A stretch of 64,000 nucleotides of DNA, taken from the NCBI RefSeq assembly GCF_002261265.1, contig NZ_NEVK01000008.1:124001-188000 (forward strand), written 5' to 3'. This document shows, piece by piece, positions 1 to 64,000 of this stretch. This DNA is from Bordetella genomosp. 7. Its GTDB lineage: Bacteria; Pseudomonadota; Gammaproteobacteria; Burkholderiales; Burkholderiaceae_B. Under the pieces are notes generated by a model that was given only the letters and a program-made list of their open reading frames with translations, searched no databases and was not told where the DNA came from. The position numbers and the translations under genes are program-made. Each line of letters begins with the position of its first letter. Within the stretch, counting starts at the first letter, position 1.

Positions 1-572
1 GCGACAAGGTGGAAGTCGCTGTCATGGACGTCAGCCGCGCCAGCGACGTCGATAGCGTCCTGGCGAGCCTGGACAGGCTCGACGTGGTCGTGAACTGCGC
101 CGGCGCCATCCAGCGCGGCAAAGAGCACGAGATCGATTCATTCGAACACGTGGTTGGCATCAACCTGACCGGCACAATGCGCGTTTGCTCGGCCGCTCGC
201 CCGCTGTTGGCAAAAACAGGCGGTGTGATCGTGAACATGGCGTCGATGCTCAGCTACTTCGGCGGCCCGCTGGTGCCTGCCTATTCGGCCAGCAAGGGCG
301 CGGTGGCGCAATTGACCAAGTCGCTTGCCATTGCCTACGCGGCCGAGGGTATCCGAGTCAACGCGATCGCGCCGGGGTGGATCGCCACGAAGTTCACCCA
401 GGGTGTGCAAGATGATCCGGCGCGCAATCGGGCCATTCTGGAGCGTACGCCCATGGGCCGGTGGGGCACCCCCGATGACATCGCGACGGTGGCGGTGTTT
501 CTGTGCACCGAGGCGGCGGGCTTTATTACAGGCGCCATCATCCCGGTAGATGGCGGGTATCTGGCAGTCTGA
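1..572 (+). CDS. SDR family oxidoreductase, 5' end outside the window
   Basis: This is the C-terminal part of a classical short-chain dehydrogenase/reductase. The frame is open from the window edge, so the true start and the glycine-rich NAD(P) loop lie outside. Visible are the NAG-type motif (VVNCAGAI), the catalytic serine strand (IVNMAS), the catalytic YSASK motif and the usual PG segment (RVNAIAPGW). The end (GAIIPVDGGYLA) is typical of the family. A TRAP transporter follows 80 bp downstream on the same strand, so the enzyme may oxidise or reduce the imported compound; that link is inferred from position. The substrate cannot be read from the sequence. Confidence 0.9.
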   Translation, partial: DKVEVAVMDVSRASDVDSVLASLDRLDVVVNCAGAIQRGKEHEIDSFEHVVGINLTGTMRVCSAARPLLAKTGGVIVNMASMLSYFGGPLVPAYSASKGAVAQLTKSLAIAYAAEGIRVNAIAPGWIATKFTQGVQDDPARNRAILERTPMGRWGTPDDIATVAVFLCTEAAGFITGAIIPVDGGYLAV

Positions 573-652
573 ACACATGGAACAGCCCTGTCAGGGGGTT
601 ACCTGACTTACTGCATAACGACAGCACAACAAAAAATTGCCTGGAGAGAGTA

Positions 653-1645
653 ATGAAGATTTCCCGTCGCAGCATGCTTTCGGTTGTAATGTCTGGCGCG
701 TTCGCCGTGGGTATGGCGATGCTGCCCGCGCAAGCCGCCACGACCCTGAAGCTGGCCGAAACCCTGCCGATTGGCTACCCCACCACTGAAGCGCTGACCG
801 AGATGTCGGATCTGCTCGGCGCAAAGACCAATGGCGAGCTCAAGATACAAGTGTATGCGGGCGGCCAGCTCGGCAACGAAAAGGAAACCATCGAACAAAC
901 CCAGCTTGGCGCGATCCAGCTCAGCCGCGTAAACGCGCTGGTGCTGGCGTCGATCGTGGACGAGCTGAACGTACTGGCCCTGCCCTACTTGTTCAAGGAT
1001 CAGGCGCATCTCGAACGATTGATCGAGAGCCCACTTGGCGACCAGTTGCTCGATCGCATTACCAATCAGCCCAATTCGCGTCTGGTTGCGCTTACATGGA
1101 TCGGCGCGGGCGCGCGCAGCATGCTGACCACCAAGAAGCAGGTAGAAACTGCACAAGACCTGCAAGGCCAGAAGATCCGTGTCATTCCCAACCCCATTCT
1201 GTCTGACGCGATTGAAGCCATGGGCGCCGCCGGCGTGCCGCTGGGTTTTGGCGATGTGTTCGCAGGCATGCAGACGGGTATGCTGGACGGCGCAGAAGGC
1301 GCGGCGCCCACGCTGGTGGCGGCCTCGTTTCACCGGGTAGCCAAGCATTATTCACTGACCGAACACCTGATCGTTCCCGACGTGCTGGTCATGTCGCGAC
1401 GCGCCTGGGACAAGCTTACCCCGCAGCAGCAGCAAGCCGTAAAACAAAGCGCGAAAGAAGCAGAAAAGCGCCAGCGCGAGCTGTGGAAGGCGGCCGACGG
1501 GCAAGCGCTGCAGGACATGCGCGCGGCGGGCGTGGAAGTGATTGAATTCCAGGGCAAGGATGTGCTGCGCGAGAAAACCGCGCCGGTGCGCGAGAAGTAT
1601 GGCGCGAAGCACCAAGACCTGATCCTGGCTATCGAAGCCATCTGA
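653..1645 (+). CDS. TRAP transporter periplasmic substrate-binding protein (DctP family)
   Basis: A 330-residue solute receptor of a tripartite ATP-independent periplasmic transporter. The ATG at 653 follows a GGAGAG ribosome site; reading further upstream would only extend it past the signal peptide. The N-terminus (MKISRRSMLS, then a hydrophobic stretch ending PAQA) is a secretion signal with a twin arginine, so Sec or Tat export are both possible. The mature part has the family segments GGQLGNEKETIEQ and GAARSM-like turns and a helix-rich C-terminus. Two membrane subunits follow directly, making a complete transporter. DctP proteins usually bind organic acids; the ligand here is unknown. 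Confidence 0.92.
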   Translation: MKISRRSMLSVVMSGAFAVGMAMLPAQAATTLKLAETLPIGYPTTEALTEMSDLLGAKTNGELKIQVYAGGQLGNEKETIEQTQLGAIQLSRVNALVLASIVDELNVLALPYLFKDQAHLERLIESPLGDQLLDRITNQPNSRLVALTWIGAGARSMLTTKKQVETAQDLQGQKIRVIPNPILSDAIEAMGAAGVPLGFGDVFAGMQTGMLDGAEGAAPTLVAASFHRVAKHYSLTEHLIVPDVLVMSRRAWDKLTPQQQQAVKQSAKEAEKRQRELWKAADGQALQDMRAAGVEVIEFQGKDVLREKTAPVREKYGAKHQDLILAIEAI

Positions 1646-1670
1646 GCCCACGGCCGCCCGGGTTACGCAA

Positions 1671-2171
1671 ATGCAGAAGCTTGCTTGCTGGGCCAGGAGC
1701 ATCTCGATGTTCCTGGCCGCGATTTCACTGGCGTTGATTGCCATACTGATACCGGTGGGCGTGGCTGCGCGGTATGGGCTGAACGCCCCCATAGGGTGGA
1801 TAGAGCCGGTGGCGGCGATTCTGCTGGTGGCGTTTACCTTCCTATCGGCGGCCGTCACGATGGCCGACCGTCTGCATGTGTGCGTCAACACCTTCACCAA
1901 CATGCTGCCTGCGCGGCTGCGCATTATCAACGCCAACGTCGTGCACGTCCTGCTGCTTGCACTGCTGGTGGCAATGGCCGCGGCCAGTTGGGAACTCGTC
2001 CAGTCCACGCTGGGCCAGAGCCTGCCGGAAGTGCCGGCCCTGCCCGCGGCGGTCGTGTACGCGGTGGTGCCGCTGGGCTTCGGCCTGATGGCGCTGATGG
2101 TGCTGGCCAACCTGCTGGCGCAGCGGCTCGAAGAAAACTCACAAGATAAAGCGGATCTGCAACTGGACTGA
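1671..2171 (+). CDS. TRAP transporter small permease (DctQ family)
   Basis: A 166-residue membrane protein with four hydrophobic segments, the size and topology of DctQ subunits. The segment ARYGLNAPIGWIEPVA, between the first two membrane helices, matches the conserved region in which an aromatic and an acidic residue flank the second helix. It starts 25 bp after the receptor gene and ends 2 bp before the large permease gene, so the three are almost certainly one transcript. DctQ supports assembly and function of the large subunit in the inner membrane. Confidence 0.9.
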   Translation: MQKLACWARSISMFLAAISLALIAILIPVGVAARYGLNAPIGWIEPVAAILLVAFTFLSAAVTMADRLHVCVNTFTNMLPARLRIINANVVHVLLLALLVAMAAASWELVQSTLGQSLPEVPALPAAVVYAVVPLGFGLMALMVLANLLAQRLEENSQDKADLQLD

Positions 2172-2173
2172 CC

Positions 2174-3460
2174 ATGACCACATACGTTCTGCTATTGGTG
2201 TTTGCGGCACTGCTGGTCATGGGCATGCCGGTGGCCTTCGCAATGGGTGCGGCAGCGGCTGCCGCCGCGTATGTAAGCGATATCCCGTTTGCCGCGCTGG
2301 TGATCAAGCTGGTGGACGGCACCAACCAGGTGCCGATGCTGGCCATACCATTGTTCATTCTTGCCGGCGCCATCATGGCCGAAGGCGGCATGGCGCGCCG
2401 GCTGGTAGACCTGGCCAAGGCATTGCTTGGATCGCTGAAAGGCGGCCTGAGCCTGGTCAATGTGTGCGCGTCGACACTGTTTGGCTGCATATCGGGCTCG
2501 ACAGTGGCAGATACCGCGTCGATTGGCTCGGTAATGATTCCGCAAATGGAAAAGAACGGCTATCCGCGCACCTTTGCCACCAACATCACCATGACCGGCT
2601 CGCTGCAGGCCACCATCCTGCCGCCTTCACATAATTTTGTGATCTATTCACTGGCAGCCGGCGGCATGGTGTCGGTGCCCGCCTTGTTCCTGGCCGGCAT
2701 CCTGCCCGGCCTGCTGCTGGGCCTGTGCCTGGCAGCGCTATGCCTGTACTACGCCTACCGGCATGACTTTCCTCGCGGATCAGCCACAGGCCTGCGGCTG
2801 ATCCGCGCCCGCTTCATCGACGCGGGATGGGGGCTGATCACGGTCGTCATCATCACCGGCGGCATCCTGTCCGGCGTGTTCACCGCCACCGAGTCCGCGG
2901 GTGTGGCGTGCGTGTACGCGCTGGCCGTGACCATGTTCGTGTACCGGGACTACCGCTGGAAAGACCTGCCCAAGCTGCTGTCGGGCGTGGTTCGCACCTG
3001 CGGCATCATCATGATCATGATGGCCACCGCATCGGCCTTCGGCTACATGATGGCGCTGGAACGCGTGCCGCAGCAGATCGCTGAGTTGTTCCTCGCGTAT
3101 TCCAGCAACGTCACCGTGTTCCTGATCCTGGCCAACATCGCCTTGCTGGTGCTGGGCATCTTCATGGAACTGACGCCCATGCTGCTGATCTGCGTGCCGG
3201 TGTTTATGCCCATCATCATGGAGCTGGGTATCGACCCCGTGCATTTCGGCGTCATCATGGTGTTGAACCTGGCCATCGGGCTGGTGACGCCACCTGTTGG
3301 GGCCACGCTGTTTGCGGGCATTGCGGTGGGACGCGTCACCATGGAACAGATCACGCGCACGATATGGCCGTTTTACGTGGCCATGCTGATATGTCTGTTA
3401 CTGGTGACGTATGTCCCTGCCCTGAGCTTGTGGCTGCCGGCGCTGGCGGGCGCACTCTAA
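2174..3460 (+). CDS. TRAP transporter large permease (DctM family)
   Basis: A 428-residue polytopic inner-membrane protein of the ion transporter superfamily and the transport channel of the TRAP system. It has about a dozen hydrophobic helices. The segment GSTVADTASIGSVMIPQM is the hallmark first hairpin of DctM, and the later LNLAIGLVTPPVGATLF is the second hairpin, both lining the substrate path. Length is normal for the family. It forms a unit with the receptor and small permease just upstream, driven by a sodium or proton gradient. Confidence 0.93.
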   Translation: MTTYVLLLVFAALLVMGMPVAFAMGAAAAAAAYVSDIPFAALVIKLVDGTNQVPMLAIPLFILAGAIMAEGGMARRLVDLAKALLGSLKGGLSLVNVCASTLFGCISGSTVADTASIGSVMIPQMEKNGYPRTFATNITMTGSLQATILPPSHNFVIYSLAAGGMVSVPALFLAGILPGLLLGLCLAALCLYYAYRHDFPRGSATGLRLIRARFIDAGWGLITVVIITGGILSGVFTATESAGVACVYALAVTMFVYRDYRWKDLPKLLSGVVRTCGIIMIMMATASAFGYMMALERVPQQIAELFLAYSSNVTVFLILANIALLVLGIFMELTPMLLICVPVFMPIIMELGIDPVHFGVIMVLNLAIGLVTPPVGATLFAGIAVGRVTMEQITRTIWPFYVAMLICLLLVTYVPALSLWLPALAGAL

Positions 3461-3485
3461 AGCCACGGGCAACCCGGGCGGCGCC

Positions 3486-3517
3486 GCCCCGCCTGCCACA
3501 CAGGGCGGGGCTACAAT
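3486..3517 (+). promoter_or_regulatory. GC hairpin followed by a TACAAT -10-like hexamer ahead of the LysR gene
   Basis: An 8-bp perfect stem (GCCCCGCC with GGCGGGGC) lies between the TRAP genes and the LysR gene and has no T-run behind it. It is followed at once by TACAAT (3512-3517), 30 bp before the LysR start. The hairpin could end TRAP transcription and the hexamer could be a -10 box; no good -35 is visible, so both are weak calls. Confidence 0.3.
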
Positions 3518-3546
3518 TCGCCCCAACCACGGCTACCGGCGTTGCC

Positions 3547-4455
3547 ATGCTGACCTTCAAGCAAATCGAGGCGCTTTATTGGGTAGTGCAGCTGGGCGGC
3601 TTCGCCAATGCGGCCGAACGCCTCAATACCACCCAGTCGGCCATTACCAAGCGCATCCAGGAACTGGAAACCAGTTTCAACATCCAGATCTTCGATCGCA
3701 GCGGCCAGAAGGCCACGCTGACGCGCACCGGCGAAGACTTGCTGGAACTGGCTGCCGACCTGCTCGCGCGGCGCGACCAGATGCTGTTGAAGATGAAGGG
3801 GTTCAAGCCCTTTACGGGCTCGCTGCGCCTGGGCATTACCGAAATTACCGCCATGACGTGGCTGCCCCAGTTGATGCAGGCCTTGCGCGCGGCGTTTCCC
3901 GAACTGGCGGTGCAGCTGAAGATCGGCATGGCGTGGAACCTGCAGCAGAACCTGCTGAGCGGCCAGCTGGACATGGCCATTCTGCACTGGGAAATCCGTA
4001 ACCCCCACCTGGAAAGCGAGCCGCTTGCGCAGGTGGACTTCGGCTGGGCAGGCAGCCCGGCGCTGATTTCGCCGGCCAAGGTCTACACGCCGGAAGACAT
4101 ATCCCGCATGAACGTCATCAGGCAGGACCCGGATTCGGCCCTGAATGTTATCTATGACGAATGGCTGGCGCCCTACACGGCGCAGACAAACCTGTTCACC
4201 ATCAACAGCCTGCAGGCCATGGTGGGCCTGACGGTGGCCGGCCTGGGCGTGGCCTGTATTCCGCTGGGGTACTTTTCAGACCTGTTCAAGAGCCGCAAGC
4301 TGGTGCAGGTGCGCACCACCAAGCCGCTGCCTACGTCTATGTACTGCGCCATGTACGCCCGGCAATCCAATCCGATGTTCTATCGGGAAATCGCGCGCAT
4401 CGCGCGCGACGTATGCGACTTTACCCGCCCCTATGGCGGCGGGCTCAGTGTCTGA
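3547..4455 (+). CDS. LysR family transcriptional regulator
   Basis: A 302-residue LysR-type regulator. The winged helix-turn-helix occupies about residues 1-60 ([18 protein letters not shown], then [20 protein letters not shown]), and an effector domain of the periplasmic-binding fold fills the rest. The ATG at 3547 is chosen because the domain begins there; the longer upstream reading runs back into the TRAP gene. It lies downstream of the SDR/TRAP genes on the same strand, so it may control them, with the effector perhaps related to the imported compound. Its 3' end overlaps the 3' end of the convergent ABC ATPase gene by 11 bp. Confidence 0.92.
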
Positions 4456-5176
4456 TGTCGGCCAGGAACTTGCGCGCCCGTTCGGTTTGCGGCTGCGCGA
4501 AAAACTGCGCGGGCGGCGCCTGCTCGACCAGGCGTCCGGCGTCCATGAACCACACAGAGTCGGCCACGTCCCGGGCAAAGTTCATTTCGTGCGTGACGCA
4601 AACCATGGTCATGCCTTCGGCCGCCAGTGACTTCATCACCAGCAGCACCTCGTTGACCATTTCGGGATCCAGCGCGCTGGTGGGCTCGTCAAAAAGCATG
4701 ATGCGCGGCTTCATGGCCAGCGCGCGCGCAATGGCCACGCGCTGCTGCTGGCCGCCCGACAGTTCGCCCGGATAGGCGTCGGCCTTGTGCGCCAGGCCCA
4801 CGCGCTCGAGCAGGGCCTCGGCATGCTGTCGCGCCTGGCTTTTGCCCATGCGCTTGAGCAGCACCGGCGCCATCATCAGGTTTTCGCGCACGTTCATGTG
4901 CGGGAACAGGTTGAACGACTGAAACACAAAGCCTATATGGCTGCGCATTTCATCGAGCGACCCGCAGCGGTAAACATCCACCCCGTCGACCAGGATGCTG
5001 CCTTTCTGGATGGGTTCAAGCCGGTTGATGGTGCGGATCAGCGTCGACTTGCCCGACCCGGACGGCCCGCACACCACCAGGACTTCGCCCTGTCGCACGC
5101 TGGCGTTGATATCGTCGAGGGCAAGGTAATCGCCATACCATTTACTGACGTTCTTGAATTCGATCATGTTAGACAA
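4445..5176 (-). CDS. Polar amino acid ABC transporter ATP-binding protein
   Basis: A 243-residue ABC ATPase of the GlnQ/HisP type. Walker A is GPSGSGKST near residue 36, the signature is [15 protein letters not shown] near 135, and Walker B is IMLFDEP followed by TSALDPE. The H-loop is CVTHEM. It is the last gene of a six-gene minus-strand operon and starts 3 bp after the permease gene. It powers import through the two adjacent permeases with the binding protein encoded upstream. Such transporters carry polar or acidic amino acids. Confidence 0.95.
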
Positions 5177-5179
5177 AGC

Positions 5180-5872
5180 CTAGGCAGCCACGGTGCGCTT
5201 TCCGCCCATGCGGGCCTCAACGAGCTTGACGATGCCGGTAAGAATCAGGTTTAGCACGAAGTAAGTCAGCGCCAGCAGCGCAAACACTTCGAACGGCTTG
5301 GTCAGCAGCATATTGTTTACCTGCGCCGCGGCGAACGTGAGTTCGTGCACGCTGATCACAAAGCCCAGCGATGTTTCCTTCACCGTCGAGATGAACTGGC
5401 TGAGCATGCTGGGAATGGTGTTGTACAGGGCCTGCGGCAGCACGATCTTGCGCATGGCCTGCATGTGCGACAGGCCCAGCGAGCGTCCCGCTTCCATCTG
5501 GCCGGCCGGCAGCGCCTGGATGCCGCTGCGGATGATCTCGGCCAGGTAGGCGCCTTCGTAGATGATCAGCGCCGCGGCCATGGTGACCACGCCGCTGACG
5601 GAATTGCCTATCAGCAGCGGAAGGAAGAAGTACGCCCAGAAGATGAACATGATGAGCGGCAACCCGCGCACCAGGTACACCACGGCCGTGGCCGGCCAGT
5701 AAAACACCTTGAGCGAGCTGATGCGCCCCAGCGCCAGCAGCACGCCCAGCGGAAACGCCAGCGCCAGGCTCACGAGCGCCAGGCCCACTGTTGCCACCAG
5801 GCCGCCCATGGGGCCATGGGGCCACTGGCCCACCAGCAGCAACAGCCAGTTATCAGAAAGTATTTCCAGCAT
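5180..5872 (-). CDS. Polar amino acid ABC transporter permease
   Basis: A 230-residue inner-membrane permease of the HisM/GlnP family. It has about five hydrophobic helices and the cytoplasmic EAA loop (EAGRSLGLSHMQAMRKIVLP) that contacts the ATPase. It sits between the second permease (7 bp upstream) and the ATPase (3 bp downstream). Two different permeases in one operon indicate a heterodimeric channel, as in glutamate/aspartate and histidine systems. Confidence 0.93.
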   Translation of the reverse strand: MLEILSDNWLLLLVGQWPHGPMGGLVATVGLALVSLALAFPLGVLLALGRISSLKVFYWPATAVVYLVRGLPLIMFIFWAYFFLPLLIGNSVSGVVTMAAALIIYEGAYLAEIIRSGIQALPAGQMEAGRSLGLSHMQAMRKIVLPQALYNTIPSMLSQFISTVKETSLGFVISVHELTFAAAQVNNMLLTKPFEVFALLALTYFVLNLILTGIVKLVEARMGGKRTVAA

Positions 5873-5878
5873 GACGGC

Positions 5879-6583
5879 CTACCGGGTCCTGGCCACGTAC
5901 GCGACCCGCTTGGATAAATGGGCGCCGCCGGCCATCAGCAGCAGCGAAATTGCCAGGTACAGCACCGTCACGACGAAATAGATCTCGAAAGTCTTGAATG
6001 TGGCGGATTCGATCTCGCGCCCCGCCCCGGTGAGTTCGATCAGGCCGATGGCCATGGCCAGGCTGGTGTTCTTGAACAGCAGCAGCGTCTGGTTGGTAAG
6101 CGGCGGAATCGATATCTTGAACGCCTGCGGCAGTATCACCTTGCGCATGGCCTGCAGATAGCCCAGCCCCAGGCTGCGCGCCGCTTCCATCTGGCCACGC
6201 GGAATGGCGCGTATGGCGCTGCGCAGATCTTCGCTGACATACGCCGCGGTAACCAGGCCGATGGCAACCGATGAGTAGAAGAATTCGCCGCCCACCAGGT
6301 TGATGACATCGTTGATGGCCGGCGGCACGATGGACGCCACGCCGAAGTACCACAGCAAAATGTGCACCAGCATGGGAACATTGCGGTGAAACGCCACGTA
6401 TACCGCGATGGCGTAGTTCAGCACGCGTATGTTCAGCATGCGCAGCACCGCAAGGGCGCTGCCCAGGCCGAAGGCCAGCAGCCAGGCGAACAAGGTCATC
6501 TGAAGGGTGGTGACCAGCCCTCCAAGAATCAGCGACGGGTAGCCGTTACTCAGTAACGCACCGAAATCCAATGTGTAGTTCAT
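5879..6583 (-). CDS. Polar amino acid ABC transporter permease
   Basis: A 234-residue permease homologous to its neighbour, with the matching EAA loop (EAARSLGLGYLQAMRKVILP) and a FHRNVPMLVHILLWYFG segment typical of glutamate/aspartate-type permeases (GltJ-like). It starts 24 bp downstream of the binding-protein gene. With the other permease it would form the membrane pore for the same substrate. Confidence 0.93.
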   Translation of the reverse strand: MNYTLDFGALLSNGYPSLILGGLVTTLQMTLFAWLLAFGLGSALAVLRMLNIRVLNYAIAVYVAFHRNVPMLVHILLWYFGVASIVPPAINDVINLVGGEFFYSSVAIGLVTAAYVSEDLRSAIRAIPRGQMEAARSLGLGYLQAMRKVILPQAFKISIPPLTNQTLLLFKNTSLAMAIGLIELTGAGREIESATFKTFEIYFVVTVLYLAISLLLMAGGAHLSKRVAYVARTR

Positions 6584-6607
6584 AAGCAGCTACCCGCCCC
6601 GCCGGGC

Positions 6608-7438
6608 TCAACCCTTGATTTCTTCGACCTTGAACACGCGCTTGGTCGGGAACTTGGTATCCGGACCGAACCAGCGTTCGAAGATCGCCTGCATCTTGCC
6701 CGATGCTTCAAGGTCGGCCAGCACCTTGTTCACTTCGGTGCGCAGGCCGTCTTCACCCTTGGCCATGCCGATGCCCCAGGGTTCGACGAACAGCGGGTCT
6801 TCGATGATCTCGAGCTTGACGGGCGACTGCTCGGCGTCTTGCTTGAACTTCAACAGCATCAGCTCAGACCCCACGAAACCCGACACCTTCTTCTGCTGCA
6901 GCGCCATGAACGCGGTGGGCGGATCCTTGAACGTCACCGTGGTCACATCGGGAATCAGGCGCTTGGCGCCGGCCTCGGACGACGAGCCCGATACGGCGCT
7001 GACGCGCTTGCCGGCCAGGTCGCCGTTGGTCTTCAGGGCGTCGGCATCGTCGCGGCGGATCAGGATTTTCTGCGGGCTGACGTAGTGCTGGTAGCTGTAG
7101 TCGATCTGCTTGGCGCGGTCGGGGCTCCAGCCCAGGTTGGCCGCCACCACGTCGACGCGCCCGCCGGCCAGTTCGGGAATACGGGCCGCCACGGCGATCA
7201 TCTTGACGTCCAGCTTCACGCCCAGGTGATCGGCAATTTCTTTGCACAGGTCGATTTCATAGCCCACGACCTGGCGGGTGGCCGGGTCCTGGAAGCTGAA
7301 CGGCTCGGACGTGCCCAGCGTGCCGCACACCAGCGTGCCGCGCGCCTTGATATCGGACAGCGCATCGGCATGCGCGACGCCGGCCACGCCCAGGCAGGCC
7401 ACCAATGGCAATGCCTTCAGAATTTTCTTGAAGTTCAT
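6608..7438 (-). CDS. Periplasmic amino acid-binding protein of an ABC importer
   Basis: A 276-residue family-3 solute-binding protein. A signal peptide covers about residues 1-25 (MNFKKILKALPL ... VAHADA). The mature protein begins with the family pattern DIKARGTLVCGTLGTSEPFSF and contains GYEIDLCKEIADHLG; the helix ANLGWSPDRAKQIDYS fits glutamate/aspartate-type binders. The AGG/GGAGA-like site just before the ATG at 7438 supports the start. Next to an aminotransferase and an RraA-type aldolase, the ligand may be a substituted acidic amino acid, but this is inference. Confidence 0.93.
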   Translation of the reverse strand: MNFKKILKALPLVACLGVAGVAHADALSDIKARGTLVCGTLGTSEPFSFQDPATRQVVGYEIDLCKEIADHLGVKLDVKMIAVAARIPELAGGRVDVVAANLGWSPDRAKQIDYSYQHYVSPQKILIRRDDADALKTNGDLAGKRVSAVSGSSSEAGAKRLIPDVTTVTFKDPPTAFMALQQKKVSGFVGSELMLLKFKQDAEQSPVKLEIIEDPLFVEPWGIGMAKGEDGLRTEVNKVLADLEASGKMQAIFERWFGPDTKFPTKRVFKVEEIKG

Positions 7439-7456
7439 GGTTTTCTCCTTGCGATG

Positions 7457-8686
7457 TTATTGAAGTTGGCCGCATGCCCACGACAGCTTTTCGCAGCCGA
7501 CCCGTATGGTGTCCAGGTCGGTGGCAAAACTCATGCGCATATAGCCGGGGTTGCCATAAGCGGTGCCATCCAGCACGGCCACGCCTGCGGCGTCAAGCAG
7601 GTAATGCACGAAGTCCAGGTCGTTGGCGATGATCTTGCCCTGGGGGGTGCGCTTGCCCAGGAAGCCCTGGATATTGGGAAACACATAGAACGCGCCGGCC
7701 GGGCTGGCGCACGACATCGACTCGATGCCATTGAGCAGGCCGACGATCAGGTCGCGCCGCTCTTTGTAGATGGCCACGGTGTCGGCCACGCATTGCTGGT
7801 CGGCCGTCAGCGCCGTGGCCGCCGCCACCTGGCAGATCTGGCTGGCGCACGAGGTCGACTGCGATATCAGCGTGGAAATCGCCTTGGCCATCCAGGCCGG
7901 GCCGGCCGCGTAGCCCACGCGCCAACCCGTCATCGCATAGGCCTTCGATACGCCATTGACCAGCAGCACGCGCGGAGCCAATTCCGGCTTTACCGACAGC
8001 GCCGACACATAGCGGCCATCGTAGCAAAAGTGCTCGTAGATCTCGTCGACCATCAGCAGCACGTGCGGGTGGCGCTCCAGCACCGCCAGCAAGGCGGCCA
8101 GCTCGGATTCGGTGTACGTAGCGCCGGACGGATTGTTGGGCGCATTGAGCAGCAGCCACTTCGTGCGCGGCGTAATGGCGGCTTCCAGCGCTTCGGGAGT
8201 CAGTTTGAAGTCCTGCGCCTCGGTCGTGGACAAAATGACCGGCTGCCCCTCGTTGATCAGCACCATGTCCGGATACGAGACCCAGTATGGCGTGGGGATG
8301 ATCACTTCGTCGCCGGCGTCCAGCGTTGCCTGCAGGGCCGAGAAAATCAGTTGCTTGGCGCCCGTGCCCACCACCAGCTGGTCCAGGCCGAACGACAGGC
8401 CGTTTTCGCGTTGGTACTTCTGCTGCACGGCCTGCAGCAGTTCGCGAATGCCTGACGAAGATGTGTACTTCACATCGCCGCGCTCGATGGCGTCAATGCC
8501 CGCGCGGGCAATATGCGCGGGCGTGCGCAGGTCGGGCTCGCCTATGGTGAAGTCGATGATGGTCTGGCCTTCGGCGCGCAGGGCATCCACCTTGCGCTTG
8601 GCCGCCATGCTGGGCGACGGCTTGATGGCGCTCATGCGCCGGGCCAGGAACCTGGCGGAATCTTGTTGCTCGGGTGTTGCGGTCAT
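7457..8686 (-). CDS. PLP-dependent aminotransferase (aspartate aminotransferase-like, class I/II)
   Basis: A 409-residue fold-type I aminotransferase. The PLP lysine lies in NGVSKAYAMTGWRVGYA, and the upstream NAPNNPSGATYTE and DEIYEHFCYDG segments are the usual cofactor and substrate contacts. A conserved arginine (MRMSF near the C-terminus) should bind the substrate alpha-carboxylate. It lies between an RraA-family aldolase gene (8 bp upstream) and the binding-protein gene (18 bp downstream), which suggests that it deaminates the amino acid brought in by the transporter to a 2-oxo acid. The exact substrate is not visible. Confidence 0.93.
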   Translation of the reverse strand: MTATPEQQDSARFLARRMSAIKPSPSMAAKRKVDALRAEGQTIIDFTIGEPDLRTPAHIARAGIDAIERGDVKYTSSSGIRELLQAVQQKYQRENGLSFGLDQLVVGTGAKQLIFSALQATLDAGDEVIIPTPYWVSYPDMVLINEGQPVILSTTEAQDFKLTPEALEAAITPRTKWLLLNAPNNPSGATYTESELAALLAVLERHPHVLLMVDEIYEHFCYDGRYVSALSVKPELAPRVLLVNGVSKAYAMTGWRVGYAAGPAWMAKAISTLISQSTSCASQICQVAAATALTADQQCVADTVAIYKERRDLIVGLLNGIESMSCASPAGAFYVFPNIQGFLGKRTPQGKIIANDLDFVHYLLDAAGVAVLDGTAYGNPGYMRMSFATDLDTIRVGCEKLSWACGQLQ

Positions 8687-8694
8687 GATGTCTC

Positions 8695-9360
8695 TTACAG
8701 CAGGTTCTTCGCTTCCAGTACGGGGTGCAGCCAGCTCTGGCGTTCGGCGCCAGAGGCGATCTCGGCCATGATCCGTTCTTCCTTGGCCGCGTGCTCGCGC
8801 GCCTTTTGCACCAGCGCGTCGGCCTGGCTTGCGGGGAAGGACACGATGCCGTCCTCATCACCCACAATGACGTCACCCGGCTGGATGACCTGCCCGCCGA
8901 TGCTCACCGGCGCATTGACTTCGCCCGGGCCGTCCTTATAGGGACCGCGGTGCACGTGCCCGCGCGCATAGCAGGGAAAGTCGTCGTTCTCGAATGCCGC
9001 CACGTCGCGAATGGCGCCGTCCACGATCAGGCCGGCGCAGCCGCGCTGCTGCAGGTACCGCTTCATGATCTCGCCCACGCAGGCGTTGGACAGCTCGCCG
9101 CCGGCATCCACCACCAGCACATGTCCGGGCTGGATCAGCGTCATGGCCTTGTAGATGAACAGGTTGTCGCCGGGACGCGTCTTTACGGTCAGCGCGCTGC
9201 CCACCAGCTTGCCGCGGCGGTTATACCGGTTCAGGCCGACCACGCCCCGCTGCCGGTGCAGGTGGTCGCTCAGGTGCGGCGTGACGATGGACTGCAAAGC
9301 GGTGGCCAGTTCGGCACTGAGAACCGGCGGGGCGGGATGGATGGCGTATGAGTTCTGCAT
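8695..9360 (-). CDS. RraA family protein, probable 4-hydroxy-4-methyl-2-oxoglutarate/CHA-type aldolase
   Basis: A 221-residue RraA-fold protein. The Arg-Asp pair needed by HMG/CHA aldolases is present (GLIVDGAIRDVAAF), as are the metal and pyruvate-binding segments around GDVIVGDEDGIV. The start at 9360 is chosen because AGGAG lies 8 bp before it; an in-frame ATG 30 bp further upstream lacks a good site. Family members cleave 4-substituted 4-hydroxy-2-oxo acids to pyruvate, while others such as E. coli RraA regulate RNase E. Being first in an operon with an aminotransferase and an amino acid importer favours the aldolase role. Confidence 0.88.
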   Translation of the reverse strand: MQNSYAIHPAPPVLSAELATALQSIVTPHLSDHLHRQRGVVGLNRYNRRGKLVGSALTVKTRPGDNLFIYKAMTLIQPGHVLVVDAGGELSNACVGEIMKRYLQQRGCAGLIVDGAIRDVAAFENDDFPCYARGHVHRGPYKDGPGEVNAPVSIGGQVIQPGDVIVGDEDGIVSFPASQADALVQKAREHAAKEERIMAEIASGAERQSWLHPVLEAKNLL

Positions 9361-9706
9361 GGTTAGGCTCCTGAAGTGCCGATCATGCAAAAAACCCCCG
9401 CAAGCTAAAAGGGAATTAAAGTCCTTAAGTCTTATTCTTTTTAGGAATGTTACGTCGCCTTGTTCTGAAATACCTGGCGCGAGTTAGATTTTCATTCTAT
9501 TAAACAAGAACTTACGATTCGGCATGCCGCTGCGCGCCCTGAACGGCGCACCGGCGCCCCATGCACCAAACGAGGGCAGACAAGGGTAAATCCCGATAAG
9601 TTGCAAGGTGCATATCGTGCGCAGCAAGGCGTTTGTCTTTTAAACAAAAACAATTTCTATTACCATCCAGACGTCCTCTCCGAAACCGCCATGGAGCGAC
9701 CGGATC
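9361..9706. other. Intergenic region between divergent RraA and FecI-like genes
   Basis: About 350 bp without a credible gene. It is clearly more A+T-rich than its surroundings, notably at 9405-9450 and 9640-9665, and must carry the promoters of both flanking operons. The stretch 9645-9665 has A/T content expected of a Fur site upstream of an iron-type sigma factor, but I could not align it convincingly to the Fur consensus. Confidence 0.6.
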
Positions 9707-10264
9707 TTGACCGCCGCGCCCCCCCTATCGCCCCAGCCGTCGATCGACGCGCTCTACATCGATCACCACGCTTGGCTCAAGGCATGGTTGCAGCGCCGCC
9801 TGGGGAACGCCGCCGATGCGGCCGACCTGGCCCACGATGCTTTCTTGCGCCTTATTGTGAAACCCGCGTCCAGAGGCTTGGCCAGCGGACCAGAGGCGCG
9901 CGCGTATTTGCGCGCCATGGCGCAAGGCATGTGCATCAACCTTTGGCGCCGGCGCGAGATCGAGCAAGCCTGGCTCGACACGCTGGCTGCACAGCCCGCG
10001 AGCGTCGCACCTTCTGCCGAACGCCAGGCCGTCGTGCTGCAAGCCCTGCAGGAGATTGCCGCGCTGCTGCAAAGCCTGCCCGCAAAGGCCTCGCAGGCGT
10101 TCTTGTTGTCGGCCGTAGGCGGCATGACGGCGGCGGAAATCGGCAGCGAACTCGGTGTGTCATCGCGCATGGTGCGCAAGTACGTGGCGCAGGCCATGCT
10201 GCGCTGCATTCAGGCGCAGGCGGCCCACACCGCCGCCGGGCTGCGAGGCATGCCGCCCGACTGA
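9707..10264 (+). CDS. RNA polymerase ECF sigma factor, FecI-like
   Basis: A 185-residue extracytoplasmic-function sigma factor. Region 2 (about residues 15-80, with DLAHDAFLRLI and an YLRAMAQGMCINLWRR helix) binds the -10 element and core polymerase. Region 4 (about 110-170, SKAFLLSAVGGMTAAEIGSELGVSSRMVRKYV) binds the -35. The start is a TTG, supported by GGAG 10 bp upstream; no in-frame ATG precedes region 2. The anti-sigma gene begins 1 bp after the stop. FecI-type factors turn on the adjacent receptor gene when a ferric siderophore is sensed. Confidence 0.92.
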   Translation: MTAAPPLSPQPSIDALYIDHHAWLKAWLQRRLGNAADAADLAHDAFLRLIVKPASRGLASGPEARAYLRAMAQGMCINLWRRREIEQAWLDTLAAQPASVAPSAERQAVVLQALQEIAALLQSLPAKASQAFLLSAVGGMTAAEIGSELGVSSRMVRKYVAQAMLRCIQAQAAHTAAGLRGMPPD

Positions 10265-10265
10265 T

Positions 10266-11318
10266 ATGGCCGATCCGCACGACATCCCCGCGCATCTGCG
10301 CCTGTCGGGAAGCGGCAACGATCACGCATCCCCGCCACACGAAGTCATGGAGCGAGCGGCGTCCTGGTACGCACTGTTGGTGTCTGGCGACGCGCGCCCC
10401 GCCGACTGGGAAGACTGGCAAGCGTGGCTCTCGGTCCATCCGTACCATCGCCAGGCATGGCAATATGTGGAGTCGGTCAGCCAGCAGGTGCTGTCGCCTC
10501 TGCACGGCGCAGCAGACGCGAAGCTGCTCGCCGCCAATGTCGGAAATGCACAGTCGCGGGCTCGCGCAAGGCGACGACTGCTGCTGGGCTTGGGCGTGAC
10601 CGCCGGCGCCGGCATGCTGGGCTGGGCCGCCCGTCCGCAAGGGCCGCTGGAAGGTATCACGGCAACGCTGGGGGCAGACTACCGCAGCGGCATAGGTGAC
10701 ATCCGCGAATTCACCCTGCCCGACGGCTCCCGGGCGTGGCTCAACACCCGCACCGCCCTGGACGTTGCCATGGGCGGCGAGCTGCGCCGTCTGACATTGA
10801 CGTATGGCGAAATATTGGTGGCCACGGCGCACGGTGATCCGCGGCCCTTCGTCGTGGACACGCCGCAAGGGCGGATGCAGGCCCTGGGCACCCGATACAC
10901 CGTGCGCCGCGAGGCGGGGCAGACCTTCCTGGCCGTCTATGAAGGCGCGGTCGAAATCCGCACGGCGGGCCCCGGCGGCGCCCGCGTCGTCGCGGCCGGA
11001 TGGCAGACCCGGTTCGATAGGGATCACATCGCAAGCCAGTCACCCGCCGACATTGCCCGCCAGGCCTGGGCGCGCGGCGAACTCATTGCGTCGGATTTGT
11101 CCGTAGCGCAGGTCGTCCAAGAACTGGGCCGCTACTACCCTGGCCACATCAGCCTGGCTGCCGACGTGGCGCAACGGCGCGTATTCGGCACGTTTCCGCT
11201 GCGCGACCTGGACGGCGCGCTGGCGATGCTGGCGCAAGCGGCGTCACTACATGTGCGACGGCCGCTGCCGTTCTGGATATCGGTCGCAGATCGCGCGGCT
11301 GCTTCGCCGCCCGAATGA
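10266..11318 (+). CDS. FecR-family anti-sigma regulator
   Basis: A 350-residue membrane signal transducer. An N-terminal cytoplasmic FecR_N-type domain (WYALLVSGDARPADWEDWQAW ... W) should hold the sigma factor. A single membrane segment follows an arginine-rich stretch near residue 100 (RRRLLLGLGVTAGAGMLGW). The periplasmic FecR domain (about 130-250) begins with GIGDIREFTLPDGSRAWLNT, and the C-terminus resembles a signalling-domain partner. The ATG at 10266 directly follows the sigma gene stop. It should relay receptor occupancy to the FecI-like factor. Confidence 0.92.
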   Translation: MADPHDIPAHLRLSGSGNDHASPPHEVMERAASWYALLVSGDARPADWEDWQAWLSVHPYHRQAWQYVESVSQQVLSPLHGAADAKLLAANVGNAQSRARARRRLLLGLGVTAGAGMLGWAARPQGPLEGITATLGADYRSGIGDIREFTLPDGSRAWLNTRTALDVAMGGELRRLTLTYGEILVATAHGDPRPFVVDTPQGRMQALGTRYTVRREAGQTFLAVYEGAVEIRTAGPGGARVVAAGWQTRFDRDHIASQSPADIARQAWARGELIASDLSVAQVVQELGRYYPGHISLAADVAQRRVFGTFPLRDLDGALAMLAQAASLHVRRPLPFWISVADRAAASPPE

Positions 11319-11451
11319 TTTTGCCCCTTTGAGTTCCGCTTTTCGCCCTTTCGATTGATTCATGGGTAGAGAAGGCCTCGTCGTCACTATCCGCCTGACA
11401 GCGGACGGGCGAGCGCGGCCCTGCCCTATTGAATCTAAAGGAACTCGCCTG

Positions 11452-13887
11452 ATGCCCCGGTGCCCACAGCCCCATTCCAACCCTGCCCCGACCCGGCCTC
11501 GCCCCCAGGGTTGCCGCGCCGGCGCGTGGCCGCGCGCGGCGGCGGCTGCGGCCGTCGCCACGACGATGGGGCTGAGCCCGCTGCCCGGTCGCGTGTACGC
11601 AGCGGCCCCGCCAGGCCACCCCTCTATCCCCGGCATGCCAGCGCCCCAACGCAGCTATGACATACCGGCGGGCCCGCTGCACGCGGCGCTGATGCGTTTT
11701 GCAAGCGAAGCCGGCATTTATCTGGCCGGCTCGATTGAGCTGACCAACGGCAAGAGCAGCCCGGGCCTGCGGGGCAGCTATACCCCACAACAAGGCCTGG
11801 CGCGCCTGCTCGCCGGCAGCGGCCTGCGCGCCGTGCCCGATGCTAACAGGCGATATGTGTTGCAACCCATGCCTCAGGCTGCGGTAAGCGAGCTGCCGAC
11901 AGTGACCGTCACCGGGCAGTCTGAATCCGCTACCGGGCCGGTAGTGGGGTACATGGCGCAGCGCAGTGCCACAGCCACCAAGACCGACACTGCCATTCTC
12001 GAAACACCGCAATCGATCTCCGTGGTCACCGCCAGTCAGATCCGCGATACGGCGTCCAACACGCTGGACCAAGCCCTGGTGTACAGCGCTGGTGTGCGCA
12101 CGTCCATCTATGGGGCAAGCTCGCGCATGGACACGGTACAGGCGCGCGGAGTGGAAATTGAAGACATCTTCCTGGACGGCCTGAAAGACCGAGTCAACTT
12201 CTGGACCAGCACGCCGCGCGTCGAACCGTACCTGATGGAACGCATGGAAGTGCTGCGCGGCCCTTCATCCATGCTGTATGGGCAAGGAGGCACCGGCGGC
12301 CTGATCAACAATGTGAGCAAGCTTCCGCAAGCCGAAGCGAGCCACGAACTGGGCGTACAGATAGGCAGCCATGACGCGCGCCAGCTACAGGCCGACCTGA
12401 CCGGCCCGCTGACCGAAGACGGAACATGGCTGTACCGCCTGGTGGCGCTGGGCCGCGAAGCCGGCACACAGGTCGACTATGGCAAGGACGACCGCCAGCT
12501 GATCGCGCCCTCGCTCACCTGGACGCCCAGCGCAGACACTGAACTGACGTTGCGGCTCAAGTGGCAGAAAGACCGCGCCAGCGGCGACTCCGGCAGCACA
12601 CTGCCCTGGGAGGGCACGATCTGGCCCAATCCCAACGGCCGCATCTCAAGACACACGTTCGTGGGGCAACCCGGCCTGGATCATTTCAACGCCGACAGTC
12701 TGCAGGCCGGCTGGTCGTTCCGCCAGGCATTGAGTGACCAATGGACGTTCCGGCAAAGCACCCGCTGGACGGACAACAGAACCGACTACGCAGCCTTCGA
12801 TGTATACGCCCCGTACCTGGACCCGCAACAGCGCACGCTCAACCGCGCCGGATACTTCTGGAAGCACCACACGCAGATACTGGCCACCGACCAGAACCTG
12901 CTGGGCAACTTCTCCACCGGCCCGGTCTCGCACCAACTGCTGGTGGGCCTGGATTACATGCGCTATCGCGACTCGGGCTCGGGCATCGACGACTACACCG
13001 GACTCGCGCCTATCGACGTATACGACCCGGTCTACCAAGTGGGGTACCAGCCGCCGCCGCGCGAGCCGATTGCGACCAGCGGCGTCAAACAACTGGGCAT
13101 CTACATCCAGGACGAAATGCGCTGGCGCGACTGGATACTGCTGGCCGGGTGGCGGCACGACGAATCCACCAACTGGGAAGACGGCACGGACGACCGCAAC
13201 GACAGAGCAGATTCACTGCGCGTCGGGCTGATGTACGAAATCGCGCCGGGCCTGCTCCCCTACGTCAGCTATGCCGAATCGTTCATGCCGCAAGCCAACA
13301 CCAGCCAGGGCCAGCGCCTGCGGCCGCTACGCGGCAAGCAATGGGAAGCCGGCGTCAAGTATGAGCCGCCCGCAAAGAACTGGCGCGCTTCGGCAGCCGT
13401 GTTCGAACTGCGCGAAGTCAATCGCGCCGTCGAGGTGTCGCCAACCCAGGTATCTCAGCGCGGCAAGACGCGCAACACCGGCCTGGAACTGGAGTGGGTC
13501 GGCTCCCTTACGCCACGCCTGGACATTAACGCCAGCTTTACCTATTTGAATGTCGATCGCGAATTGACCGGCGTGCCCAAGCGTCAGGCGGCAATATGGA
13601 GCACGTACCGGTTCTCGCTGGGCAATATCGACGGCTTTACGGCGGGCGCAGGCGTGCACTACGCCAGCAGCTTCGTGGATGAATCCGTCAACGGCACCAA
13701 CGTGCCCCGCACGCCATCCGTAACCTTGCTGGACGCCATGCTGGCCTGGGAAAACCGCAACTGGCGCGTCGCGCTCAACGCCAACAATCTGACCGACAAG
13801 GTGTACTTCACACAGTGCTGGGAATGGGGATCCTGCGCGTATGGGCTGGGCCGCATCGTGACCCTGACCACTACCTATCGGTGGTAA
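11452..13887 (+). CDS. TonB-dependent siderophore receptor with N-terminal signalling (STN) domain
   Basis: An 811-residue outer-membrane receptor. The start at 11452 has AAAGGA upstream and gives a signal peptide (Arg/Ala-rich, ending about YAAAP). An STN domain follows at about residues 65-115 (IPAGPLHAALMRFASEAGIYLAG ... GLARLLAGSGL is interrupted only by its loop). The plug starts near ETPQSISVVTASQIRD and includes VLRGPSSMLYGQGGTGG. The beta-barrel ends in a terminal aromatic residue (TYRW). The STN domain plus the preceding sigma/anti-sigma pair make a complete cell-surface signalling system. The cognate siderophore cannot be told; barrel features resemble FpvA/FoxA-type hydroxamate receptors. 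Confidence 0.93.
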   Translation: MPRCPQPHSNPAPTRPRPQGCRAGAWPRAAAAAAVATTMGLSPLPGRVYAAAPPGHPSIPGMPAPQRSYDIPAGPLHAALMRFASEAGIYLAGSIELTNGKSSPGLRGSYTPQQGLARLLAGSGLRAVPDANRRYVLQPMPQAAVSELPTVTVTGQSESATGPVVGYMAQRSATATKTDTAILETPQSISVVTASQIRDTASNTLDQALVYSAGVRTSIYGASSRMDTVQARGVEIEDIFLDGLKDRVNFWTSTPRVEPYLMERMEVLRGPSSMLYGQGGTGGLINNVSKLPQAEASHELGVQIGSHDARQLQADLTGPLTEDGTWLYRLVALGREAGTQVDYGKDDRQLIAPSLTWTPSADTELTLRLKWQKDRASGDSGSTLPWEGTIWPNPNGRISRHTFVGQPGLDHFNADSLQAGWSFRQALSDQWTFRQSTRWTDNRTDYAAFDVYAPYLDPQQRTLNRAGYFWKHHTQILATDQNLLGNFSTGPVSHQLLVGLDYMRYRDSGSGIDDYTGLAPIDVYDPVYQVGYQPPPREPIATSGVKQLGIYIQDEMRWRDWILLAGWRHDESTNWEDGTDDRNDRADSLRVGLMYEIAPGLLPYVSYAESFMPQANTSQGQRLRPLRGKQWEAGVKYEPPAKNWRASAAVFELREVNRAVEVSPTQVSQRGKTRNTGLELEWVGSLTPRLDINASFTYLNVDRELTGVPKRQAAIWSTYRFSLGNIDGFTAGAGVHYASSFVDESVNGTNVPRTPSVTLLDAMLAWENRNWRVALNANNLTDKVYFTQCWEWGSCAYGLGRIVTLTTTYRW

Positions 13888-13988
13888 CCAGGCGTTTCGG
13901 CGCCCCCGGGACCGGCATCTGCGCCGTTTTACTCATGCGGCCGACTAAGGCAATATGGGCGTTCGCTTTAAAAAACTAAGGAATCCTC

Positions 13989-14270
13989 ATGACCCAAGCC
14001 ACCGCCCGCCATATCCTGGTTTCTACCGAGGCCAAGTGCAACGAGCTGAAGGCCGCCATCGAAAACGGCGCCGATTTCGCCCAAGTGGCGCGCGAACATT
14101 CCTCTTGCCCGTCGGGCCGCGACGGCGGCAACCTGGGCACCTTCAGCCCGGGGCAGATGGTTCGCGAATTCGATACCGTCGTGTTCAGCGCCCCGCTGAA
14201 CCAGGTACAAGGCCCGGTAAAAACACAGTTCGGCTACCACCTGGTAGAAGTCACCGACCGCCAGGACTGA
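13989..14270 (+). CDS. ppiC: Small parvulin-type peptidyl-prolyl cis-trans isomerase (PpiC)
   Basis: A 93-residue single-domain parvulin without signal peptide, so cytoplasmic. It opens with ATARHILVST and carries the family core SCPSGRDGGNLGTFSPGQMV and FGYHLVEVTDR. Length matches E. coli PpiC (Par10). AAGGAA lies before the ATG. It appears to be a single-gene unit, followed by a 10-bp hairpin. Confidence 0.93.
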   Translation: MTQATARHILVSTEAKCNELKAAIENGADFAQVAREHSSCPSGRDGGNLGTFSPGQMVREFDTVVFSAPLNQVQGPVKTQFGYHLVEVTDRQD

Positions 14271-14281
14271 TCGCCGCCGCC

Positions 14282-14305
14282 CGCAGCGCCACGCATGGCG
14301 CTGCG
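14282..14305 (+). terminator. Stable hairpin after ppiC
   Basis: A perfect 10-bp stem (CGCAGCGCCA with TGGCGCTGCG) closes a CGCA loop 12 bp after the ppiC stop. No T-run follows, so termination would need Rho or the hairpin may only protect the mRNA 3' end. Confidence 0.4.
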
Positions 14306-14369
14306 CGGCCAGCCGGGCGCTATGCTGCATTGGCTCTGCTAGTATTTGCAGGCACCTTAGGAGCCGAGC

Positions 14370-15620
14370 ATGCATACCCGCGCAGATTGCCAGCACGCCG
14401 ACCTGCGAGATCCCCTGGCGCCCCTTCGGCAGCAGTTCGAGCTGCCGGACGGCATCATCTACCTTGACGGCAATTCGCTGGGCGTGTTGCCCAAGGCAGC
14501 GGCGGCGCGCGCAGCCAGCGTAGTCACCCAGGAATGGGGCAGCGGCCTGATCCGCAGCTGGAACACCGCCGGCTGGTTCGACTTGCCGGCGCGGCTGGGC
14601 GACAAGCTGGCCCGGCTGATCGGCGCCGACCCCGGCCAGGTAGTCATCACCGACACCACATCGCTGAACCTGTTCAAGGCGCTGGCCGCCGCATTGCGCA
14701 TCCAGCAGCATGCCGCGCCCGAGCGGCGCGTCATCGTTTCCGAGCGCGACAACTTTCCCACCGACCTGTACATGATCCAGGGCATGATCGACCTGCTGCA
14801 GCAGGGCTACGAAATGCGCCTGATCGACGAACAGCTGCCCCTGGAACAGGCGCTGGACGATTCCGTGGCGGTGGTGGCGCTATCCCATGTCAACTACCGC
14901 ACCGGCCACCTGCACGACATGGCCGCCGTTACCGCGCGTGCGCACAGCCACGGCGCACTGACCATCTGGGACCTGGCCCATTCCGCCGGCGCCGTGCCAG
15001 TCGACCTGACGGGATCGAACGCCGATTTCGCGGTAGGCTGCACATACAAGTACCTGAACGCCGGCCCGGGCGCGCCGGCGTTCATCTGGGTAGCGCCCCG
15101 CCACACCGACCAGTTCTGGCAGCCGCTGTCGGGCTGGTGGAGCCACCAGCGGCCCTTCGACATGGCTGTCGACTACGAACCCGCCGCCGGTATCCGCCGC
15201 TACCTGTGCGGCACGCAACCCATCGTGTCGCTTTCACTGGTGGAATGCGGCCTGGATATCGCCCTGGCCGCCGACATGAACGAAGTGCGCAAAAAGTCGC
15301 TGGCGCTGGGCGACCTGTTCATCCAATTGGTAGAAAGCCGCTGCGCGCAGCATCCGCTGACACTGGTCACCCCCCGCGACCCCGCGCGGCGCGGCAGCCA
15401 CGTCAGCTTCCGCCATCCGCACGGCTACCAGGTGATGCAGGCGCTGATCGAGCGCGGCGTCATCGGCGACTACCGCGAACCGGAAGTCTTGCGGTTCGGG
15501 CTGACGCCGCTGTACCTGGGATATGCCGACGTATGGGACGCTGTGCAGGTACTGAAAGAGGTGCTGGACGGCGAAACGTGGAAGCAAGAACGGTATTCGC
15601 GGCGCGGCGCGGTAACCTGA
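14370..15620 (+). CDS. kynU: Kynureninase
   Basis: A 416-residue PLP enzyme that cleaves kynurenine to anthranilate and alanine in tryptophan catabolism. Length is typical. The N-terminal [14 protein letters not shown], the central [14 protein letters not shown] with the cofactor aspartate, and the PLP lysine in [17 protein letters not shown] are family hallmarks. GFS-like [23 protein letters not shown] and LRFGLTPLY near the end fit KynU. TAGGAG precedes the ATG. No kynA or kynB lies next to it, so the rest of the pathway must be elsewhere. Confidence 0.95.
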
Positions 15621-15795
15621 TGCGCCGCGGCGCACGCGTTCCGGCAACCGCGCATACCCATCGGAAAAATCCGGCACACAGGGGGAAGTTTCAGACGAAG
15701 TAATAACGCACGATCGGACATCATCAGCAAGCATTCCGTCAAGCTGTATCACGGGGCGCCTGCATCGTTGCTGGCGGCGCCCAAAAGAGCCGATC

Positions 15796-16359
15796 ATGAC
15801 AACCGTCCGACTGCTGCGCTACCTTACGTTGCTCGCCTTAACTTCCGTCGCGCCTTGCGGCCTGGCACAATCCGGCACCTTGTTGTTCCAGGGCACGATC
15901 GCCGCCAACAGCTGCGCCGTACATACTCACGCCCATGGCGCACCGGTACGAAGCCTATCGCCCACATTTACCGTCGATCTTCCCACCGTAGGTACCGACG
16001 CACTCACCACGCGCGGGCAAACCGCCGGATGGTCGCCGTTTGTCATCCGTATAGGGCAATGCGGCGGGTTCGCCAGGCTGGTTCGAGCACACTTCGAGCC
16101 GGGCACCTTCGTCGACCCTGCTACCGGTCGCCTGGACGTCGACGCCCACAGTTCCGCCCGCAATGTGCAGATCGCGCTGCGCGAACAGGGTAGCGCCCGA
16201 CACATACTCATCGGTGCGCCCGTCGGGCAACAAGGGCCGACGCCGCAACTTCTGCAAGACCACGCCATGCTGGTCTATGAAGCGGGCTATTACGCCCTGG
16301 GCCAGGCGTCGCCCGGCAGTGTGCGAACTAGCGTCGAATACAACCTGGTCTATCACTGA
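15796..16359 (+). CDS. Fimbrial major-subunit-type pilin (first of two)
   Basis: A 187-residue chaperone-usher pilin. A signal peptide ends near PCGLAQ. The mature start GTLLFQGTIAANSC and the two-cysteine pattern (NSC and QCGG) match the disulfide of FimA/Fim2-type pilins. The C-terminus YEAGYYALG ... SVEYNLVYH carries the penultimate aromatic residue that the chaperone recognises. It is clearly paralogous to the next gene. No poly-C tract, the phase-variation device of B. pertussis fim2/fim3, is seen upstream. Confidence 0.88.
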   Translation: MTTVRLLRYLTLLALTSVAPCGLAQSGTLLFQGTIAANSCAVHTHAHGAPVRSLSPTFTVDLPTVGTDALTTRGQTAGWSPFVIRIGQCGGFARLVRAHFEPGTFVDPATGRLDVDAHSSARNVQIALREQGSARHILIGAPVGQQGPTPQLLQDHAMLVYEAGYYALGQASPGSVRTSVEYNLVYH

Positions 16360-16406
16360 GCCTGGCGCCGCTTGGGTTCCATCACCGGGCCCCGCTCGAT
16401 AAGAAC

Positions 16407-16464
16407 TTTCCTATACCTTGGTCGGAATTTTCATCCATTTTTAAACAGGCTTCATACCTAGACT
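16407..16464 (+). promoter_or_regulatory. Candidate BvgA-type operator and promoter of the second pilin gene
   Basis: TTTCCTA at 16407-16413 is an exact match to the heptad bound by BvgA. Related TTTCATC (16429-16435) and TTCATA (16451-16456) follow with their C residues 22 and 21 bp apart, the step expected for side-by-side BvgA dimers. TAGACT at 16459-16464 could be the -10 box; no -35 hexamer is evident, which fits activator dependence. The call rests on matching by eye; the neighbouring BvgA-like regulator makes it plausible. Confidence 0.45.
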
Positions 16465-16529
16465 CCTCTTGCTGCGATCGGCTCTTGAGTGCGCCTGCTC
16501 GCCAGCCTTTCATCTTTTAGGAGTCAAAC

Positions 16530-17096
16530 ATGAAACTGTCTCGCATTGCCAGCCTGCTCGCGGGCGCTGGGGTTCTGGCCGCCGCCAACGTGGCCCTCGC
16601 CAGCGAAGGCACCATCCATTTCACTGGCGAAATCCAGGCCAGCACCTGCGTGGTTGACCACGCCAACCCGCACAGCCAAACAGTAGGCCTGCTGCCGGTC
16701 AACGCCACCGCGTTCACCGGCACCGGCAGCACCGCCGGCTGGCAGCAGTTCGAAATCAAACTGAAAGACTGCTCGGGCACCACGTACAGCACGGCCCGTG
16801 CCATCTTCGAATCCGGCACCACGGTCAACGCGCAAGGCCGCCTGTACAACACCGATGAAACCGGCAGCGTGGCCGGCGCGGCCACCGGGGTCGAACTGCA
16901 GTTGCGCCAAGCCGCAAGCGGCCAGCTGATCACCATCGGCAGCCCCACCCAGGCCGCGCTGGACGGCTTTGACATCGACACCACCGCAGGCACCGCCACG
17001 ATGCGCTACGAAGCGGGCTATTACGCCGCGGATGCCACGGCCGTAACACCCGGCAGCGTCGCCTCGTCGGTGACCTACTCGGTGAACTACGAGTAA
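16530..17096 (+). CDS. Fimbrial major pilin subunit (second of two)
   Basis: A 188-residue pilin of the Fim2/Fim3/FimA type. TTAGGAG precedes the ATG. The signal peptide ends near NVALA; the mature protein begins SEGTIHFTGEIQASTC, and the second cysteine is in LKDCSG, giving the conserved disulfide. The C-terminal MRYEAGYYAADA ... VTYSVNYE has the alternating hydrophobic donor-recognition pattern with a penultimate tyrosine. It has its own candidate promoter and is followed by a strong hairpin, as expected for the most abundant subunit of the operon. Confidence 0.9.
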   Translation: MKLSRIASLLAGAGVLAAANVALASEGTIHFTGEIQASTCVVDHANPHSQTVGLLPVNATAFTGTGSTAGWQQFEIKLKDCSGTTYSTARAIFESGTTVNAQGRLYNTDETGSVAGAATGVELQLRQAASGQLITIGSPTQAALDGFDIDTTAGTATMRYEAGYYAADATAVTPGSVASSVTYSVNYE

Positions 17097-17138
17097 GCGT
17101 TTACCGCCTGCGCAGTTTGCGCCTTACCAGGCGCGCTC

Positions 17139-17172
17139 GTGCGGCCGCGCATGCTTGCTTGCGCGGCCGCAC
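17139..17172 (+). terminator. Long GC hairpin between major pilin and chaperone genes
   Basis: A perfect 12-bp stem (GTGCGGCCGCGC with GCGCGGCCGCAC) encloses a 10-base loop, 42 bp after the pilin stop. There is no T-run. In fimbrial operons such a structure commonly protects or attenuates the transcript so that pilin is made in excess over chaperone and usher; that role is inferred here. Confidence 0.55.
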
Positions 17173-17220
17173 CCCGGCCGCGGCGAACCCTTGGCCGGGC
17201 TCGCAAGACCAGGAATTTCC

Positions 17221-17967
17221 ATGCTCATCCGCCGCTTGTTCTCTGCCATATCCGTAGCCATCACATGCGCAGCCGCCTCCGCCCCGGCCGACGCATCGAT
17301 CGTCATCGGCGCCACCCGCGTCGTTTACGACGCCGCCAGCGGTGAAAAAACCGTGCGTCTTACCAACAAGGCAGCGGCGCCCGTACTGATGCAGGCCTGG
17401 CTGGACACCGGAGATCCGCAAGGCGCCCGCTCGGCGCTCGTCGTACCGTTCATCGTCTCGCCTGCCATGGCCCGCATCGATCCTGAGAAAAGCCAGACGC
17501 TGCGCATTCTTCATACCGGCGAGCCTCTTGCGCAAGACCGCGAAAGCGTGTTTTGGCTGAACGTGCTTGGCATCCCGCCGCGCCCCGACGCCAACGACCA
17601 AAAGAATTTCCTGCAGTTGTCCATCCGCTCGCGCATCAAGCTGTTCTACCGGCCGGCAGGGTTGGCGGGTAGCGCCATGGATGCGGCGGCGAAGCTCAAC
17701 TGGCGCCTGGCCCGCTCGGGCCCCACCGCACTCGAAGTCACCAATCCCACGCCGTTCTACGTGAGTTTTGCCAGTGTCGAACTCGTTTCAGGCGCCCAGG
17801 CTTCTGCAGTGGACGAACCCGGCATGCTGGCTCCCTTCGAAACGCGGACGATGCGCTTGCCACGCGCCGCATCCTCCTCGGCAGGAGCCCGGGTCCGCTA
17901 TCAGTTCATCAACGACTATGGCGGCACGACTTCCGGCGAAGCCGCATTGCACGACGTTCCGCGCTAG
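17221..17967 (+). CDS. Periplasmic fimbrial chaperone (PapD/FimB-like)
   Basis: A 248-residue chaperone with two immunoglobulin-like domains. The ATG at 17221 has AGGA upstream; an earlier in-frame ATG falls in the loop of the intercistronic hairpin and is unlikely. A signal peptide ends near APADAS. The mature start IVIGATRVVYDAASGEKTVRLTNK includes the arginine of the pilin-carboxylate cleft, and the family signature FWLNVLGIPP is present with a conserved lysine in SRIKLFYRP. It works in the periplasm, folding pilins by donor-strand complementation. The usher gene follows 31 bp later. Confidence 0.93.
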   Translation: MLIRRLFSAISVAITCAAASAPADASIVIGATRVVYDAASGEKTVRLTNKAAAPVLMQAWLDTGDPQGARSALVVPFIVSPAMARIDPEKSQTLRILHTGEPLAQDRESVFWLNVLGIPPRPDANDQKNFLQLSIRSRIKLFYRPAGLAGSAMDAAAKLNWRLARSGPTALEVTNPTPFYVSFASVELVSGAQASAVDEPGMLAPFETRTMRLPRAASSSAGARVRYQFINDYGGTTSGEAALHDVPR

Positions 17968-17998
17968 CCGCGCAGCCCTCAGGCAAAGGCTAGATAAC

Positions 17999-20569
17999 AT
18001 GCTGCCCGTACGCTACATCCCGACCCGACGCCACTCGCTCAACCTGATACTGGCCTCGCTGGCTGCGTCGCTGTGGAACGCGGCCCAGGCTCAGGCCGCA
18101 CCCACACAGGTCGCAGAAGTTCGGTTCAACGCCGACATGGTGCGCAACTTCGGCGACACGGCTGTGGACGTCAGCCGTTTCAACCGCGGCAACTATGCCG
18201 CGCCGGGGGATTACACCGTTCCTGTGGTGGTCAACCACATACAAGCCGGACGCAGCACCGTGAGGGTGCGCCAGCTGGCCGGCGAAGCGTACCCGCAGCC
18301 CTGCATAGACGCCGATCTGCTGCTCCTCGCGGGAGTCAACCTTGGTCGGCTGGACGAGCCCACCCATGAACGCCTACGATCGGCGCCGTGCGGTCGATTG
18401 CACGACTTCATCCCTGACTCGCACGCCGAATTCGACAACGGCGAACAGCGGCTGACCATGAGCATTCCGCAGATATGGCTAAACCGCAGCGCACGCGGCT
18501 ATATCGACCCAAAATACTGGAATGAAGGTACCACCGCAGGCGTGCTGCGCTACAACGCGAACTTGTACCGGTACGCCGCCCGCCACGGCAACGACACCAC
18601 ACAGGCCTATGTGGGGCTGGACAGCGGCCTCAATCTTGGCGCCTGGCGACTGCGCCATCGCGGCAACCTGAACTACAGCAAAACCCAAGGTACCCGGTAT
18701 CAAAGCATACAAACCTATGCGCAGCGTTCGATTGGAACCATAAAGAGCCAGCTCACCGCCGGCGAATTCCATACCGAAGGCGCCGTGCTCGAAAGCATAG
18801 GTCTCACGGGCGTGGCCCTGTCCAGCGACGAACGCATGTACCCGGAATCGCAGCGCGGCTATGCCCCCACGATACGCGGCATTGCCAACAGCAATGCCCG
18901 CGTACGCGTGCTGCAGAATGGCAACGTCATATACGAAACCACGGTGGCGCCGGGCGAGTTCGAAATCGACGATCTGTACCCCACCGGATATGGTGGCGAC
19001 CTGCAAGTCGTCGTAACCGAAGCCGATGGCAGCGAACACATATCCATGGTGCCTTACTCGGCACCGGTCAACGCCCTGCGGGCCGGCACAACGCGCTACA
19101 GCGTGGCGGCCGGCCAGTACCGCAGCGCGCTGGTCAACGACAAGCCGTATGTCTTCCAGGGCACGGTACGCCATGGTTTCAACAACTTGCTGACGGGGTA
19201 CGGTGGCGTACTCGCATCCAAGCATTACCTTGCCGGCCAATTGGGCACAGCGCTCAATACCGCCATCGGCGCCTTCGGGTTGGACGCCACCTACGCGCGT
19301 GCCAAGTTGAACAACCAGGCCAACCGCACGGGCCAGAGCTATAGCGTGAGCTACTCGCGCTTCTTTGTACCCACCAGCACCAGTGTCACGCTGGCAGCCT
19401 ATCGATACTCCACCCGCGGGTTTCTCAGCCTGAGCGACACAATGGCATTGCGCTCGCCCGGATCACGGCACGGGTTGCCGCGCCACTATGGCGCCAATGC
19501 CAAGGGCCGCCTTCAAGTCATGTTGAACCAGCCATTGGGCGATCGGCTCGGATCAGTGTATTTGTCGGGATACAGCCAGAATTACTGGGGCTACGAAGGC
19601 CGTGACACAGAATACCAGGCGGGCTACCGCAACACGTATAAGCAGATCGGCTACAGCATCAGCGCTGCGCGCCAGTACAACGTGTACGACGGCAAGTGGG
19701 GCAACACCTACATGCTCAACGTCACCCTGCCGCTGGGCCGGTCTGCGGGTGCACCGAGATCCAGCACCAGCATCCGCCACAACAACCGTGACCACAGCAC
19801 GTCGATTTACGAAACAGTCAACGGAAGCCTGGGCCGGTCCGACAATCCGCTCTACTACGGCCTGAGCGCGAATCACGTACGGTCGCGCCACGGCATTGCG
19901 AACAACGTCAGCGCCAACGCGTCATGGATGTCGCCCTATGCCCAACTGGCAGGCAGTGCCAGCCGATCAAGGTCCGGCAGCCAAAGCAGCGCCAGCATTT
20001 CCGGCGCCGCCGTAGCCTGGGGTGGAGGAATGGCGCTGGCGCCAGCGTTAGGCGACACCTTCGCCATCGTGCAAGCGCAAGGTGCCGAAGGGGCGCGCCT
20101 AGCCAACATGAACGGCCTGCGGGTAGACGGGCGCGGCTACGGCCTGGTGCCTAACCTGACGCCATACGTACAAAACACGATCGAAGTCGACCCCAAAGGC
20201 TTGCCCCTGAACGTGCAGTTCAAATCCACCATCCAGCATGTGGCCCCCACCGCCGGCGCCGTCGTACCCGTGAAGTTCGAAGTGGAAGCCGGCGGCCACG
20301 CGGCAGTAATACGCGCGCACCTGGCAGACGGTAGCCCGCTACCCTTCGGCGCCGAAGTCCAGGATGCCCATGGCAACAGCATAGGCACCGTGGCGCAGGG
20401 CAGCCGCATCCTGGCCAACAACCTGAAAGACACGGCGGGCCGCCTGCGCGTCAAGTGGGGCGAATCCGTGCTGGAGCATTGTTCGGTGGATTACCGCATT
20501 CCCGACAACAACGGCAAGGACACACAGCAGTTCCATCTGTTGCAAGGCACCTGCGCGCAAGGACACTAA
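17999..20569 (+). CDS. Outer membrane fimbrial usher (FimC/PapC-like)
   Basis: An 856-residue usher that threads chaperone-pilin complexes through the outer membrane. The ATG at 17999 gives a signal peptide ending near AAQAQA and the usher N-domain start VRFNADMV. The family segments GIANSNARVRVLQNG-type plug hinge, APGEFEIDDLYPTGYGGDL and VVTEADGS are present, and the C-terminal domain (from about TAGAVVPVKFEVE) ends with paired cysteines in HCSVDYRIP and LQGTC. Length is normal. The adhesin gene starts 1 bp after the stop, so the two are co-translated or nearly so. In Bordetella the equivalent gene is called fimC. Confidence 0.94.
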   Translation: MLPVRYIPTRRHSLNLILASLAASLWNAAQAQAAPTQVAEVRFNADMVRNFGDTAVDVSRFNRGNYAAPGDYTVPVVVNHIQAGRSTVRVRQLAGEAYPQPCIDADLLLLAGVNLGRLDEPTHERLRSAPCGRLHDFIPDSHAEFDNGEQRLTMSIPQIWLNRSARGYIDPKYWNEGTTAGVLRYNANLYRYAARHGNDTTQAYVGLDSGLNLGAWRLRHRGNLNYSKTQGTRYQSIQTYAQRSIGTIKSQLTAGEFHTEGAVLESIGLTGVALSSDERMYPESQRGYAPTIRGIANSNARVRVLQNGNVIYETTVAPGEFEIDDLYPTGYGGDLQVVVTEADGSEHISMVPYSAPVNALRAGTTRYSVAAGQYRSALVNDKPYVFQGTVRHGFNNLLTGYGGVLASKHYLAGQLGTALNTAIGAFGLDATYARAKLNNQANRTGQSYSVSYSRFFVPTSTSVTLAAYRYSTRGFLSLSDTMALRSPGSRHGLPRHYGANAKGRLQVMLNQPLGDRLGSVYLSGYSQNYWGYEGRDTEYQAGYRNTYKQIGYSISAARQYNVYDGKWGNTYMLNVTLPLGRSAGAPRSSTSIRHNNRDHSTSIYETVNGSLGRSDNPLYYGLSANHVRSRHGIANNVSANASWMSPYAQLAGSASRSRSGSQSSASISGAAVAWGGGMALAPALGDTFAIVQAQGAEGARLANMNGLRVDGRGYGLVPNLTPYVQNTIEVDPKGLPLNVQFKSTIQHVAPTAGAVVPVKFEVEAGGHAAVIRAHLADGSPLPFGAEVQDAHGNSIGTVAQGSRILANNLKDTAGRLRVKWGESVLEHCSVDYRIPDNNGKDTQQFHLLQGTCAQGH

Positions 20570-20570
20570 C

Positions 20571-21692
20571 ATGCCATTGAATGCCATTTACGCCGCGCCC
20601 CGTGCCTTTGCACGACAGCCAGCCAGGCCCCTGCTCGCCCGGCTGGTTGCCGTCGCCTCACTGGCATTGGCCTGGGGAACCGCTGATGCGGCGCAGTACT
20701 CATGCACCTTCTTCAACCCGAATCGCACACAGTACATTCCGACTCCGACCCAAATCGTGCTAATGCCCGGAATGGAAACCAGCGGAACAAAATTCTCGGC
20801 GACCGATCCCGGCCCAGGGGGCCCGGGCCGTACGGTCGACTGCGAGCACGGAGCAAAGATCGAACCTACAGAGGGGTTGCGCAGGAATATTGACATCTAC
20901 CTATACTTTGACACCCCCTACTACCAATATGTGGATTCGAAAACGATACGCCTGGGAACCTCGAACTTCGGTCTGCGCCTGACGACCGCCGGCCGCACAA
21001 TCCAGAACAATCCACTGCGCATGGCGTGGGGCGATATAGGGTACCGAAACGATACCTTCGAGATCTGGTACGGCAATGGTGGTCAGGTAGATTTTGAACT
21101 GGTCCACTTGGGATCGGGCCCAGTCGACGGAAGCGTGGTAAAGCTGTCGGAATCTGGGCTATTCGCGCGAGCGATGGTTGCGATCAAGGGGGTAGATCCT
21201 TATGGCCGGGATTTGGTCTCCAACGAGCTGGTGACTCTATTGTGGAGCAACAACGAAGTTCCAGTTTCTCAAACGACTTGCAAGGTCGCCGATCGCACAG
21301 TAACGCTGGGCACCCACGATTTCGGCGGCGGCACGATAGGATCGACGTCGCCCGCCCAAGACTTTGCAATTTCGATGACCAATTGCCCTACTGGCGTGCC
21401 GATCTATTACCGCATCGATCCCGCCACTGCGGTGGTTCCTGGCCCCCCGGGCGCAAACTCGTCGCTGATGGAACTGGATAGCAGCACGTCCATTGCGTCT
21501 GGTGTCGGCATCCAGCTGCTGCACCAGGACACCTCTCCGTTGCCCCTGGAAACCAAGATCACGCTCACGTCATCCGGCCTTGCTTATCCCAATTATGACC
21601 TGCAGCTAAAGGCACGCTATTACCAGATCAGCAATTCGGTAGTGCCCGGAACGGCTAATGCATCGGCCACGGTCACGATTACACACCAATGA
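20571..21692 (+). CDS. Fimbrial tip adhesin (FimD-like, two-domain)
   Basis: A 373-residue secreted protein, twice pilin length, as for two-domain tip adhesins. The signal peptide ends near TADAAQ. An N-terminal receptor-binding half (about 40-220, with cysteines in YSCTFF and VDCEHG) is followed by a pilin half (about 230-373) with TTCKV and TNCPTG cysteines and the terminal ASATVTITHQ strand. Position directly after the usher matches Bordetella fimD. The binding half is more A+T-rich and little conserved; its ligand cannot be inferred. Confidence 0.85.
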   Translation: MPLNAIYAAPRAFARQPARPLLARLVAVASLALAWGTADAAQYSCTFFNPNRTQYIPTPTQIVLMPGMETSGTKFSATDPGPGGPGRTVDCEHGAKIEPTEGLRRNIDIYLYFDTPYYQYVDSKTIRLGTSNFGLRLTTAGRTIQNNPLRMAWGDIGYRNDTFEIWYGNGGQVDFELVHLGSGPVDGSVVKLSESGLFARAMVAIKGVDPYGRDLVSNELVTLLWSNNEVPVSQTTCKVADRTVTLGTHDFGGGTIGSTSPAQDFAISMTNCPTGVPIYYRIDPATAVVPGPPGANSSLMELDSSTSIASGVGIQLLHQDTSPLPLETKITLTSSGLAYPNYDLQLKARYYQISNSVVPGTANASATVTITHQ

Positions 21693-21983
21693 CTCGACTG
21701 CATGGCAAGTGCGATTTGTCGCACGCTCGGCGGCATCTACTTATAGACCCAGGGCGACATCTGCGTAGCATTGCCGGAAGGCTCCGCATGCGCACCGCTT
21801 TCATGAACTCGCACGAATTCGCCGCCATGGGTTTGCCGCACCTTCAATGGCCGGAGTGCTTGGCCTCAACCTCTTCGGGCGTCGGCCCATTTGCGTCCAC
21901 GAACAAGGGCTCGGCCGAGCAAAGTGACATACGGGTCGATTACCTCTCTTTGGCATAGTTTGCCGGGCGTTCCGACTGCATCG

Positions 21984-23264
21984 ATGGCCGTCGCCTGCGT
22001 TGCGATACTTGCGGCAGTTGTCGTTCTGGCACTGGGTGCCACGCGCCCATCGAAAAACAATGCCAAACACGGCCACACGCCGGGCAATACGTGCCATACC
22101 TGCCGCCAAGCCGAAGCGGCATTGCGCACCAGATCGGCGTTCCTGGCCGCAATAAGCCATGACCTGCGCACCGCCATGAACGCGGTGGTGGGCATGCTGG
22201 AACTCACCCTGGTCAGCGGCTCGCTTGGGTTTGCCGAAAAACGTCAGCTCTCCACCGCACTGGATGCGTCGCGCTCGCTGCTGACGCTGGTGAACGACCT
22301 GCTCGATCTATCCCAACTGGAGTCGGGCAAGTTTGCCATCAGGCCGCAGGTGGCATCGGTGCCGAACGTGGTGCACGAAGTGCGTGAGCTTTTCGCGGCA
22401 ACGGCACAGCGCAAGGCGCTGACGCTGGACGCCCGGGTGTCGGGCAGGCTGGCGCCTGCTCACCTGGTTGACACGCTGCGTCTGAAACAAGTCTTGAACA
22501 ACTTGGTGTCCAACGCCATTTGCCATACACGACGCGGTCGCGTGCGCATCCGGGTGGCGGCGGCGCCTGCCAGCGTATTGCCTACGGGCGCAGGCATTCA
22601 ATGGATACGGTTTACGGTGTCGGACACTGGCGTCGGCATTCCGCCCGCTGCGCTGCCAACGCTGTTCGAACCGTTTGTGCAGGCCAACACGCCGGGCGCC
22701 GAGGGCGGCGTCGGGCTGGGCCTGTCTATCTGCAAGCAGCTGGTAGATGCGATGGGCGGGCGTATCCGGGTCTATAGCAGGCCGCAGCGTGGCACCCGGG
22801 TGCACGTAGAACTGCCGCTGGCCATCTCGGATGGCCACGCGGGCGCACTGGCGGGCCCGCCTGCCGCAAAAGCCCGGCTGCCCATACTTGTTGTGGACGA
22901 TCATGCGCCGAACCGCATTTTGTTGAATCAACAGTTGCAGACGCTGGGGCACCGTGCCGTATGCATCGAAGACGGCGCGCAGGCTTTGGCCGCCACGGAA
23001 CGGCAAGCCTTCAAGCTGGTGATTTGCGACTGCGCCATGCCGCGCATGAACGGGCTGGAGTTTGTGCGCGCGTTGCGAGCGGGCGGCAGCATGAATGCGG
23101 CGGTGCCGGTGCTGGGCTATACGGCCGGCGTGCAGAAGAGCTACGAGCAAGCGCTGCTGAATGCCGGCATGGATGCGGTGCTGGTAAAGCCCGTAGGTCT
23201 GGCAGACCTGCAACGGGCCCAGCACGCGCATCTGGCTGGTGAACAACAACCCGGCGGGTCATAG
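21984..23264 (+). CDS. Membrane hybrid histidine kinase, BvgS-like cytoplasmic module without periplasmic domain
   Basis: A hybrid sensor kinase of 426 residues from the ATG at 21984; a TTG start at 21891 would add 31 residues. It has one N-terminal membrane helix (about 2-19), then a short linker with a CxxC motif (C37, C40). The phospho-acceptor His59 lies in SHDLRTAMN. N (LNNLVSNA), G1 (DTGVGIPP) and G2 (GVGLGLSIC) ATPase boxes follow, then a receiver domain (about 300-415) with Asp349 and Lys402. BvgS/EvgS proteins have large periplasmic Venus-flytrap domains and a fused HPt; both are missing here. A separate HPt gene is convergent 6 bp away. The truncation may be functional or decay; all catalytic boxes are intact. 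Confidence 0.88.
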   Translation: MAVACVAILAAVVVLALGATRPSKNNAKHGHTPGNTCHTCRQAEAALRTRSAFLAAISHDLRTAMNAVVGMLELTLVSGSLGFAEKRQLSTALDASRSLLTLVNDLLDLSQLESGKFAIRPQVASVPNVVHEVRELFAATAQRKALTLDARVSGRLAPAHLVDTLRLKQVLNNLVSNAICHTRRGRVRIRVAAAPASVLPTGAGIQWIRFTVSDTGVGIPPAALPTLFEPFVQANTPGAEGGVGLGLSICKQLVDAMGGRIRVYSRPQRGTRVHVELPLAISDGHAGALAGPPAAKARLPILVVDDHAPNRILLNQQLQTLGHRAVCIEDGAQALAATERQAFKLVICDCAMPRMNGLEFVRALRAGGSMNAAVPVLGYTAGVQKSYEQALLNAGMDAVLVKPVGLADLQRAQHAHLAGEQQPGGS

Positions 23265-23269
23265 GCGCA

Positions 23270-23788
23270 TTAACGCCGGTGCGAAGCTTCTGCCGTGAAC
23301 GATCGCTGGGTGGCCGCAAGGTTGGCCCAGCCCTGCAATGCGTGCGACAGGCGCTGCACCGCAGCCGAGAATACGCCAAGCAGGCTTAGCAATGCCTGGC
23401 CATCACGTTGTTCGGCCAGCGCTTCCACGCGATGGCATAGCGCGGCCAGGGTGCCGGCGCCCGACAGTTGCGCAGTGTTCTTTATGCGATGCGCGTGCGC
23501 GCGCACGTCGGCCCAGTTTTTTTCGGCACAGGCGATCTGGATGTCGTGCAGGTCGGCCTGGTTGGTTTCCAGCAGGCTGGCCAGCAGTTCCGCGGCCACG
23601 GCGCTGTCATCGTTGACCAAGCGGAAAACATGCGCGCCTATGGCGCGGCATTCGTCTGCCGTGGGCAATGCTCCGGCTGTAATGAACTGGAAATGCGGCG
23701 CCGCAGCGCCTGGCGCGGCCGGCGCCGACGGGGCGGGGTGTGGCGGGCGGGGTAAGACATCCCGTGCTGAAACGACAGCGGCAGTCAT
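23270..23788 (-). CDS. Free-standing HPt phosphotransfer protein
   Basis: A 172-residue protein whose C-terminal 110 residues form an HPt four-helix domain with the acceptor His100 in AHRIKNTAQ (His-x-x-Lys). The N-terminal 35 residues are a Pro/Ala-rich tail. The start at 23788 lies 4 bp after the stop of the regulator gene; an earlier in-frame start at 23830 would overlap that gene. In BvgS and EvgS this domain is the C-terminus of the kinase, so here it appears split off. It should shuttle phosphate from the kinase receiver (Asp349) to the regulator (Asp54). Confidence 0.85.
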   Translation of the reverse strand: MTAAVVSARDVLPRPPHPAPSAPAAPGAAAPHFQFITAGALPTADECRAIGAHVFRLVNDDSAVAAELLASLLETNQADLHDIQIACAEKNWADVRAHAHRIKNTAQLSGAGTLAALCHRVEALAEQRDGQALLSLLGVFSAAVQRLSHALQGWANLAATQRSFTAEASHRR

Positions 23789-23792
23789 GGAA

Positions 23793-24416
23793 TCAGGAAA
23801 CGATACGGTTCTTGCGCGCGAAGTCGACAAGTTCGACCAGGGTGCGCACGCCCAGCTTGGCCATCAGCCGCGTCTTGTATGTGCTGACCGTTTTGTTGCT
23901 GATGAACAGGGTTTCGCCGATGGCTTTGTTGCTCATGCCACTGGCCAGCAGTTTCGTGACGGTGATTTCGCGGTCGGACAGCAGGCTGATGACGTCGGCG
24001 GCCGGGCGGGCCGCCGCCTGGGGCGCGGCGCAATCGTCCGGGTACACGCTATAGCCGGCCAACACGGTTTCGATGGCGCGCACGATTTCGGTGACGTCCT
24101 GGGTTTTGCTGATGTAGCCCTGCGCCCCCGCCGCCCTGACACGCGGCGCGTACAAGAGGGGATCTTGCGCGGATATGACCAGAATGCGGGTGTCGGGCCT
24201 GGCCTGCTTGATACGAGGGATGGTGTCCAGGCCGTTGAGCCGGGGCAAGTCCAGGTCGAGCACTACCAGGCGGGGTTGAACCTCGCGCACCAGACGGACG
24301 GCATCTTGCCCGTTGCTTGCTTCGATGATCTGCGTAACGCCCAGCATCTGCGAAAGCTGCTGCCGTATTACCAGCCGCAATGACGGGTGATCGTCGACGA
24401 TGAGCACGCTAGTCAC
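23793..24416 (-). CDS. BvgA-like response regulator (NarL/LuxR family)
   Basis: A 207-residue regulator with a receiver domain (about 1-120; DD at 8-9, acceptor Asp54 in VVLDLDLPRLNG, Lys in YISKTQ) and a LuxR-type DNA-binding domain (about 140-207). The recognition helix region ISNKTVSTYKTRL is the same as I recall for BvgA, and with the GTG start at 24416 the acceptor falls at residue 54 as in BvgA. A TTG at 24485 is an alternative start. It is first in a two-gene unit with the HPt gene and probably controls the fimbrial operon nearby, which is inference. Confidence 0.9.
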   Translation of the reverse strand: MTSVLIVDDHPSLRLVIRQQLSQMLGVTQIIEASNGQDAVRLVREVQPRLVVLDLDLPRLNGLDTIPRIKQARPDTRILVISAQDPLLYAPRVRAAGAQGYISKTQDVTEIVRAIETVLAGYSVYPDDCAAPQAAARPAADVISLLSDREITVTKLLASGMSNKAIGETLFISNKTVSTYKTRLMAKLGVRTLVELVDFARKNRIVS

Positions 24417-24579
24417 GAGTTGGTTTACCCATTGCTGTTTGCCTTTTCGGGGTCTTTGCCACAGATAGGCATTGTCGCGACGCAAGCCGTAAACTTTATT
24501 GATCTAAGACAAACCGAGCTTGCGTGGCTGATGGCAGTAGCGTCGCCCGCGCCCGCCTGGCAACAGTAGGAACCTGTAT

Positions 24580-25470
24580 ATGACGCGCGGCGCGGATGTA
24601 TTTGCCACCGCCCTGGCCCCGGCCATCTGGGGCAGCACGTATATCGTGACAACCGAGTTCCTGCCCCAGGGGTACCCCTTGACGGTGGCCATGCTGCGAG
24701 CCCTGCCTGCAGGGCTGTTGCTGCTGCTGTGGGCGCGACGCCTGCCTCGTGGGATCTGGTGGCTGCGCAGCCTGGCCCTGGGCTCGCTGAACTTCGCGCT
24801 GTTCTGGGCCATGCTGTTCGTGACGGCCTACCGGCTGCCCGGCGGGGTCGCCGCCACGCTGGGCGCTATTCAGACACTGATTGTGATCGGACTGGCGCGC
24901 GTCCTGCTGGGTTCGCCGGTACGCGGCTGGTCGGTCGTGGCGGCGCTGGCCGGCATAGGCGGCGTGGCCTTGCTGGTGCTGACGCCATCCGCCGCGCTGG
25001 ACCCCTATGGTGTGGCCGCGGGGCTGGTCGGGGCGGCGGCAATGGCGCTGGGCACCGTCCTGAGCCGCCGGTGGCAGCCGCCGGTGTCTGCGCTTACCTT
25101 CGCAAGCTGGCAACTGCTGGCCGGCGGGCTGGTGCTGCTGCCTTTTGCGGCGTGGCTGGAACCGCCCCTGCCGGAACTGACCGCGGCCAATATCGGGGGG
25201 CTGGCGTACCTGGCCGTGATAGGCGGCGCTTTTACCTACGCGCTGTGGTTTCGCGGGCTGGCGCGGCTGGGGCCTGCGGCGGTGGCGGCACTGGGGTTTC
25301 TGAGCCCCATGACGGCCGTGATACTGGGATGGGGCTTGCTGGGGCAAAGCCTGACGCTGCCGCAACTGGTGGGCATGATCGTCGTTATTGGCAGTGTGTG
25401 GGTAGTGCAACGCGCGCAGGCCTCCGCGCCCCGCGCGGCGCCTGGGGTTGCGCGGGCAGAGCGGCGTTGA
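24580..25470 (+). CDS. EamA/DMT family transporter
   Basis: A 296-residue inner-membrane protein with about ten hydrophobic helices arranged as two EamA repeats. The start ALAPAIWGSTYIVTTEFLPQG and the second-repeat segment GGAFTYALWFRGLARLGPAAVAALGFLSPMTA are characteristic of the YdcZ/RhaT/PecM-like drug/metabolite exporters. It is divergent from the BvgA-like regulator gene with a 160-bp shared upstream region. Family members export amino acids, nucleobases or other metabolites; the substrate is unknown. Confidence 0.92.
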   Translation: MTRGADVFATALAPAIWGSTYIVTTEFLPQGYPLTVAMLRALPAGLLLLLWARRLPRGIWWLRSLALGSLNFALFWAMLFVTAYRLPGGVAATLGAIQTLIVIGLARVLLGSPVRGWSVVAALAGIGGVALLVLTPSAALDPYGVAAGLVGAAAMALGTVLSRRWQPPVSALTFASWQLLAGGLVLLPFAAWLEPPLPELTAANIGGLAYLAVIGGAFTYALWFRGLARLGPAAVAALGFLSPMTAVILGWGLLGQSLTLPQLVGMIVVIGSVWVVQRAQASAPRAAPGVARAERR

Positions 25471-25504
25471 TCTGACGGCCGGAATGTTGGGGACGGCGTG
25501 CGTC

Positions 25505-25803
25505 GGTGTCTGACACCCTTCGGGAGTCAGACACCTGGATTGCTGGCGATGTGCTGCGTCCGGCTGTGAGTGTCTGACACCCTTCAAGAATCAGACACCG
25601 GGATTGCTGGCGATCTGCTGCGTTCGGCTGTGAGTGTCAGACACCCTTCGGGAGTCAGACACCTGGATTGCTGGCGATGTGCTGCGTTCGGCTGTGAGTG
25701 TCTGACACCCTTCGGGAGTCAGACACCTGGGTCACCTGAGCGGCGCCTGGACTGCGGAACGCGTTGCGCTCGGGTGTCTGACTCCCGAAGGGTGTCTGAC
25801 ACC
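25505..25803. repeat. Hairpin repeat array 1 (five units)
   Basis: Units lie at 25505-25535, 25570-25599, 25634-25663, 25698-25727 and 25773-25803. Each is a 13-mer such as GGTGTCTGACACC, a short CTTC/GAAG linker and a second arm GGAGTCAGACACC, able to fold into one hairpin. The first four are tandem with a 64-bp period and nearly identical 34-bp spacers; the fifth is in the opposite orientation after a different spacer. The array fills most of the 477-bp gap between the DMT and hmuS genes; no gene is seen there. Confidence 0.95.
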
Positions 25804-25899
25804 GGACTGCGCTAGGCACGCTGCTGCCGCGGTGATGGCTGCGCCCGTGCATGCCCTTGGCTGCGGCGCGGGAATTCGGTTGGCGGCGGCGCGCCCGTT

Positions 25900-25920
25900 T
25901 AGAATGAGAGTTGTTCGCAA
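25900..25920 (+). promoter_or_regulatory. Candidate Fur box overlapping a -10 element upstream of hmuS
   Basis: GAATGAGAGTTGTTCGCAA at 25902-25920 agrees at about three quarters of positions with the Fur consensus built on GATAAT/ATTATC-type arms (GAATGAGA half is complete). TAGAAT at 25900-25905 could be the -10 box, so bound Fur would block it. This fits iron-repressed hemin uptake. Confidence 0.55.
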
Positions 25921-25947
25921 GTACAACCTCTGTCCGGAGCAGCACTC

Positions 25948-27000
25948 TTGAGTTCTACCTCGTACGATGAACAGGCAGCTGCGCTGCGCGCGCGCAACGA
26001 CGCCCTGGCCGCCAGCCAACCCGGGTTGCGGGCCCGCAACCTGGCGCAAGCCCTGGGGGTGTCTGAAGCGCAATGGGTCGCGGCGCAGTGTGGCGGGGTG
26101 CGCGCCACCGCGTTGACACGAGCGGAATCGCCGCAGGTTATCGTTCGCGAATTGGGGTCGTTGGGCGAAGTGATGGCGCTGACGCGCAACGAATGGTGCG
26201 TGCATGAGCGCCACGGCCGATACGAATCGATCCACGCCGACGGCCCGGTGGGCCTGGTGCTGGGCCCGGATATCGACCTGCGTGTGTTCTTCAGCCAGTG
26301 GGACACGGCATGGGCGGTGCAACACGACGGGCGGCACAGCCTGCAGTTTTTCGACAAAGCGGGTGTGGCGGTACACAAGGTGTATTGCACGGACGCCACA
26401 GACCGCGCCGCATATGACGCACTGGTGGCGCGCTACGCCGGCGAGCCCGCATGGCCGCAGGCGCAGCCCTACCCTTGCAGCGACGAATCCCATGCGGTGG
26501 CCGACCCGCAGGCGCTGCGCGCGGCCTGGCTGGCCATGCAGGACACGCATGAATTTTTCCCGATGCTACGCAAGTTCAAGGTATCGCGCCTGGCCGCGCT
26601 GCAGGCTGCCGGCACCGACCTGGCCCAACGCGTGGACCCGGCTGCGGCCGAACAGGCGCTGACCGCCGCCGCCGCATCGGGGCTTTCCATCATGTGCTTC
26701 GTGGGCAACCGCGGCATGATCCAGATTCATACCGGGCCGGTATCGAACCTGCGCCGCACGGGCCCCTGGTTCAACGTGCTGGATGCGCGCTTTAACTTGC
26801 ATCTGAACACGCAGGCCATCGACCAGGCCTGGGTGGTCAGCAAACCCACCAGCGACGGCTGGGTGACTTCGCTGGAGCTTTACTCGGCCAGCGCGGAGCT
26901 GATCCTGCAGTTCTTTGGCGAACGCAAGCCCGGCAGACCTGAACTGGCCGAATGGCGCAGCCTGTTGGGCAGCTTGTGCCCGCAGCCGCTGGCCGCCTGA
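25948..27000 (+). CDS. hmuS: Hemin-handling cytoplasmic protein HmuS/BhuS
   Basis: A 350-residue soluble protein of the HemS/ChuS/HmuS family, built of two similar halves (about 20-170 and 190-350). Segments LGEVMALTRNEWCVHERHGRYE in the first half and FVGNRGMIQIHTGPV with FNVLDARFNLHLN in the second are family hallmarks. The start is a TTG after a CGGAGC site; no upstream in-frame ATG exists. It receives or degrades heme delivered by the ABC importer encoded next. It opens the hmuSTUV operon. Confidence 0.93.
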   Translation: MSSTSYDEQAAALRARNDALAASQPGLRARNLAQALGVSEAQWVAAQCGGVRATALTRAESPQVIVRELGSLGEVMALTRNEWCVHERHGRYESIHADGPVGLVLGPDIDLRVFFSQWDTAWAVQHDGRHSLQFFDKAGVAVHKVYCTDATDRAAYDALVARYAGEPAWPQAQPYPCSDESHAVADPQALRAAWLAMQDTHEFFPMLRKFKVSRLAALQAAGTDLAQRVDPAAAEQALTAAAASGLSIMCFVGNRGMIQIHTGPVSNLRRTGPWFNVLDARFNLHLNTQAIDQAWVVSKPTSDGWVTSLELYSASAELILQFFGERKPGRPELAEWRSLLGSLCPQPLAA

Positions 27001-27018
27001 CGCCAACTGGGGAACATC

Positions 27019-27906
27019 ATGGCAGCACGTATCCGCAAGACGGTAGCCGCTGTGCTGGCATGCGCCGGCCTGCTTGCTGCCGTGCACCCGGCCCGGGGCG
27101 CGCAGGCGCCTGCCGCCGAACGGGTGGTGTCGCTGGGCGGCACCATTACCGAGATCGTCTATGCGCTGGGCCAGGGAAACCGGCTGGCGGGGGCCGACCT
27201 GTCCAGCCTGTACCCCGAGGCCGCGACCCGGCTGCCTCGAGTCGGCTATTACCGCGCGGTGCCTGTGGAAGGCGTGCTGGCGCTGCGGCCCGACTTGATT
27301 CTGGCGTCCGACCAGGCGGGCCCGCCGCCGGCCATCGCGCGCTTGCAGGAAGCAGGCGTTCCCCTGGCGATTGTGTCTGACGAGCCGACCGTATCGTCGC
27401 TATACGCGCGCATCCGCCAGGTGGCAGATGCGCTGGGCGTGCCCGGGCGCGGCGCGCAACTGGCCGATTCGGTAGCGCTTGCGCTGAACAAGGCGCAAGC
27501 CTTGCCCGAGTCGCATGCCCGCGCGGTGCTGATCATGAATCGAACGGGCACGCCGCTGGGCGCGGGCAGCAATACCGCGGCATCGCTGGTGCTGCAGCTA
27601 TCGGGGCTGGTGAACGTGCTGGACGAGCAGCAAGGCTACAAGCCGTTGTCGGCCGAGGCGTTGATGTCCCTGGCCCCGGACGTGATCGTGGTGCCGCGCA
27701 CGGCGCTCGAAGCATCGGGGGGAATGCGGCAACTGATGGCCATGCCGGGCCTGGCAGGCACGCCGGCCGCGGCCAACCAGTGTATTGTCGTCATGGACGA
27801 CCTGCTTATACTCGGCACGGGGCCTCGCCTGCCGCAGGCCATACGCACATTAAAGGAGACCGATTGTGTTGCTCGCCAAGGCCGGCGCGCCGATGGCGCC
27901 GCGTAG
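27019..27906 (+). CDS. hmuT: Periplasmic hemin-binding protein HmuT/BhuT
   Basis: A 295-residue class III solute-binding protein. A signal peptide ends near HPARGAQA, and the mature start ERVVSLGGTITEIVYALGQGNRLAGAD is the conserved opening of HmuT/BtuF proteins. The usual PRVGYYRAVPVEGVLALRPDLILAS segment holds the axial tyrosine region. It takes heme crossing the outer membrane to the HmuUV importer. The gene overlaps the next by 41 bp. Confidence 0.93.
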   Translation: MAARIRKTVAAVLACAGLLAAVHPARGAQAPAAERVVSLGGTITEIVYALGQGNRLAGADLSSLYPEAATRLPRVGYYRAVPVEGVLALRPDLILASDQAGPPPAIARLQEAGVPLAIVSDEPTVSSLYARIRQVADALGVPGRGAQLADSVALALNKAQALPESHARAVLIMNRTGTPLGAGSNTAASLVLQLSGLVNVLDEQQGYKPLSAEALMSLAPDVIVVPRTALEASGGMRQLMAMPGLAGTPAAANQCIVVMDDLLILGTGPRLPQAIRTLKETDCVARQGRRADGAA

Positions 27907-28900
27907 GCGCCCTGCCGGGCCGGCGCTGCTGGCATGCCTTGGCGTGGCGGCCTTGCTGGCGGCGGTGCTCGCATCGCTGAGCGGCGCAGTCGATATTCCG
28001 CTGGGCGATGCGCTGCGCGTGTTGTTTACCGACGCGCCCGCCCAGCCCGACGACATGCTGTGGCGCAATGTGCTGCTCGACATCCGCCTGCCCCGCGTAC
28101 TGTTCGCCGCCGTCGCCGGCGCTGCGCTGGCGATTGCGGGCGCTGCGATGCAGGCGCTGTTTCGCAACCCGCTTGCCGAGCCCGGCCTGGTGGGTATTTC
28201 GGCGGGAGGCGCTTTGGGGGCGGTGGCTGCCATCGTGCTGACCGCGGGCGGTTTTGCAATGACTGCGCCAGCGGCGTTCGCGGGCAGCCTGCTTGCCACA
28301 GGCGCCGCCTACGCGGTGGGACGGCGCGTGGCCGGCGTGGCGGGGCTGCTGTTGGCAGGCATCGCCATCAATACGGTGGCAGGCAGCTTGATCGGCCTGC
28401 TGACCTACATGGCCTCGGACGCGCAACTGCGCGACCTTACCTTCTGGAGCATGGGCAGCCTGGCCGGCGCCAACTGGGCCTTGCTGGGCTTTCTGGCGCC
28501 GTGGACGCTGATATGGTCGGCATGGCTGATGCGGCAATGGCGCGCCATGAACGCTTTGCTGCTGGGCGAGCGCGAAGCGCAGCATTTGGGTTTTGCGCTG
28601 GTTGCGGTGCGGTACAGGCTGGTCGTGGCCACGGCCTTGATCGTTGGCCCCCTGGTTGCCGCCACCGGCGGCATCGGGTTCGTGGGGTTGGTCGTGCCGC
28701 ACCTGGTGCGCATGACGCTGGGCGCAGACCACCGCTGGCTGCTGCCGGGCTCGATGCTGGCCGGCGCGCTGGCGCTGACGCTGGCCGATTGGCTGGCCCG
28801 CGTTGTGGTTGTTCCGGCAGAACTGCCGATAGGCCTGGTCACCAGCCTGGTGGGCGGCCCGTTCTTCTTGTGGCTGCTGGCCAGGGGTAGGCGCTACTGA
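27866..28900 (+). CDS. hmuU: Hemin ABC transporter permease HmuU/BhuU
   Basis: A 344-residue FecCD-family permease with about ten membrane helices. RLPRVLFAAVAGAALAIAGAAMQALFRNPLAEPGLVGIS is split in the protein by the membrane loop but both parts are visible, and GGIGFVGLVVPHLVRMTLG is the family signature. The GTG start at 27866 is chosen because AGGAG ends 7 bp before it; a later ATG at 27893 has no site. It overlaps hmuT by 41 bp, and its stop overlaps the hmuV start (TGATG). Confidence 0.94.
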   Translation: MLLAKAGAPMAPRRRPAGPALLACLGVAALLAAVLASLSGAVDIPLGDALRVLFTDAPAQPDDMLWRNVLLDIRLPRVLFAAVAGAALAIAGAAMQALFRNPLAEPGLVGISAGGALGAVAAIVLTAGGFAMTAPAAFAGSLLATGAAYAVGRRVAGVAGLLLAGIAINTVAGSLIGLLTYMASDAQLRDLTFWSMGSLAGANWALLGFLAPWTLIWSAWLMRQWRAMNALLLGEREAQHLGFALVAVRYRLVVATALIVGPLVAATGGIGFVGLVVPHLVRMTLGADHRWLLPGSMLAGALALTLADWLARVVVVPAELPIGLVTSLVGGPFFLWLLARGRRY

Positions 28901-29688
28901 TGAGCCTGCGCACCATCGACCTTGCCCTGTCGCGCAATGGCGCGCGCCTGCTGTCGGGCGTGTCGCTGACCATCGAACCCGGCTGCGTGCTGGGGCTGCT
29001 GGGCGCCAACGGCGCCGGCAAATCGACGCTGCTGGCGGCGCTGGCCGGCGAGCTTGCGCCCGACAGCGGCCACATCGAAATGAACGGCGCCGCGCTGGGC
29101 GCACTGCCGGCGCGACGCCAGGCGCGGCAGCGCGCGGTGCTGCCACAGAAGCCCTCTTTGACCTTTGACCTGGGCGTGCACGAAGTGGTAGCCATGGGCG
29201 CCTACCCGTTCCCCGAACTGGACCCCGTGCAAGTGCAGGAGCTTGCCGACGCCGCGCTGGCCATGGCCGGGGTGCCGCAACTGGCGGCGCGCCGCTATCC
29301 CGAGCTATCGGGCGGCGAGCAGCAACGCGTGCAGTTCGCGCGCGTGCTGGCGCAATGCCAGGCGCTGTACGACCGGCAGGCGCCGCGCTATATGCTGCTG
29401 GACGAGCCGATATCCAGCCTGGATCCCAGGCACCAGATCGAGCTGCTGGGCACGACCGCGTCCCTGGCGCACGATCACGGCATGGGTGTACTGGTGGTGC
29501 TGCACGACATCAATCTTGCCGCGCGCTGGTGCGACCGTATCGTCATGCTGGGCGGGGGCACGGTCGCGGCGGATGGGCCGCCGGCCGCGGTGCTGACACC
29601 CGCCACCTTGCGCCAGGTATATGACATCGAGGCGGATGTGCTGGCGCATCCCACCTTGCCGGGGCGGCTGCTGGTGCTGCCGCACTGA
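28900..29688 (+). CDS. hmuV: Hemin ABC transporter ATP-binding protein HmuV/BhuV
   Basis: A 262-residue ABC ATPase of the FecE/BtuD group. Walker A is GANGAGKST near residue 39, the signature is LSGGEQQRVQFARVL, and Walker B is YMLLDEP followed by SSLDPRHQ. The H-loop is VLHDINLAARWCD. The LAQC...YDRQAPRY insertion between signature and Walker B is seen in hemin importers. It completes hmuSTUV. No TonB-dependent heme receptor gene (bhuR) or hurIR pair adjoins the operon, unlike the Bordetella bhu locus. Confidence 0.94.
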   Translation: MSLRTIDLALSRNGARLLSGVSLTIEPGCVLGLLGANGAGKSTLLAALAGELAPDSGHIEMNGAALGALPARRQARQRAVLPQKPSLTFDLGVHEVVAMGAYPFPELDPVQVQELADAALAMAGVPQLAARRYPELSGGEQQRVQFARVLAQCQALYDRQAPRYMLLDEPISSLDPRHQIELLGTTASLAHDHGMGVLVVLHDINLAARWCDRIVMLGGGTVAADGPPAAVLTPATLRQVYDIEADVLAHPTLPGRLLVLPH

Positions 29689-29710
29689 CGCGTGCGGCAT
29701 CGGCTGCGCG

Positions 29711-31216
29711 CTACTCTTTGCGAAACGGGAATGTCATTTCGGCATACCGCACAAACCGCGAACCGCGCGTGATGCGGTAACCCGCCCATACGGCCAGGAA
29801 AACCGGTATGCCGATATACGTTGCCGCCGCGCCCACCCAATCGATGCGGTCCTGCAGGAAGGCTTCGTAGTTCTGCCCCAGGGTGATCAGCAGGCACAGG
29901 GCAAACGCAAATATCGGCCCGAACGGGAAGAACGGCGATACGTACGGCAGATCGGCCAGCCGGCCGCCCTGGGCAACGTATCCGCGCCGGAAGCGGTAGT
30001 GGCTGATGGCGATGCCCAGCCACGCAATGAAGCCCGTCATGCCGGACGTGTTCAACAGCCAGATGTACACGTCGTTGGGGCTATAGACGAACGACAGGAA
30101 ACACAGCGCGGCCAGCGCCGTGGTGGCCAGCAATGCCCGCACGGGCACGCCCGCGGCGGACACGCGGGCGAACATGGCCGGCGCCTTGCCCTCGCACGCC
30201 AGGGCGTACAGCATGCGCGTGGCCGCATACATGCCGGAGTTGCCGGCCGACAGCACCGATGTCAGCACCACCGCGTTCATGATGGAAGCTGCAGCCAGCA
30301 GCCCCGCGCGCTCGAAGATCAGCGCGAACGGGCTGACGCTGATGTCGGTGACGTCGTTGCGCAGCAGCTGCGGATCGGTATAGGGAATCAGCAGGCCGAT
30401 AACGCCGATGGCCAGCACATAGAACAGCAGGATGCGCCAGAATACCTGCCGCACGGCGCGGGGAATGTTGCGCGCCGGGTCTTTGGATTCGCCGGCCGCG
30501 ATGCCGATGAGCTCGGTGCCCTGGAACGAGAACCCCACCACCATCGCCACGCCTATCATGGCCGCAAAGCCGCCGGCAAAGGGCGCGTCGCCGGTCGTCC
30601 AGTTCTGCCAGCCACCGGCTTCGCCGCCGCGGATGATGCCCAGCAGCATCATTACGCCCAGCGCGATGAACACCACCACCGCCACCACCTTGATAAGCGC
30701 GAACCAGAACTCGGCCTCGCCGAAGCCGCGCGCGGACAAGGCGTTCAGGCCGAAGGTCAGCGCCAGGAACAGCGCGCTCCAGTACACGCCCGGCACGTCG
30801 GGAAACCAGTACGCCATGACCAGTTGCGCCGCCACCAGGTCCACGGCCACCGTAACGGCCCAGTTGTACCAGTAGTTCCAACCCAGCGCGAAGCCGAAGC
30901 CGGGCTCGACATACCGTGCGCCATAAGTAGAGAACGAGCCCGACACCGGCATGGCGGCGGCCAGTTCACCCAGGCTGGTCATCAGGAAATAGACCATGAG
31001 GCCAATGAGCGCGTAGCCCAGCAGCGCCCCGCCCGGGCCTGCCTGGGCGATGGTATTGCCGGATGCGACAAACAGCCCCGTGCCTATCGACCCGCCGACC
31101 GCGATCATCGACAGGTGGCGCGTGGCCAGGGTGCGGCGCAGGCCGCCGGACGGCGCGCCGTGGGGGGAAGCCAGGTCCGCTTCGTTGCGGCGTTGAGATT
31201 CGGCCAAGGTGGGCAT
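29711..31216 (-). CDS. Amino acid permease of the APC superfamily, LysP-like
   Basis: A 501-residue transporter with about twelve membrane helices. The N-terminal HLSMIAVGGSIGTGLFVASG is the first-helix signature of amino acid:cation symporters, and FSFQGTELIGIAAGESKDP is the helix-6 segment that distinguishes the LysP/GabP/AroP branch. Overall features fit lysine-specific permease best, but substrate assignment by eye is uncertain. It is convergent with hmuV and 17 bp downstream of the dbpA stop region on the same strand. Confidence 0.88.
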   Translation of the reverse strand: MPTLAESQRRNEADLASPHGAPSGGLRRTLATRHLSMIAVGGSIGTGLFVASGNTIAQAGPGGALLGYALIGLMVYFLMTSLGELAAAMPVSGSFSTYGARYVEPGFGFALGWNYWYNWAVTVAVDLVAAQLVMAYWFPDVPGVYWSALFLALTFGLNALSARGFGEAEFWFALIKVVAVVVFIALGVMMLLGIIRGGEAGGWQNWTTGDAPFAGGFAAMIGVAMVVGFSFQGTELIGIAAGESKDPARNIPRAVRQVFWRILLFYVLAIGVIGLLIPYTDPQLLRNDVTDISVSPFALIFERAGLLAAASIMNAVVLTSVLSAGNSGMYAATRMLYALACEGKAPAMFARVSAAGVPVRALLATTALAALCFLSFVYSPNDVYIWLLNTSGMTGFIAWLGIAISHYRFRRGYVAQGGRLADLPYVSPFFPFGPIFAFALCLLITLGQNYEAFLQDRIDWVGAAATYIGIPVFLAVWAGYRITRGSRFVRYAEMTFPFRKE

Positions 31217-31233
31217 CCTGTATACGCGAGGCC

Positions 31234-32622
31234 TCAGAACTCTTCAAGGAAGCGCATGCGAAAGCGCCGGCCCTTGATGTTGCTGTTGGATATGCGCGCA
31301 AACGCCTGCTTGGCAATCGAGCGGTCGAGCGCGACATAGGCGCTGTACTCGGTGATATTGATCTTGCCCACTTGCTCGAAGGCCAGGCCGCCATCGCCCG
31401 TCAGCGCGCCCACCACGTCGCCGGGACGCAGTTTGTCTTTCTTGCCGCCTTGTATGCACAGCGTCACCATGGGCGCGCGCAACGGGCGGTCGGACTTGGG
31501 CCGCAACGACTTGATGTCGCCCCACTTCAGGGGCGCGCCTTGATATTGCTCGATCAGGTTCGCCCAGCGCATTTCGTCGGGCGAACACAGGCTCAGCGCC
31601 AGGCCCTTCTGGTCGCCACGGCCGCTGCGGCCCACGCGGTGCACGTGCACCTCGGTGTCTTTGGTGACGTCTACATTGATTACGGCGCCCAGGTGCTGGA
31701 TGTCCAGGCCGCGCGCCGCGACATCGGTGGCCACCAGCACGGCGCAGCTCTGGTTGGCAAACTGGATAAGTATCTCGTCGCGCTCGCGCTGTTCCAGATC
31801 GCCATTGAGCGCATGGGCGCTGATGCCTTCGGCCCGCAGCCGTTCAACCAGGTCATGGCTGCGTATCTTGGTATTGCAGAACGCCAGGGTGGATGACGGC
31901 CGGAAATGAGACAGCAAGGCCACCACGGCGTCCAGCCGGGCATCTTCGTCGATTTCGTAGAAGATCTGCTCGATGCGGCTGGCGTCGTGCTGGGCCTCGA
32001 CTTTGACTTCGGCCGGGTTGCGCAGGAAGCGCGCGCTGAGCTTGCGGATGTTGTCGGGGTAAGTTGCCGAGAACATCAGCGTCTGGCGGCGCGGCGGACA
32101 ATGCGACGCAATCGCGACGATTTCATCGTAGAACCCCATGTCGACCATGCGGTCGGCCTCGTCCAGCACCAGCGTGGTCAGCGCCGACAAGTCCAGGCTG
32201 CCGCGCTGCAGATGGTCTTGCACCCGGCCGGGCGTGCCCACCACCAGGTGCGCGCCGCGCGCCAGGGATTCGGCTTGCGGACGCGCCGCGGCGCCGCCGC
32301 ACAGCGTCAGCACCTTGACGTTGGGAATCAGGCGCGCCAGGCGGCGCAGCTCCTGCGCGACCTGGTCGGCCAGTTCGCGCGTCGGGCACAACACCAGCGC
32401 CTGGGGCGCAAGCCGGTCGATATCGAGCTTTTGCAGCAGTCCCAGCCCGAACGCGGCCGTTTTGCCGCTGCCCGTCCTGGCTTGCGCAATAACGTCGCGG
32501 CCTTCCAGGATCAGGGGCAGGCTCTGCGCCTGGATGGGCGTCATCTGGGTAAAGCTCAGGCTCTGCAGGTTTTCCTGCAAGGCGGGGCCGAGGGCAAGCG
32601 TGGAAAAGGAGGTAGAAGTCAC
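31234..32622 (-). CDS. dbpA: DEAD-box ATP-dependent RNA helicase DbpA
   Basis: A 462-residue DEAD-box helicase. Q motif FTQMTPIQAQSLP, motif I ARTGSGKTAAFG, motif II LDEADRM, motif III SATYP and motif VI HRVGRSGR are all present. The C-terminal 75 residues (from KDKLRPGDVVGAL to the end) form the RRM-like domain that in DbpA recognises hairpin 92 of 23S rRNA, so a role in large-subunit assembly is expected. Confidence 0.94.
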   Translation of the reverse strand: MTSTSFSTLALGPALQENLQSLSFTQMTPIQAQSLPLILEGRDVIAQARTGSGKTAAFGLGLLQKLDIDRLAPQALVLCPTRELADQVAQELRRLARLIPNVKVLTLCGGAAARPQAESLARGAHLVVGTPGRVQDHLQRGSLDLSALTTLVLDEADRMVDMGFYDEIVAIASHCPPRRQTLMFSATYPDNIRKLSARFLRNPAEVKVEAQHDASRIEQIFYEIDEDARLDAVVALLSHFRPSSTLAFCNTKIRSHDLVERLRAEGISAHALNGDLEQRERDEILIQFANQSCAVLVATDVAARGLDIQHLGAVINVDVTKDTEVHVHRVGRSGRGDQKGLALSLCSPDEMRWANLIEQYQGAPLKWGDIKSLRPKSDRPLRAPMVTLCIQGGKKDKLRPGDVVGALTGDGGLAFEQVGKINITEYSAYVALDRSIAKQAFARISNSNIKGRRFRMRFLEEF

Positions 32623-32765
32623 GAAACAAGGAAAAATCGGTGCCTGGAAATGGCCAACAGTGTAATCGCGCCGAGCCTGACAGCTGATAACCTTGAGAGC
32701 TTATACATTGAAGGCCGGCCTTCGGCAGACCGGCGTGGCGCTCTTGAACGGGACGGTTACATCTG

Positions 32766-33317
32766 ATGGTCGCGATAAACAGATTTGCGTTGGCATGCAC
32801 AGCCCTGGTGTTTTCCACTGTATGGCCGGCAATGGCCCAGCACCATGGTCACGGGCCCCGTGGCCACACCGACGGCCAGGCCGGCCCGTACGCCGGCATG
32901 CAAGGCCGTGCGATCAAGGCGCTTTCTCCCCAGCAGATCGATGGCCTGCTCAACGGCCGAGGCATGGGCATGGCGATGCCGGCCGAACTCAATGGCTACC
33001 CCGGGCCCTTGCACGTGCTGGAGTTGGCCGCCGAACTCAAGCTATCTGACCTGCAAGCCGCGCGCACGCGCGAGCTATATGCGGAAATGCTGAAAGATGC
33101 GCGGGCCGCCGGCCAGCAGGTGATCGACGCGGAACGCGAACTGGACGCGCTGTTCGCCGACAAGAAGGCTACCCGGGACAACGTGGCAGCGTCCACCGCC
33201 AAAGCCGCGGCAGCCCACGGCAAGTTGCGCGCAACCCACCTGCGGTACCACTTGAGCATGATGGAAATCCTGTCCGCCGGCCAAGTTGCCCAGTACGAGA
33301 TGTTGCGCGGGTATTAG
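32766..33317 (+). CDS. Periplasmic Spy/CpxP-like helical protein
   Basis: A 183-residue exported protein. The signal peptide ends near WPAMAQ, followed by a His/Gly-rich segment (HHGHGPRGH). The rest is alpha-helical, with LGLSDLQ-like LKLSDLQAARTRELYAEM and a long charged helix rich in Ala, Glu and Lys. Composition and helix pattern resemble Spy/CpxP/ZraP envelope-stress or metal-binding proteins. Homology is not certain by eye and the classical LTXXQ motif is only approximate. It stands alone, divergent from dbpA. Confidence 0.6.
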   Translation: MVAINRFALACTALVFSTVWPAMAQHHGHGPRGHTDGQAGPYAGMQGRAIKALSPQQIDGLLNGRGMGMAMPAELNGYPGPLHVLELAAELKLSDLQAARTRELYAEMLKDARAAGQQVIDAERELDALFADKKATRDNVAASTAKAAAAHGKLRATHLRYHLSMMEILSAGQVAQYEMLRGY

Positions 33318-33421
33318 CGCCCTGCTCCTGCCCCGGGGCCAATGGGCAGGCACGGCACTTGCGACGCTCTGTCGGCACGCGGGCATGTCGCCCGACCATC
33401 CCACCCATTACGGAGAAGAGC

Positions 33422-33871
33422 ATGGCCGACAATGTGATCAAGGTACTGAACGACCTTATTGAAACGTCCAAGAACGGTGAAAAGGGCTTTGAAGCCGCCG
33501 CCGAAGACACCAAGAACGCCGAACTGCAGACCCTGTTCCGTAACCGGGCGCGCGACTGCGCGGCGGGCGCGGCCGAACTGCAGACGTTGGTGGCGCAATT
33601 GGGCGGCAAGCCCGAGGACAGCGGCACGGTGGCCGGCGCGGTGCATCGCGGCTGGACGAACCTGAAGGCCGCCGTCACTGGCCGCAGCGACGCGGCCATC
33701 CTGGAAGAATGCGAGCGCGGCGAAGACGTCGCCAAGGCGCAATATGCCGATGCGCTGAAGGAAGCGCTGCCGGAGAACATCCGCGCAGTGGTCGAACGCC
33801 AGTATCAGGGCGTGCTGCGCAACCACGACCAGGTGCGCGACCTGCGCAACCGCTATAAGGCCGCAGAATAG
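33422..33871 (+). CDS. PA2169-type four-helix bundle protein (DUF2383)
   Basis: A 149-residue cytoplasmic helical protein. NVIKVLNDLIETSKNGEKGFEAAAEDTKNAEL at the N-terminus (shown here in outline) is the hallmark of the ferritin-like DUF2383 family found in stress-related loci. The later ILEECERGEDVAKAQYADAL helix pairs with it. The ATG at 33422 lies just after a GGAGAAGAGC site. Function is unknown; a Rho-independent-like terminator follows. Confidence 0.85.
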   Translation: MADNVIKVLNDLIETSKNGEKGFEAAAEDTKNAELQTLFRNRARDCAAGAAELQTLVAQLGGKPEDSGTVAGAVHRGWTNLKAAVTGRSDAAILEECERGEDVAKAQYADALKEALPENIRAVVERQYQGVLRNHDQVRDLRNRYKAAE

Positions 33872-33882
33872 TCGGCCAGATG

Positions 33883-33906
33883 CGCCCGGCCCCGGGCCGG
33901 GCGTTT
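33883..33906 (+). terminator. Hairpin terminator after the DUF2383 gene
   Basis: A perfect 8-bp GC stem (CGCCCGGC with GCCGGGCG) and 5-base loop starts 12 bp after the stop and is followed by TTT. The T-run is short, as is common in GC-rich genomes. Confidence 0.6.
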
Positions 33907-33956
33907 CACGACGCTCGCAATGCGCGGGCTGTGCGGCAGACGTGCCGGATAGAGGG

Positions 33957-34652
33957 CTACCCGATTGGCGCGTTATCGAACAAAAAGCGAACGGTTGCCA
34001 TCATGCGCGGCTGGTTCGTGGTGTTGATCGATGGTGTGTGCAGTACACGCATGTCCATCAAGAACACGTCGCCGGCGCTGCCGGCCATTTCCACCAGCGT
34101 CGTGTGTAAGTCGCGCAGGCGCGCGGCCAGATCTGGGCCGCCCTGCTTGAGCGCATCGCGCAGGTCCGCGGCCGCCGCACCCATGCGGTGCGAACCCGCC
34201 AAGGCCAGGGTGGCCCCGCCCCGCTGTGCGACGTCATCGATCAGAACGAACGCCTGGATGCCCGGCAGGCTGCCGGGCAGGGCGCCTTTTACGTCCACAT
34301 GCCAGTTCAGGCGCTGCAGTGTCCAGTCGCCCTGGCGCGGCGGGGACAGCAATAAGCGCGCGTCCTGGATTACCGCGGGCCGGCGCCCGGCAAGCCCCGC
34401 GACTTCGCCAAGAAGCGCCGGGGTGACCAATGCCTGATGCAGGCCCGGACACTGCGTCAATGACGACAGTTTCGCTATTTGCTGAAACGCCGGCATGGTG
34501 CGCAGCGATCTGGACAAACCCGGCACGCCCGACAATCGCTTCCATTCTTCTTTCAACGCCTGACGAAGCGGCGCCAGATACTTCACGGCGTAAAAGCCGG
34601 GAAACCGCACGTAGCCGTGCGTGGCAAAGAACTGGGCAGTGGCAGGCGTCAT
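33957..34652 (-). CDS. Phytanoyl-CoA dioxygenase (PhyH) family protein
   Basis: A 231-residue Fe(II)/2-oxoglutarate-type oxygenase. It opens TPATAQFFATHGYVRFPGF, the usual PhyH entry. The iron ligands are visible as HVD in LNWHVDVKG and the distal His in MRVLHTPS, with a later Arg (NQPRMMATVRF) suited to bind 2-oxoglutarate. The substrate is unknown. It is convergent with the DUF2383 gene and lies just downstream of the helicase gene on the same strand with a 57-bp gap. Confidence 0.85.
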   Translation of the reverse strand: MTPATAQFFATHGYVRFPGFYAVKYLAPLRQALKEEWKRLSGVPGLSRSLRTMPAFQQIAKLSSLTQCPGLHQALVTPALLGEVAGLAGRRPAVIQDARLLLSPPRQGDWTLQRLNWHVDVKGALPGSLPGIQAFVLIDDVAQRGGATLALAGSHRMGAAAADLRDALKQGGPDLAARLRDLHTTLVEMAGSAGDVFLMDMRVLHTPSINTTNQPRMMATVRFLFDNAPIG

Positions 34653-34709
34653 GGCGGTTTCAGTCGTTGCAACGAGCCGCGGGACGCTGCGCGCCTCATT
34701 GCAGGCACC

Positions 34710-36980
34710 CTAACCTATCTGCCACCACGCGGGCAGCAGCGCCTGCACCTCGGCGCGCCGGTAGCGGTCGTCGATCAGGTGCAGCACGCCGGTGTCGTTT
34801 TCGCTGCGGATGACCCGGCCGGCGGCCTGCACCACTTTCTGCAATCCCGGATACAGGTAAGTGTAGTCGTACCCCCGGCCGCTGCCGTAACGCTGGTCCA
34901 TGGCCGCCTTGATCTCTTCGTTGACCGGGTTGACCTGGGGCAGCCCCAGCGTCGCGATGAAGGCGCCGATGAGCCGCTTGCCCGGCAGGTCCACGGCTTC
35001 TGAGAAAACGCCGCCCAGCACCGCAAAACCGACCCCCGCGCCGTCGTCGGTGAAGCGCTGCAAGAACGCGGCGCGGCTGCCTTCGTCCATGCCGGGGGCC
35101 TGGGCCCAGACGGGGACGTGCGGATGGCGCTGCCGCAACAGGGCGGCGACTTGCTCGAGATATTGAAAGCTGCTCACAAAGACCAGGTAGTTGCCCGGGC
35201 GCTGGGCATACTGGCGGGCGATCAGGTCTGCAATGGGTTGCAACGAGCGCTCGCGATCGCGGTAGCGCGTGGATACGCCGCGCGCCAGCCGCACGGTGAG
35301 CTGTTCGGGGCGAAACGGGCCTGCCACATCCATCCATGCGGTTTGGGCGGGCAGGCCAAGCGCGTCGCGATAATACTGCTGCGGATTCAGCGTGGCCGAG
35401 AACAGGACAGTGGCATGCGCGGCCGCGTACCGCGCCGCGAGGTAAGGCGCGGGCACGACATTGCGCACGCACAAGGTGGATGCCAAGGCCGATGGCGCGG
35501 CGCCGCCGGCCGCATGCTGATCGGCATCGAACAGCGCATGCGAGCCGAATTGTTCGGCCAGGCGTATGAAATGCAGCGCATCGAAGTAAAAGCGCAGCAG
35601 CGGGTCGTCTTGCGGCAAGGGCGCGTGCCCCAGGTGTTCCGCGATCGCGGCGGCGGCTTTCTGCAGGGCGGCCAGGATGCCCGCCGGAACCGCGTCGTAG
35701 CGTTGGTAGGCGGCTGCCTGCTTGCGATTGAACGCCGCCCAGGCGCGCGACACGCTGTCCAGGGGCTTGTGCAATGCCTTGGGCGCGGCGCGCCGGGCGG
35801 CCTTGAGGGCCGGCTGTGCAAGCTGCGCCGTATACATGCGGCGTGCACGGTCGACCAGGTTGTGCGCTTCATCGACCAGCACGGCCACCCGCCATTGGTG
35901 CGCCTGGGTCAGCGCATGCAACAAGGCGTGCGCGTCGTAGTAGTAGTTGTAGTCTGCCACGACCACATCGCTCCACCGCGCCAGTTCCTGCGCAAGGTAG
36001 TACGGGCAGACGTCGTGTTCGATGGCGGCAGCGCGCAACGCCGGGCCATGCTGATCGTGCTGGGCCAGCGCAGCGGCGCGCGCCTGGGGCAGGCGGTCGT
36101 AGAAGCCCTTGGCCAGCGGGCACGAATCGCCGTGGCAGGCTTTGTCGGGGTGGACGCAGACTTTGTCGCGGGCCTGCATGTCCAGCACGCGCAACACCGG
36201 ACGCGGCAGCGACGCCTGCAGCGCGTCCAGCGCTTCGAGCGCCAGGCGCTTGCCCGCGTTCTTGGCGGCCAGGAAAAACATCTTGTCGATGCGCCCTTCG
36301 GGCATGGCCCGCAGCGCCGGAAACACGGTGCCCAACGTTTTGCCGATGCCCGTGGACGCTTGCGCAAGCAGACAGCCGCCAGCCCGCACGGTGCGATAGG
36401 TGGCCACCGCCAGTTCGCGCTGGCCGGGCCGGAATTCGCCCGGAGGAAAGCCCAGCGCTGCCAAGGCGTTGTCGCGCGCCTGCCGGTGCGCCAGCTCGGC
36501 GGCCGCCCAGGCCTGGAACAGGGCGCACTGCGTGTCGAAGTAATCTTTCAGCCACGCGGCGTCGCGGGTTTCGCACAACACGGTTTCTTCTTCGGTGACG
36601 ACGTTGAAATACACCAGCGCGATGCGCAAGCTTTGCTGGCCGCGCGCCTGGCACAGCAGATGCCCATACATGCGCGCCTGCGCCCAATGCAACGCGCGAT
36701 GGTTGTCGCACACACCGGATAAGTCGCCCCGGTAGGTTTTGATTTCTTCGAGCTGGTTCAGCTCCGGGTCGTACCCATCGGCGCGGCCCCGCACCAGCAG
36801 GTTCTGGTAGCGGGCCGACAAGCTGATTTCCGATTCATAGGCAGGGCCGCGCCGGCCCGTGACGACGGCGTGGCCGGCCACCCCTTCGGGGCCGGTAGGC
36901 GCGGGCGTGAAGCGCAGATCCAGGTCGCCGGCGCGGGCGGTGAATTCGCACAGGGCGCGCACTGCCACCGTGTAGTTCAT
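34710..36980 (-). CDS. XPD/DinG-like iron-sulfur DNA helicase with N-terminal PD-(D/E)XK-type nuclease region
   Basis: A 756-residue protein. Residues about 60-120 show VRGRADGY and EEIKTYRG, the Asp and Glu-x-Lys spacing of Cas4/RecB-type nucleases. Superfamily-2 helicase motifs follow: Walker A STGIGKT (about 209-215), four closely spaced cysteines (VCVHPDKACHGDSCP and a later CPYY) that should hold a 4Fe-4S cluster, DEAH in LVDEAHNLVD, and the C-terminal QAAGRVIRSENDTG. The start at 36980 forms an ATGA overlap with the upstream nuclease gene, so the two are translationally coupled. A role in crosslink or flap repair with that nuclease is inferred. Confidence 0.88.
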   Translation of the reverse strand: MNYTVAVRALCEFTARAGDLDLRFTPAPTGPEGVAGHAVVTGRRGPAYESEISLSARYQNLLVRGRADGYDPELNQLEEIKTYRGDLSGVCDNHRALHWAQARMYGHLLCQARGQQSLRIALVYFNVVTEEETVLCETRDAAWLKDYFDTQCALFQAWAAAELAHRQARDNALAALGFPPGEFRPGQRELAVATYRTVRAGGCLLAQASTGIGKTLGTVFPALRAMPEGRIDKMFFLAAKNAGKRLALEALDALQASLPRPVLRVLDMQARDKVCVHPDKACHGDSCPLAKGFYDRLPQARAAALAQHDQHGPALRAAAIEHDVCPYYLAQELARWSDVVVADYNYYYDAHALLHALTQAHQWRVAVLVDEAHNLVDRARRMYTAQLAQPALKAARRAAPKALHKPLDSVSRAWAAFNRKQAAAYQRYDAVPAGILAALQKAAAAIAEHLGHAPLPQDDPLLRFYFDALHFIRLAEQFGSHALFDADQHAAGGAAPSALASTLCVRNVVPAPYLAARYAAAHATVLFSATLNPQQYYRDALGLPAQTAWMDVAGPFRPEQLTVRLARGVSTRYRDRERSLQPIADLIARQYAQRPGNYLVFVSSFQYLEQVAALLRQRHPHVPVWAQAPGMDEGSRAAFLQRFTDDGAGVGFAVLGGVFSEAVDLPGKRLIGAFIATLGLPQVNPVNEEIKAAMDQRYGSGRGYDYTYLYPGLQKVVQAAGRVIRSENDTGVLHLIDDRYRRAEVQALLPAWWQIG

Positions 36981-38617
36981 GCAGACTCTTCCAGCCAGCG
37001 CACATGACACACCTGCGCCGGTATGTCATGCAGAGCACAGTACTGCAGCCATCGCACCTGGTTGTCTTGCAGTTTGTCGCCCGGCCCCTTTACCTCGATG
37101 AGCTCGTAGCGCTTTTGCGCCGGCCAGAAACGAACAAGATCCGGCAAGCCGGTGCAGTTGCTTCCGACGTTTTGCAGCATGCGCGTGAAGAACAGTTTCA
37201 GGTGTTGAGGCGGCAGGCAGTCCAGCGCCGTGTGCAGCAAGGGTTCGGACAGCGCGCCCCAGAAGACGAACGGCGACTGCACCCCTGCCTTGCCGGCATA
37301 GTTGTGGAGGATGACATCGCGATAGGCGCCCGTGTCGAGTTGAGCAAGGCTGGTCGCGAACAGCTCGGCGCGGCGCTGCGCGAAATCGGGCGCATGCAGG
37401 TCGGCCGGGCCGCGCTGGAAGGGATGGAAGAACGCGCCAGGCACGGGCGCGAAAACGGCCTGCCAGCACAGCAGGCCGAACAAAGATGTGATGAGCGTAT
37501 TTTCAACGTAGTACACCGGCGCGGTATCGCAGTGCAGGTGGTCGCGCGCAACGTGCTCGACGGGCTGCGGCCGGGCCGGACGCGGCAGCATCAGATCCAG
37601 CCGGCGCGGCGCGAGCCTGCCCGCCCTGGGGGCCGCGGGGTGGCCGGCGTTGCGCCGCAGGCGCGGCAACATGCGCGCCACCCGCTGGTGCTCTTCTTCG
37701 TTTTCGGGCGCGTCCAGTGCCTGCATGGCCAGCCCCAGCGATTCGCGATGTTTGCCCATGCGTTCCAGAACGCGGATGCGCCGGTGGCGTGCGCCCGGAT
37801 ATTGGCAATGCTGGTACACCTGGAGCGCCGCCTGCCAGTCTTGCGCGCGTTCGCAGGCCTGGCCCACGCGCATCAGCGTCTTGGCCCGGCGTTGTTCGAT
37901 CCAGGGGTTGGCACTGGCGCATGCCTGGATGTGGGGCAAGAGCCCGGCGGGCGGCGCGCCGTCTTCCAGCGCCTGGCGGCAGGCGTGCAGGGCAAGGTAT
38001 CGGTCGACGTCGTCGCGATTTTGGAATGCGCGCGCGGCGGCATCAAAGGGAACCGCTTCGTACTGGAAAATGCCCAGGTCGGCCAGCACGAATTCCGACC
38101 AGTCCTGGTGCAAGTTGCCGAAGAACATCAGGCGCAGGCGATCGCAGCATTCGCCGAGCATGAAGCGCCAGGTGGGTTCCCAGGAAGGCCCGCACCATTG
38201 CGCGCAGGTGCGCGGCTGGTCATGGCGCGCGCGCAGGGTTTCGAGCAGGTCGGACTTGCGCGCGGATGCGGGCGCCTGCCCGGCAAAGATGGCCCGCAGC
38301 TCTGGCAAGGTGCAAAGACCGAAGAGCTCGTCGAGCGTCATGGGCGCGGCGGCGTCCAGCCAGCCCCGTTGCGCCAGGGCAGCGGCGGCCGCGGGCCCGT
38401 CCGGGATTTCTTCGTACACCAGCCGACTGGCGCGAAACCATGGGCCGCGCCGCATCGCCATGCGCACGAACAGCGCCTGCGCGGGCTGGGAAAGCATGGC
38501 GAACTGGCGAAGAAAGTCGTGCTCGGCGGGGTCGAGCAAGTCCGCGCAGCGGCTGGCCACGACTTGCAGCGCGCGCTGGAAGTTGTGCAGGTAGTAAAAG
38601 CGGTGGGGCGGCAGCAT
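36977..38617 (-). CDS. FAN1-like VRR-NUC nuclease
   Basis: A 546-residue protein matching bacterial FAN1, the structure-specific nuclease of interstrand-crosslink repair. A SAP-like DNA-binding part (about 75-125: LFGLCTLPELRAIFAG, then ARKSDLLETLRA), a TPR-like helical middle, and a C-terminal VRR-NUC domain with VENTLI, GLPDLVRFW and ELIEVKGPGD as catalytic Glu, Asp and Glu-x-Lys are seen. The ATG at 38617 is chosen because the conserved region starts there; an open frame upstream runs through a repeat array. Its stop overlaps the helicase start. Confidence 0.9.
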   Translation of the reverse strand: MLPPHRFYYLHNFQRALQVVASRCADLLDPAEHDFLRQFAMLSQPAQALFVRMAMRRGPWFRASRLVYEEIPDGPAAAAALAQRGWLDAAAPMTLDELFGLCTLPELRAIFAGQAPASARKSDLLETLRARHDQPRTCAQWCGPSWEPTWRFMLGECCDRLRLMFFGNLHQDWSEFVLADLGIFQYEAVPFDAAARAFQNRDDVDRYLALHACRQALEDGAPPAGLLPHIQACASANPWIEQRRAKTLMRVGQACERAQDWQAALQVYQHCQYPGARHRRIRVLERMGKHRESLGLAMQALDAPENEEEHQRVARMLPRLRRNAGHPAAPRAGRLAPRRLDLMLPRPARPQPVEHVARDHLHCDTAPVYYVENTLITSLFGLLCWQAVFAPVPGAFFHPFQRGPADLHAPDFAQRRAELFATSLAQLDTGAYRDVILHNYAGKAGVQSPFVFWGALSEPLLHTALDCLPPQHLKLFFTRMLQNVGSNCTGLPDLVRFWPAQKRYELIEVKGPGDKLQDNQVRWLQYCALHDIPAQVCHVRWLEESA

Positions 38618-38687
38618 GGCGGCCGAAGAGCTGGATAAATGTCCAGTTATAGTACCAAACCGGGCATGGGCGCGGACAAGAGTCGGC

Positions 38688-38867
38688 GGTGTCAGGCACC
38701 TTCGGAGCCTGACACCCCACACGCCACAGACAGCCCCTCGATAAGCCAGGCCGCCCGCTACCCGGTGTCTGACTCCAAAGGTGTCAGACACCGCTGCGAT
38801 ACAGCCCAGGTGGCCCCGATGAGCCAGGCCGGCCCTCCACGCGGAGGCTGACCCAAAGGTGTCAGAC
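38688..38867. repeat. Hairpin repeat array 2 (two units and one degenerate)
   Basis: Units at 38688-38716 and 38764-38792, with a degenerate third at 38844-38867. The first unit differs from the consensus by two pairs of changes on opposite arms (GGTGTCAGGC facing GCCTGACACC), so pairing is kept. The array lies upstream of the FAN1-like gene, in the gap behind the PhyH gene. Confidence 0.9.
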
Positions 38868-38880
38868 GGAACCTGCTGAG

Positions 38881-39651
38881 TTATTCGTCGCCCAGCGGTA
38901 CGCCGGGCGCAGACGCCGAGCGGCTGCCTGGCAGGGGCAGGCAGCTTTGCGGGTGGTACGTGTGAACCAGCGAGAACTTCACGCGGTCGGTGCCGTTCTG
39001 GCGGGCGGCATGCAGGGTGCGGCAATGAAAGAACACCACGTCGCCAGGCGCCAGTTCGGGGCAGACCGCCTGCTGGATCCAGCGCCGGTTTTCCGGTAGT
39101 TCATCCCTGAAGAATTTTTTCTCGTCGAACTGCTCGGCAGAATAAGACGCCGTGTGCGAGCCCGGGATGAAGTACAACCCGCCGTTTTCGGCGGTTTCCG
39201 GCCCCAGCGCCAGCCACACCGACACCAGCTCGGGCTGGCTGAACGACCAATAGCGGATGTCCTGGTGCCAGCCCGTAAGGCTGCCATACGCGGGATGCTT
39301 GGTCATCACGCAGTTGTGATGCACGGTGGACAGCACAGGCGTTTCGCCGAAGTACGCGCGCAGCCAGGCGGCCACGGCGGGCGACGTAGCCCACGCCTTG
39401 AACTGCGGGCCACGGCCAAAGGCGCCCAGCAGGCGCCTTGCGGTGGCCCCGCCCGGCGCCTGGCGCGACGGTGGCGCGCCAGGGTACTGCAGATCGGCTT
39501 CGTACTCGATGGGCCCGGCCTGGCTGGCCAATTGGCGCTCGGCTTCGTCGCGCAGCGCCGTGACCACTGCGGCAGGCGCGAATTGCCGTACTACGACATA
39601 GCCCTGCCGACGCAGAGTGGCCAATTGCTCGGCCACGCATGATGCAGACAT
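38881..39651 (-). CDS. Phytanoyl-CoA dioxygenase (PhyH) family protein
   Basis: A 256-residue oxygenase. The iron ligands HQD (TGWHQDIRYW) and the distal His (FHCRTLHAARQNG) are in place, and RVKFSLVHTYHP supplies an Arg for 2-oxoglutarate. MTKHPAYGSLTGWHQD and YFIPGSHTAS are typical of the family. The ATG at 39651 has a CGAGG site 7 bp before it. It is not closely similar to the other PhyH gene in the window. The substrate is unknown; it seems a single-gene unit. Confidence 0.88.
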   Translation of the reverse strand: MSASCVAEQLATLRRQGYVVVRQFAPAAVVTALRDEAERQLASQAGPIEYEADLQYPGAPPSRQAPGGATARRLLGAFGRGPQFKAWATSPAVAAWLRAYFGETPVLSTVHHNCVMTKHPAYGSLTGWHQDIRYWSFSQPELVSVWLALGPETAENGGLYFIPGSHTASYSAEQFDEKKFFRDELPENRRWIQQAVCPELAPGDVVFFHCRTLHAARQNGTDRVKFSLVHTYHPQSCLPLPGSRSASAPGVPLGDE

Positions 39652-39708
39652 TCTCAACCTCGGGAAGATGTAAGCCCGTACACGTTATGCCCGCCCAACG
39701 GGCGGATA

Positions 39709-40845
39709 TCAATTGTCGCCCGATTCCGCGGCCGGCTGCAGCCGGGCCGCGTCACGCTCTTGCTCGACATTGCGCACCCATTCGCGCCACACCGCAACCA
39801 GCAGCGCCATCAGCACCGGCCCGACGAACAGGCCGACGATGCCCATGGTTTTTACGCCGCCCACCAGCCCGAAAAAAGTGGGCAGGAACGGCAGTTTGAC
39901 CGGCCCGCCCACCAGGCGCGGGCGCAGCGTCTTGTCGACAATGAACAGTTCAATGGTGCCCCAGGCAAACAGCGCCAGCCCCGCCACCAGGTGCCCCGAC
40001 CCCACCAGGTACAGCGAAACCAGGGTGAACGACAGCGGAGCCCCGCCGGGAATCAGGGCCATGAAGCCCGTTACCACGCCCAGCAGCACGGGCGACGGCA
40101 CGCCCGCCAGCCAGTATGCAATGCCGAGCACCACGCCCTCGCCCGCGGCGATCAGGCTCATGCCGGTAACGGTGGACCCCACCGTGGCGGGCACCACCCG
40201 CGAGAAACGCTGCCAGCGCGCAGGCAGGATGCGCTCGCCCAGTACGTCCAGCTGCGCGATCATGCGGTCGCCGTCTTTGTAGACGAAAAACAGTGTGATC
40301 AGCATGAAGACCACGCTGAGCAGCAGCTGGAATGCGTTGCCGGTGGCCGACAGGACCATGCGATAGATGTTGCCCAGGTGTTCGCCGCTGACCATCTCGA
40401 CCATGGCGCCCAGGGCATGCGGCTCGCCCAGGTAGGTCTGCCAGTACACCGCCAGGCGCGGCCCTACGCCGGGCAACGAAGATATCCAGTCCGGCACGGC
40501 CACTCCGTAGCGGTTGGCCGCCAGCGCCCACGCGAAAAAATTGCTGGCCTCTTTCACGGCGTATGTCAGGGCCAGCGTCAGCGGAATGATCAGTATCAGA
40601 ATGACGCCCAGCAGCATCACCGTCGCCGCGGGAATCGTGCGCCCGCCGCACCGGTCGACGACGCGCCGAAACACAGGCCAAGTGGCCAGCCCGATGATCA
40701 GCGCGGCCAGGGCGGGAACGAGGAAACCGCTGAGAAAATACGCACCCGCCAGCAGCACCAGCAGAAGGAGCCAACGGGCAATCAGGTATGCGGGTAGGAC
40801 GGGCTGCTGCATATAGCGGGACAAAGCTGCGTGGAAGCGACGCAC
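39709..40845 (-). CDS. AI-2E/PerM family membrane protein (UPF0118)
   Basis: A 378-residue inner-membrane protein with seven or eight hydrophobic helices. The N-terminal pair of helices, the extracellular-type loop and the conserved GGVKTMGIVGLFVGPVLMALL near the end mark the AI-2E transporter family, whose members export autoinducers or exchange ions. A GTG at 40845 is the first start; an ATG at 40812 is equally possible since neither has a clear ribosome site. Substrate unknown. Confidence 0.88.
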   Translation of the reverse strand: MRRFHAALSRYMQQPVLPAYLIARWLLLLVLLAGAYFLSGFLVPALAALIIGLATWPVFRRVVDRCGGRTIPAATVMLLGVILILIIPLTLALTYAVKEASNFFAWALAANRYGVAVPDWISSLPGVGPRLAVYWQTYLGEPHALGAMVEMVSGEHLGNIYRMVLSATGNAFQLLLSVVFMLITLFFVYKDGDRMIAQLDVLGERILPARWQRFSRVVPATVGSTVTGMSLIAAGEGVVLGIAYWLAGVPSPVLLGVVTGFMALIPGGAPLSFTLVSLYLVGSGHLVAGLALFAWGTIELFIVDKTLRPRLVGGPVKLPFLPTFFGLVGGVKTMGIVGLFVGPVLMALLVAVWREWVRNVEQERDAARLQPAAESGDN

Positions 40846-40932
40846 AAATATACAGTAAGGCCGCCGCCGCCCGTCCGGCGACAGCCCTTGCGCAGCTTGC
40901 GCGAGCGCGTCGATACGAGCCCGGCGGGCCCG

Positions 40933-41946
40933 CTACAGCACGTATTCGGCTTCCACGGAACGGCCCAGCCGGGTGGCGCGCTCGGCGGCCGGGGTGAGCT
41001 CGGGCTTGCCGATATCCGCGCAGGGTTCGGAACCATCGCCGCCGTTCAGCAGCGGGCAGCGCGAGAACAGTTCGGCGACCCAATCCGAAAACACCCGCAC
41101 TTTGGGCGACAGCTGCCGGCTTTGCGGATACAGCAGCGATATGGGCACCGAACGCGGCTTCCACTGCGGCAGCACTTCGATCAACTCGCCGGCCTGCAAG
41201 TGCGGCAGCGCCATGAAGCGCGCCGTCTGCACGAGCCCGAAGCCCTGCAGCGCGCAGGCCAGGTGGGCGCTCCAGTCGTTGACAGACACGCAGCCGGGCA
41301 CATCGACTTCGCGGGTCTTGCCATCGATGACGAAGTCCCAATTGCAGTTGCGGCCCGACCGGCTCGAAAAGTAATGCACCGCGTAGTGATTCTGCAGGTC
41401 TTCTATCGTATGCGGCATGCCGCGGCGCGCCAGATACGAAGGCGCCGCGCAGGTCAGCGCCTGGAACGTGCCGATGCGGCGGGCCACCAGGCTGGAATCT
41501 TCGAGTTCGCCGCCGCGGATCACGCAGTCAACGGCTTCCTGGACCATATCGACGCGGCGGTCGCCCATGCCTATCACCAGTTCGACATCCGGATAGCGCG
41601 TGTGGAATTCGCACAGCGCCGGAATGAGGATCAACCGCCCGATGCTGGCGGGCACATCGATGCGCAGCTTGCCCTGGGGGCGCAAGGCGGCGTCCTGGAA
41701 GCAGGCTTCGGTTTCCTCGACCTCGGCCAGGATGCGCGTGCAATGTTCGTAGTAAGCGGCGCCGTCGGGGGTAAGGCTGATGCGGCGTGTGGTGCGATTG
41801 AGCAGCCGCACGCCCAGGCGTCGCTCGAGGTTCTGAATGGCGGTGGTGACGGTCGTGCGCGGCAGGGCCAGGCTGTCGGCCGCGCGCGTGAAGCTGTTGG
41901 CGTCGACAACGCGCACGAAGACCTGCATTGCCTGAAAGCGGTCCAT
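40933..41946 (-). CDS. LysR family regulator divergent from the RND efflux operon
   Basis: A 337-residue LysR regulator. Its helix-turn-helix (about 1-60) begins MDRFQAMQVFVRVVDANSF and includes LPRTTVTTAIQNLE. The ATG at 41946 has CAGGAC 8 bp upstream and matches the domain start. The C-terminus extends some 30 residues beyond the usual effector domain. It lies divergent to a MexEF-OprN-type operon, an arrangement like MexT/BpeT regulators, so it probably activates efflux in response to a small molecule. A near-palindrome in the 252-bp gap is a candidate site. Confidence 0.92.
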   Translation of the reverse strand: MDRFQAMQVFVRVVDANSFTRAADSLALPRTTVTTAIQNLERRLGVRLLNRTTRRISLTPDGAAYYEHCTRILAEVEETEACFQDAALRPQGKLRIDVPASIGRLILIPALCEFHTRYPDVELVIGMGDRRVDMVQEAVDCVIRGGELEDSSLVARRIGTFQALTCAAPSYLARRGMPHTIEDLQNHYAVHYFSSRSGRNCNWDFVIDGKTREVDVPGCVSVNDWSAHLACALQGFGLVQTARFMALPHLQAGELIEVLPQWKPRSVPISLLYPQSRQLSPKVRVFSDWVAELFSRCPLLNGGDGSEPCADIGKPELTPAAERATRLGRSVEAEYVL

Positions 41947-42046
41947 GGTCGTGTCCTGGATGAGCAAAAAAGAGAAAGTGCGCTCAGCATAACGCGGTTT
42001 TTGCCGAGATTGTTCGTCTGGGCCGACTAGTGTTGACGATTTATCT

Positions 42047-42071
42047 GTGTTTATCCCTTAAGGGAAAACAC
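42047..42071. promoter_or_regulatory. Near-perfect 25-bp palindrome in the lysR/RND intergenic region
   Basis: The palindrome TCCCTTAAGGGA (42054-42065) is flanked by GTGTTT (42047-42052) and AAACAC (42066-42071), offset by a single base. It lies 128 bp before the adaptor gene start in an A+T-rich stretch. It is a good candidate operator for the divergent LysR protein or another regulator. Confidence 0.5.
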
Positions 42072-42198
42072 TCAAAATGCAATCGCCCTGACATGGCCGA
42101 TAGCCGCAACCGACGTCCCAACACGCCGGCAGCCGGCTTCCGGAATCGCATTTCCCGCTGCGCCGGCCAAATGTCCCCATTTAATTCAAGGAAACACC

Positions 42199-43389
42199 AT
42201 GATTGTTTCGCGCCAACGTATTGTATTGGCGGTCGTCGCGGCCCTGTTGATTGCAGGCGGCAGTTACAGCTTGCTGGCCACCCCCGAAGGCAAGGGCGCT
42301 GCCCAGGCCCAGTCCGCGCCGGCGGCCGCCGCGGTGGATGTCGCCCCCGCCCTGGGAAAGCGCATCGTTGACTGGCAGGATTATTCCGGCCGGCTGGAAG
42401 CCATCGACCGCGTGGAAATCCGCCCGCTGGTGTCCGGCACTCTGATGGCCGTGCATTTTCAGGATGGCAGCCTGGTCAACAAGGGCGACCCCCTGTTCAC
42501 CATAGACCCGCGCCCGTATGCAGCCGAAGTCAGCCGTGCGCAGGCGCAATTGGCCGCGGCGCGCGCGCGGGTGGCCTTCACGGCATCGGAACTGGCCCGG
42601 GGCAAGCGCCTGCTGGCCGAGAACGCTATCGCCCGGCGCGACTTCGAGTCCAAGCGCAATGATGCGCGCGAAGCCGAAGCCAACCTGAAGGCGGCCGAGG
42701 CGGCCCTGGAGACGGCGCAGTTGAACCTGGGCTACACCGAAATCGTGGCGCCGGTGGCCGGGCGCGTGTCGCGCGCCGAAGTCACCGAAGGCAATGTGGT
42801 GGCCGCCGGCGCAAACTCGGTGGCGCTGACCACGCTGGTGTCGGTATCGCAGATGTACGCGTCATTCGACGTGGATGAGCAGGCTTACCTGAAGTATGTC
42901 AGCCCGGCGCGGATGGCCGGCGCGCAGGTTCCCGTGCAATTGGGCCTGGCCAACGAAACGGGCTATGCGCGCGAAGGCGTGCTGCACTCAGTGGACAACC
43001 GTATCGACACCTCGTCGGGCACGATCCGCGTGCGCGCCGTGTTCAACAACGCCGACGGCTTGCTGGTGCCCGGCATGTATGCGCGCATTCGCCTGGGCAG
43101 CACCCAGCCGCACGATGCCGTGCTGGTTCAGGAACGGGCCATCGGCACCGACCAGGACAAGCGCTTCGTGCTGGTGGTGGACAACAACAACCGCACGGCC
43201 TACCGCCAGGTGGCGCTCGGCGCAGCCCAGGGCAACCTGCGCGTCATCACCAGCGGCCTGCAGGCAGGCGAGCGCATCGTGGTCAACGGGCTGCAGCGTG
43301 TGCGCCCCGGGGAAATGGTCGCCCCCAATCTCGTGTCCATGGACACGGCGCCGGCCGCTGTACAGACCGCCGCGGCCAACCTGAAATAG
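42199..43389 (+). CDS. RND efflux periplasmic adaptor (MexE/AcrA-like)
   Basis: A 396-residue membrane fusion protein. An N-terminal hydrophobic segment (about 8-26) anchors it. The lipoyl/barrel-sandwich halves (VDWQDYSGRLEAIDRVEIRP and LNLGYTEIVAPVAGRVSRAEV) flank a coiled-coil hairpin of about residues 110-175 rich in Ala, Arg and Glu. A beta-barrel and membrane-proximal domain follow. There is no lipobox, so it is held by its N-terminal helix. It bridges the pump (16 bp downstream) to the outer-membrane channel. Confidence 0.94.
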   Translation: MIVSRQRIVLAVVAALLIAGGSYSLLATPEGKGAAQAQSAPAAAAVDVAPALGKRIVDWQDYSGRLEAIDRVEIRPLVSGTLMAVHFQDGSLVNKGDPLFTIDPRPYAAEVSRAQAQLAAARARVAFTASELARGKRLLAENAIARRDFESKRNDAREAEANLKAAEAALETAQLNLGYTEIVAPVAGRVSRAEVTEGNVVAAGANSVALTTLVSVSQMYASFDVDEQAYLKYVSPARMAGAQVPVQLGLANETGYAREGVLHSVDNRIDTSSGTIRVRAVFNNADGLLVPGMYARIRLGSTQPHDAVLVQERAIGTDQDKRFVLVVDNNNRTAYRQVALGAAQGNLRVITSGLQAGERIVVNGLQRVRPGEMVAPNLVSMDTAPAAVQTAAANLK

Positions 43390-43405
43390 CCCTCGGAAGC
43401 CGAGC

Positions 43406-46400
43406 ATGAATATTTCCAAATTCTTCATCGACCGCCCGATTTTCGCGGGCGTGCTGTCGGTGGTGGTGCTGCTGGCCGGCCTGTTGGCCATGTTCCAGCT
43501 GCCCATTTCCGAGTATCCGGAAGTGGTGCCGCCTTCGGTGGTGGTGCGCGCGCAGTATCCCGGCGCCAACCCTAAAGTGATCGCGGCCACGGTGGCCTCG
43601 CCGCTGGAAGAATCGATCAACGGCGTCGAAGACATGCTGTACATGCAGTCGCAGGCCAATAGCGACGGCAACCTGGCTGTGACGGTGCACTTCAAGTTGG
43701 GGGTGGACCCGGACAAGGCGCAGCAATTGGTGCAGAACCGCGTGGCGCAGGCGCTGCCGCGCCTGCCGCCCGACGTGCAGCGCCTGGGCGTTACCACCAC
43801 CAAGAGCTCGCCGACACTGACGCTGGTGGTGCACCTGATTTCGCCTGACGACCGCTACGATATTACGTACCTGCGCAACTATGCCGTGCTGAACATCAAA
43901 GACCGGCTGGCGCGCATCGGTGGCGTCGGCGAAGTGCAGATATGGGGTTCCGGCAGCTACTCGATGCGCGTATGGCTCGATCCGCAGAAGGTTGCCCAGC
44001 GCGGGCTGACCGCCACCGACGTGGTCAATGCCATCCGCGAACAGAACGTACAGGTGGCCGCCGGCGTGATCGGCGCGTCGCCCACGCAAGGCGATGTGCC
44101 TATGCAGTTTTCAGTCAACGCGCAGGGCCGCCTGCAGGATGAAGTGGAGTTCGGCAACATCATCCTGAAGTCGTCGCCCGATGGCGCGGTGACCCGCCTG
44201 TCTGACGTGGCGCGCATCGAACTGGGCGCGCAAGAATATGGCCTGCGTTCGCTGCTGAACAACAAGCCGGCCATCGGCATGGGCATCATGCAGTCGCCGG
44301 GCGCCAATGCGCTGGATGTGTCGGCGCAAGTGCGCGAAGCCATGAAGGAACTGTCGGCGGATTTTCCGCCGTCGGTCGAATACCGCATTGAATACGACCC
44401 CACGCAGTTTGTGCGCGCCAGCATCAAGGCGGTGATCACCACGCTGCTGGAAGCCATTGCGCTGGTGGTGCTGGTGGTGATCGTGTTCCTGCAGACCTGG
44501 CGCGCATCGATTATTCCGCTTCTGGCGGTGCCGGTTTCCATTGTGGGCACGTTTTCGCTGCTGCTGATGTTCGGCTATTCGATCAACGCGCTGTCGCTGT
44601 TCGGCATGGTGCTGGCCATTGGCATTGTGGTGGATGACGCCATCGTGGTGGTCGAGAACGTAGAACGCAATATCGCGGCCGGGCTCACGCCGCGCGATGC
44701 CACGTACCGGGCCATGCGCGAGGTAAGCGGCCCCATCATCGCCATTGCCCTGACGCTGTGCGCGGTGTTCGTGCCGCTGGCGTTCATGACGGGCTTGTCG
44801 GGGCAGTTCTACAAGCAGTTCGCCATGACCATCGCCATTTCGACGGTGATCTCGGCCTTTAATTCCCTGACGCTGTCCCCGGCGCTGTCCGCCCTGCTGC
44901 TCAAGGGCCACCACGACAGGCCGGACATGCTGACGCGCGGCATGAACAAGGTGTTTGGCGGATTTTTCAACTGGTTCAACCGGTTCTTCGGGCGCGCGTC
45001 CGACTCATATGCCACGGGTGTCACCCGCGTGATCCGCCACAAGGGTGGCGCCATGGCGGTGTACGCCGCGCTGCTGGCGGCCACGGTAGGCATTTCGTAT
45101 ATCGTGCCCGGCGGGTTCGTGCCGGCGCAGGACAAGCAGTACCTGATCGGCTTTGCCCAGCTGCCCAACGGCGCATCGCTGGATCGCACCGAAGATGTGA
45201 TACGCCGCATGTCGGACATCGCCATGCAAGAGCCCGGCGTGGAAAGCGCCATTGCTTTTCCAGGCTTGTCGATCAACGGGTTCACCAACAGTTCCAGTGC
45301 CGGCATCGTATTCGTGACGCTCAAGCCTTTTGCCGAACGCGACAGCGCCGGCCTGTCGGGCGACGCGATCACGGCAAGCCTGAACGGCCAGTTCGGGGCG
45401 ATCAAGGACGCCTTCATCGCGGTGTTTCCGCCGCCGCCGGTGATGGGACTGGGCACCATGGGCGGCTTCAAGCTGCAGATCGAAGACCGTTCGGCCCTGG
45501 GCTACGCAGAGCTGGACAAGGCGACGCAGGCATTCCTGGAAAAGGCGCGCCAGGCGCCTGAGCTGGGCCCCACGTTCACCAACTATCAGATCAATGTGCC
45601 GCAGCTCGATGTGGATCTTGACCGGGTGAAGGCCAAGCAGCTGGGCGTGCCCGTGACTGAAGTGTTCGATACGCTGCAGATTTACCTGGGCTCGATGTAT
45701 GTGAATGACTTCAACCGCTTTGGCCGGGTGTTCCAGGTGCGTGCCCAGGCCGATGCGCCGTATCGCTCGCACCCTGACGACATCCTGCAGCTGAAAACGC
45801 GCAGCGAAACCGGCCAGATGGTGCCGTTGTCGGCGCTGGTGGACGTGAAGCAGACGTTCGGCCCCGAAATGGTGGTGCGATACAACGGCTTTACCGCCGC
45901 CGACATCAACGGCGGGCCGGCGCCCGGCTATTCGTCGGACCAGGCCCAAGACGCGGCCGAGCGCATCGCGGCCGAGACCCTGCCGCGCGGCATCAAGTTC
46001 GAATGGACCGACCTGACTTACCAGCAGATCCTGGCAGGCAACGCGGGCATATGGGTGTTTCCCATCAGCGTGCTGCTGGTGTTCCTGGTGCTCGCCGCCT
46101 TGTACGAAAGCCTGACGCTGCCGCTGGCGGTGATATTGATCGTGCCCATGAGCATTCTGGCCGCGCTGACCGGGGTATGGCTCACGCAGGGCGACAACAA
46201 CATCTTCACGCAGATCGGCCTGATGGTGCTGGTGGGGCTGTCGGCCAAGAACGCCATTCTGATCGTGGAGTTTGCGCGCGAGCTGGAAATCCAGGGAAGC
46301 AGTCCGCTCGACGCGGCTATCGAAGCCAGCCGCCTGCGCCTGCGGCCGATCCTGATGACGTCGATCGCCTTCATCATGGGCGTGGTGCCGCTGGTGCTGT

Positions 46401-46591
46401 CTACCGGCGCCGGCTCGGAAATGCGGCAGGCGATGGGCGTGGCGGTGTTCTTCGGCATGCTGGGCGTGACGCTGTTCGGGCTGTTCCTGACGCCGGTGTT
46501 CTACGTGCTGCTGAGGTCGATGAGCTCGCGCAAGCTGCACTCGGCCACCCATCACGAGGCGCCCGTCCCCGCGCCGCATGCGGGCCATTGA
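43406..46591 (+). CDS. RND multidrug efflux pump, HAE-1 family (MexF-like)
   Basis: A 1061-residue inner-membrane proton antiporter with the twelve-helix RND layout and two large periplasmic loops. FFIDRPIFAGVLSVVVLLAG is the usual start. The helix-4 proton-relay segment with VVDDAIVVVENVER holds the paired aspartates, and GLSAKNAILIVEFA is the helix-10 motif. The early part (LGVTTTKSSPTLTLVVHL) is close to MexF/BpeF. It exports hydrophobic drugs, solvents or signalling molecules with the adaptor and channel of the same operon. Confidence 0.95.
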   Translation: MNISKFFIDRPIFAGVLSVVVLLAGLLAMFQLPISEYPEVVPPSVVVRAQYPGANPKVIAATVASPLEESINGVEDMLYMQSQANSDGNLAVTVHFKLGVDPDKAQQLVQNRVAQALPRLPPDVQRLGVTTTKSSPTLTLVVHLISPDDRYDITYLRNYAVLNIKDRLARIGGVGEVQIWGSGSYSMRVWLDPQKVAQRGLTATDVVNAIREQNVQVAAGVIGASPTQGDVPMQFSVNAQGRLQDEVEFGNIILKSSPDGAVTRLSDVARIELGAQEYGLRSLLNNKPAIGMGIMQSPGANALDVSAQVREAMKELSADFPPSVEYRIEYDPTQFVRASIKAVITTLLEAIALVVLVVIVFLQTWRASIIPLLAVPVSIVGTFSLLLMFGYSINALSLFGMVLAIGIVVDDAIVVVENVERNIAAGLTPRDATYRAMREVSGPIIAIALTLCAVFVPLAFMTGLSGQFYKQFAMTIAISTVISAFNSLTLSPALSALLLKGHHDRPDMLTRGMNKVFGGFFNWFNRFFGRASDSYATGVTRVIRHKGGAMAVYAALLAATVGISYIVPGGFVPAQDKQYLIGFAQLPNGASLDRTEDVIRRMSDIAMQEPGVESAIAFPGLSINGFTNSSSAGIVFVTLKPFAERDSAGLSGDAITASLNGQFGAIKDAFIAVFPPPPVMGLGTMGGFKLQIEDRSALGYAELDKATQAFLEKARQAPELGPTFTNYQINVPQLDVDLDRVKAKQLGVPVTEVFDTLQIYLGSMYVNDFNRFGRVFQVRAQADAPYRSHPDDILQLKTRSETGQMVPLSALVDVKQTFGPEMVVRYNGFTAADINGGPAPGYSSDQAQDAAERIAAETLPRGIKFEWTDLTYQQILAGNAGIWVFPISVLLVFLVLAALYESLTLPLAVILIVPMSILAALTGVWLTQGDNNIFTQIGLMVLVGLSAKNAILIVEFARELEIQGSSPLDAAIEASRLRLRPILMTSIAFIMGVVPLVLSTGAGSEMRQAMGVAVFFGMLGVTLFGLFLTPVFYVLLRSMSSRKLHSATHHEAPVPAPHAGH

Positions 46592-46604
46592 AGAGAGCAT
46601 GACC

Positions 46605-48077
46605 ATGAAGCACTTATTGACACGTTCGTCCGCGCTGCTGCCCTTGCTGATGTTGTTGGCCGGCTGCGCGGTGGGCCCCGAGTACCAGCGGCCGCAGGTC
46701 GACACGCCGGCCGCCTACAAAGAGGCGCTGCCCGCCCATGAAGCGGGCAGCTGGAAAACCGCGCAGCCCGCCGAAGAGGCCCTGCGCGGCGAATGGTGGA
46801 AGCTGTTTGGCGACCCGACGCTGAACGCGCTCGAGGCAGAGGCGCAACAGGCCAATCACAACCTGCAAGCCGCCGCGGCCCGTCTCAAGCAGGCGCGCGC
46901 CCTGCTGGGCACGGCGCGATCCGGGCTGTTTCCGACGGTGGACGCGGGTTTCGGGCCAACGCGCCAGCGCCCGTCGCCGGCCTCGCAGGGGCTGGCCGAC
47001 GACGCCTCGGCCGACACCACCACACTGTGGCGCGCCCAGGTGGGGGTGGCATACGAGGCCGACCTGTTCGGCCGTGTGGCATCGACCGTGGACGCGGCTA
47101 CCGCAGACGTGCAGCAGAGCGAGGCCTTGTACCGTTCGGTGTTGCTTGCCTTGCAGGCGGACGTGGCCGAAGCCTATTTCCAGGTGCGCGAGCTTGACGC
47201 CGGCCTGCAGTTATACCGGCAGACAGTGCAATTGCGCAGCGAAACGCTCGACCTGATCCAGCGCCGCTACGACGCCGGAGACATCAGCGAACTGGACCTG
47301 GCGCGTGCGCGGTCGGAACTGGAATCGGCACGCGCCGAAGCGCTGGGCTTCGAGCGCCGCCGCGCTACAGCCGAACACGCGCTGGCCGTGCTGTTGGGCA
47401 AGACACCGGCCGAATTCAGCCTGCCCGCCCAGCCGCTGACGCGGGTGTCGGTGAGCATCCCGGCCGGGCTGCCGTCCGCGCTGCTTGAGCGCCGTCCGGA
47501 CATTGCGGCCGCCGAACGCGCGATGGCCGCGGCCAATGCGCGCATCGGCGCCGCCCAGGCGGCATTCTTCCCGCGCCTGGATATTACGGGAGCAGCAGGG
47601 TTCGAATCATCCGAACTGGGCAACCTGTTCCAGTGGTCCAGCCGCACCTTCCTGCTGGGCCCGCTTGTGGGCGCAGCGCTGTCGCTGCCGATCTTTGATG
47701 GCGGCCGCCGCCAGGCGGGGCTGGACCGGGCCCGCGCGGCGTACGAAGAAGATGTGGCGAACTATCGGCAAACCGTGCTGAACGCATTCCGCGAAGTGGA
47801 AGACAACCTGTCGAACCTGCGCATTCTGTCGAACCAGACACAGGCACAGGATGCGGCCCTGCAGGCGTCGCAGCGCGCGGCACGCATTTCGCATGTGCAG
47901 TATGAGGAAGGGTCGATCAGCTATCTGGATGTGATCGAGGCCGACCGCACCGTCCTTGCGCAGCAGCGTGTATCGGTGCAGCTCGACGGCGAACGCGCCC
48001 GCTCGGCCGTCCGGCTCGTGCGCGCGCTGGGCGGCGGCTGGGACACCCCGCTGGCGCCAGCATTGGCGCAACGCTGA
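46605..48077 (+). CDS. Outer membrane efflux lipoprotein (NodT/OprN family)
   Basis: A 490-residue TolC-type channel protein. The start at 46605 has GAAGAGAG at good spacing; an ATG at 46599 is too close. The lipobox LLAGC predicts an acylated cysteine near residue 20. VGPEYQRPQVDTP and LEAEAQQANHNLQAAAARLKQARA are NodT-family hallmarks, repeated in the second half as AAQAAFFPRLDITGAAGF. It starts 13 bp after the pump stop and ends the three-gene operon. Confidence 0.94.
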   Translation: MKHLLTRSSALLPLLMLLAGCAVGPEYQRPQVDTPAAYKEALPAHEAGSWKTAQPAEEALRGEWWKLFGDPTLNALEAEAQQANHNLQAAAARLKQARALLGTARSGLFPTVDAGFGPTRQRPSPASQGLADDASADTTTLWRAQVGVAYEADLFGRVASTVDAATADVQQSEALYRSVLLALQADVAEAYFQVRELDAGLQLYRQTVQLRSETLDLIQRRYDAGDISELDLARARSELESARAEALGFERRRATAEHALAVLLGKTPAEFSLPAQPLTRVSVSIPAGLPSALLERRPDIAAAERAMAAANARIGAAQAAFFPRLDITGAAGFESSELGNLFQWSSRTFLLGPLVGAALSLPIFDGGRRQAGLDRARAAYEEDVANYRQTVLNAFREVEDNLSNLRILSNQTQAQDAALQASQRAARISHVQYEEGSISYLDVIEADRTVLAQQRVSVQLDGERARSAVRLVRALGGGWDTPLAPALAQR

Positions 48078-48097
48078 CGGCAAGGGATGCGCGGGAG

Positions 48098-48511
48098 GGT
48101 GTCTGACACCTGGCGGAGTCAGACACCTGTAGGCTGTCTTGAATGGGACGGGCTTGGTGTCCGGGAGATGGCCTGGGTGTCTGACTCCGAAAGGTGTCAG
48201 ACACCTGTAGGCTGTCTTGAATGGGGCGGCCTGGTGTCCGGGAGATGGCCTGGGTGTCTGACTCCGAAAGGTGTCAGACACCGACGGGTACACCTAGCTG
48301 GCGCCCGCATTCGCGCAACGATGACGGCAAGGGGTGCGCGGGGGTGTCTGACACCTGGCGGAGTCAGACACCTGTGGGCTGTCTTGAATGAGACGGGCCT
48401 GGCGTCCGGGAGATGGCCTGGGTGTCTGACTCCGAAAGGTGTCAGACACCTGTGGGCTGTCTTGAATGGGGCGGGCCTGGTGTCCGGGAGACGGCCTGGG
48501 TGTCAGACACC
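48098..48511. repeat. Hairpin repeat array 3 (five units and a half unit) with an internal duplication
   Basis: Units at 48098-48127, 48176-48205, 48253-48282, 48343-48372 and 48421-48450, then a half at 48499-48511. Loops are CC-TGGC-GG or CC-GAAA-GG. Spacers related to TGTAGGCTGTCTTGAATGGG separate most units. The block 48298-48372 repeats 48050-48127, including the last codons of the channel gene. Together with a featureless stretch it fills the 557-bp gap up to thpR; no gene is seen. Confidence 0.93.
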
Positions 48512-48634
48512 GACGAATGTGGGGTGGCAACGGGGTTGCCGCTTTCAGCTGAGCGCGTTCGCCGCGGCGTGACTGATGTTGTTGTACTTGCGCACTGGTT
48601 TCGATTTGCCTGGAGTCGGCCATAATGTGGCGTC

Positions 48635-49201
48635 ATGCCCGCCTCTTTCAATACCGCTGTGCCCGACGCTGCTACGGCTCCAGGCCGGGCACGGCTGTTT
48701 TTTGCGTTATGGCCTGGGCCAGGACTGGCCGCCACGCTGGCAGGCTGGGCCGCACAAGCCCGGGCCGCCTGCGGCGGTCGCGCCATGCGGCCCGATACCT
48801 TGCACCTGACCTTGGCGTTTTTGGGCGCGGTCGACGCTGACCGGGTGCCCGACCTGGTGGCCCAAACCCTGAACCAGCCCGCGTTGCCGGGCCGCATCAC
48901 CCTGGACCGGTACGGCGTGTTCCGCCGCCAGGGCATCGTGTGGGCCGGCCCTGCGGACCCGCAGGCCGCGCTGCAGAACACCTACGACCGCCTGTGGGAC
49001 TGGCTGCAGCCCATGGGTTGGCGTCGGCCGGCCCAGGCTTTCCGGCCGCACGTCACCTTGCTGCGGCGCGCCAGCCAGCTGGACAACCTGCCGCCCGCGC
49101 CGCCGCCGGCGAACTGGGCCTACGACGGCTATGTGCTGGTGCAGTCGCGCCCGCAGAACGGCGTCGCAAACTATCAGGTGCTGGCCCGCTCGCCGGGCTG
49201 A
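48635..49201 (+). CDS. thpR: RNA 2',3'-cyclic phosphodiesterase (ThpR/LigT)
   Basis: A 188-residue 2H phosphoesterase. The two catalytic His-x-Thr motifs are HLTLAFLG (about residue 58) and HVTLLRRA (about 140). ARLFFALWPGPGLAATLAGW at the N-terminus is typical of the family. It opens 2',3'-cyclic phosphates on RNA ends. A 5'-nucleotidase-like gene follows 45 bp later on the same strand. Confidence 0.93.
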   Translation: MPASFNTAVPDAATAPGRARLFFALWPGPGLAATLAGWAAQARAACGGRAMRPDTLHLTLAFLGAVDADRVPDLVAQTLNQPALPGRITLDRYGVFRRQGIVWAGPADPQAALQNTYDRLWDWLQPMGWRRPAQAFRPHVTLLRRASQLDNLPPAPPPANWAYDGYVLVQSRPQNGVANYQVLARSPG

Positions 49202-49246
49202 CGCCGCATGGCACAATCTAGACCCCATCCTGCCTGTACAGCCCAC

Positions 49247-49807
49247 ATGCTGATCCTGCTTGACCAAGATGGCGTGCTGGCCGATTTCGAGCACGCTTTC
49301 ATCGACGCCTGGCGCGAGCGCCACCCCGATATCGAGCCGGTGGCATACGAAGACCGCCGCGCTTTCCATATCCTGGAAGACTACCCGGCCGAGCTGCGCC
49401 CGCGTGCCGAAGCCATCTATACGTCGCCGGGCTTCATCAGAAACCTGCCCCCGGTGCCCGGCGCGGTCGAGGCCTACCACGCGCTGCTCGGCCTGGGCAT
49501 GGACGTGCGCATCTGCACGTCGCCCCTGCGGCAGTTCGAGAATTGCGTGGCCGAGAAATTCCTATGGGTCGAACGACACCTAGGGCGCGCGGCCACCGAG
49601 CGCATGGTGCTCACGCGCGACAAGACGCTGGTGCGCGGCGACCTGCTGATCGATGATCGGCCCAGTATCAACGGAGCGGTGCCGCCCAGCTGGCGCCATA
49701 TCGTGTACGACGCTCCCTATAACCGCCACGTTGCCGACCGCCCGCGGCTGACCTGGGCCAATTGGCGCAACGTACTGGCGGGCGAACTGTATCGCGCCGA
49801 CCGATAG
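49247..49807 (+). CDS. 5'(3')-deoxyribonucleotidase-like HAD phosphatase
   Basis: A 186-residue HAD-superfamily phosphatase of the NT5C type. The nucleophile motif is LDQDGVLADFEHAF at the N-terminus, motif II is CTSPL and motif IV is LLIDDRP. The start at 49247 places the nucleophile as usual near residue 7; an ATG at 49208 would add 13 residues. It should dephosphorylate deoxy- or ribonucleoside monophosphates in the cytoplasm. Confidence 0.87.
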   Translation: MLILLDQDGVLADFEHAFIDAWRERHPDIEPVAYEDRRAFHILEDYPAELRPRAEAIYTSPGFIRNLPPVPGAVEAYHALLGLGMDVRICTSPLRQFENCVAEKFLWVERHLGRAATERMVLTRDKTLVRGDLLIDDRPSINGAVPPSWRHIVYDAPYNRHVADRPRLTWANWRNVLAGELYRADR

Positions 49808-49958
49808 CGCCATGCGCAGGCCGCCCCCGCCGCCCAGGCAGCGGCACAAAATGTAGCGCCACAAGTACAAAAAAGCCGCTATTCTGGCCTTCGCAACATG
49901 CCCGCGTCGGGCCGCCTTGCGCGGGCCCCGGCGCCTGCATCGCCAAGGAGACCGAGCC

Positions 49959-51296
49959 ATGAATCTGCACCGCCTGCTCAAGCAGCGCCAGGCCGACCAC
50001 AAGCCGCTACGTGTCGCACTATTGGGCGCGGGCAAGTTCGGATCCATGTTTCTCAGCCAGGCGCGCCGCACCCCCGGCATCCAGCTGGTTGCCGTCGCCG
50101 ACCTGCAACCGGACCGCGCGCGCGCGGCCATGACGCGGGTGGGATGGCCTGCCGATGCCTTGCGGGCCGCCAGCCCGCAGGATGCGATGCGTTCGGGGCG
50201 GGTGTATTTCACCGACGACGCAGCGTCGGTTATCGCCAGCCCCGAGGTCGAAATCGTGATCGATGCCACCGGCCAGCCCGCCGCCGGCATCAGCCACGTG
50301 CTGGCCTGCTGCGAACACGGCAAGCACATCATCATGGTCAACGTAGAAGCCGATGCCCTGGCCGGCCCGCTGCTGGCGCGCCGCGCACGCGAGGCCGGCA
50401 TTGTCTATTCGCTGGCCTACGGCGACCAGCCCGCGCTGATCTGCGAAATGATCGACTGGGCCCGCGCCAGCGGCTTTGAAGTGATCGCGGCGGGCAAAGG
50501 CACGAAATACCTGCCCGAGTTCCATACCTCTACCCCCGATACCGTATGGCCGTACTACGGCTTTACCGACGAAATGGTGGCGGCCGGCGACTTCAATGCC
50601 CAGATGTTCAACAGCTTTCTGGACGGCACCAAAAGCGCCATCGAAATGGCCGCAGTGGCCAACGCCACGGGGCTGCGGCCGGCGCCTTCGGGCCTGCATT
50701 TTCCGCCCTGCGGCGTGGACGACCTGGCGCGCGTGCTGCGCCCGCGCGAAGACGGCGGCATGTTGCACCATCGCGGGCAGGTAGAAGTGATTTCGTCGTT
50801 GGAACGCGACGGACGCCCTGTGTTCCGCGACCTGCGCTGGGGGGTATACGTGACGCTAGCAGCCGACAGCGACTATGTGCAGCGATGCTTCAAAGAGTAC
50901 GGCCTGATCACCGACCCCAGCGGCAACTATGCCGCCATGTACAAACCCTACCACCTGATCGGCCTGGAGCTGGGCATCAGCGTGGCAAGCGTGGGGCTGC
51001 GGCACGAGCCTACCGGGTCCGCGTCGGGATGGCACGCCGATGTGGTGGCCACGGCCAAGCGCGACCTGCCCGCCGGCCAGGAACTGGATGGCGAAGGCGG
51101 CTATACGGTGTACGGCAAGCTCACGCCGGCACGCGATTCGCTGCATGATGGCTTCTTGCCGCTGGGGCTGGCACACAAGGTAAGGCTCAAGCGTCCGGTA
51201 CGGCAGTCGCAGCCGATACGGTGGCATGACATCGAGTTCGATGAGCATGCGCCGGCAGTGCGGTTTCGGCGCGAGATGGAAAAGTTGTTTGCCTAG
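49959..51296 (+). CDS. NAD(P)-binding oxidoreductase with C-terminal SAF domain (homoserine dehydrogenase-like)
   Basis: A 445-residue protein. A Rossmann fold opens with VALLGAGKFGSMFLSQA, and VVIDATGQPAAG is the usual end of the cofactor half. AAGKGTKYLPEFHTSTPDTVW lies in the catalytic middle. The C-terminus (about 360-430, TAKRDLPAGQELDGEGGYTVYGKL) is a SAF domain, as in sialic acid synthase-type antifreeze-like and altronate dehydratase proteins. AAGGAG precedes the ATG at 49959. Such proteins often sit in sugar acid catabolic operons. Downstream on the same strand are a TauD-type dioxygenase and an RraA protein, separated by a repeat array. Confidence 0.82.
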   Translation: MNLHRLLKQRQADHKPLRVALLGAGKFGSMFLSQARRTPGIQLVAVADLQPDRARAAMTRVGWPADALRAASPQDAMRSGRVYFTDDAASVIASPEVEIVIDATGQPAAGISHVLACCEHGKHIIMVNVEADALAGPLLARRAREAGIVYSLAYGDQPALICEMIDWARASGFEVIAAGKGTKYLPEFHTSTPDTVWPYYGFTDEMVAAGDFNAQMFNSFLDGTKSAIEMAAVANATGLRPAPSGLHFPPCGVDDLARVLRPREDGGMLHHRGQVEVISSLERDGRPVFRDLRWGVYVTLAADSDYVQRCFKEYGLITDPSGNYAAMYKPYHLIGLELGISVASVGLRHEPTGSASGWHADVVATAKRDLPAGQELDGEGGYTVYGKLTPARDSLHDGFLPLGLAHKVRLKRPVRQSQPIRWHDIEFDEHAPAVRFRREMEKLFA

Positions 51297-51320
51297 ACGC
51301 GCTGTGCCGCGAAGCGGGCA

Positions 51321-51470
51321 GGTGGTGTCAGACAGCGCCGTTTAAAGGTGTCTGACACCCAAAGGGAGTCAGACACCTGGCTCGAGCCGGTCCGCCCCCG
51401 CAACGGTGCCCGCAACGGTGCCCGCAAAGGTGCCTGCAAAGGTGTCTGACACCCTTTGGTTCCAGACACC
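51321..51470. repeat. Hairpin repeat array 4 with a 12-bp tandem repeat
   Basis: A clear unit lies at 51347-51377 and a degenerate one at 51441-51470, with a half-like GGTGTCAGAC at 51324-51333. Between them four tandem 12-mers (51399-51446) change stepwise from CGCAACGGTGCC to TGCAAAGGTGTC and run straight into the second unit. The array occupies half of the 313-bp gap before the TauD-type gene; the remainder carries a 7-bp stem (51514-51535) and no gene. Confidence 0.88.
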
Positions 51471-51609
51471 TGATCAGCTGATTCGCCCCCGGAAGTTCAA
51501 ATGGTGAAATTCCCCTGCCCGCAGCTATGGGCAGGCCCGCGGCGCGCCGATATGCTGGACTTCGATCCGGCGGCGTGCGTCGCCGCCATGTCTTTCAAGT
51601 AGGCCCGCC

Positions 51610-52500
51610 ATGCCCGACCAGCGCATTGAACTGAATCACCAGATGCTGCACGACGGTTTCGTCGTGGAAGTGCAGGAAAAAATCGAGCTGCTGCTGCAGG
51701 ATCCCGCCGCCATCGAACAACTGCGCCTGCTGTGGCAGCAAGCGCCCGTGATGGTGTTCCGGCGCCAGTCTATCGAAGAGCACGAGCAGGTGCAGTTCAG
51801 CCAGCAATTCGGCGCCTGCGAGGTCATCGCCCGCAAAGACATTCTTTCGCCCTACCACGACGAGATCATCTATTTCAGTACGCTGCGCTATGCCGACGGA
51901 CGCGGCGTGGGCGGCTTCGCAGGCGGCGACGACGTGGCCTGGCATTCCGACCAGACCTTCATGCGCGAGCCGGCCACCGGCGCCATGCTGTACGGGGTGG
52001 AAGTGCCCAAGGGCGGCGGCGACATCTACTGGGCCAACCAATACGCCGCCTGGGAAAGCCTGCCGCGCGACATCCAGGCGCTTATCGACGGCCGCACCGG
52101 CATCTATCGCTATGCCAAGCGCATGGCGATCATGAACCCCCTCGAGCTCAAAAAAGACGCCAAACAGGCCAACGCGATGCTGAGCCTTCCGGACGCCAGC
52201 CATCCTGTCGTGCTGACCCACCCCATCACGGGCCGCAAGGCGCTGTACGCGGACCCGACCACGCTGGTGTCGATAGACGGCCTGAGCGAGGCCGAGAACG
52301 AGCGCGTGCTGCCGCTGCTGTTTGAAGCGGGCAGCCGCCCCGAACTCGTGTACCGCCACAAGGTGCACAACGGCGACCTGATCATGTGGGACAACGGCTG
52401 CACCATGCACCGGCGCGATGAAATGCGGCTGGACCAGCCACGCCTGATGAAACGCACGACCTTCCGCCTGTCGCCGCAAGCCTATTGCGTGCCGCACTAA
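51610..52500 (+). CDS. TauD/TfdA family Fe(II)/2-oxoglutarate dioxygenase
   Basis: A 296-residue dioxygenase. The iron-binding His-x-Asp is in DVAWHSDQTF (about residue 117) and the distal His in LIMWDNGCTMHRRD, followed by the 2-oxoglutarate arginine (PRLMKRTTFRL). LPRDIQALIDG and HPITGRKALYADP are standard TauD/TfdA elements. The family oxidises taurine, herbicides and carboxylates; the substrate here is unknown. The RraA-like gene begins 25 bp downstream, so the two likely act in one pathway. Confidence 0.9.
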   Translation: MPDQRIELNHQMLHDGFVVEVQEKIELLLQDPAAIEQLRLLWQQAPVMVFRRQSIEEHEQVQFSQQFGACEVIARKDILSPYHDEIIYFSTLRYADGRGVGGFAGGDDVAWHSDQTFMREPATGAMLYGVEVPKGGGDIYWANQYAAWESLPRDIQALIDGRTGIYRYAKRMAIMNPLELKKDAKQANAMLSLPDASHPVVLTHPITGRKALYADPTTLVSIDGLSEAENERVLPLLFEAGSRPELVYRHKVHNGDLIMWDNGCTMHRRDEMRLDQPRLMKRTTFRLSPQAYCVPH

Positions 52501-52525
52501 CCCTGGACTGCCAAAGGAACCGCAA

Positions 52526-53236
52526 GTGAATCGATCCCTAGTCTATCTGCGCGTCAACCGCGTGGACGCCGCCGTATGCGCGCAGGCGCGCGAGGTCAGC
52601 GTGTCTGACCTGCACGAGGCCGAGCACGCTGCGGGCCGTCGCGGCCTGATGTCCAGCCGCATGCGCCCGGTGGTGCCCGGCATGCGCATCGCCGGCCCGG
52701 CGGTCACCGCCTACTGCGCGCCTGGCGACAACCTGATGATGCACCGCGCGCTGTACCTGGCGCAGCCGGGCGATGTGCTGGTGGTCGTGTGCGAACCCGC
52801 CGTCTCGGGCGCCCAATGGGGCGACATGGCGGCGCGCTATGCATTGAAGAAGGGCCTGGCCGGCATTGTGGTGCAGGGCAGCGTGCGCGACACGGATATG
52901 CTGCGCGAACTGGGCAGCCCCACCTGGGCCACCCATATCTGCCCGTCGCACCCGGACAAGTCGGGGCACGGACGCGTCAACGCGCCGCTGGTCTGCGACG
53001 GCGCCCCCGTGTCGCCGGGCGACCTGATCGTGGCCGACGGTGATGGCGTGATCTGCGTGCCTCGCGAACACGCGGCCCAGTCGGTAGAGCGCGCGCTGGC
53101 GCGCATGCGCAAAGAAGACGCAGCCGCGATCGAGGTCGCCAATGGCGCGGCGGTCTGGGACCTGAGCGGCGCAGCGGCCAGCTACGCGCAGATGGATATC
53201 GTGGAAATCGACGCGGCCTTCGACGATCCGCGCTGA
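52526..53236 (+). CDS. RraA family protein, probable aldolase/decarboxylase
   Basis: A 236-residue RraA-fold protein with the Arg-Asp pair (VVQGSVRDTDMLRELG) and the segment PGDLIVADGDGVICVP, so it keeps the HMG/CHA aldolase metal site. It is only moderately similar to the other RraA protein of the window (residues TWATHICPSHPDKSGHGRVN replace its counterpart). It ends at a long bidirectional hairpin. An aldolase acting after the dioxygenase is a reasonable inference. Confidence 0.87.
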   Translation: MNRSLVYLRVNRVDAAVCAQAREVSVSDLHEAEHAAGRRGLMSSRMRPVVPGMRIAGPAVTAYCAPGDNLMMHRALYLAQPGDVLVVVCEPAVSGAQWGDMAARYALKKGLAGIVVQGSVRDTDMLRELGSPTWATHICPSHPDKSGHGRVNAPLVCDGAPVSPGDLIVADGDGVICVPREHAAQSVERALARMRKEDAAAIEVANGAAVWDLSGAAASYAQMDIVEIDAAFDDPR

Positions 53237-53248
53237 CCCGCCCGCGCT

Positions 53249-53293
53249 GGCACGCGCCTGGCGCCGCCGGCGCGGCGGTGCCAGGCGCGTGCC
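53249..53293. terminator. Long bidirectional hairpin between convergent genes
   Basis: A perfect 14-bp stem (GGCACGCGCCTGGC with GCCAGGCGCGTGCC) is extended inside by GCCGCC/GGCGGT. It exactly fills the gap between the convergent RraA-like and LysR genes, so it should terminate or stabilise transcripts from both sides. T-runs are absent. Confidence 0.65.
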
Positions 53294-53296
53294 GGG

Positions 53297-54178
53297 CTAC
53301 ATTCGTCGCGCGAAAAAATCCAGGAAGCAGGCGATCCGGCGCGCAAGCTGGGTGTTGCGGTAGTACACCGCATGCACCGGCTGGACGTGATCGGTGTGCG
53401 CGTCCTCCAGCAGGCGGACCAGCCGCCCCGCGGCCACGTCGGCATCCGCCATGAATTCCGAAAAGCAACCGATGCCCGCACCGTGGATAGCCAGCTGGCG
53501 CAACGTCTCGCCGCTGGAGGCGGCCAGCGTGGGCACGATGGCGAGTTCGCTGCCGCCGGCGTGGCGCAGCGGCCAGACGTTCAGGCTTTCCGGCTGGGTA
53601 AAACCCAGCAATTCGTGCCGCTGCAGGTCTTCAACACTGCATGGCGTGCCGCGCCTGAGCAGGTAGGCGGGGCTTGCCAGCACCCACCGGCGAGCCGGCC
53701 TGAGCGGCCGGGCGTGCAGGCTGGAATCGGCCAACGTCCCCACTCTTAATGCAATATCGGTGCGGTGCTCTACCAGATCGACGATACGGTCGTTACTGGT
53801 CAGCTCCAGTGAAATTTCGGGATACTGGGCGCGGAAGTCGGCGATATGCGGCGCAACACAGTGCAGCATCACGGGCACCGAGGCGTCCACGCGCAGCCGG
53901 CCCGACGGCTGCTGGTGGCGGATACGCATGCATTCCTCGGCATCGTCCAGGCTGGCCACGATCTCGCGCGCCCGCTTCAGGAACAACTGCCCTTCTTCAG
54001 TCAGTTCCATCCTCCGCGTGGTGCGCGCCAGCAAAGTCACCCCCAGTTGAGACTCCAACCGCGACAGGCCCCGGCTGACGCCGGACGCGGTTTGCCCCAG
54101 CAGCTCGGCCGCGCCGCTGAGGGTGCCGGTGTCCACCACCGCCAGAAACACACGCAAGGCGTCAGAATTCAAGGGCAT
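53297..54178 (-). CDS. LysR family transcriptional regulator
   Basis: A 293-residue LysR regulator. The helix-turn-helix is MPLNSDALRVFLAVVDTGTL with ASGVSRGLSRLESQLGVTLL, and the effector domain starts near residue 90. It is divergent from an MFS exporter gene with a palindromic site between them, so it most likely controls that gene and itself. It is convergent with the RraA-like gene. Confidence 0.92.
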   Translation of the reverse strand: MPLNSDALRVFLAVVDTGTLSGAAELLGQTASGVSRGLSRLESQLGVTLLARTTRRMELTEEGQLFLKRAREIVASLDDAEECMRIRHQQPSGRLRVDASVPVMLHCVAPHIADFRAQYPEISLELTSNDRIVDLVEHRTDIALRVGTLADSSLHARPLRPARRWVLASPAYLLRRGTPCSVEDLQRHELLGFTQPESLNVWPLRHAGGSELAIVPTLAASSGETLRQLAIHGAGIGCFSEFMADADVAAGRLVRLLEDAHTDHVQPVHAVYYRNTQLARRIACFLDFFARRM

Positions 54179-54215
54179 TATTGACTCAAAAGCAAAGGTG
54201 ATATGACCAGGGGAG

Positions 54216-54232
54216 TATTTTTCTCAAAAATA
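54216..54232. promoter_or_regulatory. 17-bp perfect palindrome between lysR and MFS genes
   Basis: TATTTTT and AAAAATA face each other across CTC, 38 bp from the LysR start and 55 bp from the MFS start. A+T-rich inverted repeats of this size between divergent genes are typical LysR operators. Confidence 0.5.
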
Positions 54233-54286
54233 AGGCGGCGCACAATGCGGCATCGGGGTAAACCCCAACGTTTCAAGGAGTTTGAT

Positions 54287-55450
54287 ATGCCGATCGCGCT
54301 ATGGGCGCTGGCCGTGGGAGCTTTTGGGATAGGGACCACGGAGTTTGTCATCATGGGCCTGCTGCGCGAAGTCGGGGCGGATCTGGGCGTGTCGCTATCG
54401 AGCGCCGGGCTTCTGGTCACCGGCTACGCCCTGGGCGTAGTGGCGGGTGCGCCGCCCGTGGCGATGCTCACGACCCGCATGCCGCGCAAGACGCTGCTGC
54501 TGGCCCTGATGTTGATCTTTACGCTGGGCAACCTGGCCTGTGCCATGGCGCCCGGCTACGGCGCGCTGATGGCAGCGCGAGTGCTGACTTCGCTGGCGCA
54601 CGGCGCGTTCTTCGGTGTTGGTTCGGTGGTGGCCACCAGCCTGGTCAGGCCCGAAAAACAAGCCTCGGCGATTGCGCTGATGTTTACGGGCCTGACGCTG
54701 GCCAACGTGCTGGGCGTACCGTTTGGCACCTGGCTGGGCCAGCTGTGGGGCTGGCGCGCGACGTTCTGGGCGGTAACCGGGGTGGGCGTGGTGGCGATGC
54801 TTGCAATCGCCGTGTGGGTGCCGCGCATCCGCGGCGACCATGGCGGCGACCTGATGGTGGAATTGCGCGCGTTGGGCCGCCCCCAAGTGTTGCTGGGTTT
54901 TGCCATGACGGTGCTGGGTTTTGGCGGCGTGTTCACTGTGTTTACGTATATCGCAGCGCTGCTGACCGAACTGGCCGGATTCAACGCCGGCGCGATCTCG
55001 CCCATCCTGCTGCTGTTTGGCGTGGGACTGGTGGCGGGCAATACCTATGGCGGCAAACTGGCGGACAAGCGGCTCATGCCCACGCTGGCCGGCAGCCTGG
55101 CTTTGCTGAGCGTGGTCCTGGCGGTATTCAGTATCACTGCGCACGACAAGATCGCCGCTGTGATTACGGTGGCGGTGCTGGGCGCCGCGGCATTTGCCAC
55201 CGTGCCGGCGTTGCAGATGCGTGTGCTCGAAAAGGCAGGCGACGCGCCCAATTTGGCTTCGGCCTTCAACATCGCGGCCTTCAATCTGGGCAATGCGGCG
55301 GGCGCGTGGCTGGGGGGAGTGACCATCGACCACGGCCCCGGCCTGGCAGCCACGCCACTGGTGGCCGCGGCGGTTACGGCCAGCGGCCTGCTCATTGCAC
55401 TTTATAGCTGGAAGCTCGACCGCCAGCCGTGCACACTGGCCACGGCGTAA
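54287..55450 (+). CDS. MFS exporter (DHA1 family, AraJ/NepI-like)
   Basis: A 387-residue twelve-helix transporter. The start at 54287 follows AAGGAG and gives ALWALAVGAFGIGTTEFVIMGLL, the first-helix signature of the AraJ/YdhP/chloramphenicol-exporter group. Motif A appears as LTTRMPRKTLLLA and the cytoplasmic LADKRLMP repeat opens the second half. Likely exports sugars, nucleosides or drugs; control by the divergent LysR gene is expected. Confidence 0.92.
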   Translation: MPIALWALAVGAFGIGTTEFVIMGLLREVGADLGVSLSSAGLLVTGYALGVVAGAPPVAMLTTRMPRKTLLLALMLIFTLGNLACAMAPGYGALMAARVLTSLAHGAFFGVGSVVATSLVRPEKQASAIALMFTGLTLANVLGVPFGTWLGQLWGWRATFWAVTGVGVVAMLAIAVWVPRIRGDHGGDLMVELRALGRPQVLLGFAMTVLGFGGVFTVFTYIAALLTELAGFNAGAISPILLLFGVGLVAGNTYGGKLADKRLMPTLAGSLALLSVVLAVFSITAHDKIAAVITVAVLGAAAFATVPALQMRVLEKAGDAPNLASAFNIAAFNLGNAAGAWLGGVTIDHGPGLAATPLVAAAVTASGLLIALYSWKLDRQPCTLATA

Positions 55451-55488
55451 GAGCAAGGCATGCCGGCGCCTGGTGACGGATTGTTGAG

Positions 55489-55790
55489 GGTGTCTGACAC
55501 CCTTCGGGAGTCAGACACCGGTGGCTTGTAGCCGAACTGGCCGGGGGGCATGTTAGGTGTCTGACTCCCACAGGGTGTCAGACACCGGCCGCGTTGCAGC
55601 CGAACTTGCCGAGGGACATGTTGGGTGTCTGACTCCCGCAGGGTGTCTGACACCGGCCGCGTTGCAGCCGAACTCGCCGAGGGACATGTTGGGTGTCTGA
55701 CTCCCGCAGGGTGTCTGACACCGGCCGCGTTGCAGCCGAACTCGCCGAGGGACATGTTGGGTGTCTGACTCCCGCAGGGTGTCAGACACC
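55489..55790. repeat. Hairpin repeat array 5 (five units)
   Basis: Units lie at 55489-55519, 55556-55586, 55624-55654, 55692-55722 and 55760-55790. The first is in one orientation; the next four are inverted (inner CCC-GCA-GGG) and form a tandem block of 68-bp period with almost identical 37-bp spacers. The array occupies most of the 410-bp gap between the MFS and SDR genes, with no gene in the gap. Confidence 0.95.
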
Positions 55791-55860
55791 GGACTGCTGC
55801 CCTCCCCCGCGCGCGGATGAGGTATCGTTGACCGCGACGTTATCTGCGACGGGGAACGAA

Positions 55861-56670
55861 GTGAATCTGAAACTGAACGGCAAGGTCACGGTCGTGACGG
55901 GCGGCAGCAAGGGTATCGGGCTGGCGGTAGCGAATGCCTTCGCCGCCGAAGGCGCATACGTGGTCATCATTGCGCGCAGCCCCGAAGGGCTGGAACAGGC
56001 GCGCACACAGCTGCAGGCAAGCGGCCACAACGTCGCGGCGTATGCGGCGGACTTGTCGGACCCCCAGGCAGCCGCACAGGTCATTGAACGCATCGAGGCC
56101 GACATCGGCCCCATCGACATCCTGGTCAACAGCGCGGGCGCCGCGCGACGCCACGAACCGGAAGAGCTGGACGCCGCCAAATGGCGCGCCGCCATGGATG
56201 CCAAGTTCTTCCCGTACATCTACGTGCAGGACGCCGTGCTGCCGCGCATGCGCGAACGAGCGGCGTCGCGCCCGCCGGGAGCCATCAACGGCATTGTGGT
56301 GAACATCATCGGCAGCGGAGGCAAGCATCCCAAGAGCACCCACCTGGCGGGCGGTTCGGCCAACGCCGCACTGATGCTGTCTACGGTGGGGCTGGCGGGG
56401 CACTACGCGCAATACGGCATCCGCATCAATGCCATCAACCCGGGCCCCGTGTTTACGCAACGCGTAGAACAGGCCCTGGACCTGGACGCCCGGCGACGCG
56501 GCATCACGCGCGATGAAGCCCTGCAGCAGAACCAGGCCGGCATCCCGATAGGCCGTTACGCCAAGCCCGAAGAAATCGCCGACGTGGCTCTGTTTCTGGC
56601 CAGCCCGCGCGCGTCGTATGTGGTGGGCGCGATTATTCCGATGGATGGCGGCGCATCGGCTGTTATCTGA
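55861..56670 (+). CDS. SDR family protein lacking the catalytic YxxxK motif
   Basis: A 269-residue SDR-fold protein. The NAD(P) loop TGGSKGIGLAVA and NSAGAARRHEPEEL are normal, and the C-terminus ends GAIIPMDGGASAV. Where other SDRs have Tyr-x-x-x-Lys, this has HLAGGSANAAL, so the catalytic tyrosine and lysine are absent while the fold is kept. A GTG start at 55861 follows GGGGAACG; upstream lies only the repeat array. Oxidoreductase activity is doubtful or uses another mechanism. The AtuA-type genes are convergent 21 bp away. Confidence 0.87.
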   Translation: MNLKLNGKVTVVTGGSKGIGLAVANAFAAEGAYVVIIARSPEGLEQARTQLQASGHNVAAYAADLSDPQAAAQVIERIEADIGPIDILVNSAGAARRHEPEELDAAKWRAAMDAKFFPYIYVQDAVLPRMRERAASRPPGAINGIVVNIIGSGGKHPKSTHLAGGSANAALMLSTVGLAGHYAQYGIRINAINPGPVFTQRVEQALDLDARRRGITRDEALQQNQAGIPIGRYAKPEEIADVALFLASPRASYVVGAIIPMDGGASAVI

Positions 56671-56691
56671 AGAGGCGCGCTGCGCCCGGGT

Positions 56692-57087
56692 TCAGGGCCG
56701 CGCGGCTGCCGCGTCGCAAGGCGGCGCCGCCGGCCCGGCCAGGTACTGGGCCAGATGCGGCGGCACCGCGATTTCCGCAGTAAGCATCCAGTACGACAGG
56801 GCCTTGCCGTGCGCGTCCAGGTTCAGCGCGCCGTTGACGCCGCCGTCCAGTGTCGAATCCATGACGAAGTTCAGCGCGCCCAGCTTGGGCAGCAGGTAAC
56901 GCCGCGTGGCCGACGGCCGGCGATGGGCAAACAAGGCCTGCACCGCCGCCGTGGTGAGCTGCTCGACCAGCAGCGGATAAAGCGCATGGTTCCAGGCGAT
57001 GACGCTGATGTTGGTGCGGTCGCCCTTGTCGCCGGTGCGCGCATGGGCCACGCGCGACAAGGGCACGATGAGATCAGCCATGGGCAT
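56692..57087 (-). CDS. AtuA-related C-terminal domain protein
   Basis: A 131-residue protein matching the small ferredoxin-like domain that accompanies AtuA. LSRVAHARTGDKGDRTNISVIA is the conserved opening, and LNFVMDSTLDGGVNGALNLDAHGK the C-terminal core. In many genomes it is fused to AtuA; here it is separate, overlapping the end of the upstream AtuA gene by 14 bp (8 bp if the second ATG at 57081 is used). It probably works with that protein. Confidence 0.87.
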   Translation of the reverse strand: MPMADLIVPLSRVAHARTGDKGDRTNISVIAWNHALYPLLVEQLTTAAVQALFAHRRPSATRRYLLPKLGALNFVMDSTLDGGVNGALNLDAHGKALSYWMLTAEIAVPPHLAQYLAGPAAPPCDAAAARP

Positions 57088-58450
57088 CCACCATTTCGAA
57101 GCCGGTTGCGACCAGGTCGCGCGGAACCAGGCATGACACCAGGTTCAGCCGGGGAGTAAGCGTTATGCGCACGCCGCCGCCGCCGGCGGGGCCGCAGCAG
57201 TACAGGGCGGTGACTTCGCGGGTAAGCCGGGCTGCGTCTTCGCGGGTTTTGCCGTGCGCGGCCAGCCGCAGCCTGACGTCGTCGCGATCGCCGGCCGGTT
57301 GGCTTGCCAGCAGGCGGCCGTCGTCATCGCCGAAAATGCTGACGCAACCGATCAGGTCGGCGCGGATGCGCATGTCGGGCAGGCGCGCGGTCACCACATC
57401 GGCCGCAAGCCGCGCCCGTGCTTCGGCGCGGGGGCCGGCATATGAGATTTCGCCTTCGGCCAGCCAGCCACCTTCGACACAGACATTGACCTTATAAGAA
57501 GACGGCCTGGGATGGCCTTGCACCCCGGTCAGGCGCACCTGATCGGGGCCCACTGCCCGTACCTCGGCCTGGGTAATGTCGGCGACCACGTCGGGCGTAA
57601 GGTAGCCGGCGGGGTCATGCACTTCGTAGAGCAACTGTTCGATGACGGTGGCCTCGGTAACCAGCCCGCCGGTGTTGTCGGCCTTGGTGATGGTGCAGTT
57701 GCCGTCGGCGTCGATCTCGGCAATGGGAAAGCCCACCCGGTGCAGGCCGGGCACGTCCTTGTAGCCGGGGTCGGCGTAATAGCCTCCGGTAACCTGTGCC
57801 CCGCATTCGAGCAGATGCCCGGCCATGGTGGCGCGCCCCAGACGGGTCCAGTCGTGCGGCTGCCAGCCGAAATACGACATGACCGGCCCCACCGTGAGCG
57901 ACGGGTCGGCCACGCGCCCGCACACCACAATATCCGCCCCCTGGTCGAGCGCGGCGCGGATGGGCTCGCCGCCCAGATAGGCGTTGGCGCTGACGACATG
58001 CGACGGATCGTAGGATGGGTCCAGGTAGCGCGACAGCAGTTCCGCGTGGCGTTGCCCCGAAATGTCATCGCCCGTGACGACCGCGATGCGCGGTTTGCGC
58101 AACCCCAGTTCGTCCGCCATGCGCAGGATGTGGCGAGCGGCGCCTTTGGGGTTGGCCGCCCCGAAGTTGCTGACGATGCGTATGCCGTACTGCAGGCAGC
58201 GGGCCAGCACCGGACGCAGCATGTCGTCGAGCAGTGGCTCGTAGCCGGCCTGCGGATCGGCGCGCTTGCGCAGCTGCGCCAGGGCCAGGGTGCGTTCGGC
58301 CAGTGTCTCGAAAATAAGGAAGGCGCGGCCCTGCGCCGGCGCACCGCCCAGCCGCGCAATCAGGGTGTCGACCACCGGGCCTGCCGCGTCGGTCCGGTCG
58401 CCCGAGAAGCCCGCCGCACAGCCTATCCATAGGGAAGGAATCGAATTCAT
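57074..58450 (-). CDS. AtuA family protein (acyclic terpene utilization-like, DUF1446)
   Basis: A 458-residue cytoplasmic protein. IGCAAGFSGDRTDAAGPVVDTL opens the domain (shown in full within the family), and the GAANPKGAARHI, VCGRVADPSL and ECGAQVTGGYYADPGY segments are AtuA hallmarks. The ATG at 58450 has AAAGG upstream. AtuA was named from terpene (citronellol) catabolism, but most members lie in other acyl or branched-acid catabolic loci, so the substrate is open. A divergent LysR gene begins 94 bp away. Confidence 0.88.
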   Translation of the reverse strand: MNSIPSLWIGCAAGFSGDRTDAAGPVVDTLIARLGGAPAQGRAFLIFETLAERTLALAQLRKRADPQAGYEPLLDDMLRPVLARCLQYGIRIVSNFGAANPKGAARHILRMADELGLRKPRIAVVTGDDISGQRHAELLSRYLDPSYDPSHVVSANAYLGGEPIRAALDQGADIVVCGRVADPSLTVGPVMSYFGWQPHDWTRLGRATMAGHLLECGAQVTGGYYADPGYKDVPGLHRVGFPIAEIDADGNCTITKADNTGGLVTEATVIEQLLYEVHDPAGYLTPDVVADITQAEVRAVGPDQVRLTGVQGHPRPSSYKVNVCVEGGWLAEGEISYAGPRAEARARLAADVVTARLPDMRIRADLIGCVSIFGDDDGRLLASQPAGDRDDVRLRLAAHGKTREDAARLTREVTALYCCGPAGGGGVRITLTPRLNLVSCLVPRDLVATGFEMVDAHG

Positions 58451-58508
58451 CGCCTTTCTGCCCGCCATCAGCCAATGCAGAGTCTAGAATAGGCGCAACG
58501 ATAAGTTA

Positions 58509-58529
58509 AATCGATTCTACGTATCGATT
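58509..58529. promoter_or_regulatory. Inverted repeat, candidate LysR operator between atuA-like and lysR genes
   Basis: AATCGAT and ATCGATT face each other across seven bases (58509-58515 and 58523-58529), just before the LysR start at 58544. The T-N-A spacing fits a LysR-type recognition site for the divergent pair. Confidence 0.55.
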
Positions 58530-58543
58530 AATCGGCAATCCGG

Positions 58544-59491
58544 ATGAAACTCTCGGCAGACCTCTCGACGCGCCAGCTGCGCGCCTTTGTAATGCTGGCG
58601 GACCTGCGCCATTTCACCAAGGCCGCGCAGGCGTGCCACTTGTCACAGCCCGCATTCAGCGCGCAGATCCAGTCTCTGGAATCGGCGTTGGGCGTGCGCC
58701 TGTTCGACCGCAGCACCCGCCGCGTGATGCTGACCAAAGAAGGCGAACTTTTCGACCCGCTGGCCCGCAGCCTGCTCGCGGACCTGGGGCATGCGATGGC
58801 GCAGATCGAAAACTACGCCGAACTGCGCCGCGGCCGCGCGCATATTGCCGCCTTGCCGTCGCTGGCGGCGGGATGGCTGCCCGGCGTACTGAAGGATTAC
58901 CACGCGGCGCATCCCGATATTGAGCTTGTGCTGTCTGACGTGCTGTCGGACCAGTGCATAGAGCTCGTGCGCAGGGGCCAGGCCGACTTCGCCCTGGCGT
59001 CGCGGGGCACGCGGCCCGCCGACCCGGCGGTGCTGCACGCACAGCCGTTGTGCAGCGACACATTCCACCTGGTTTGCCGCAAAGACCACCCGCTGGCGCA
59101 GGAACAGGACCTGACGCTGCGCGACCTGGCGCCCTGGCCGTTTATCCATCTTGCGCGCCACAGCAGCGTGCGCCAGGCGGTCGAGGCCGCATTGCATCCG
59201 CTGGTGGTGCGCACGCTGCTCGAGGTCGAACAGTTGGCCACCGTGGCCGGCATGGTCGAGGCGGGGCTGGGCATCAGCCTGGTGCCGACCTACACGCTTT
59301 ATCAGTTTGAACGCCCCGGGCTGGCGGTGCGCCCGATCTCGCTGCCGGGCATGAAAAGGCAGATCTACATCATCCGCCGGCAGGACGAGCAATTGTCGAT
59401 CGCCGCACAGGCGTTGTACGACCTGGTGATAAACCGCCTGGGAACGCCCGCGGCCGGGCCCGCGCGGCGTAGCCCGCGCCAGCGGATGTAG
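58544..59491 (+). CDS. LysR family transcriptional regulator
   Basis: A 315-residue LysR regulator. The DNA-binding domain includes LSTRQLRAFVMLADLRHFTKAA and LSQPAFSAQIQSLE (about residues 5-50). A full effector domain follows (AALPSLAAGWLPGVLKDYHA, GLGISLVPTYTLYQF). It is divergent from the AtuA-like operon and probably controls it. Array 6 follows its stop. Confidence 0.92.
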   Translation: MKLSADLSTRQLRAFVMLADLRHFTKAAQACHLSQPAFSAQIQSLESALGVRLFDRSTRRVMLTKEGELFDPLARSLLADLGHAMAQIENYAELRRGRAHIAALPSLAAGWLPGVLKDYHAAHPDIELVLSDVLSDQCIELVRRGQADFALASRGTRPADPAVLHAQPLCSDTFHLVCRKDHPLAQEQDLTLRDLAPWPFIHLARHSSVRQAVEAALHPLVVRTLLEVEQLATVAGMVEAGLGISLVPTYTLYQFERPGLAVRPISLPGMKRQIYIIRRQDEQLSIAAQALYDLVINRLGTPAAGPARRSPRQRM

Positions 59492-59503
59492 TGACGGCGG
59501 GCA

Positions 59504-59652
59504 GGTGTCTGACACCCTTCGGGAATCAGACACCGGTAGAGCAAATGGACGGCGTGTGCTGTATGGGCGTCTGACTCCCGAAGGGTGTCAGACACCGGTA
59601 AACGGCGGCCTGTGCTCTATTGGTGTCTGACTCCCAAAGGGTGTCAGACACC
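59504..59652. repeat. Hairpin repeat array 6 (three units)
   Basis: Units at 59504-59534 (forward), 59566-59594 and 59622-59652 (both inverted). It fills the 170-bp gap between the convergent lysR and ilvD genes and so could also act as a two-way transcription stop. The two spacers share the ending GGC-GTGTGCTGTAT / GGC-CTGTGCTCTAT. Confidence 0.92.
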
Positions 59653-59662
59653 GGCCAATTGC

Positions 59663-61522
59663 TCAGCGACGCAGCTGCGAGACGTCGCGTACGGCGCCGC
59701 GGTCGGCGGAGGTGGCGAGCGCGGCGTAAGCCTGCAGGGCTTGCGACACCACGCGTTGGCGGTCGACCGGCTTCCAGGCTTGTGCGCCGCGCGCCTGCAT
59801 GGCAGCCCGCCGCTCGGCCAGGGTTTCATCGGAAACCGCCAGATGCACCTTGCGGTTCGGGATGTCGATTTCGATAGTGTCGCCGTCTTCGACCAGGCCG
59901 ATATTGCCGCCTTCGGCCGCTTCAGGCGAAGCGTGGCCGATAACCAGGCCCGACGACCCGCCCGAAAAGCGGCCGTCGGTGAAAAGCGCGCAGGTCTTGC
60001 CCAGGCCCTTGGACTTCAGGTACGAAGTCGGATAGAGCATTTCCTGCATGCCGGGGCCGCCCTTCGGGCCTTCGTAGCGGATGATCACGACATCGCCCGA
60101 CTGCACCTTGTCGCCCAGGATGCCTTCAACGGCGTCGTCCTGGCTCTCGAACACGCGCGCGCGGCCGGTAAAGACCCACTGCGATTCGTCCACGCCTGCG
60201 GTCTTGACGATGCAGCCGTTGGGCGCCAGGTTGCCGTACAGCACGGCCAGGCCGCCATCTTGCGAGTAGGCGTGTTCTTTGCTGCGGATACAGCCCGACT
60301 GGCGGTCGAGGTCCAGCGTCAGGAAGGTGGCGTCCTGGCTGAAGGCCACCGTGGTGGGAATGCCGCCGGGGGCCGCGCGATAGAAGTCGAGCGCATCGCT
60401 GCCAGCGCCGCCGTTGACGTCCCACTTTTTGATGGCCTGGCCCAGCGTGCCGCTGTGCACGTTGCCGCAGGTCAGGTCGAGCAGATCCGCGCGGGCAAGC
60501 TCGCCCAGAATGCCCAGGATGCCGCCGGCGCGATGCACGTCTTCGATGTGATACTTGTCGGTGGCCGGCGCGGCCTTGCACAGGCAGGGCACCTTGCGCG
60601 AAATGCGATCGATGTCGGCCATGGTGAAATCCACGCCCGCTTCCTGCGCGGCGGCCAGCAGGTGAAGCACCGTATTGGTGGACCCGCCCATGGCCACGTC
60701 CAGCGTCATGGCGTTCTGGAATGCGCTCTTGGTGGCGATGCTGCGCGGCAGGACGGACGCGTCGTCCTGCTCGTAATAGCGGCGGCACAGGTCGACGACA
60801 AGACGGCCGGCCTGCTCGAACAGGCCCTTGCGCCACGCATGCGTGGCCACCAGGGTGCCGTTGCCGGGCAATGCCAGGCCGATGGCTTCGGTAAGGCAGT
60901 TCATGGAATTGGCCGTGAACATGCCCGAACACGAACCGCACGTGGGACAGGCGCTGCGCTCGAACTGCTCGGCCTCGGCATCGGTGACGTTGGGGTCGGC
61001 CGCCTTGATCATGGCGTCGATCAGGTCGATCTTGGCGATGACCTTGCCATCGGTAGGCGACTTGATCTTGCCGGCTTCCATCGGGCCGCCCGACACGAAT
61101 ACCACCGGAATGTTCAGCCGCATCGCGGCCATGAGCATGCCCGGGGTGATCTTGTCGCAGTTCGAGATGCACACCATCGCGTCGGCGCAGTGGGCATTGA
61201 CCATGTATTCGACCGAGTCGGCGATAAGTTCGCGCGATGGCAGCGAATACAGCATGCCGCCATGCCCCATGGCGATGCCGTCATCGACGGCGATGGTGTT
61301 GAATTCTTTGGCGACGCCGCCAGCGGCTTCGATTTCGCGGGCGACCAGCGCGCCCAGGTCGCGCAGGTGCACATGGCCCGGCACGAACTGCGTAAAAGAA
61401 TTGACGACCGCAATGATGGGCTTGCCGAAGTCGCCGTCCTGCATACCGGTGGCGCGCCACAGGGCGCGGGCGCCGGCCATATTGCGGCCGTGGGTGGACG
61501 TGCGTGAGCGGTATTGCGGCAT
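59663..61522 (-). CDS. ilvD: Dihydroxy-acid dehydratase
   Basis: A 619-residue iron-sulfur dehydratase that makes 2-oxo acids in valine, isoleucine and leucine synthesis. The start at 61522 gives [27 protein letters not shown], the usual opening. [16 protein letters not shown] carries a cluster cysteine, [17 protein letters not shown] the second, and SDEL-like [20 protein letters not shown] the C-terminal signature. Length is normal for the E. coli-type enzyme. It seems to be monocistronic. Confidence 0.96.
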
Positions 61523-61557
61523 GGTCTTTCTCGAGCGGGGTTGGGTTCGCAAAGTGC

Positions 61558-61587
61558 TAAATAATACGCCGGATCGCGAGCCGGCGT
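61558..61587 (-). terminator. Rho-independent-like terminator of the minus-strand LysR gene
   Basis: On the minus strand ACGCCGG pairs with CCGGCGT across eight bases and is followed by TATTATTTA. It lies 24 bp after the LysR stop (61611) and before ilvD. Confidence 0.65.
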
Positions 61588-61610
61588 CCGGTTCCGCGCC
61601 CGCGCCCGCC

Positions 61611-62504
61611 CTAGCGGCGCGCGCCCCGCAACCCCAGCAGCGCCGCGTGCAGCTGCCCCAGGCCGCGATGCAGCGGCTTGTCGCCCCGCAACACCACGGC
61701 CAAGGTGCGCGACAGCCGCGGCGCCAGCGGCCTGACGCGCACGCCGTGCCTGCCCCGCCCTGCGGGAACCGCCATGCCGGGCAGGATTGCGCAGCCCAGG
61801 CCGGCCGCGACGATCTCTTTCATGGCTTCGGTGCTGCCCAGTTCCATGACGGGCCGCACGCGCAGGCCAGCGGTCTCGAACCAGCCATCGACCAGTTCGC
61901 GCGTGCGCGCGCCGGGCTCGAACAGCACCAGCGGCAATTCGGCCAGGGCCTGCGGGGTCACGCGCACCGGCCATTTTCCCTGCTCCGGAAAAATGGCGAC
62001 AAACTCGTCCTCCAGCACCGGCGTTGTCTGGAACATGCGGCCCGGCGCGGGCAACGTCACCAGGCCGATGTCCAGCGTGTTGGCTTCGATGCCGCGCAGC
62101 ACATCGGCGGTATTGCCGGTGCTGGCCACGATTTCCAGCGCAGGGAAGCGGCGCCGCAGGTCGGCCAGCAGCCGCGGCAGCAGATAAGCGCACGCCGTGG
62201 CGCCCGTGCCCAGGCGCACGCGCCCGACGATCTGGGTGCTGTGGGCCTGCATGCTGCGCTCGGCCTGCTCGACCTCGGCATCGATGGCACGGATATGCGC
62301 CAGCAAGTCGGCGCCGGCCGCAGTGGGCGCCACGCGGCGCCCCACCCGCTCGGCCAGCCTCAAGCCGTACCGGCGTTCAAGCTGGCGAATCTGCAGGCTG
62401 ACCGCAGGCTGGGTCAGCCCGTGCTTCTGGGCCGCAGCCGAGAAGCTGCCCAGCTCGATCACGTCGAGAAAAATGCGCAGGTGATCCAGGTTCAGGCCGC
62501 GCAT
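61611..62504 (-). CDS. LysR family transcriptional regulator
   Basis: A 297-residue LysR regulator. The helix-turn-helix [21 protein letters not shown] with [16 protein letters not shown] covers residues 1-50. The effector domain ([26 protein letters not shown]) looks like the CysB/CbbR-like group. It is divergent from a GNAT acetyltransferase gene with a large A+T-rich inverted repeat between them, and a candidate terminator separates it from ilvD. Confidence 0.92.
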
Positions 62505-62532
62505 GACGGGGCAGTCCCAAAGAATTTCTTAT

Positions 62533-62565
62533 GCATTGAATAATAAACCAAAGCTTTATTAATGC
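62533..62565. promoter_or_regulatory. Nested inverted repeat between lysR and acetyltransferase genes
   Basis: TAATAAA (62541-62547) and TTTATTA (62555-62561) are separated by seven bases and enclosed by GCAT (62533-62536) and ATGC (62562-62565). It is the most A+T-rich part of this gap and a good LysR operator candidate for the divergent pair. Confidence 0.5.
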
Positions 62566-62612
62566 GGTGCCGGGGCGCAAACTTGCCGGGTTCGACACTG
62601 CGCCCTTTTGCC

Positions 62613-63155
62613 ATGCCCAATCCCGATCCCGTGATCGTGCGCGACAGCACCGACGCCGACCTGGACGCCATCCAGGCGATCTACAGCTATCACGTGCTGC
62701 ACGGCACGGCTTCATTCGAACTGGACCCGCCTTCCCTGGACGACATGCGCGCCCGGCGCGCGGCCGTGCTGGCGCAAGGGATGCCATACCTGGTGGCCGA
62801 GCAGGCTGGCGAGGTGGTGGGATATGCGTACGTCACGCCCTACCGGCCGCGCCCGGCCTATCGGCACACCGTGGAAGACTCGGTGTACGTCAAGCCCGCC
62901 AGGGCAGGACGCGGGATAGGCGGCCGGCTGCTGGCCGAGCTGATCCAGCGCTGCACCACGGCGGGCTGGCGCCAGATGCTGGCCGTGGTGGGCGACAGCC
63001 GCAACGCCGCATCGCTGGCCCTGCACGCCAGCCAGGGATTCCACCCGGCCGGCACGCTGCGGTCGGTGGGCCACAAGTTTGGCCAATGGCGCGACACCGT
63101 GCTGATGCAACGGGCGTTGGGCGACGGCGACTGCAGCGCGCCGTCGCGCCCCTGA
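62613..63155 (+). CDS. GNAT acetyltransferase, phosphinothricin/methionine sulfone type (PAT/MnaT)
   Basis: A 180-residue N-acetyltransferase. IVRDSTDADLDAIQAIYSYHVLHGTASFE is the conserved start of the PAT/YncA group, YAYVTPYRPRPAYRHTVEDSVYV the substrate-side strand, and RAGRGIGGRLLAELI the acetyl-CoA P-loop. ATG at 62613 fits the domain start. It acetylates amino groups of small amino acid analogues; the true substrate is not known. Confidence 0.9.
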   Translation: MPNPDPVIVRDSTDADLDAIQAIYSYHVLHGTASFELDPPSLDDMRARRAAVLAQGMPYLVAEQAGEVVGYAYVTPYRPRPAYRHTVEDSVYVKPARAGRGIGGRLLAELIQRCTTAGWRQMLAVVGDSRNAASLALHASQGFHPAGTLRSVGHKFGQWRDTVLMQRALGDGDCSAPSRP

Positions 63156-63167
63156 ACGGCGCCAGCC

Positions 63168-64000
63168 ATGGCAGCCGCCATCCCCGCACGAGCCGTCGTC
63201 TGCCTGGGGCTGACCCAACTGGTGAGCTGGGGCATTTCGTTCTACTTGATCAGCAACTTCGGCCCCGCCATGCAGGGCGAGCTGGGATGGAGCGGCGCGC
63301 AGATCTATGCGGGGTTCTCGCTGGCGATTGTGGTGATGGCCTTTGCATCCCCCGCGGCAGGCCGCGCCATCGACCGGTGGGGCGGACAACGCGTGATGCC
63401 CGCGGGCGCGGTACTGCTCGCCATAGGGTGTGCGTTGCTGGCGGTGGCACATGCGCCCATCCCCTACTACGCGGCCTGGATAGTGCTGGGGCTGGGGATG
63501 CGGCTGACCCTGTACGACGCGGCGTTCGCCACACTGGCGCGCATCGGCGGTCCGCAGGCGCGGCGCGCAATGTCGCAGATCACGTTGTTCGGCGGGCTGG
63601 CCTCGACCGTGATGTGGCCAACCGGGCAGTTGCTGGCGCAGTGGCTGGGGTGGCGCGGCGCCGTGCTGGCCTATGCCGGCTTTGCGTTGCTGACGCTGCC
63701 CCTGTACCTGACACTGCCGCGGGCGCGCTACGCAAGCGGCGCGCACCAGGCGGCGCACCGGCCCGGCCTGGCACGCACGCCGGCCGACCAGAAACTGGCG
63801 CAAGGCCTGTACGCGCTGATCGCCATGCTGACCAATTTCCTGGCGGCGGCCAACGCCACGCACCTGATCGCCATGCTGACCGGACTGGGCCTGGCGGCGT
63901 CTGCGGCGGTAGGCATTTCGGCGCTGTGGGGGATAGGCCAGGTTGGCGCGCGGCTGCTGGAATTGCTGTTTGGTGCGCGCCTGCATCCCCTTACCCTGAA
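63168..64000 (+). CDS. MFS transporter, 3' end outside the window
   Basis: An open frame from the ATG at 63168 to the window end (about 277 codons), starting 12 bp after the acetyltransferase stop. Its translation begins MAAAIPARAVVCLGLTQLVSWG and shows alternating hydrophobic helices with the MFS motif-A-type loop GRAIDRWGGQRVMP and PLYLTLPRARYA at the half-way loop. It is probably co-transcribed with the acetyltransferase. The substrate is unknown. Confidence 0.87.
   Translation, partial: MAAAIPARAVVCLGLTQLVSWGISFYLISNFGPAMQGELGWSGAQIYAGFSLAIVVMAFASPAAGRAIDRWGGQRVMPAGAVLLAIGCALLAVAHAPIPYYAAWIVLGLGMRLTLYDAAFATLARIGGPQARRAMSQITLFGGLASTVMWPTGQLLAQWLGWRGAVLAYAGFALLTLPLYLTLPRARYASGAHQAAHRPGLARTPADQKLAQGLYALIAMLTNFLAAANATHLIAMLTGLGLAASAAVGISALWGIGQVGARLLELLFGARLHPLTL

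Follow-up and report, generated by a model that had tools for sequence, protein, structure and literature searches.

How far can a BvgAS-type phosphorelay be reduced, and what could the reduced form control? The question is raised by three adjoining genes, for a hybrid kinase, a free HPt protein and a response regulator, in a 64-kb stretch of DNA (called here the window, always at its full length) from an assembly of 4.13 Mb in 8 contigs, rated 100% complete. In a sequence-only reading, these genes had been interpreted as a BvgAS-like relay distributed over three proteins and devoid of periplasmic sensing. The Pfam domains, the phospho-sites and the orthology with the bvg locus of Bordetella petrii bear this out, and all the residues named in that reading are present: His59 and Asp349 in the one-helix kinase, His100 in the separate HPt protein, and Asp54 and the segment ISNKTVSTYKTRL in the LuxR-type regulator. 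The three genes form the 3' part of a larger locus with the order fimA1-fimA2-chaperone-usher-adhesin-kinase><HPt-regulator (Table 1).

Table 1. Relay genes, adjoining fimbrial genes and flanking transporter gene, in window coordinates
Feature	Position	Strand	Remarks
fimA1-like fimbrial subunit	15796..16359	+	187 aa ORF; at the place of the first FimA match in G003, G004 and G008
Candidate regulator operator TTTCC-N17-TTTC	16407..16432	+	Upstream of fimA2; 22-bp period
fimA2, major fimbrial subunit	16530..17096	+	Pfam Fimbrial 1.4e-13
PapD-type fimbrial chaperone	17155..17967	+	PapD_N 6.5e-41
Outer-membrane usher	17996..20569	+	Usher 1.2e-162
Fimbrial adhesin or tip subunit	20571..21692	+	Fimbrial 6.6e-13, C-terminal part
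Kinase, BvgS1 orthologue	21984..23264	+	426 aa from ATG; TM - short linker - HisKA - HATPase - REC; His59 (codon 22158), Asp349 (codon 23028)
Free HPt protein	23270..23788	-	172 aa; His100 (codon 23489-23491); Pfam Hpt 2e-10
BvgA-like response regulator	23793..24416	-	GTG start at 24416; Asp54 (codon 24255-24257)
EamA transporter flanking the locus	24580..25470	+	Pfam; BvgS2 lies between regulator and EamA in G003, G004, G006 and G008, not in the window

The kinase matches the Pfam models HisKA (3.9e-14), HATPase_c (2.5e-31) and Response_reg (9.6e-22); its N-box begins at Asn172 and its receiver residues are Asp305, Asp349, Thr380 and Lys402. A single hydrophobic stretch is present, at the N-terminus, and is followed by about 30 residues, among them a pair of cysteines (CHTC) close to the inner face of the membrane that is not seen in five relatives, before the kinase domain begins. 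The start of the protein is uncertain, as the candidate starts have no clear Shine-Dalgarno sequence and GC3 is low before about position 22050. Pfam detected no PAS domain in the kinase at E ≤ 0.01, nor the periplasmic VFT domains plus PAS of the canonical BvgAS/EvgAS type, and both Pfam and a check of residues place the HPt in a separate protein rather than in the kinase chain.

The regulator matches Response_reg (6.8e-25) and GerE (1.4e-19), and EvgA is both its best NCBIfam match (2.3e-47, under the cut-off of that model) and its best match in the PDB; Asp54, counted from the GTG, is the same residue as Asp58 counted from 24428. The HPt protein had no PDB match at E ≤ 0.01. Only 4 nt separate the stop codon of the regulator from the ATG of the HPt gene, and these two genes are probably co-transcribed, while the kinase and HPt genes are convergent, with stops 5 nt apart. 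Scans of 21600-24700 for sigma-70 promoters and terminators gave 0 and 3 sites, respectively, not above shuffled sequences.

Elsewhere in the window we observed 31-nt palindromic repeats of the GTGTCTGACACCCTTCGGGAGTCAGACACC type at 25505-25803, with a 64-nt tandem spacing, and clusters of the GTGTCTGAC/GTCAGACAC core at 38764-38859, 48098-48502, 51325-51444, 55489-55781 and 59504-59641, a family that resembles REP-type repeats.

The relay is not confined to this genome. In the genus group of nine genomes (own included), six, again counting its own, have the kinase at E ≤ 1e-40 and G001, G002 and G007 have none, and five of the eight relatives (G003, G004, G005, G006 and G008) have the orthologous locus. 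The HPt protein is found in the same five at E ≤ 2.3e-25; among 150 genomes it has matches at E ≤ 1e-3 in 12, own included, the other six being weak (1.8e-6 to 5.6e-4). The convergent orientation of the kinase had been considered unusual, which does not hold, since all five relatives with the locus have the same layout of kinase against HPt and regulator, with EamA further on, and one kinase gene of B. petrii is also in reverse orientation (Linz 2016). The window kinase shares 52-58% identity, as well as position and orientation, with the BvgS1 proteins of the relatives, the open frames of which have 613-705 aa and include a PAS domain (by Pfam in all three scanned, by alignment in 5/5). A second kinase, BvgS2, follows the regulator in four of the five relatives and was undetected beside the relay in G005 and in the window. 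Identities between the HPt proteins were taken from tblastn segments, of which that of G004 overruns its stop codon.

In a tree of 41 regulators, the window regulator falls in a clade of six with the five relatives (support 100/99), to which a clade of ten (100/100) adds four same-order regulators from three genomes. A free HPt frame lies beside three of these four; none was found in 16 kb around the fourth, G395b. The window regulator lies outside a separate group of 12 rows (94/96), where fused-HPt kinases accompany those of G096, G043, G052, Pseudomonas koreensis, P. fulva, G054 and G013, and which also contains G083 (its Hpt match falls short of the cut-off), P. faucium and three further rows. 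The window regulator stands within a wider group of 28 rows with EvgA and FimZ, the support of which (91/90) is short of a bootstrap of 95. The tree covers neither a named classical BvgA nor the paralogue of the same genome (L012, for which tblastn gave no match); BvgA of B. petrii is 42-44% identical to that of other Bordetella (Linz 2016). In P. faucium (L038 8099-9106 (+)), we noticed that the HPt match occupies a separate open frame from that of the adjoining BvgA-like regulator, and free HPts may thus recur outside this order.

The adjoining fimbrial genes offer a candidate target. BvgA~P dimers bind DNA at a spacing of 22 bp (PMC7250471), and upstream of fimA2 we identified two half-sites with this period, TTTCC-N17-TTTC, which has a single exact match in the 64-kb window against 0.15 expected, a figure that is no blind test, since the pattern was built after seeing the fimA2 promoter. 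Among seven fimA promoters from four genomes, a comparison that leaves out the window's own fimA1, TTTCC is spaced by 22 bp in six and by 21 bp in the fimA1 promoter of G008, while other spacings from 12 to 33 bp occur in at most one of the seven. Promoters of the same fimA type are homologous, so that the seven are not independent cases; the upstream regions of fimA1 and fimA2 otherwise look different. The element before the fimA1 of the window is degenerate by eye. No 22-bp-spaced element was present at the unrelated fimA of G006, upstream of the regulator, kinase, chaperone and EamA genes of the window, or upstream of the G003 regulator. A looser pattern gave four matches in the window, one of them at fimA. 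Other patterns were set aside: the heptad TTTCCTA alone has one match against 1.13 expected, which is not significant, a pattern with the second half-site one base off found two unrelated matches and missed the site, and an over-specific pattern found nothing in 195 loci.

The recurrence of the spaced element in six of seven promoters makes the adjacent fimbriae a likely target, and the regulator likely controls them, in the way that cup fimbriae are controlled by RocA1. The spaced element before fimA2 thereby provides the relay with a concrete candidate target; the accounts found in the literature name no direct targets. The association is not an obligatory one, since an orthologous fimbrial operon adjoins the relay in G003, G004 and G008, an unrelated one in G006 (usher 34% identical) and none in the 18 kb of G005.

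We consider it probable that the locus is a split BvgAS of the B. petrii type, further reduced to a working but minimal relay that drives fimbriae and has little input control. The kinase would autophosphorylate on His59 and transfer the phosphate to Asp349 of its own receiver, from where it would pass to His100 of the free HPt and on to the regulator, at Asp54. In its phosphorylated form, this protein would then bind the 22-bp-spaced TTTCC half-sites upstream of fimA2 and activate the adjacent fimbrial operon, and the output would depend on how strongly the relay is expressed or on some input perceived by the linker or the membrane helix. With no periplasmic domain, PAS or second kinase, the relay itself is probably subject to little input regulation, and a constitutive bias is predicted; that it may be constitutive had already been suggested from the sequence as a possibility. 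The cytoplasmic part of EvgS alone is, in fact, constitutively active (PMC5573083), and the Pro to Ala change in the H-box of the kinase, given what its counterparts do in VicK and CrdS (see below), also speaks for such a bias. Nevertheless, in B. pertussis BvgS, uncoupling of the PAS domain from its flanking helices abolishes activity (PMC3726324), which counts against a simple rule that a kinase without PAS is on.

In a first alternative, the sensing side of the locus is decaying: without BvgS2 and PAS, the kinase would be losing its activity, and the regulator would act at a basal level or be phosphorylated by other donors. Regions are missing in two proteins. In addition to the PAS domain of the kinase, the HPt protein has an N-terminal region of about 42 residues, rich in Pro and Ala, where the relatives have about 115 residues ahead of the conserved HPt part. 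The longer region had no Pfam match in the three relatives scanned; in L116 9612-10289 (-) and L119 8237-8914 (-) it might be a degenerate receiver. Remnants of PAS or BvgS2 were sought in 21501-25000 by tblastn with the N-termini of the relatives and with BvgS2, and were discarded, as the searches returned the kinase, receiver and HPt themselves and the next-best matches were no better than chance (E from about 0.07 upwards). The presence of PAS and of a long HPt protein in the outgroup G395a makes loss the simpler reading, against which stand the short HPt proteins of G338 and G244; on this distribution, the missing PAS and HPt region would be losses, and the absence of BvgS2 may be one as well.

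We counted the changes unique to the window at those columns where the five other genomes all agree, and these amount to 24/105 in the HK part, 7/32 in the HPt core and 16/123 in the regulator; the receiver has 3/53 and EamA 3/205. HK values in the other genomes are 2/83 to 8/89, and G006 has 5/30 in HPt, 13/120 in the regulator and 16/218 in EamA. From these counts, an excess is clear for the HK part alone, the HPt excess being slight and the regulator close to that of G006. Three changes fall in kinase motifs, and each is unique to the window among 68 distinct HK cores (taken from 95 rows with a minimum length of 200 aa, some being gapped at the columns examined): an Ala in the H-box, where Pro is present in 59 of the 66 cores with a residue there, and a Cys-His in the N-box, where the commonest residues elsewhere are Lys/Arg (53/68) and Phe/Tyr (54/68). 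Cys and His at these N-box places may weaken ATP binding. An Asn in place of Gly at His+4 of the HPt was dropped as a candidate defect, as relatives have Ser (G005) or Ala (G395a) there. Against decay, all reading frames are open, the phospho-sites and the receiver are intact, and in the kinase, HPt and regulator genes the second codon positions differ least and the third most, so that, by this measure, constraint is still visible. We therefore regard decay of the sensing side as unlikely, while giving it some weight.

Rather less weight is given to a second alternative, according to which other hybrid kinases, themselves lacking an HPt, feed into the free HPt as a common hub, the window kinase being one of several inputs. 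An Hpt scan of the genome found three places: a CheA, the identity of which was confirmed by the Pfam domains H-kinase_dim, CheY-binding and CheW, the window HPt, and a frame of 110 aa. Three hybrid kinases (L003, L005 and L008, the three scanned) have HisKA, HATPase_c and Response_reg and no Hpt, so that they could in principle use a free HPt. They are, however, no close relatives of BvgS (identity 30% or less), and each of the five relatives with the HPt has it linked to the BvgS1 kinase. The 110-aa frame (G000:C4:686916-687855; L014, L192) lies directly after another LuxR-type regulator and reaches 23.9 bits with the Hpt model, the cut-off being 24.6; it is a possible second free HPt.

More doubtful still is a third reading, in which the relay is both sensor-less and phosphatase-deficient: with PAS and BvgS2 absent and the H-box Pro replaced by Ala, the pathway would not be reset and the fimbriae would be held on, and the CHTC linker may provide a redox input in place of PAS. 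The same replacement at this H-box place in VicK leaves autokinase activity nearly full and abolishes phosphatase activity (PMC3582566), and in CrdS the substitution P376A, taken as the same place, loses much of the phosphatase and keeps the kinase activity (PMC3510030); by analogy, the effect might carry over to a hybrid kinase. Cross-talk with a true BvgAS elsewhere in the genome, proposed together with a check for a canonical second bvgAS, is highly improbable, as searches with the kinase, regulator, BvgS2 and Hpt found no second Bvg system in this complete-rated assembly: the closest kinase and regulator after those of the relay share 33% and 29% identity with them, respectively, the best genome match of the G003 BvgS2 is the window kinase itself, and no hybrid kinase is among the Hpt matches.

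The reading that we favour, a reduced but working relay of the B. petrii type, is best judged beside known systems, and its core, a separate HPt and a kinase without a large periplasmic domain, is already in print. In B. petrii DSM 12804, Gross et al. (2008) described two kinases, BvgS1 (PAS, transmitter and receiver) and BvgS2, together with BvgA and an independent HPt, next to fimbrial genes and with no large periplasmic domains. This locus (bvg, Bpet4469-4472, beside the fimbrial Bpet4464-4468) resembles that of the window in its free HPt, its BvgA and its reversed kinase, and differs in having two kinases, a PAS in BvgS1 and a longer HPt, where the window has a single kinase, which lacks PAS, and an HPt of 172 aa. 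From the B. petrii relay, Gross et al. developed an argument on the origin of the BvgAS master regulator, and they proposed that the HPt was incorporated during evolution to pathogens (Gross et al., 2008). The earlier view that the relay "was split" is thus right about the separate proteins, while the direction of change proposed in print is the opposite.

In Cupriavidus metallidurans CH34 (Rmet_5710/5713/5714/5724), an independent HPt is likewise next to a BvgA, which shares 58% identity with the B. petrii protein, whereas BvgS1 keeps the periplasmic domain; according to the genome paper of this species, the counterparts of BvgS in three further Cupriavidus strains have no large periplasmic domain. 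Within the same family, G054 and G013 have, like the window, a short HK-REC kinase beside a BvgA-like regulator, with no PAS or large N-terminal domain. Their kinases, of 604 and 595 aa (L185 7702-9516 (+) and L188 8127-9914 (-)), follow the regulator, which belongs to another clade, and differ in carrying a C-terminally fused HPt (Pfam Hpt 3.1e-8 and 4.5e-6), which our own HPt model missed and Pfam found. Sensing has, as these fused kinases without PAS indicate, probably been lost more than once in Bvg-type kinases. BvgAS of the pathogenic bordetellae and EvgAS of E. coli share the His-Asp-His-Asp logic and the regulator family, and their kinases differ by periplasmic domains, PAS and a fused HPt. 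Roc1/Roc2 of P. aeruginosa likewise connect BvgS-type signalling to the control of chaperone-usher fimbriae, with the HPt fused in RocS1 and RocS2, and in E. coli fimZ adjoins the sfm fimbrial genes, with no kinase beside it within 8 kb. A form of the split Bvg relay with a single kinase and no PAS had no record in the literature searched, and what is new here is modest in extent: the absence of BvgS2 and of PAS in BvgS1, the shorter HPt, and the kinase motif changes together with many unique substitutions. This genome shows that a locus of the B. petrii type can shrink to a single PAS-less kinase with a minimal HPt and a regulator.
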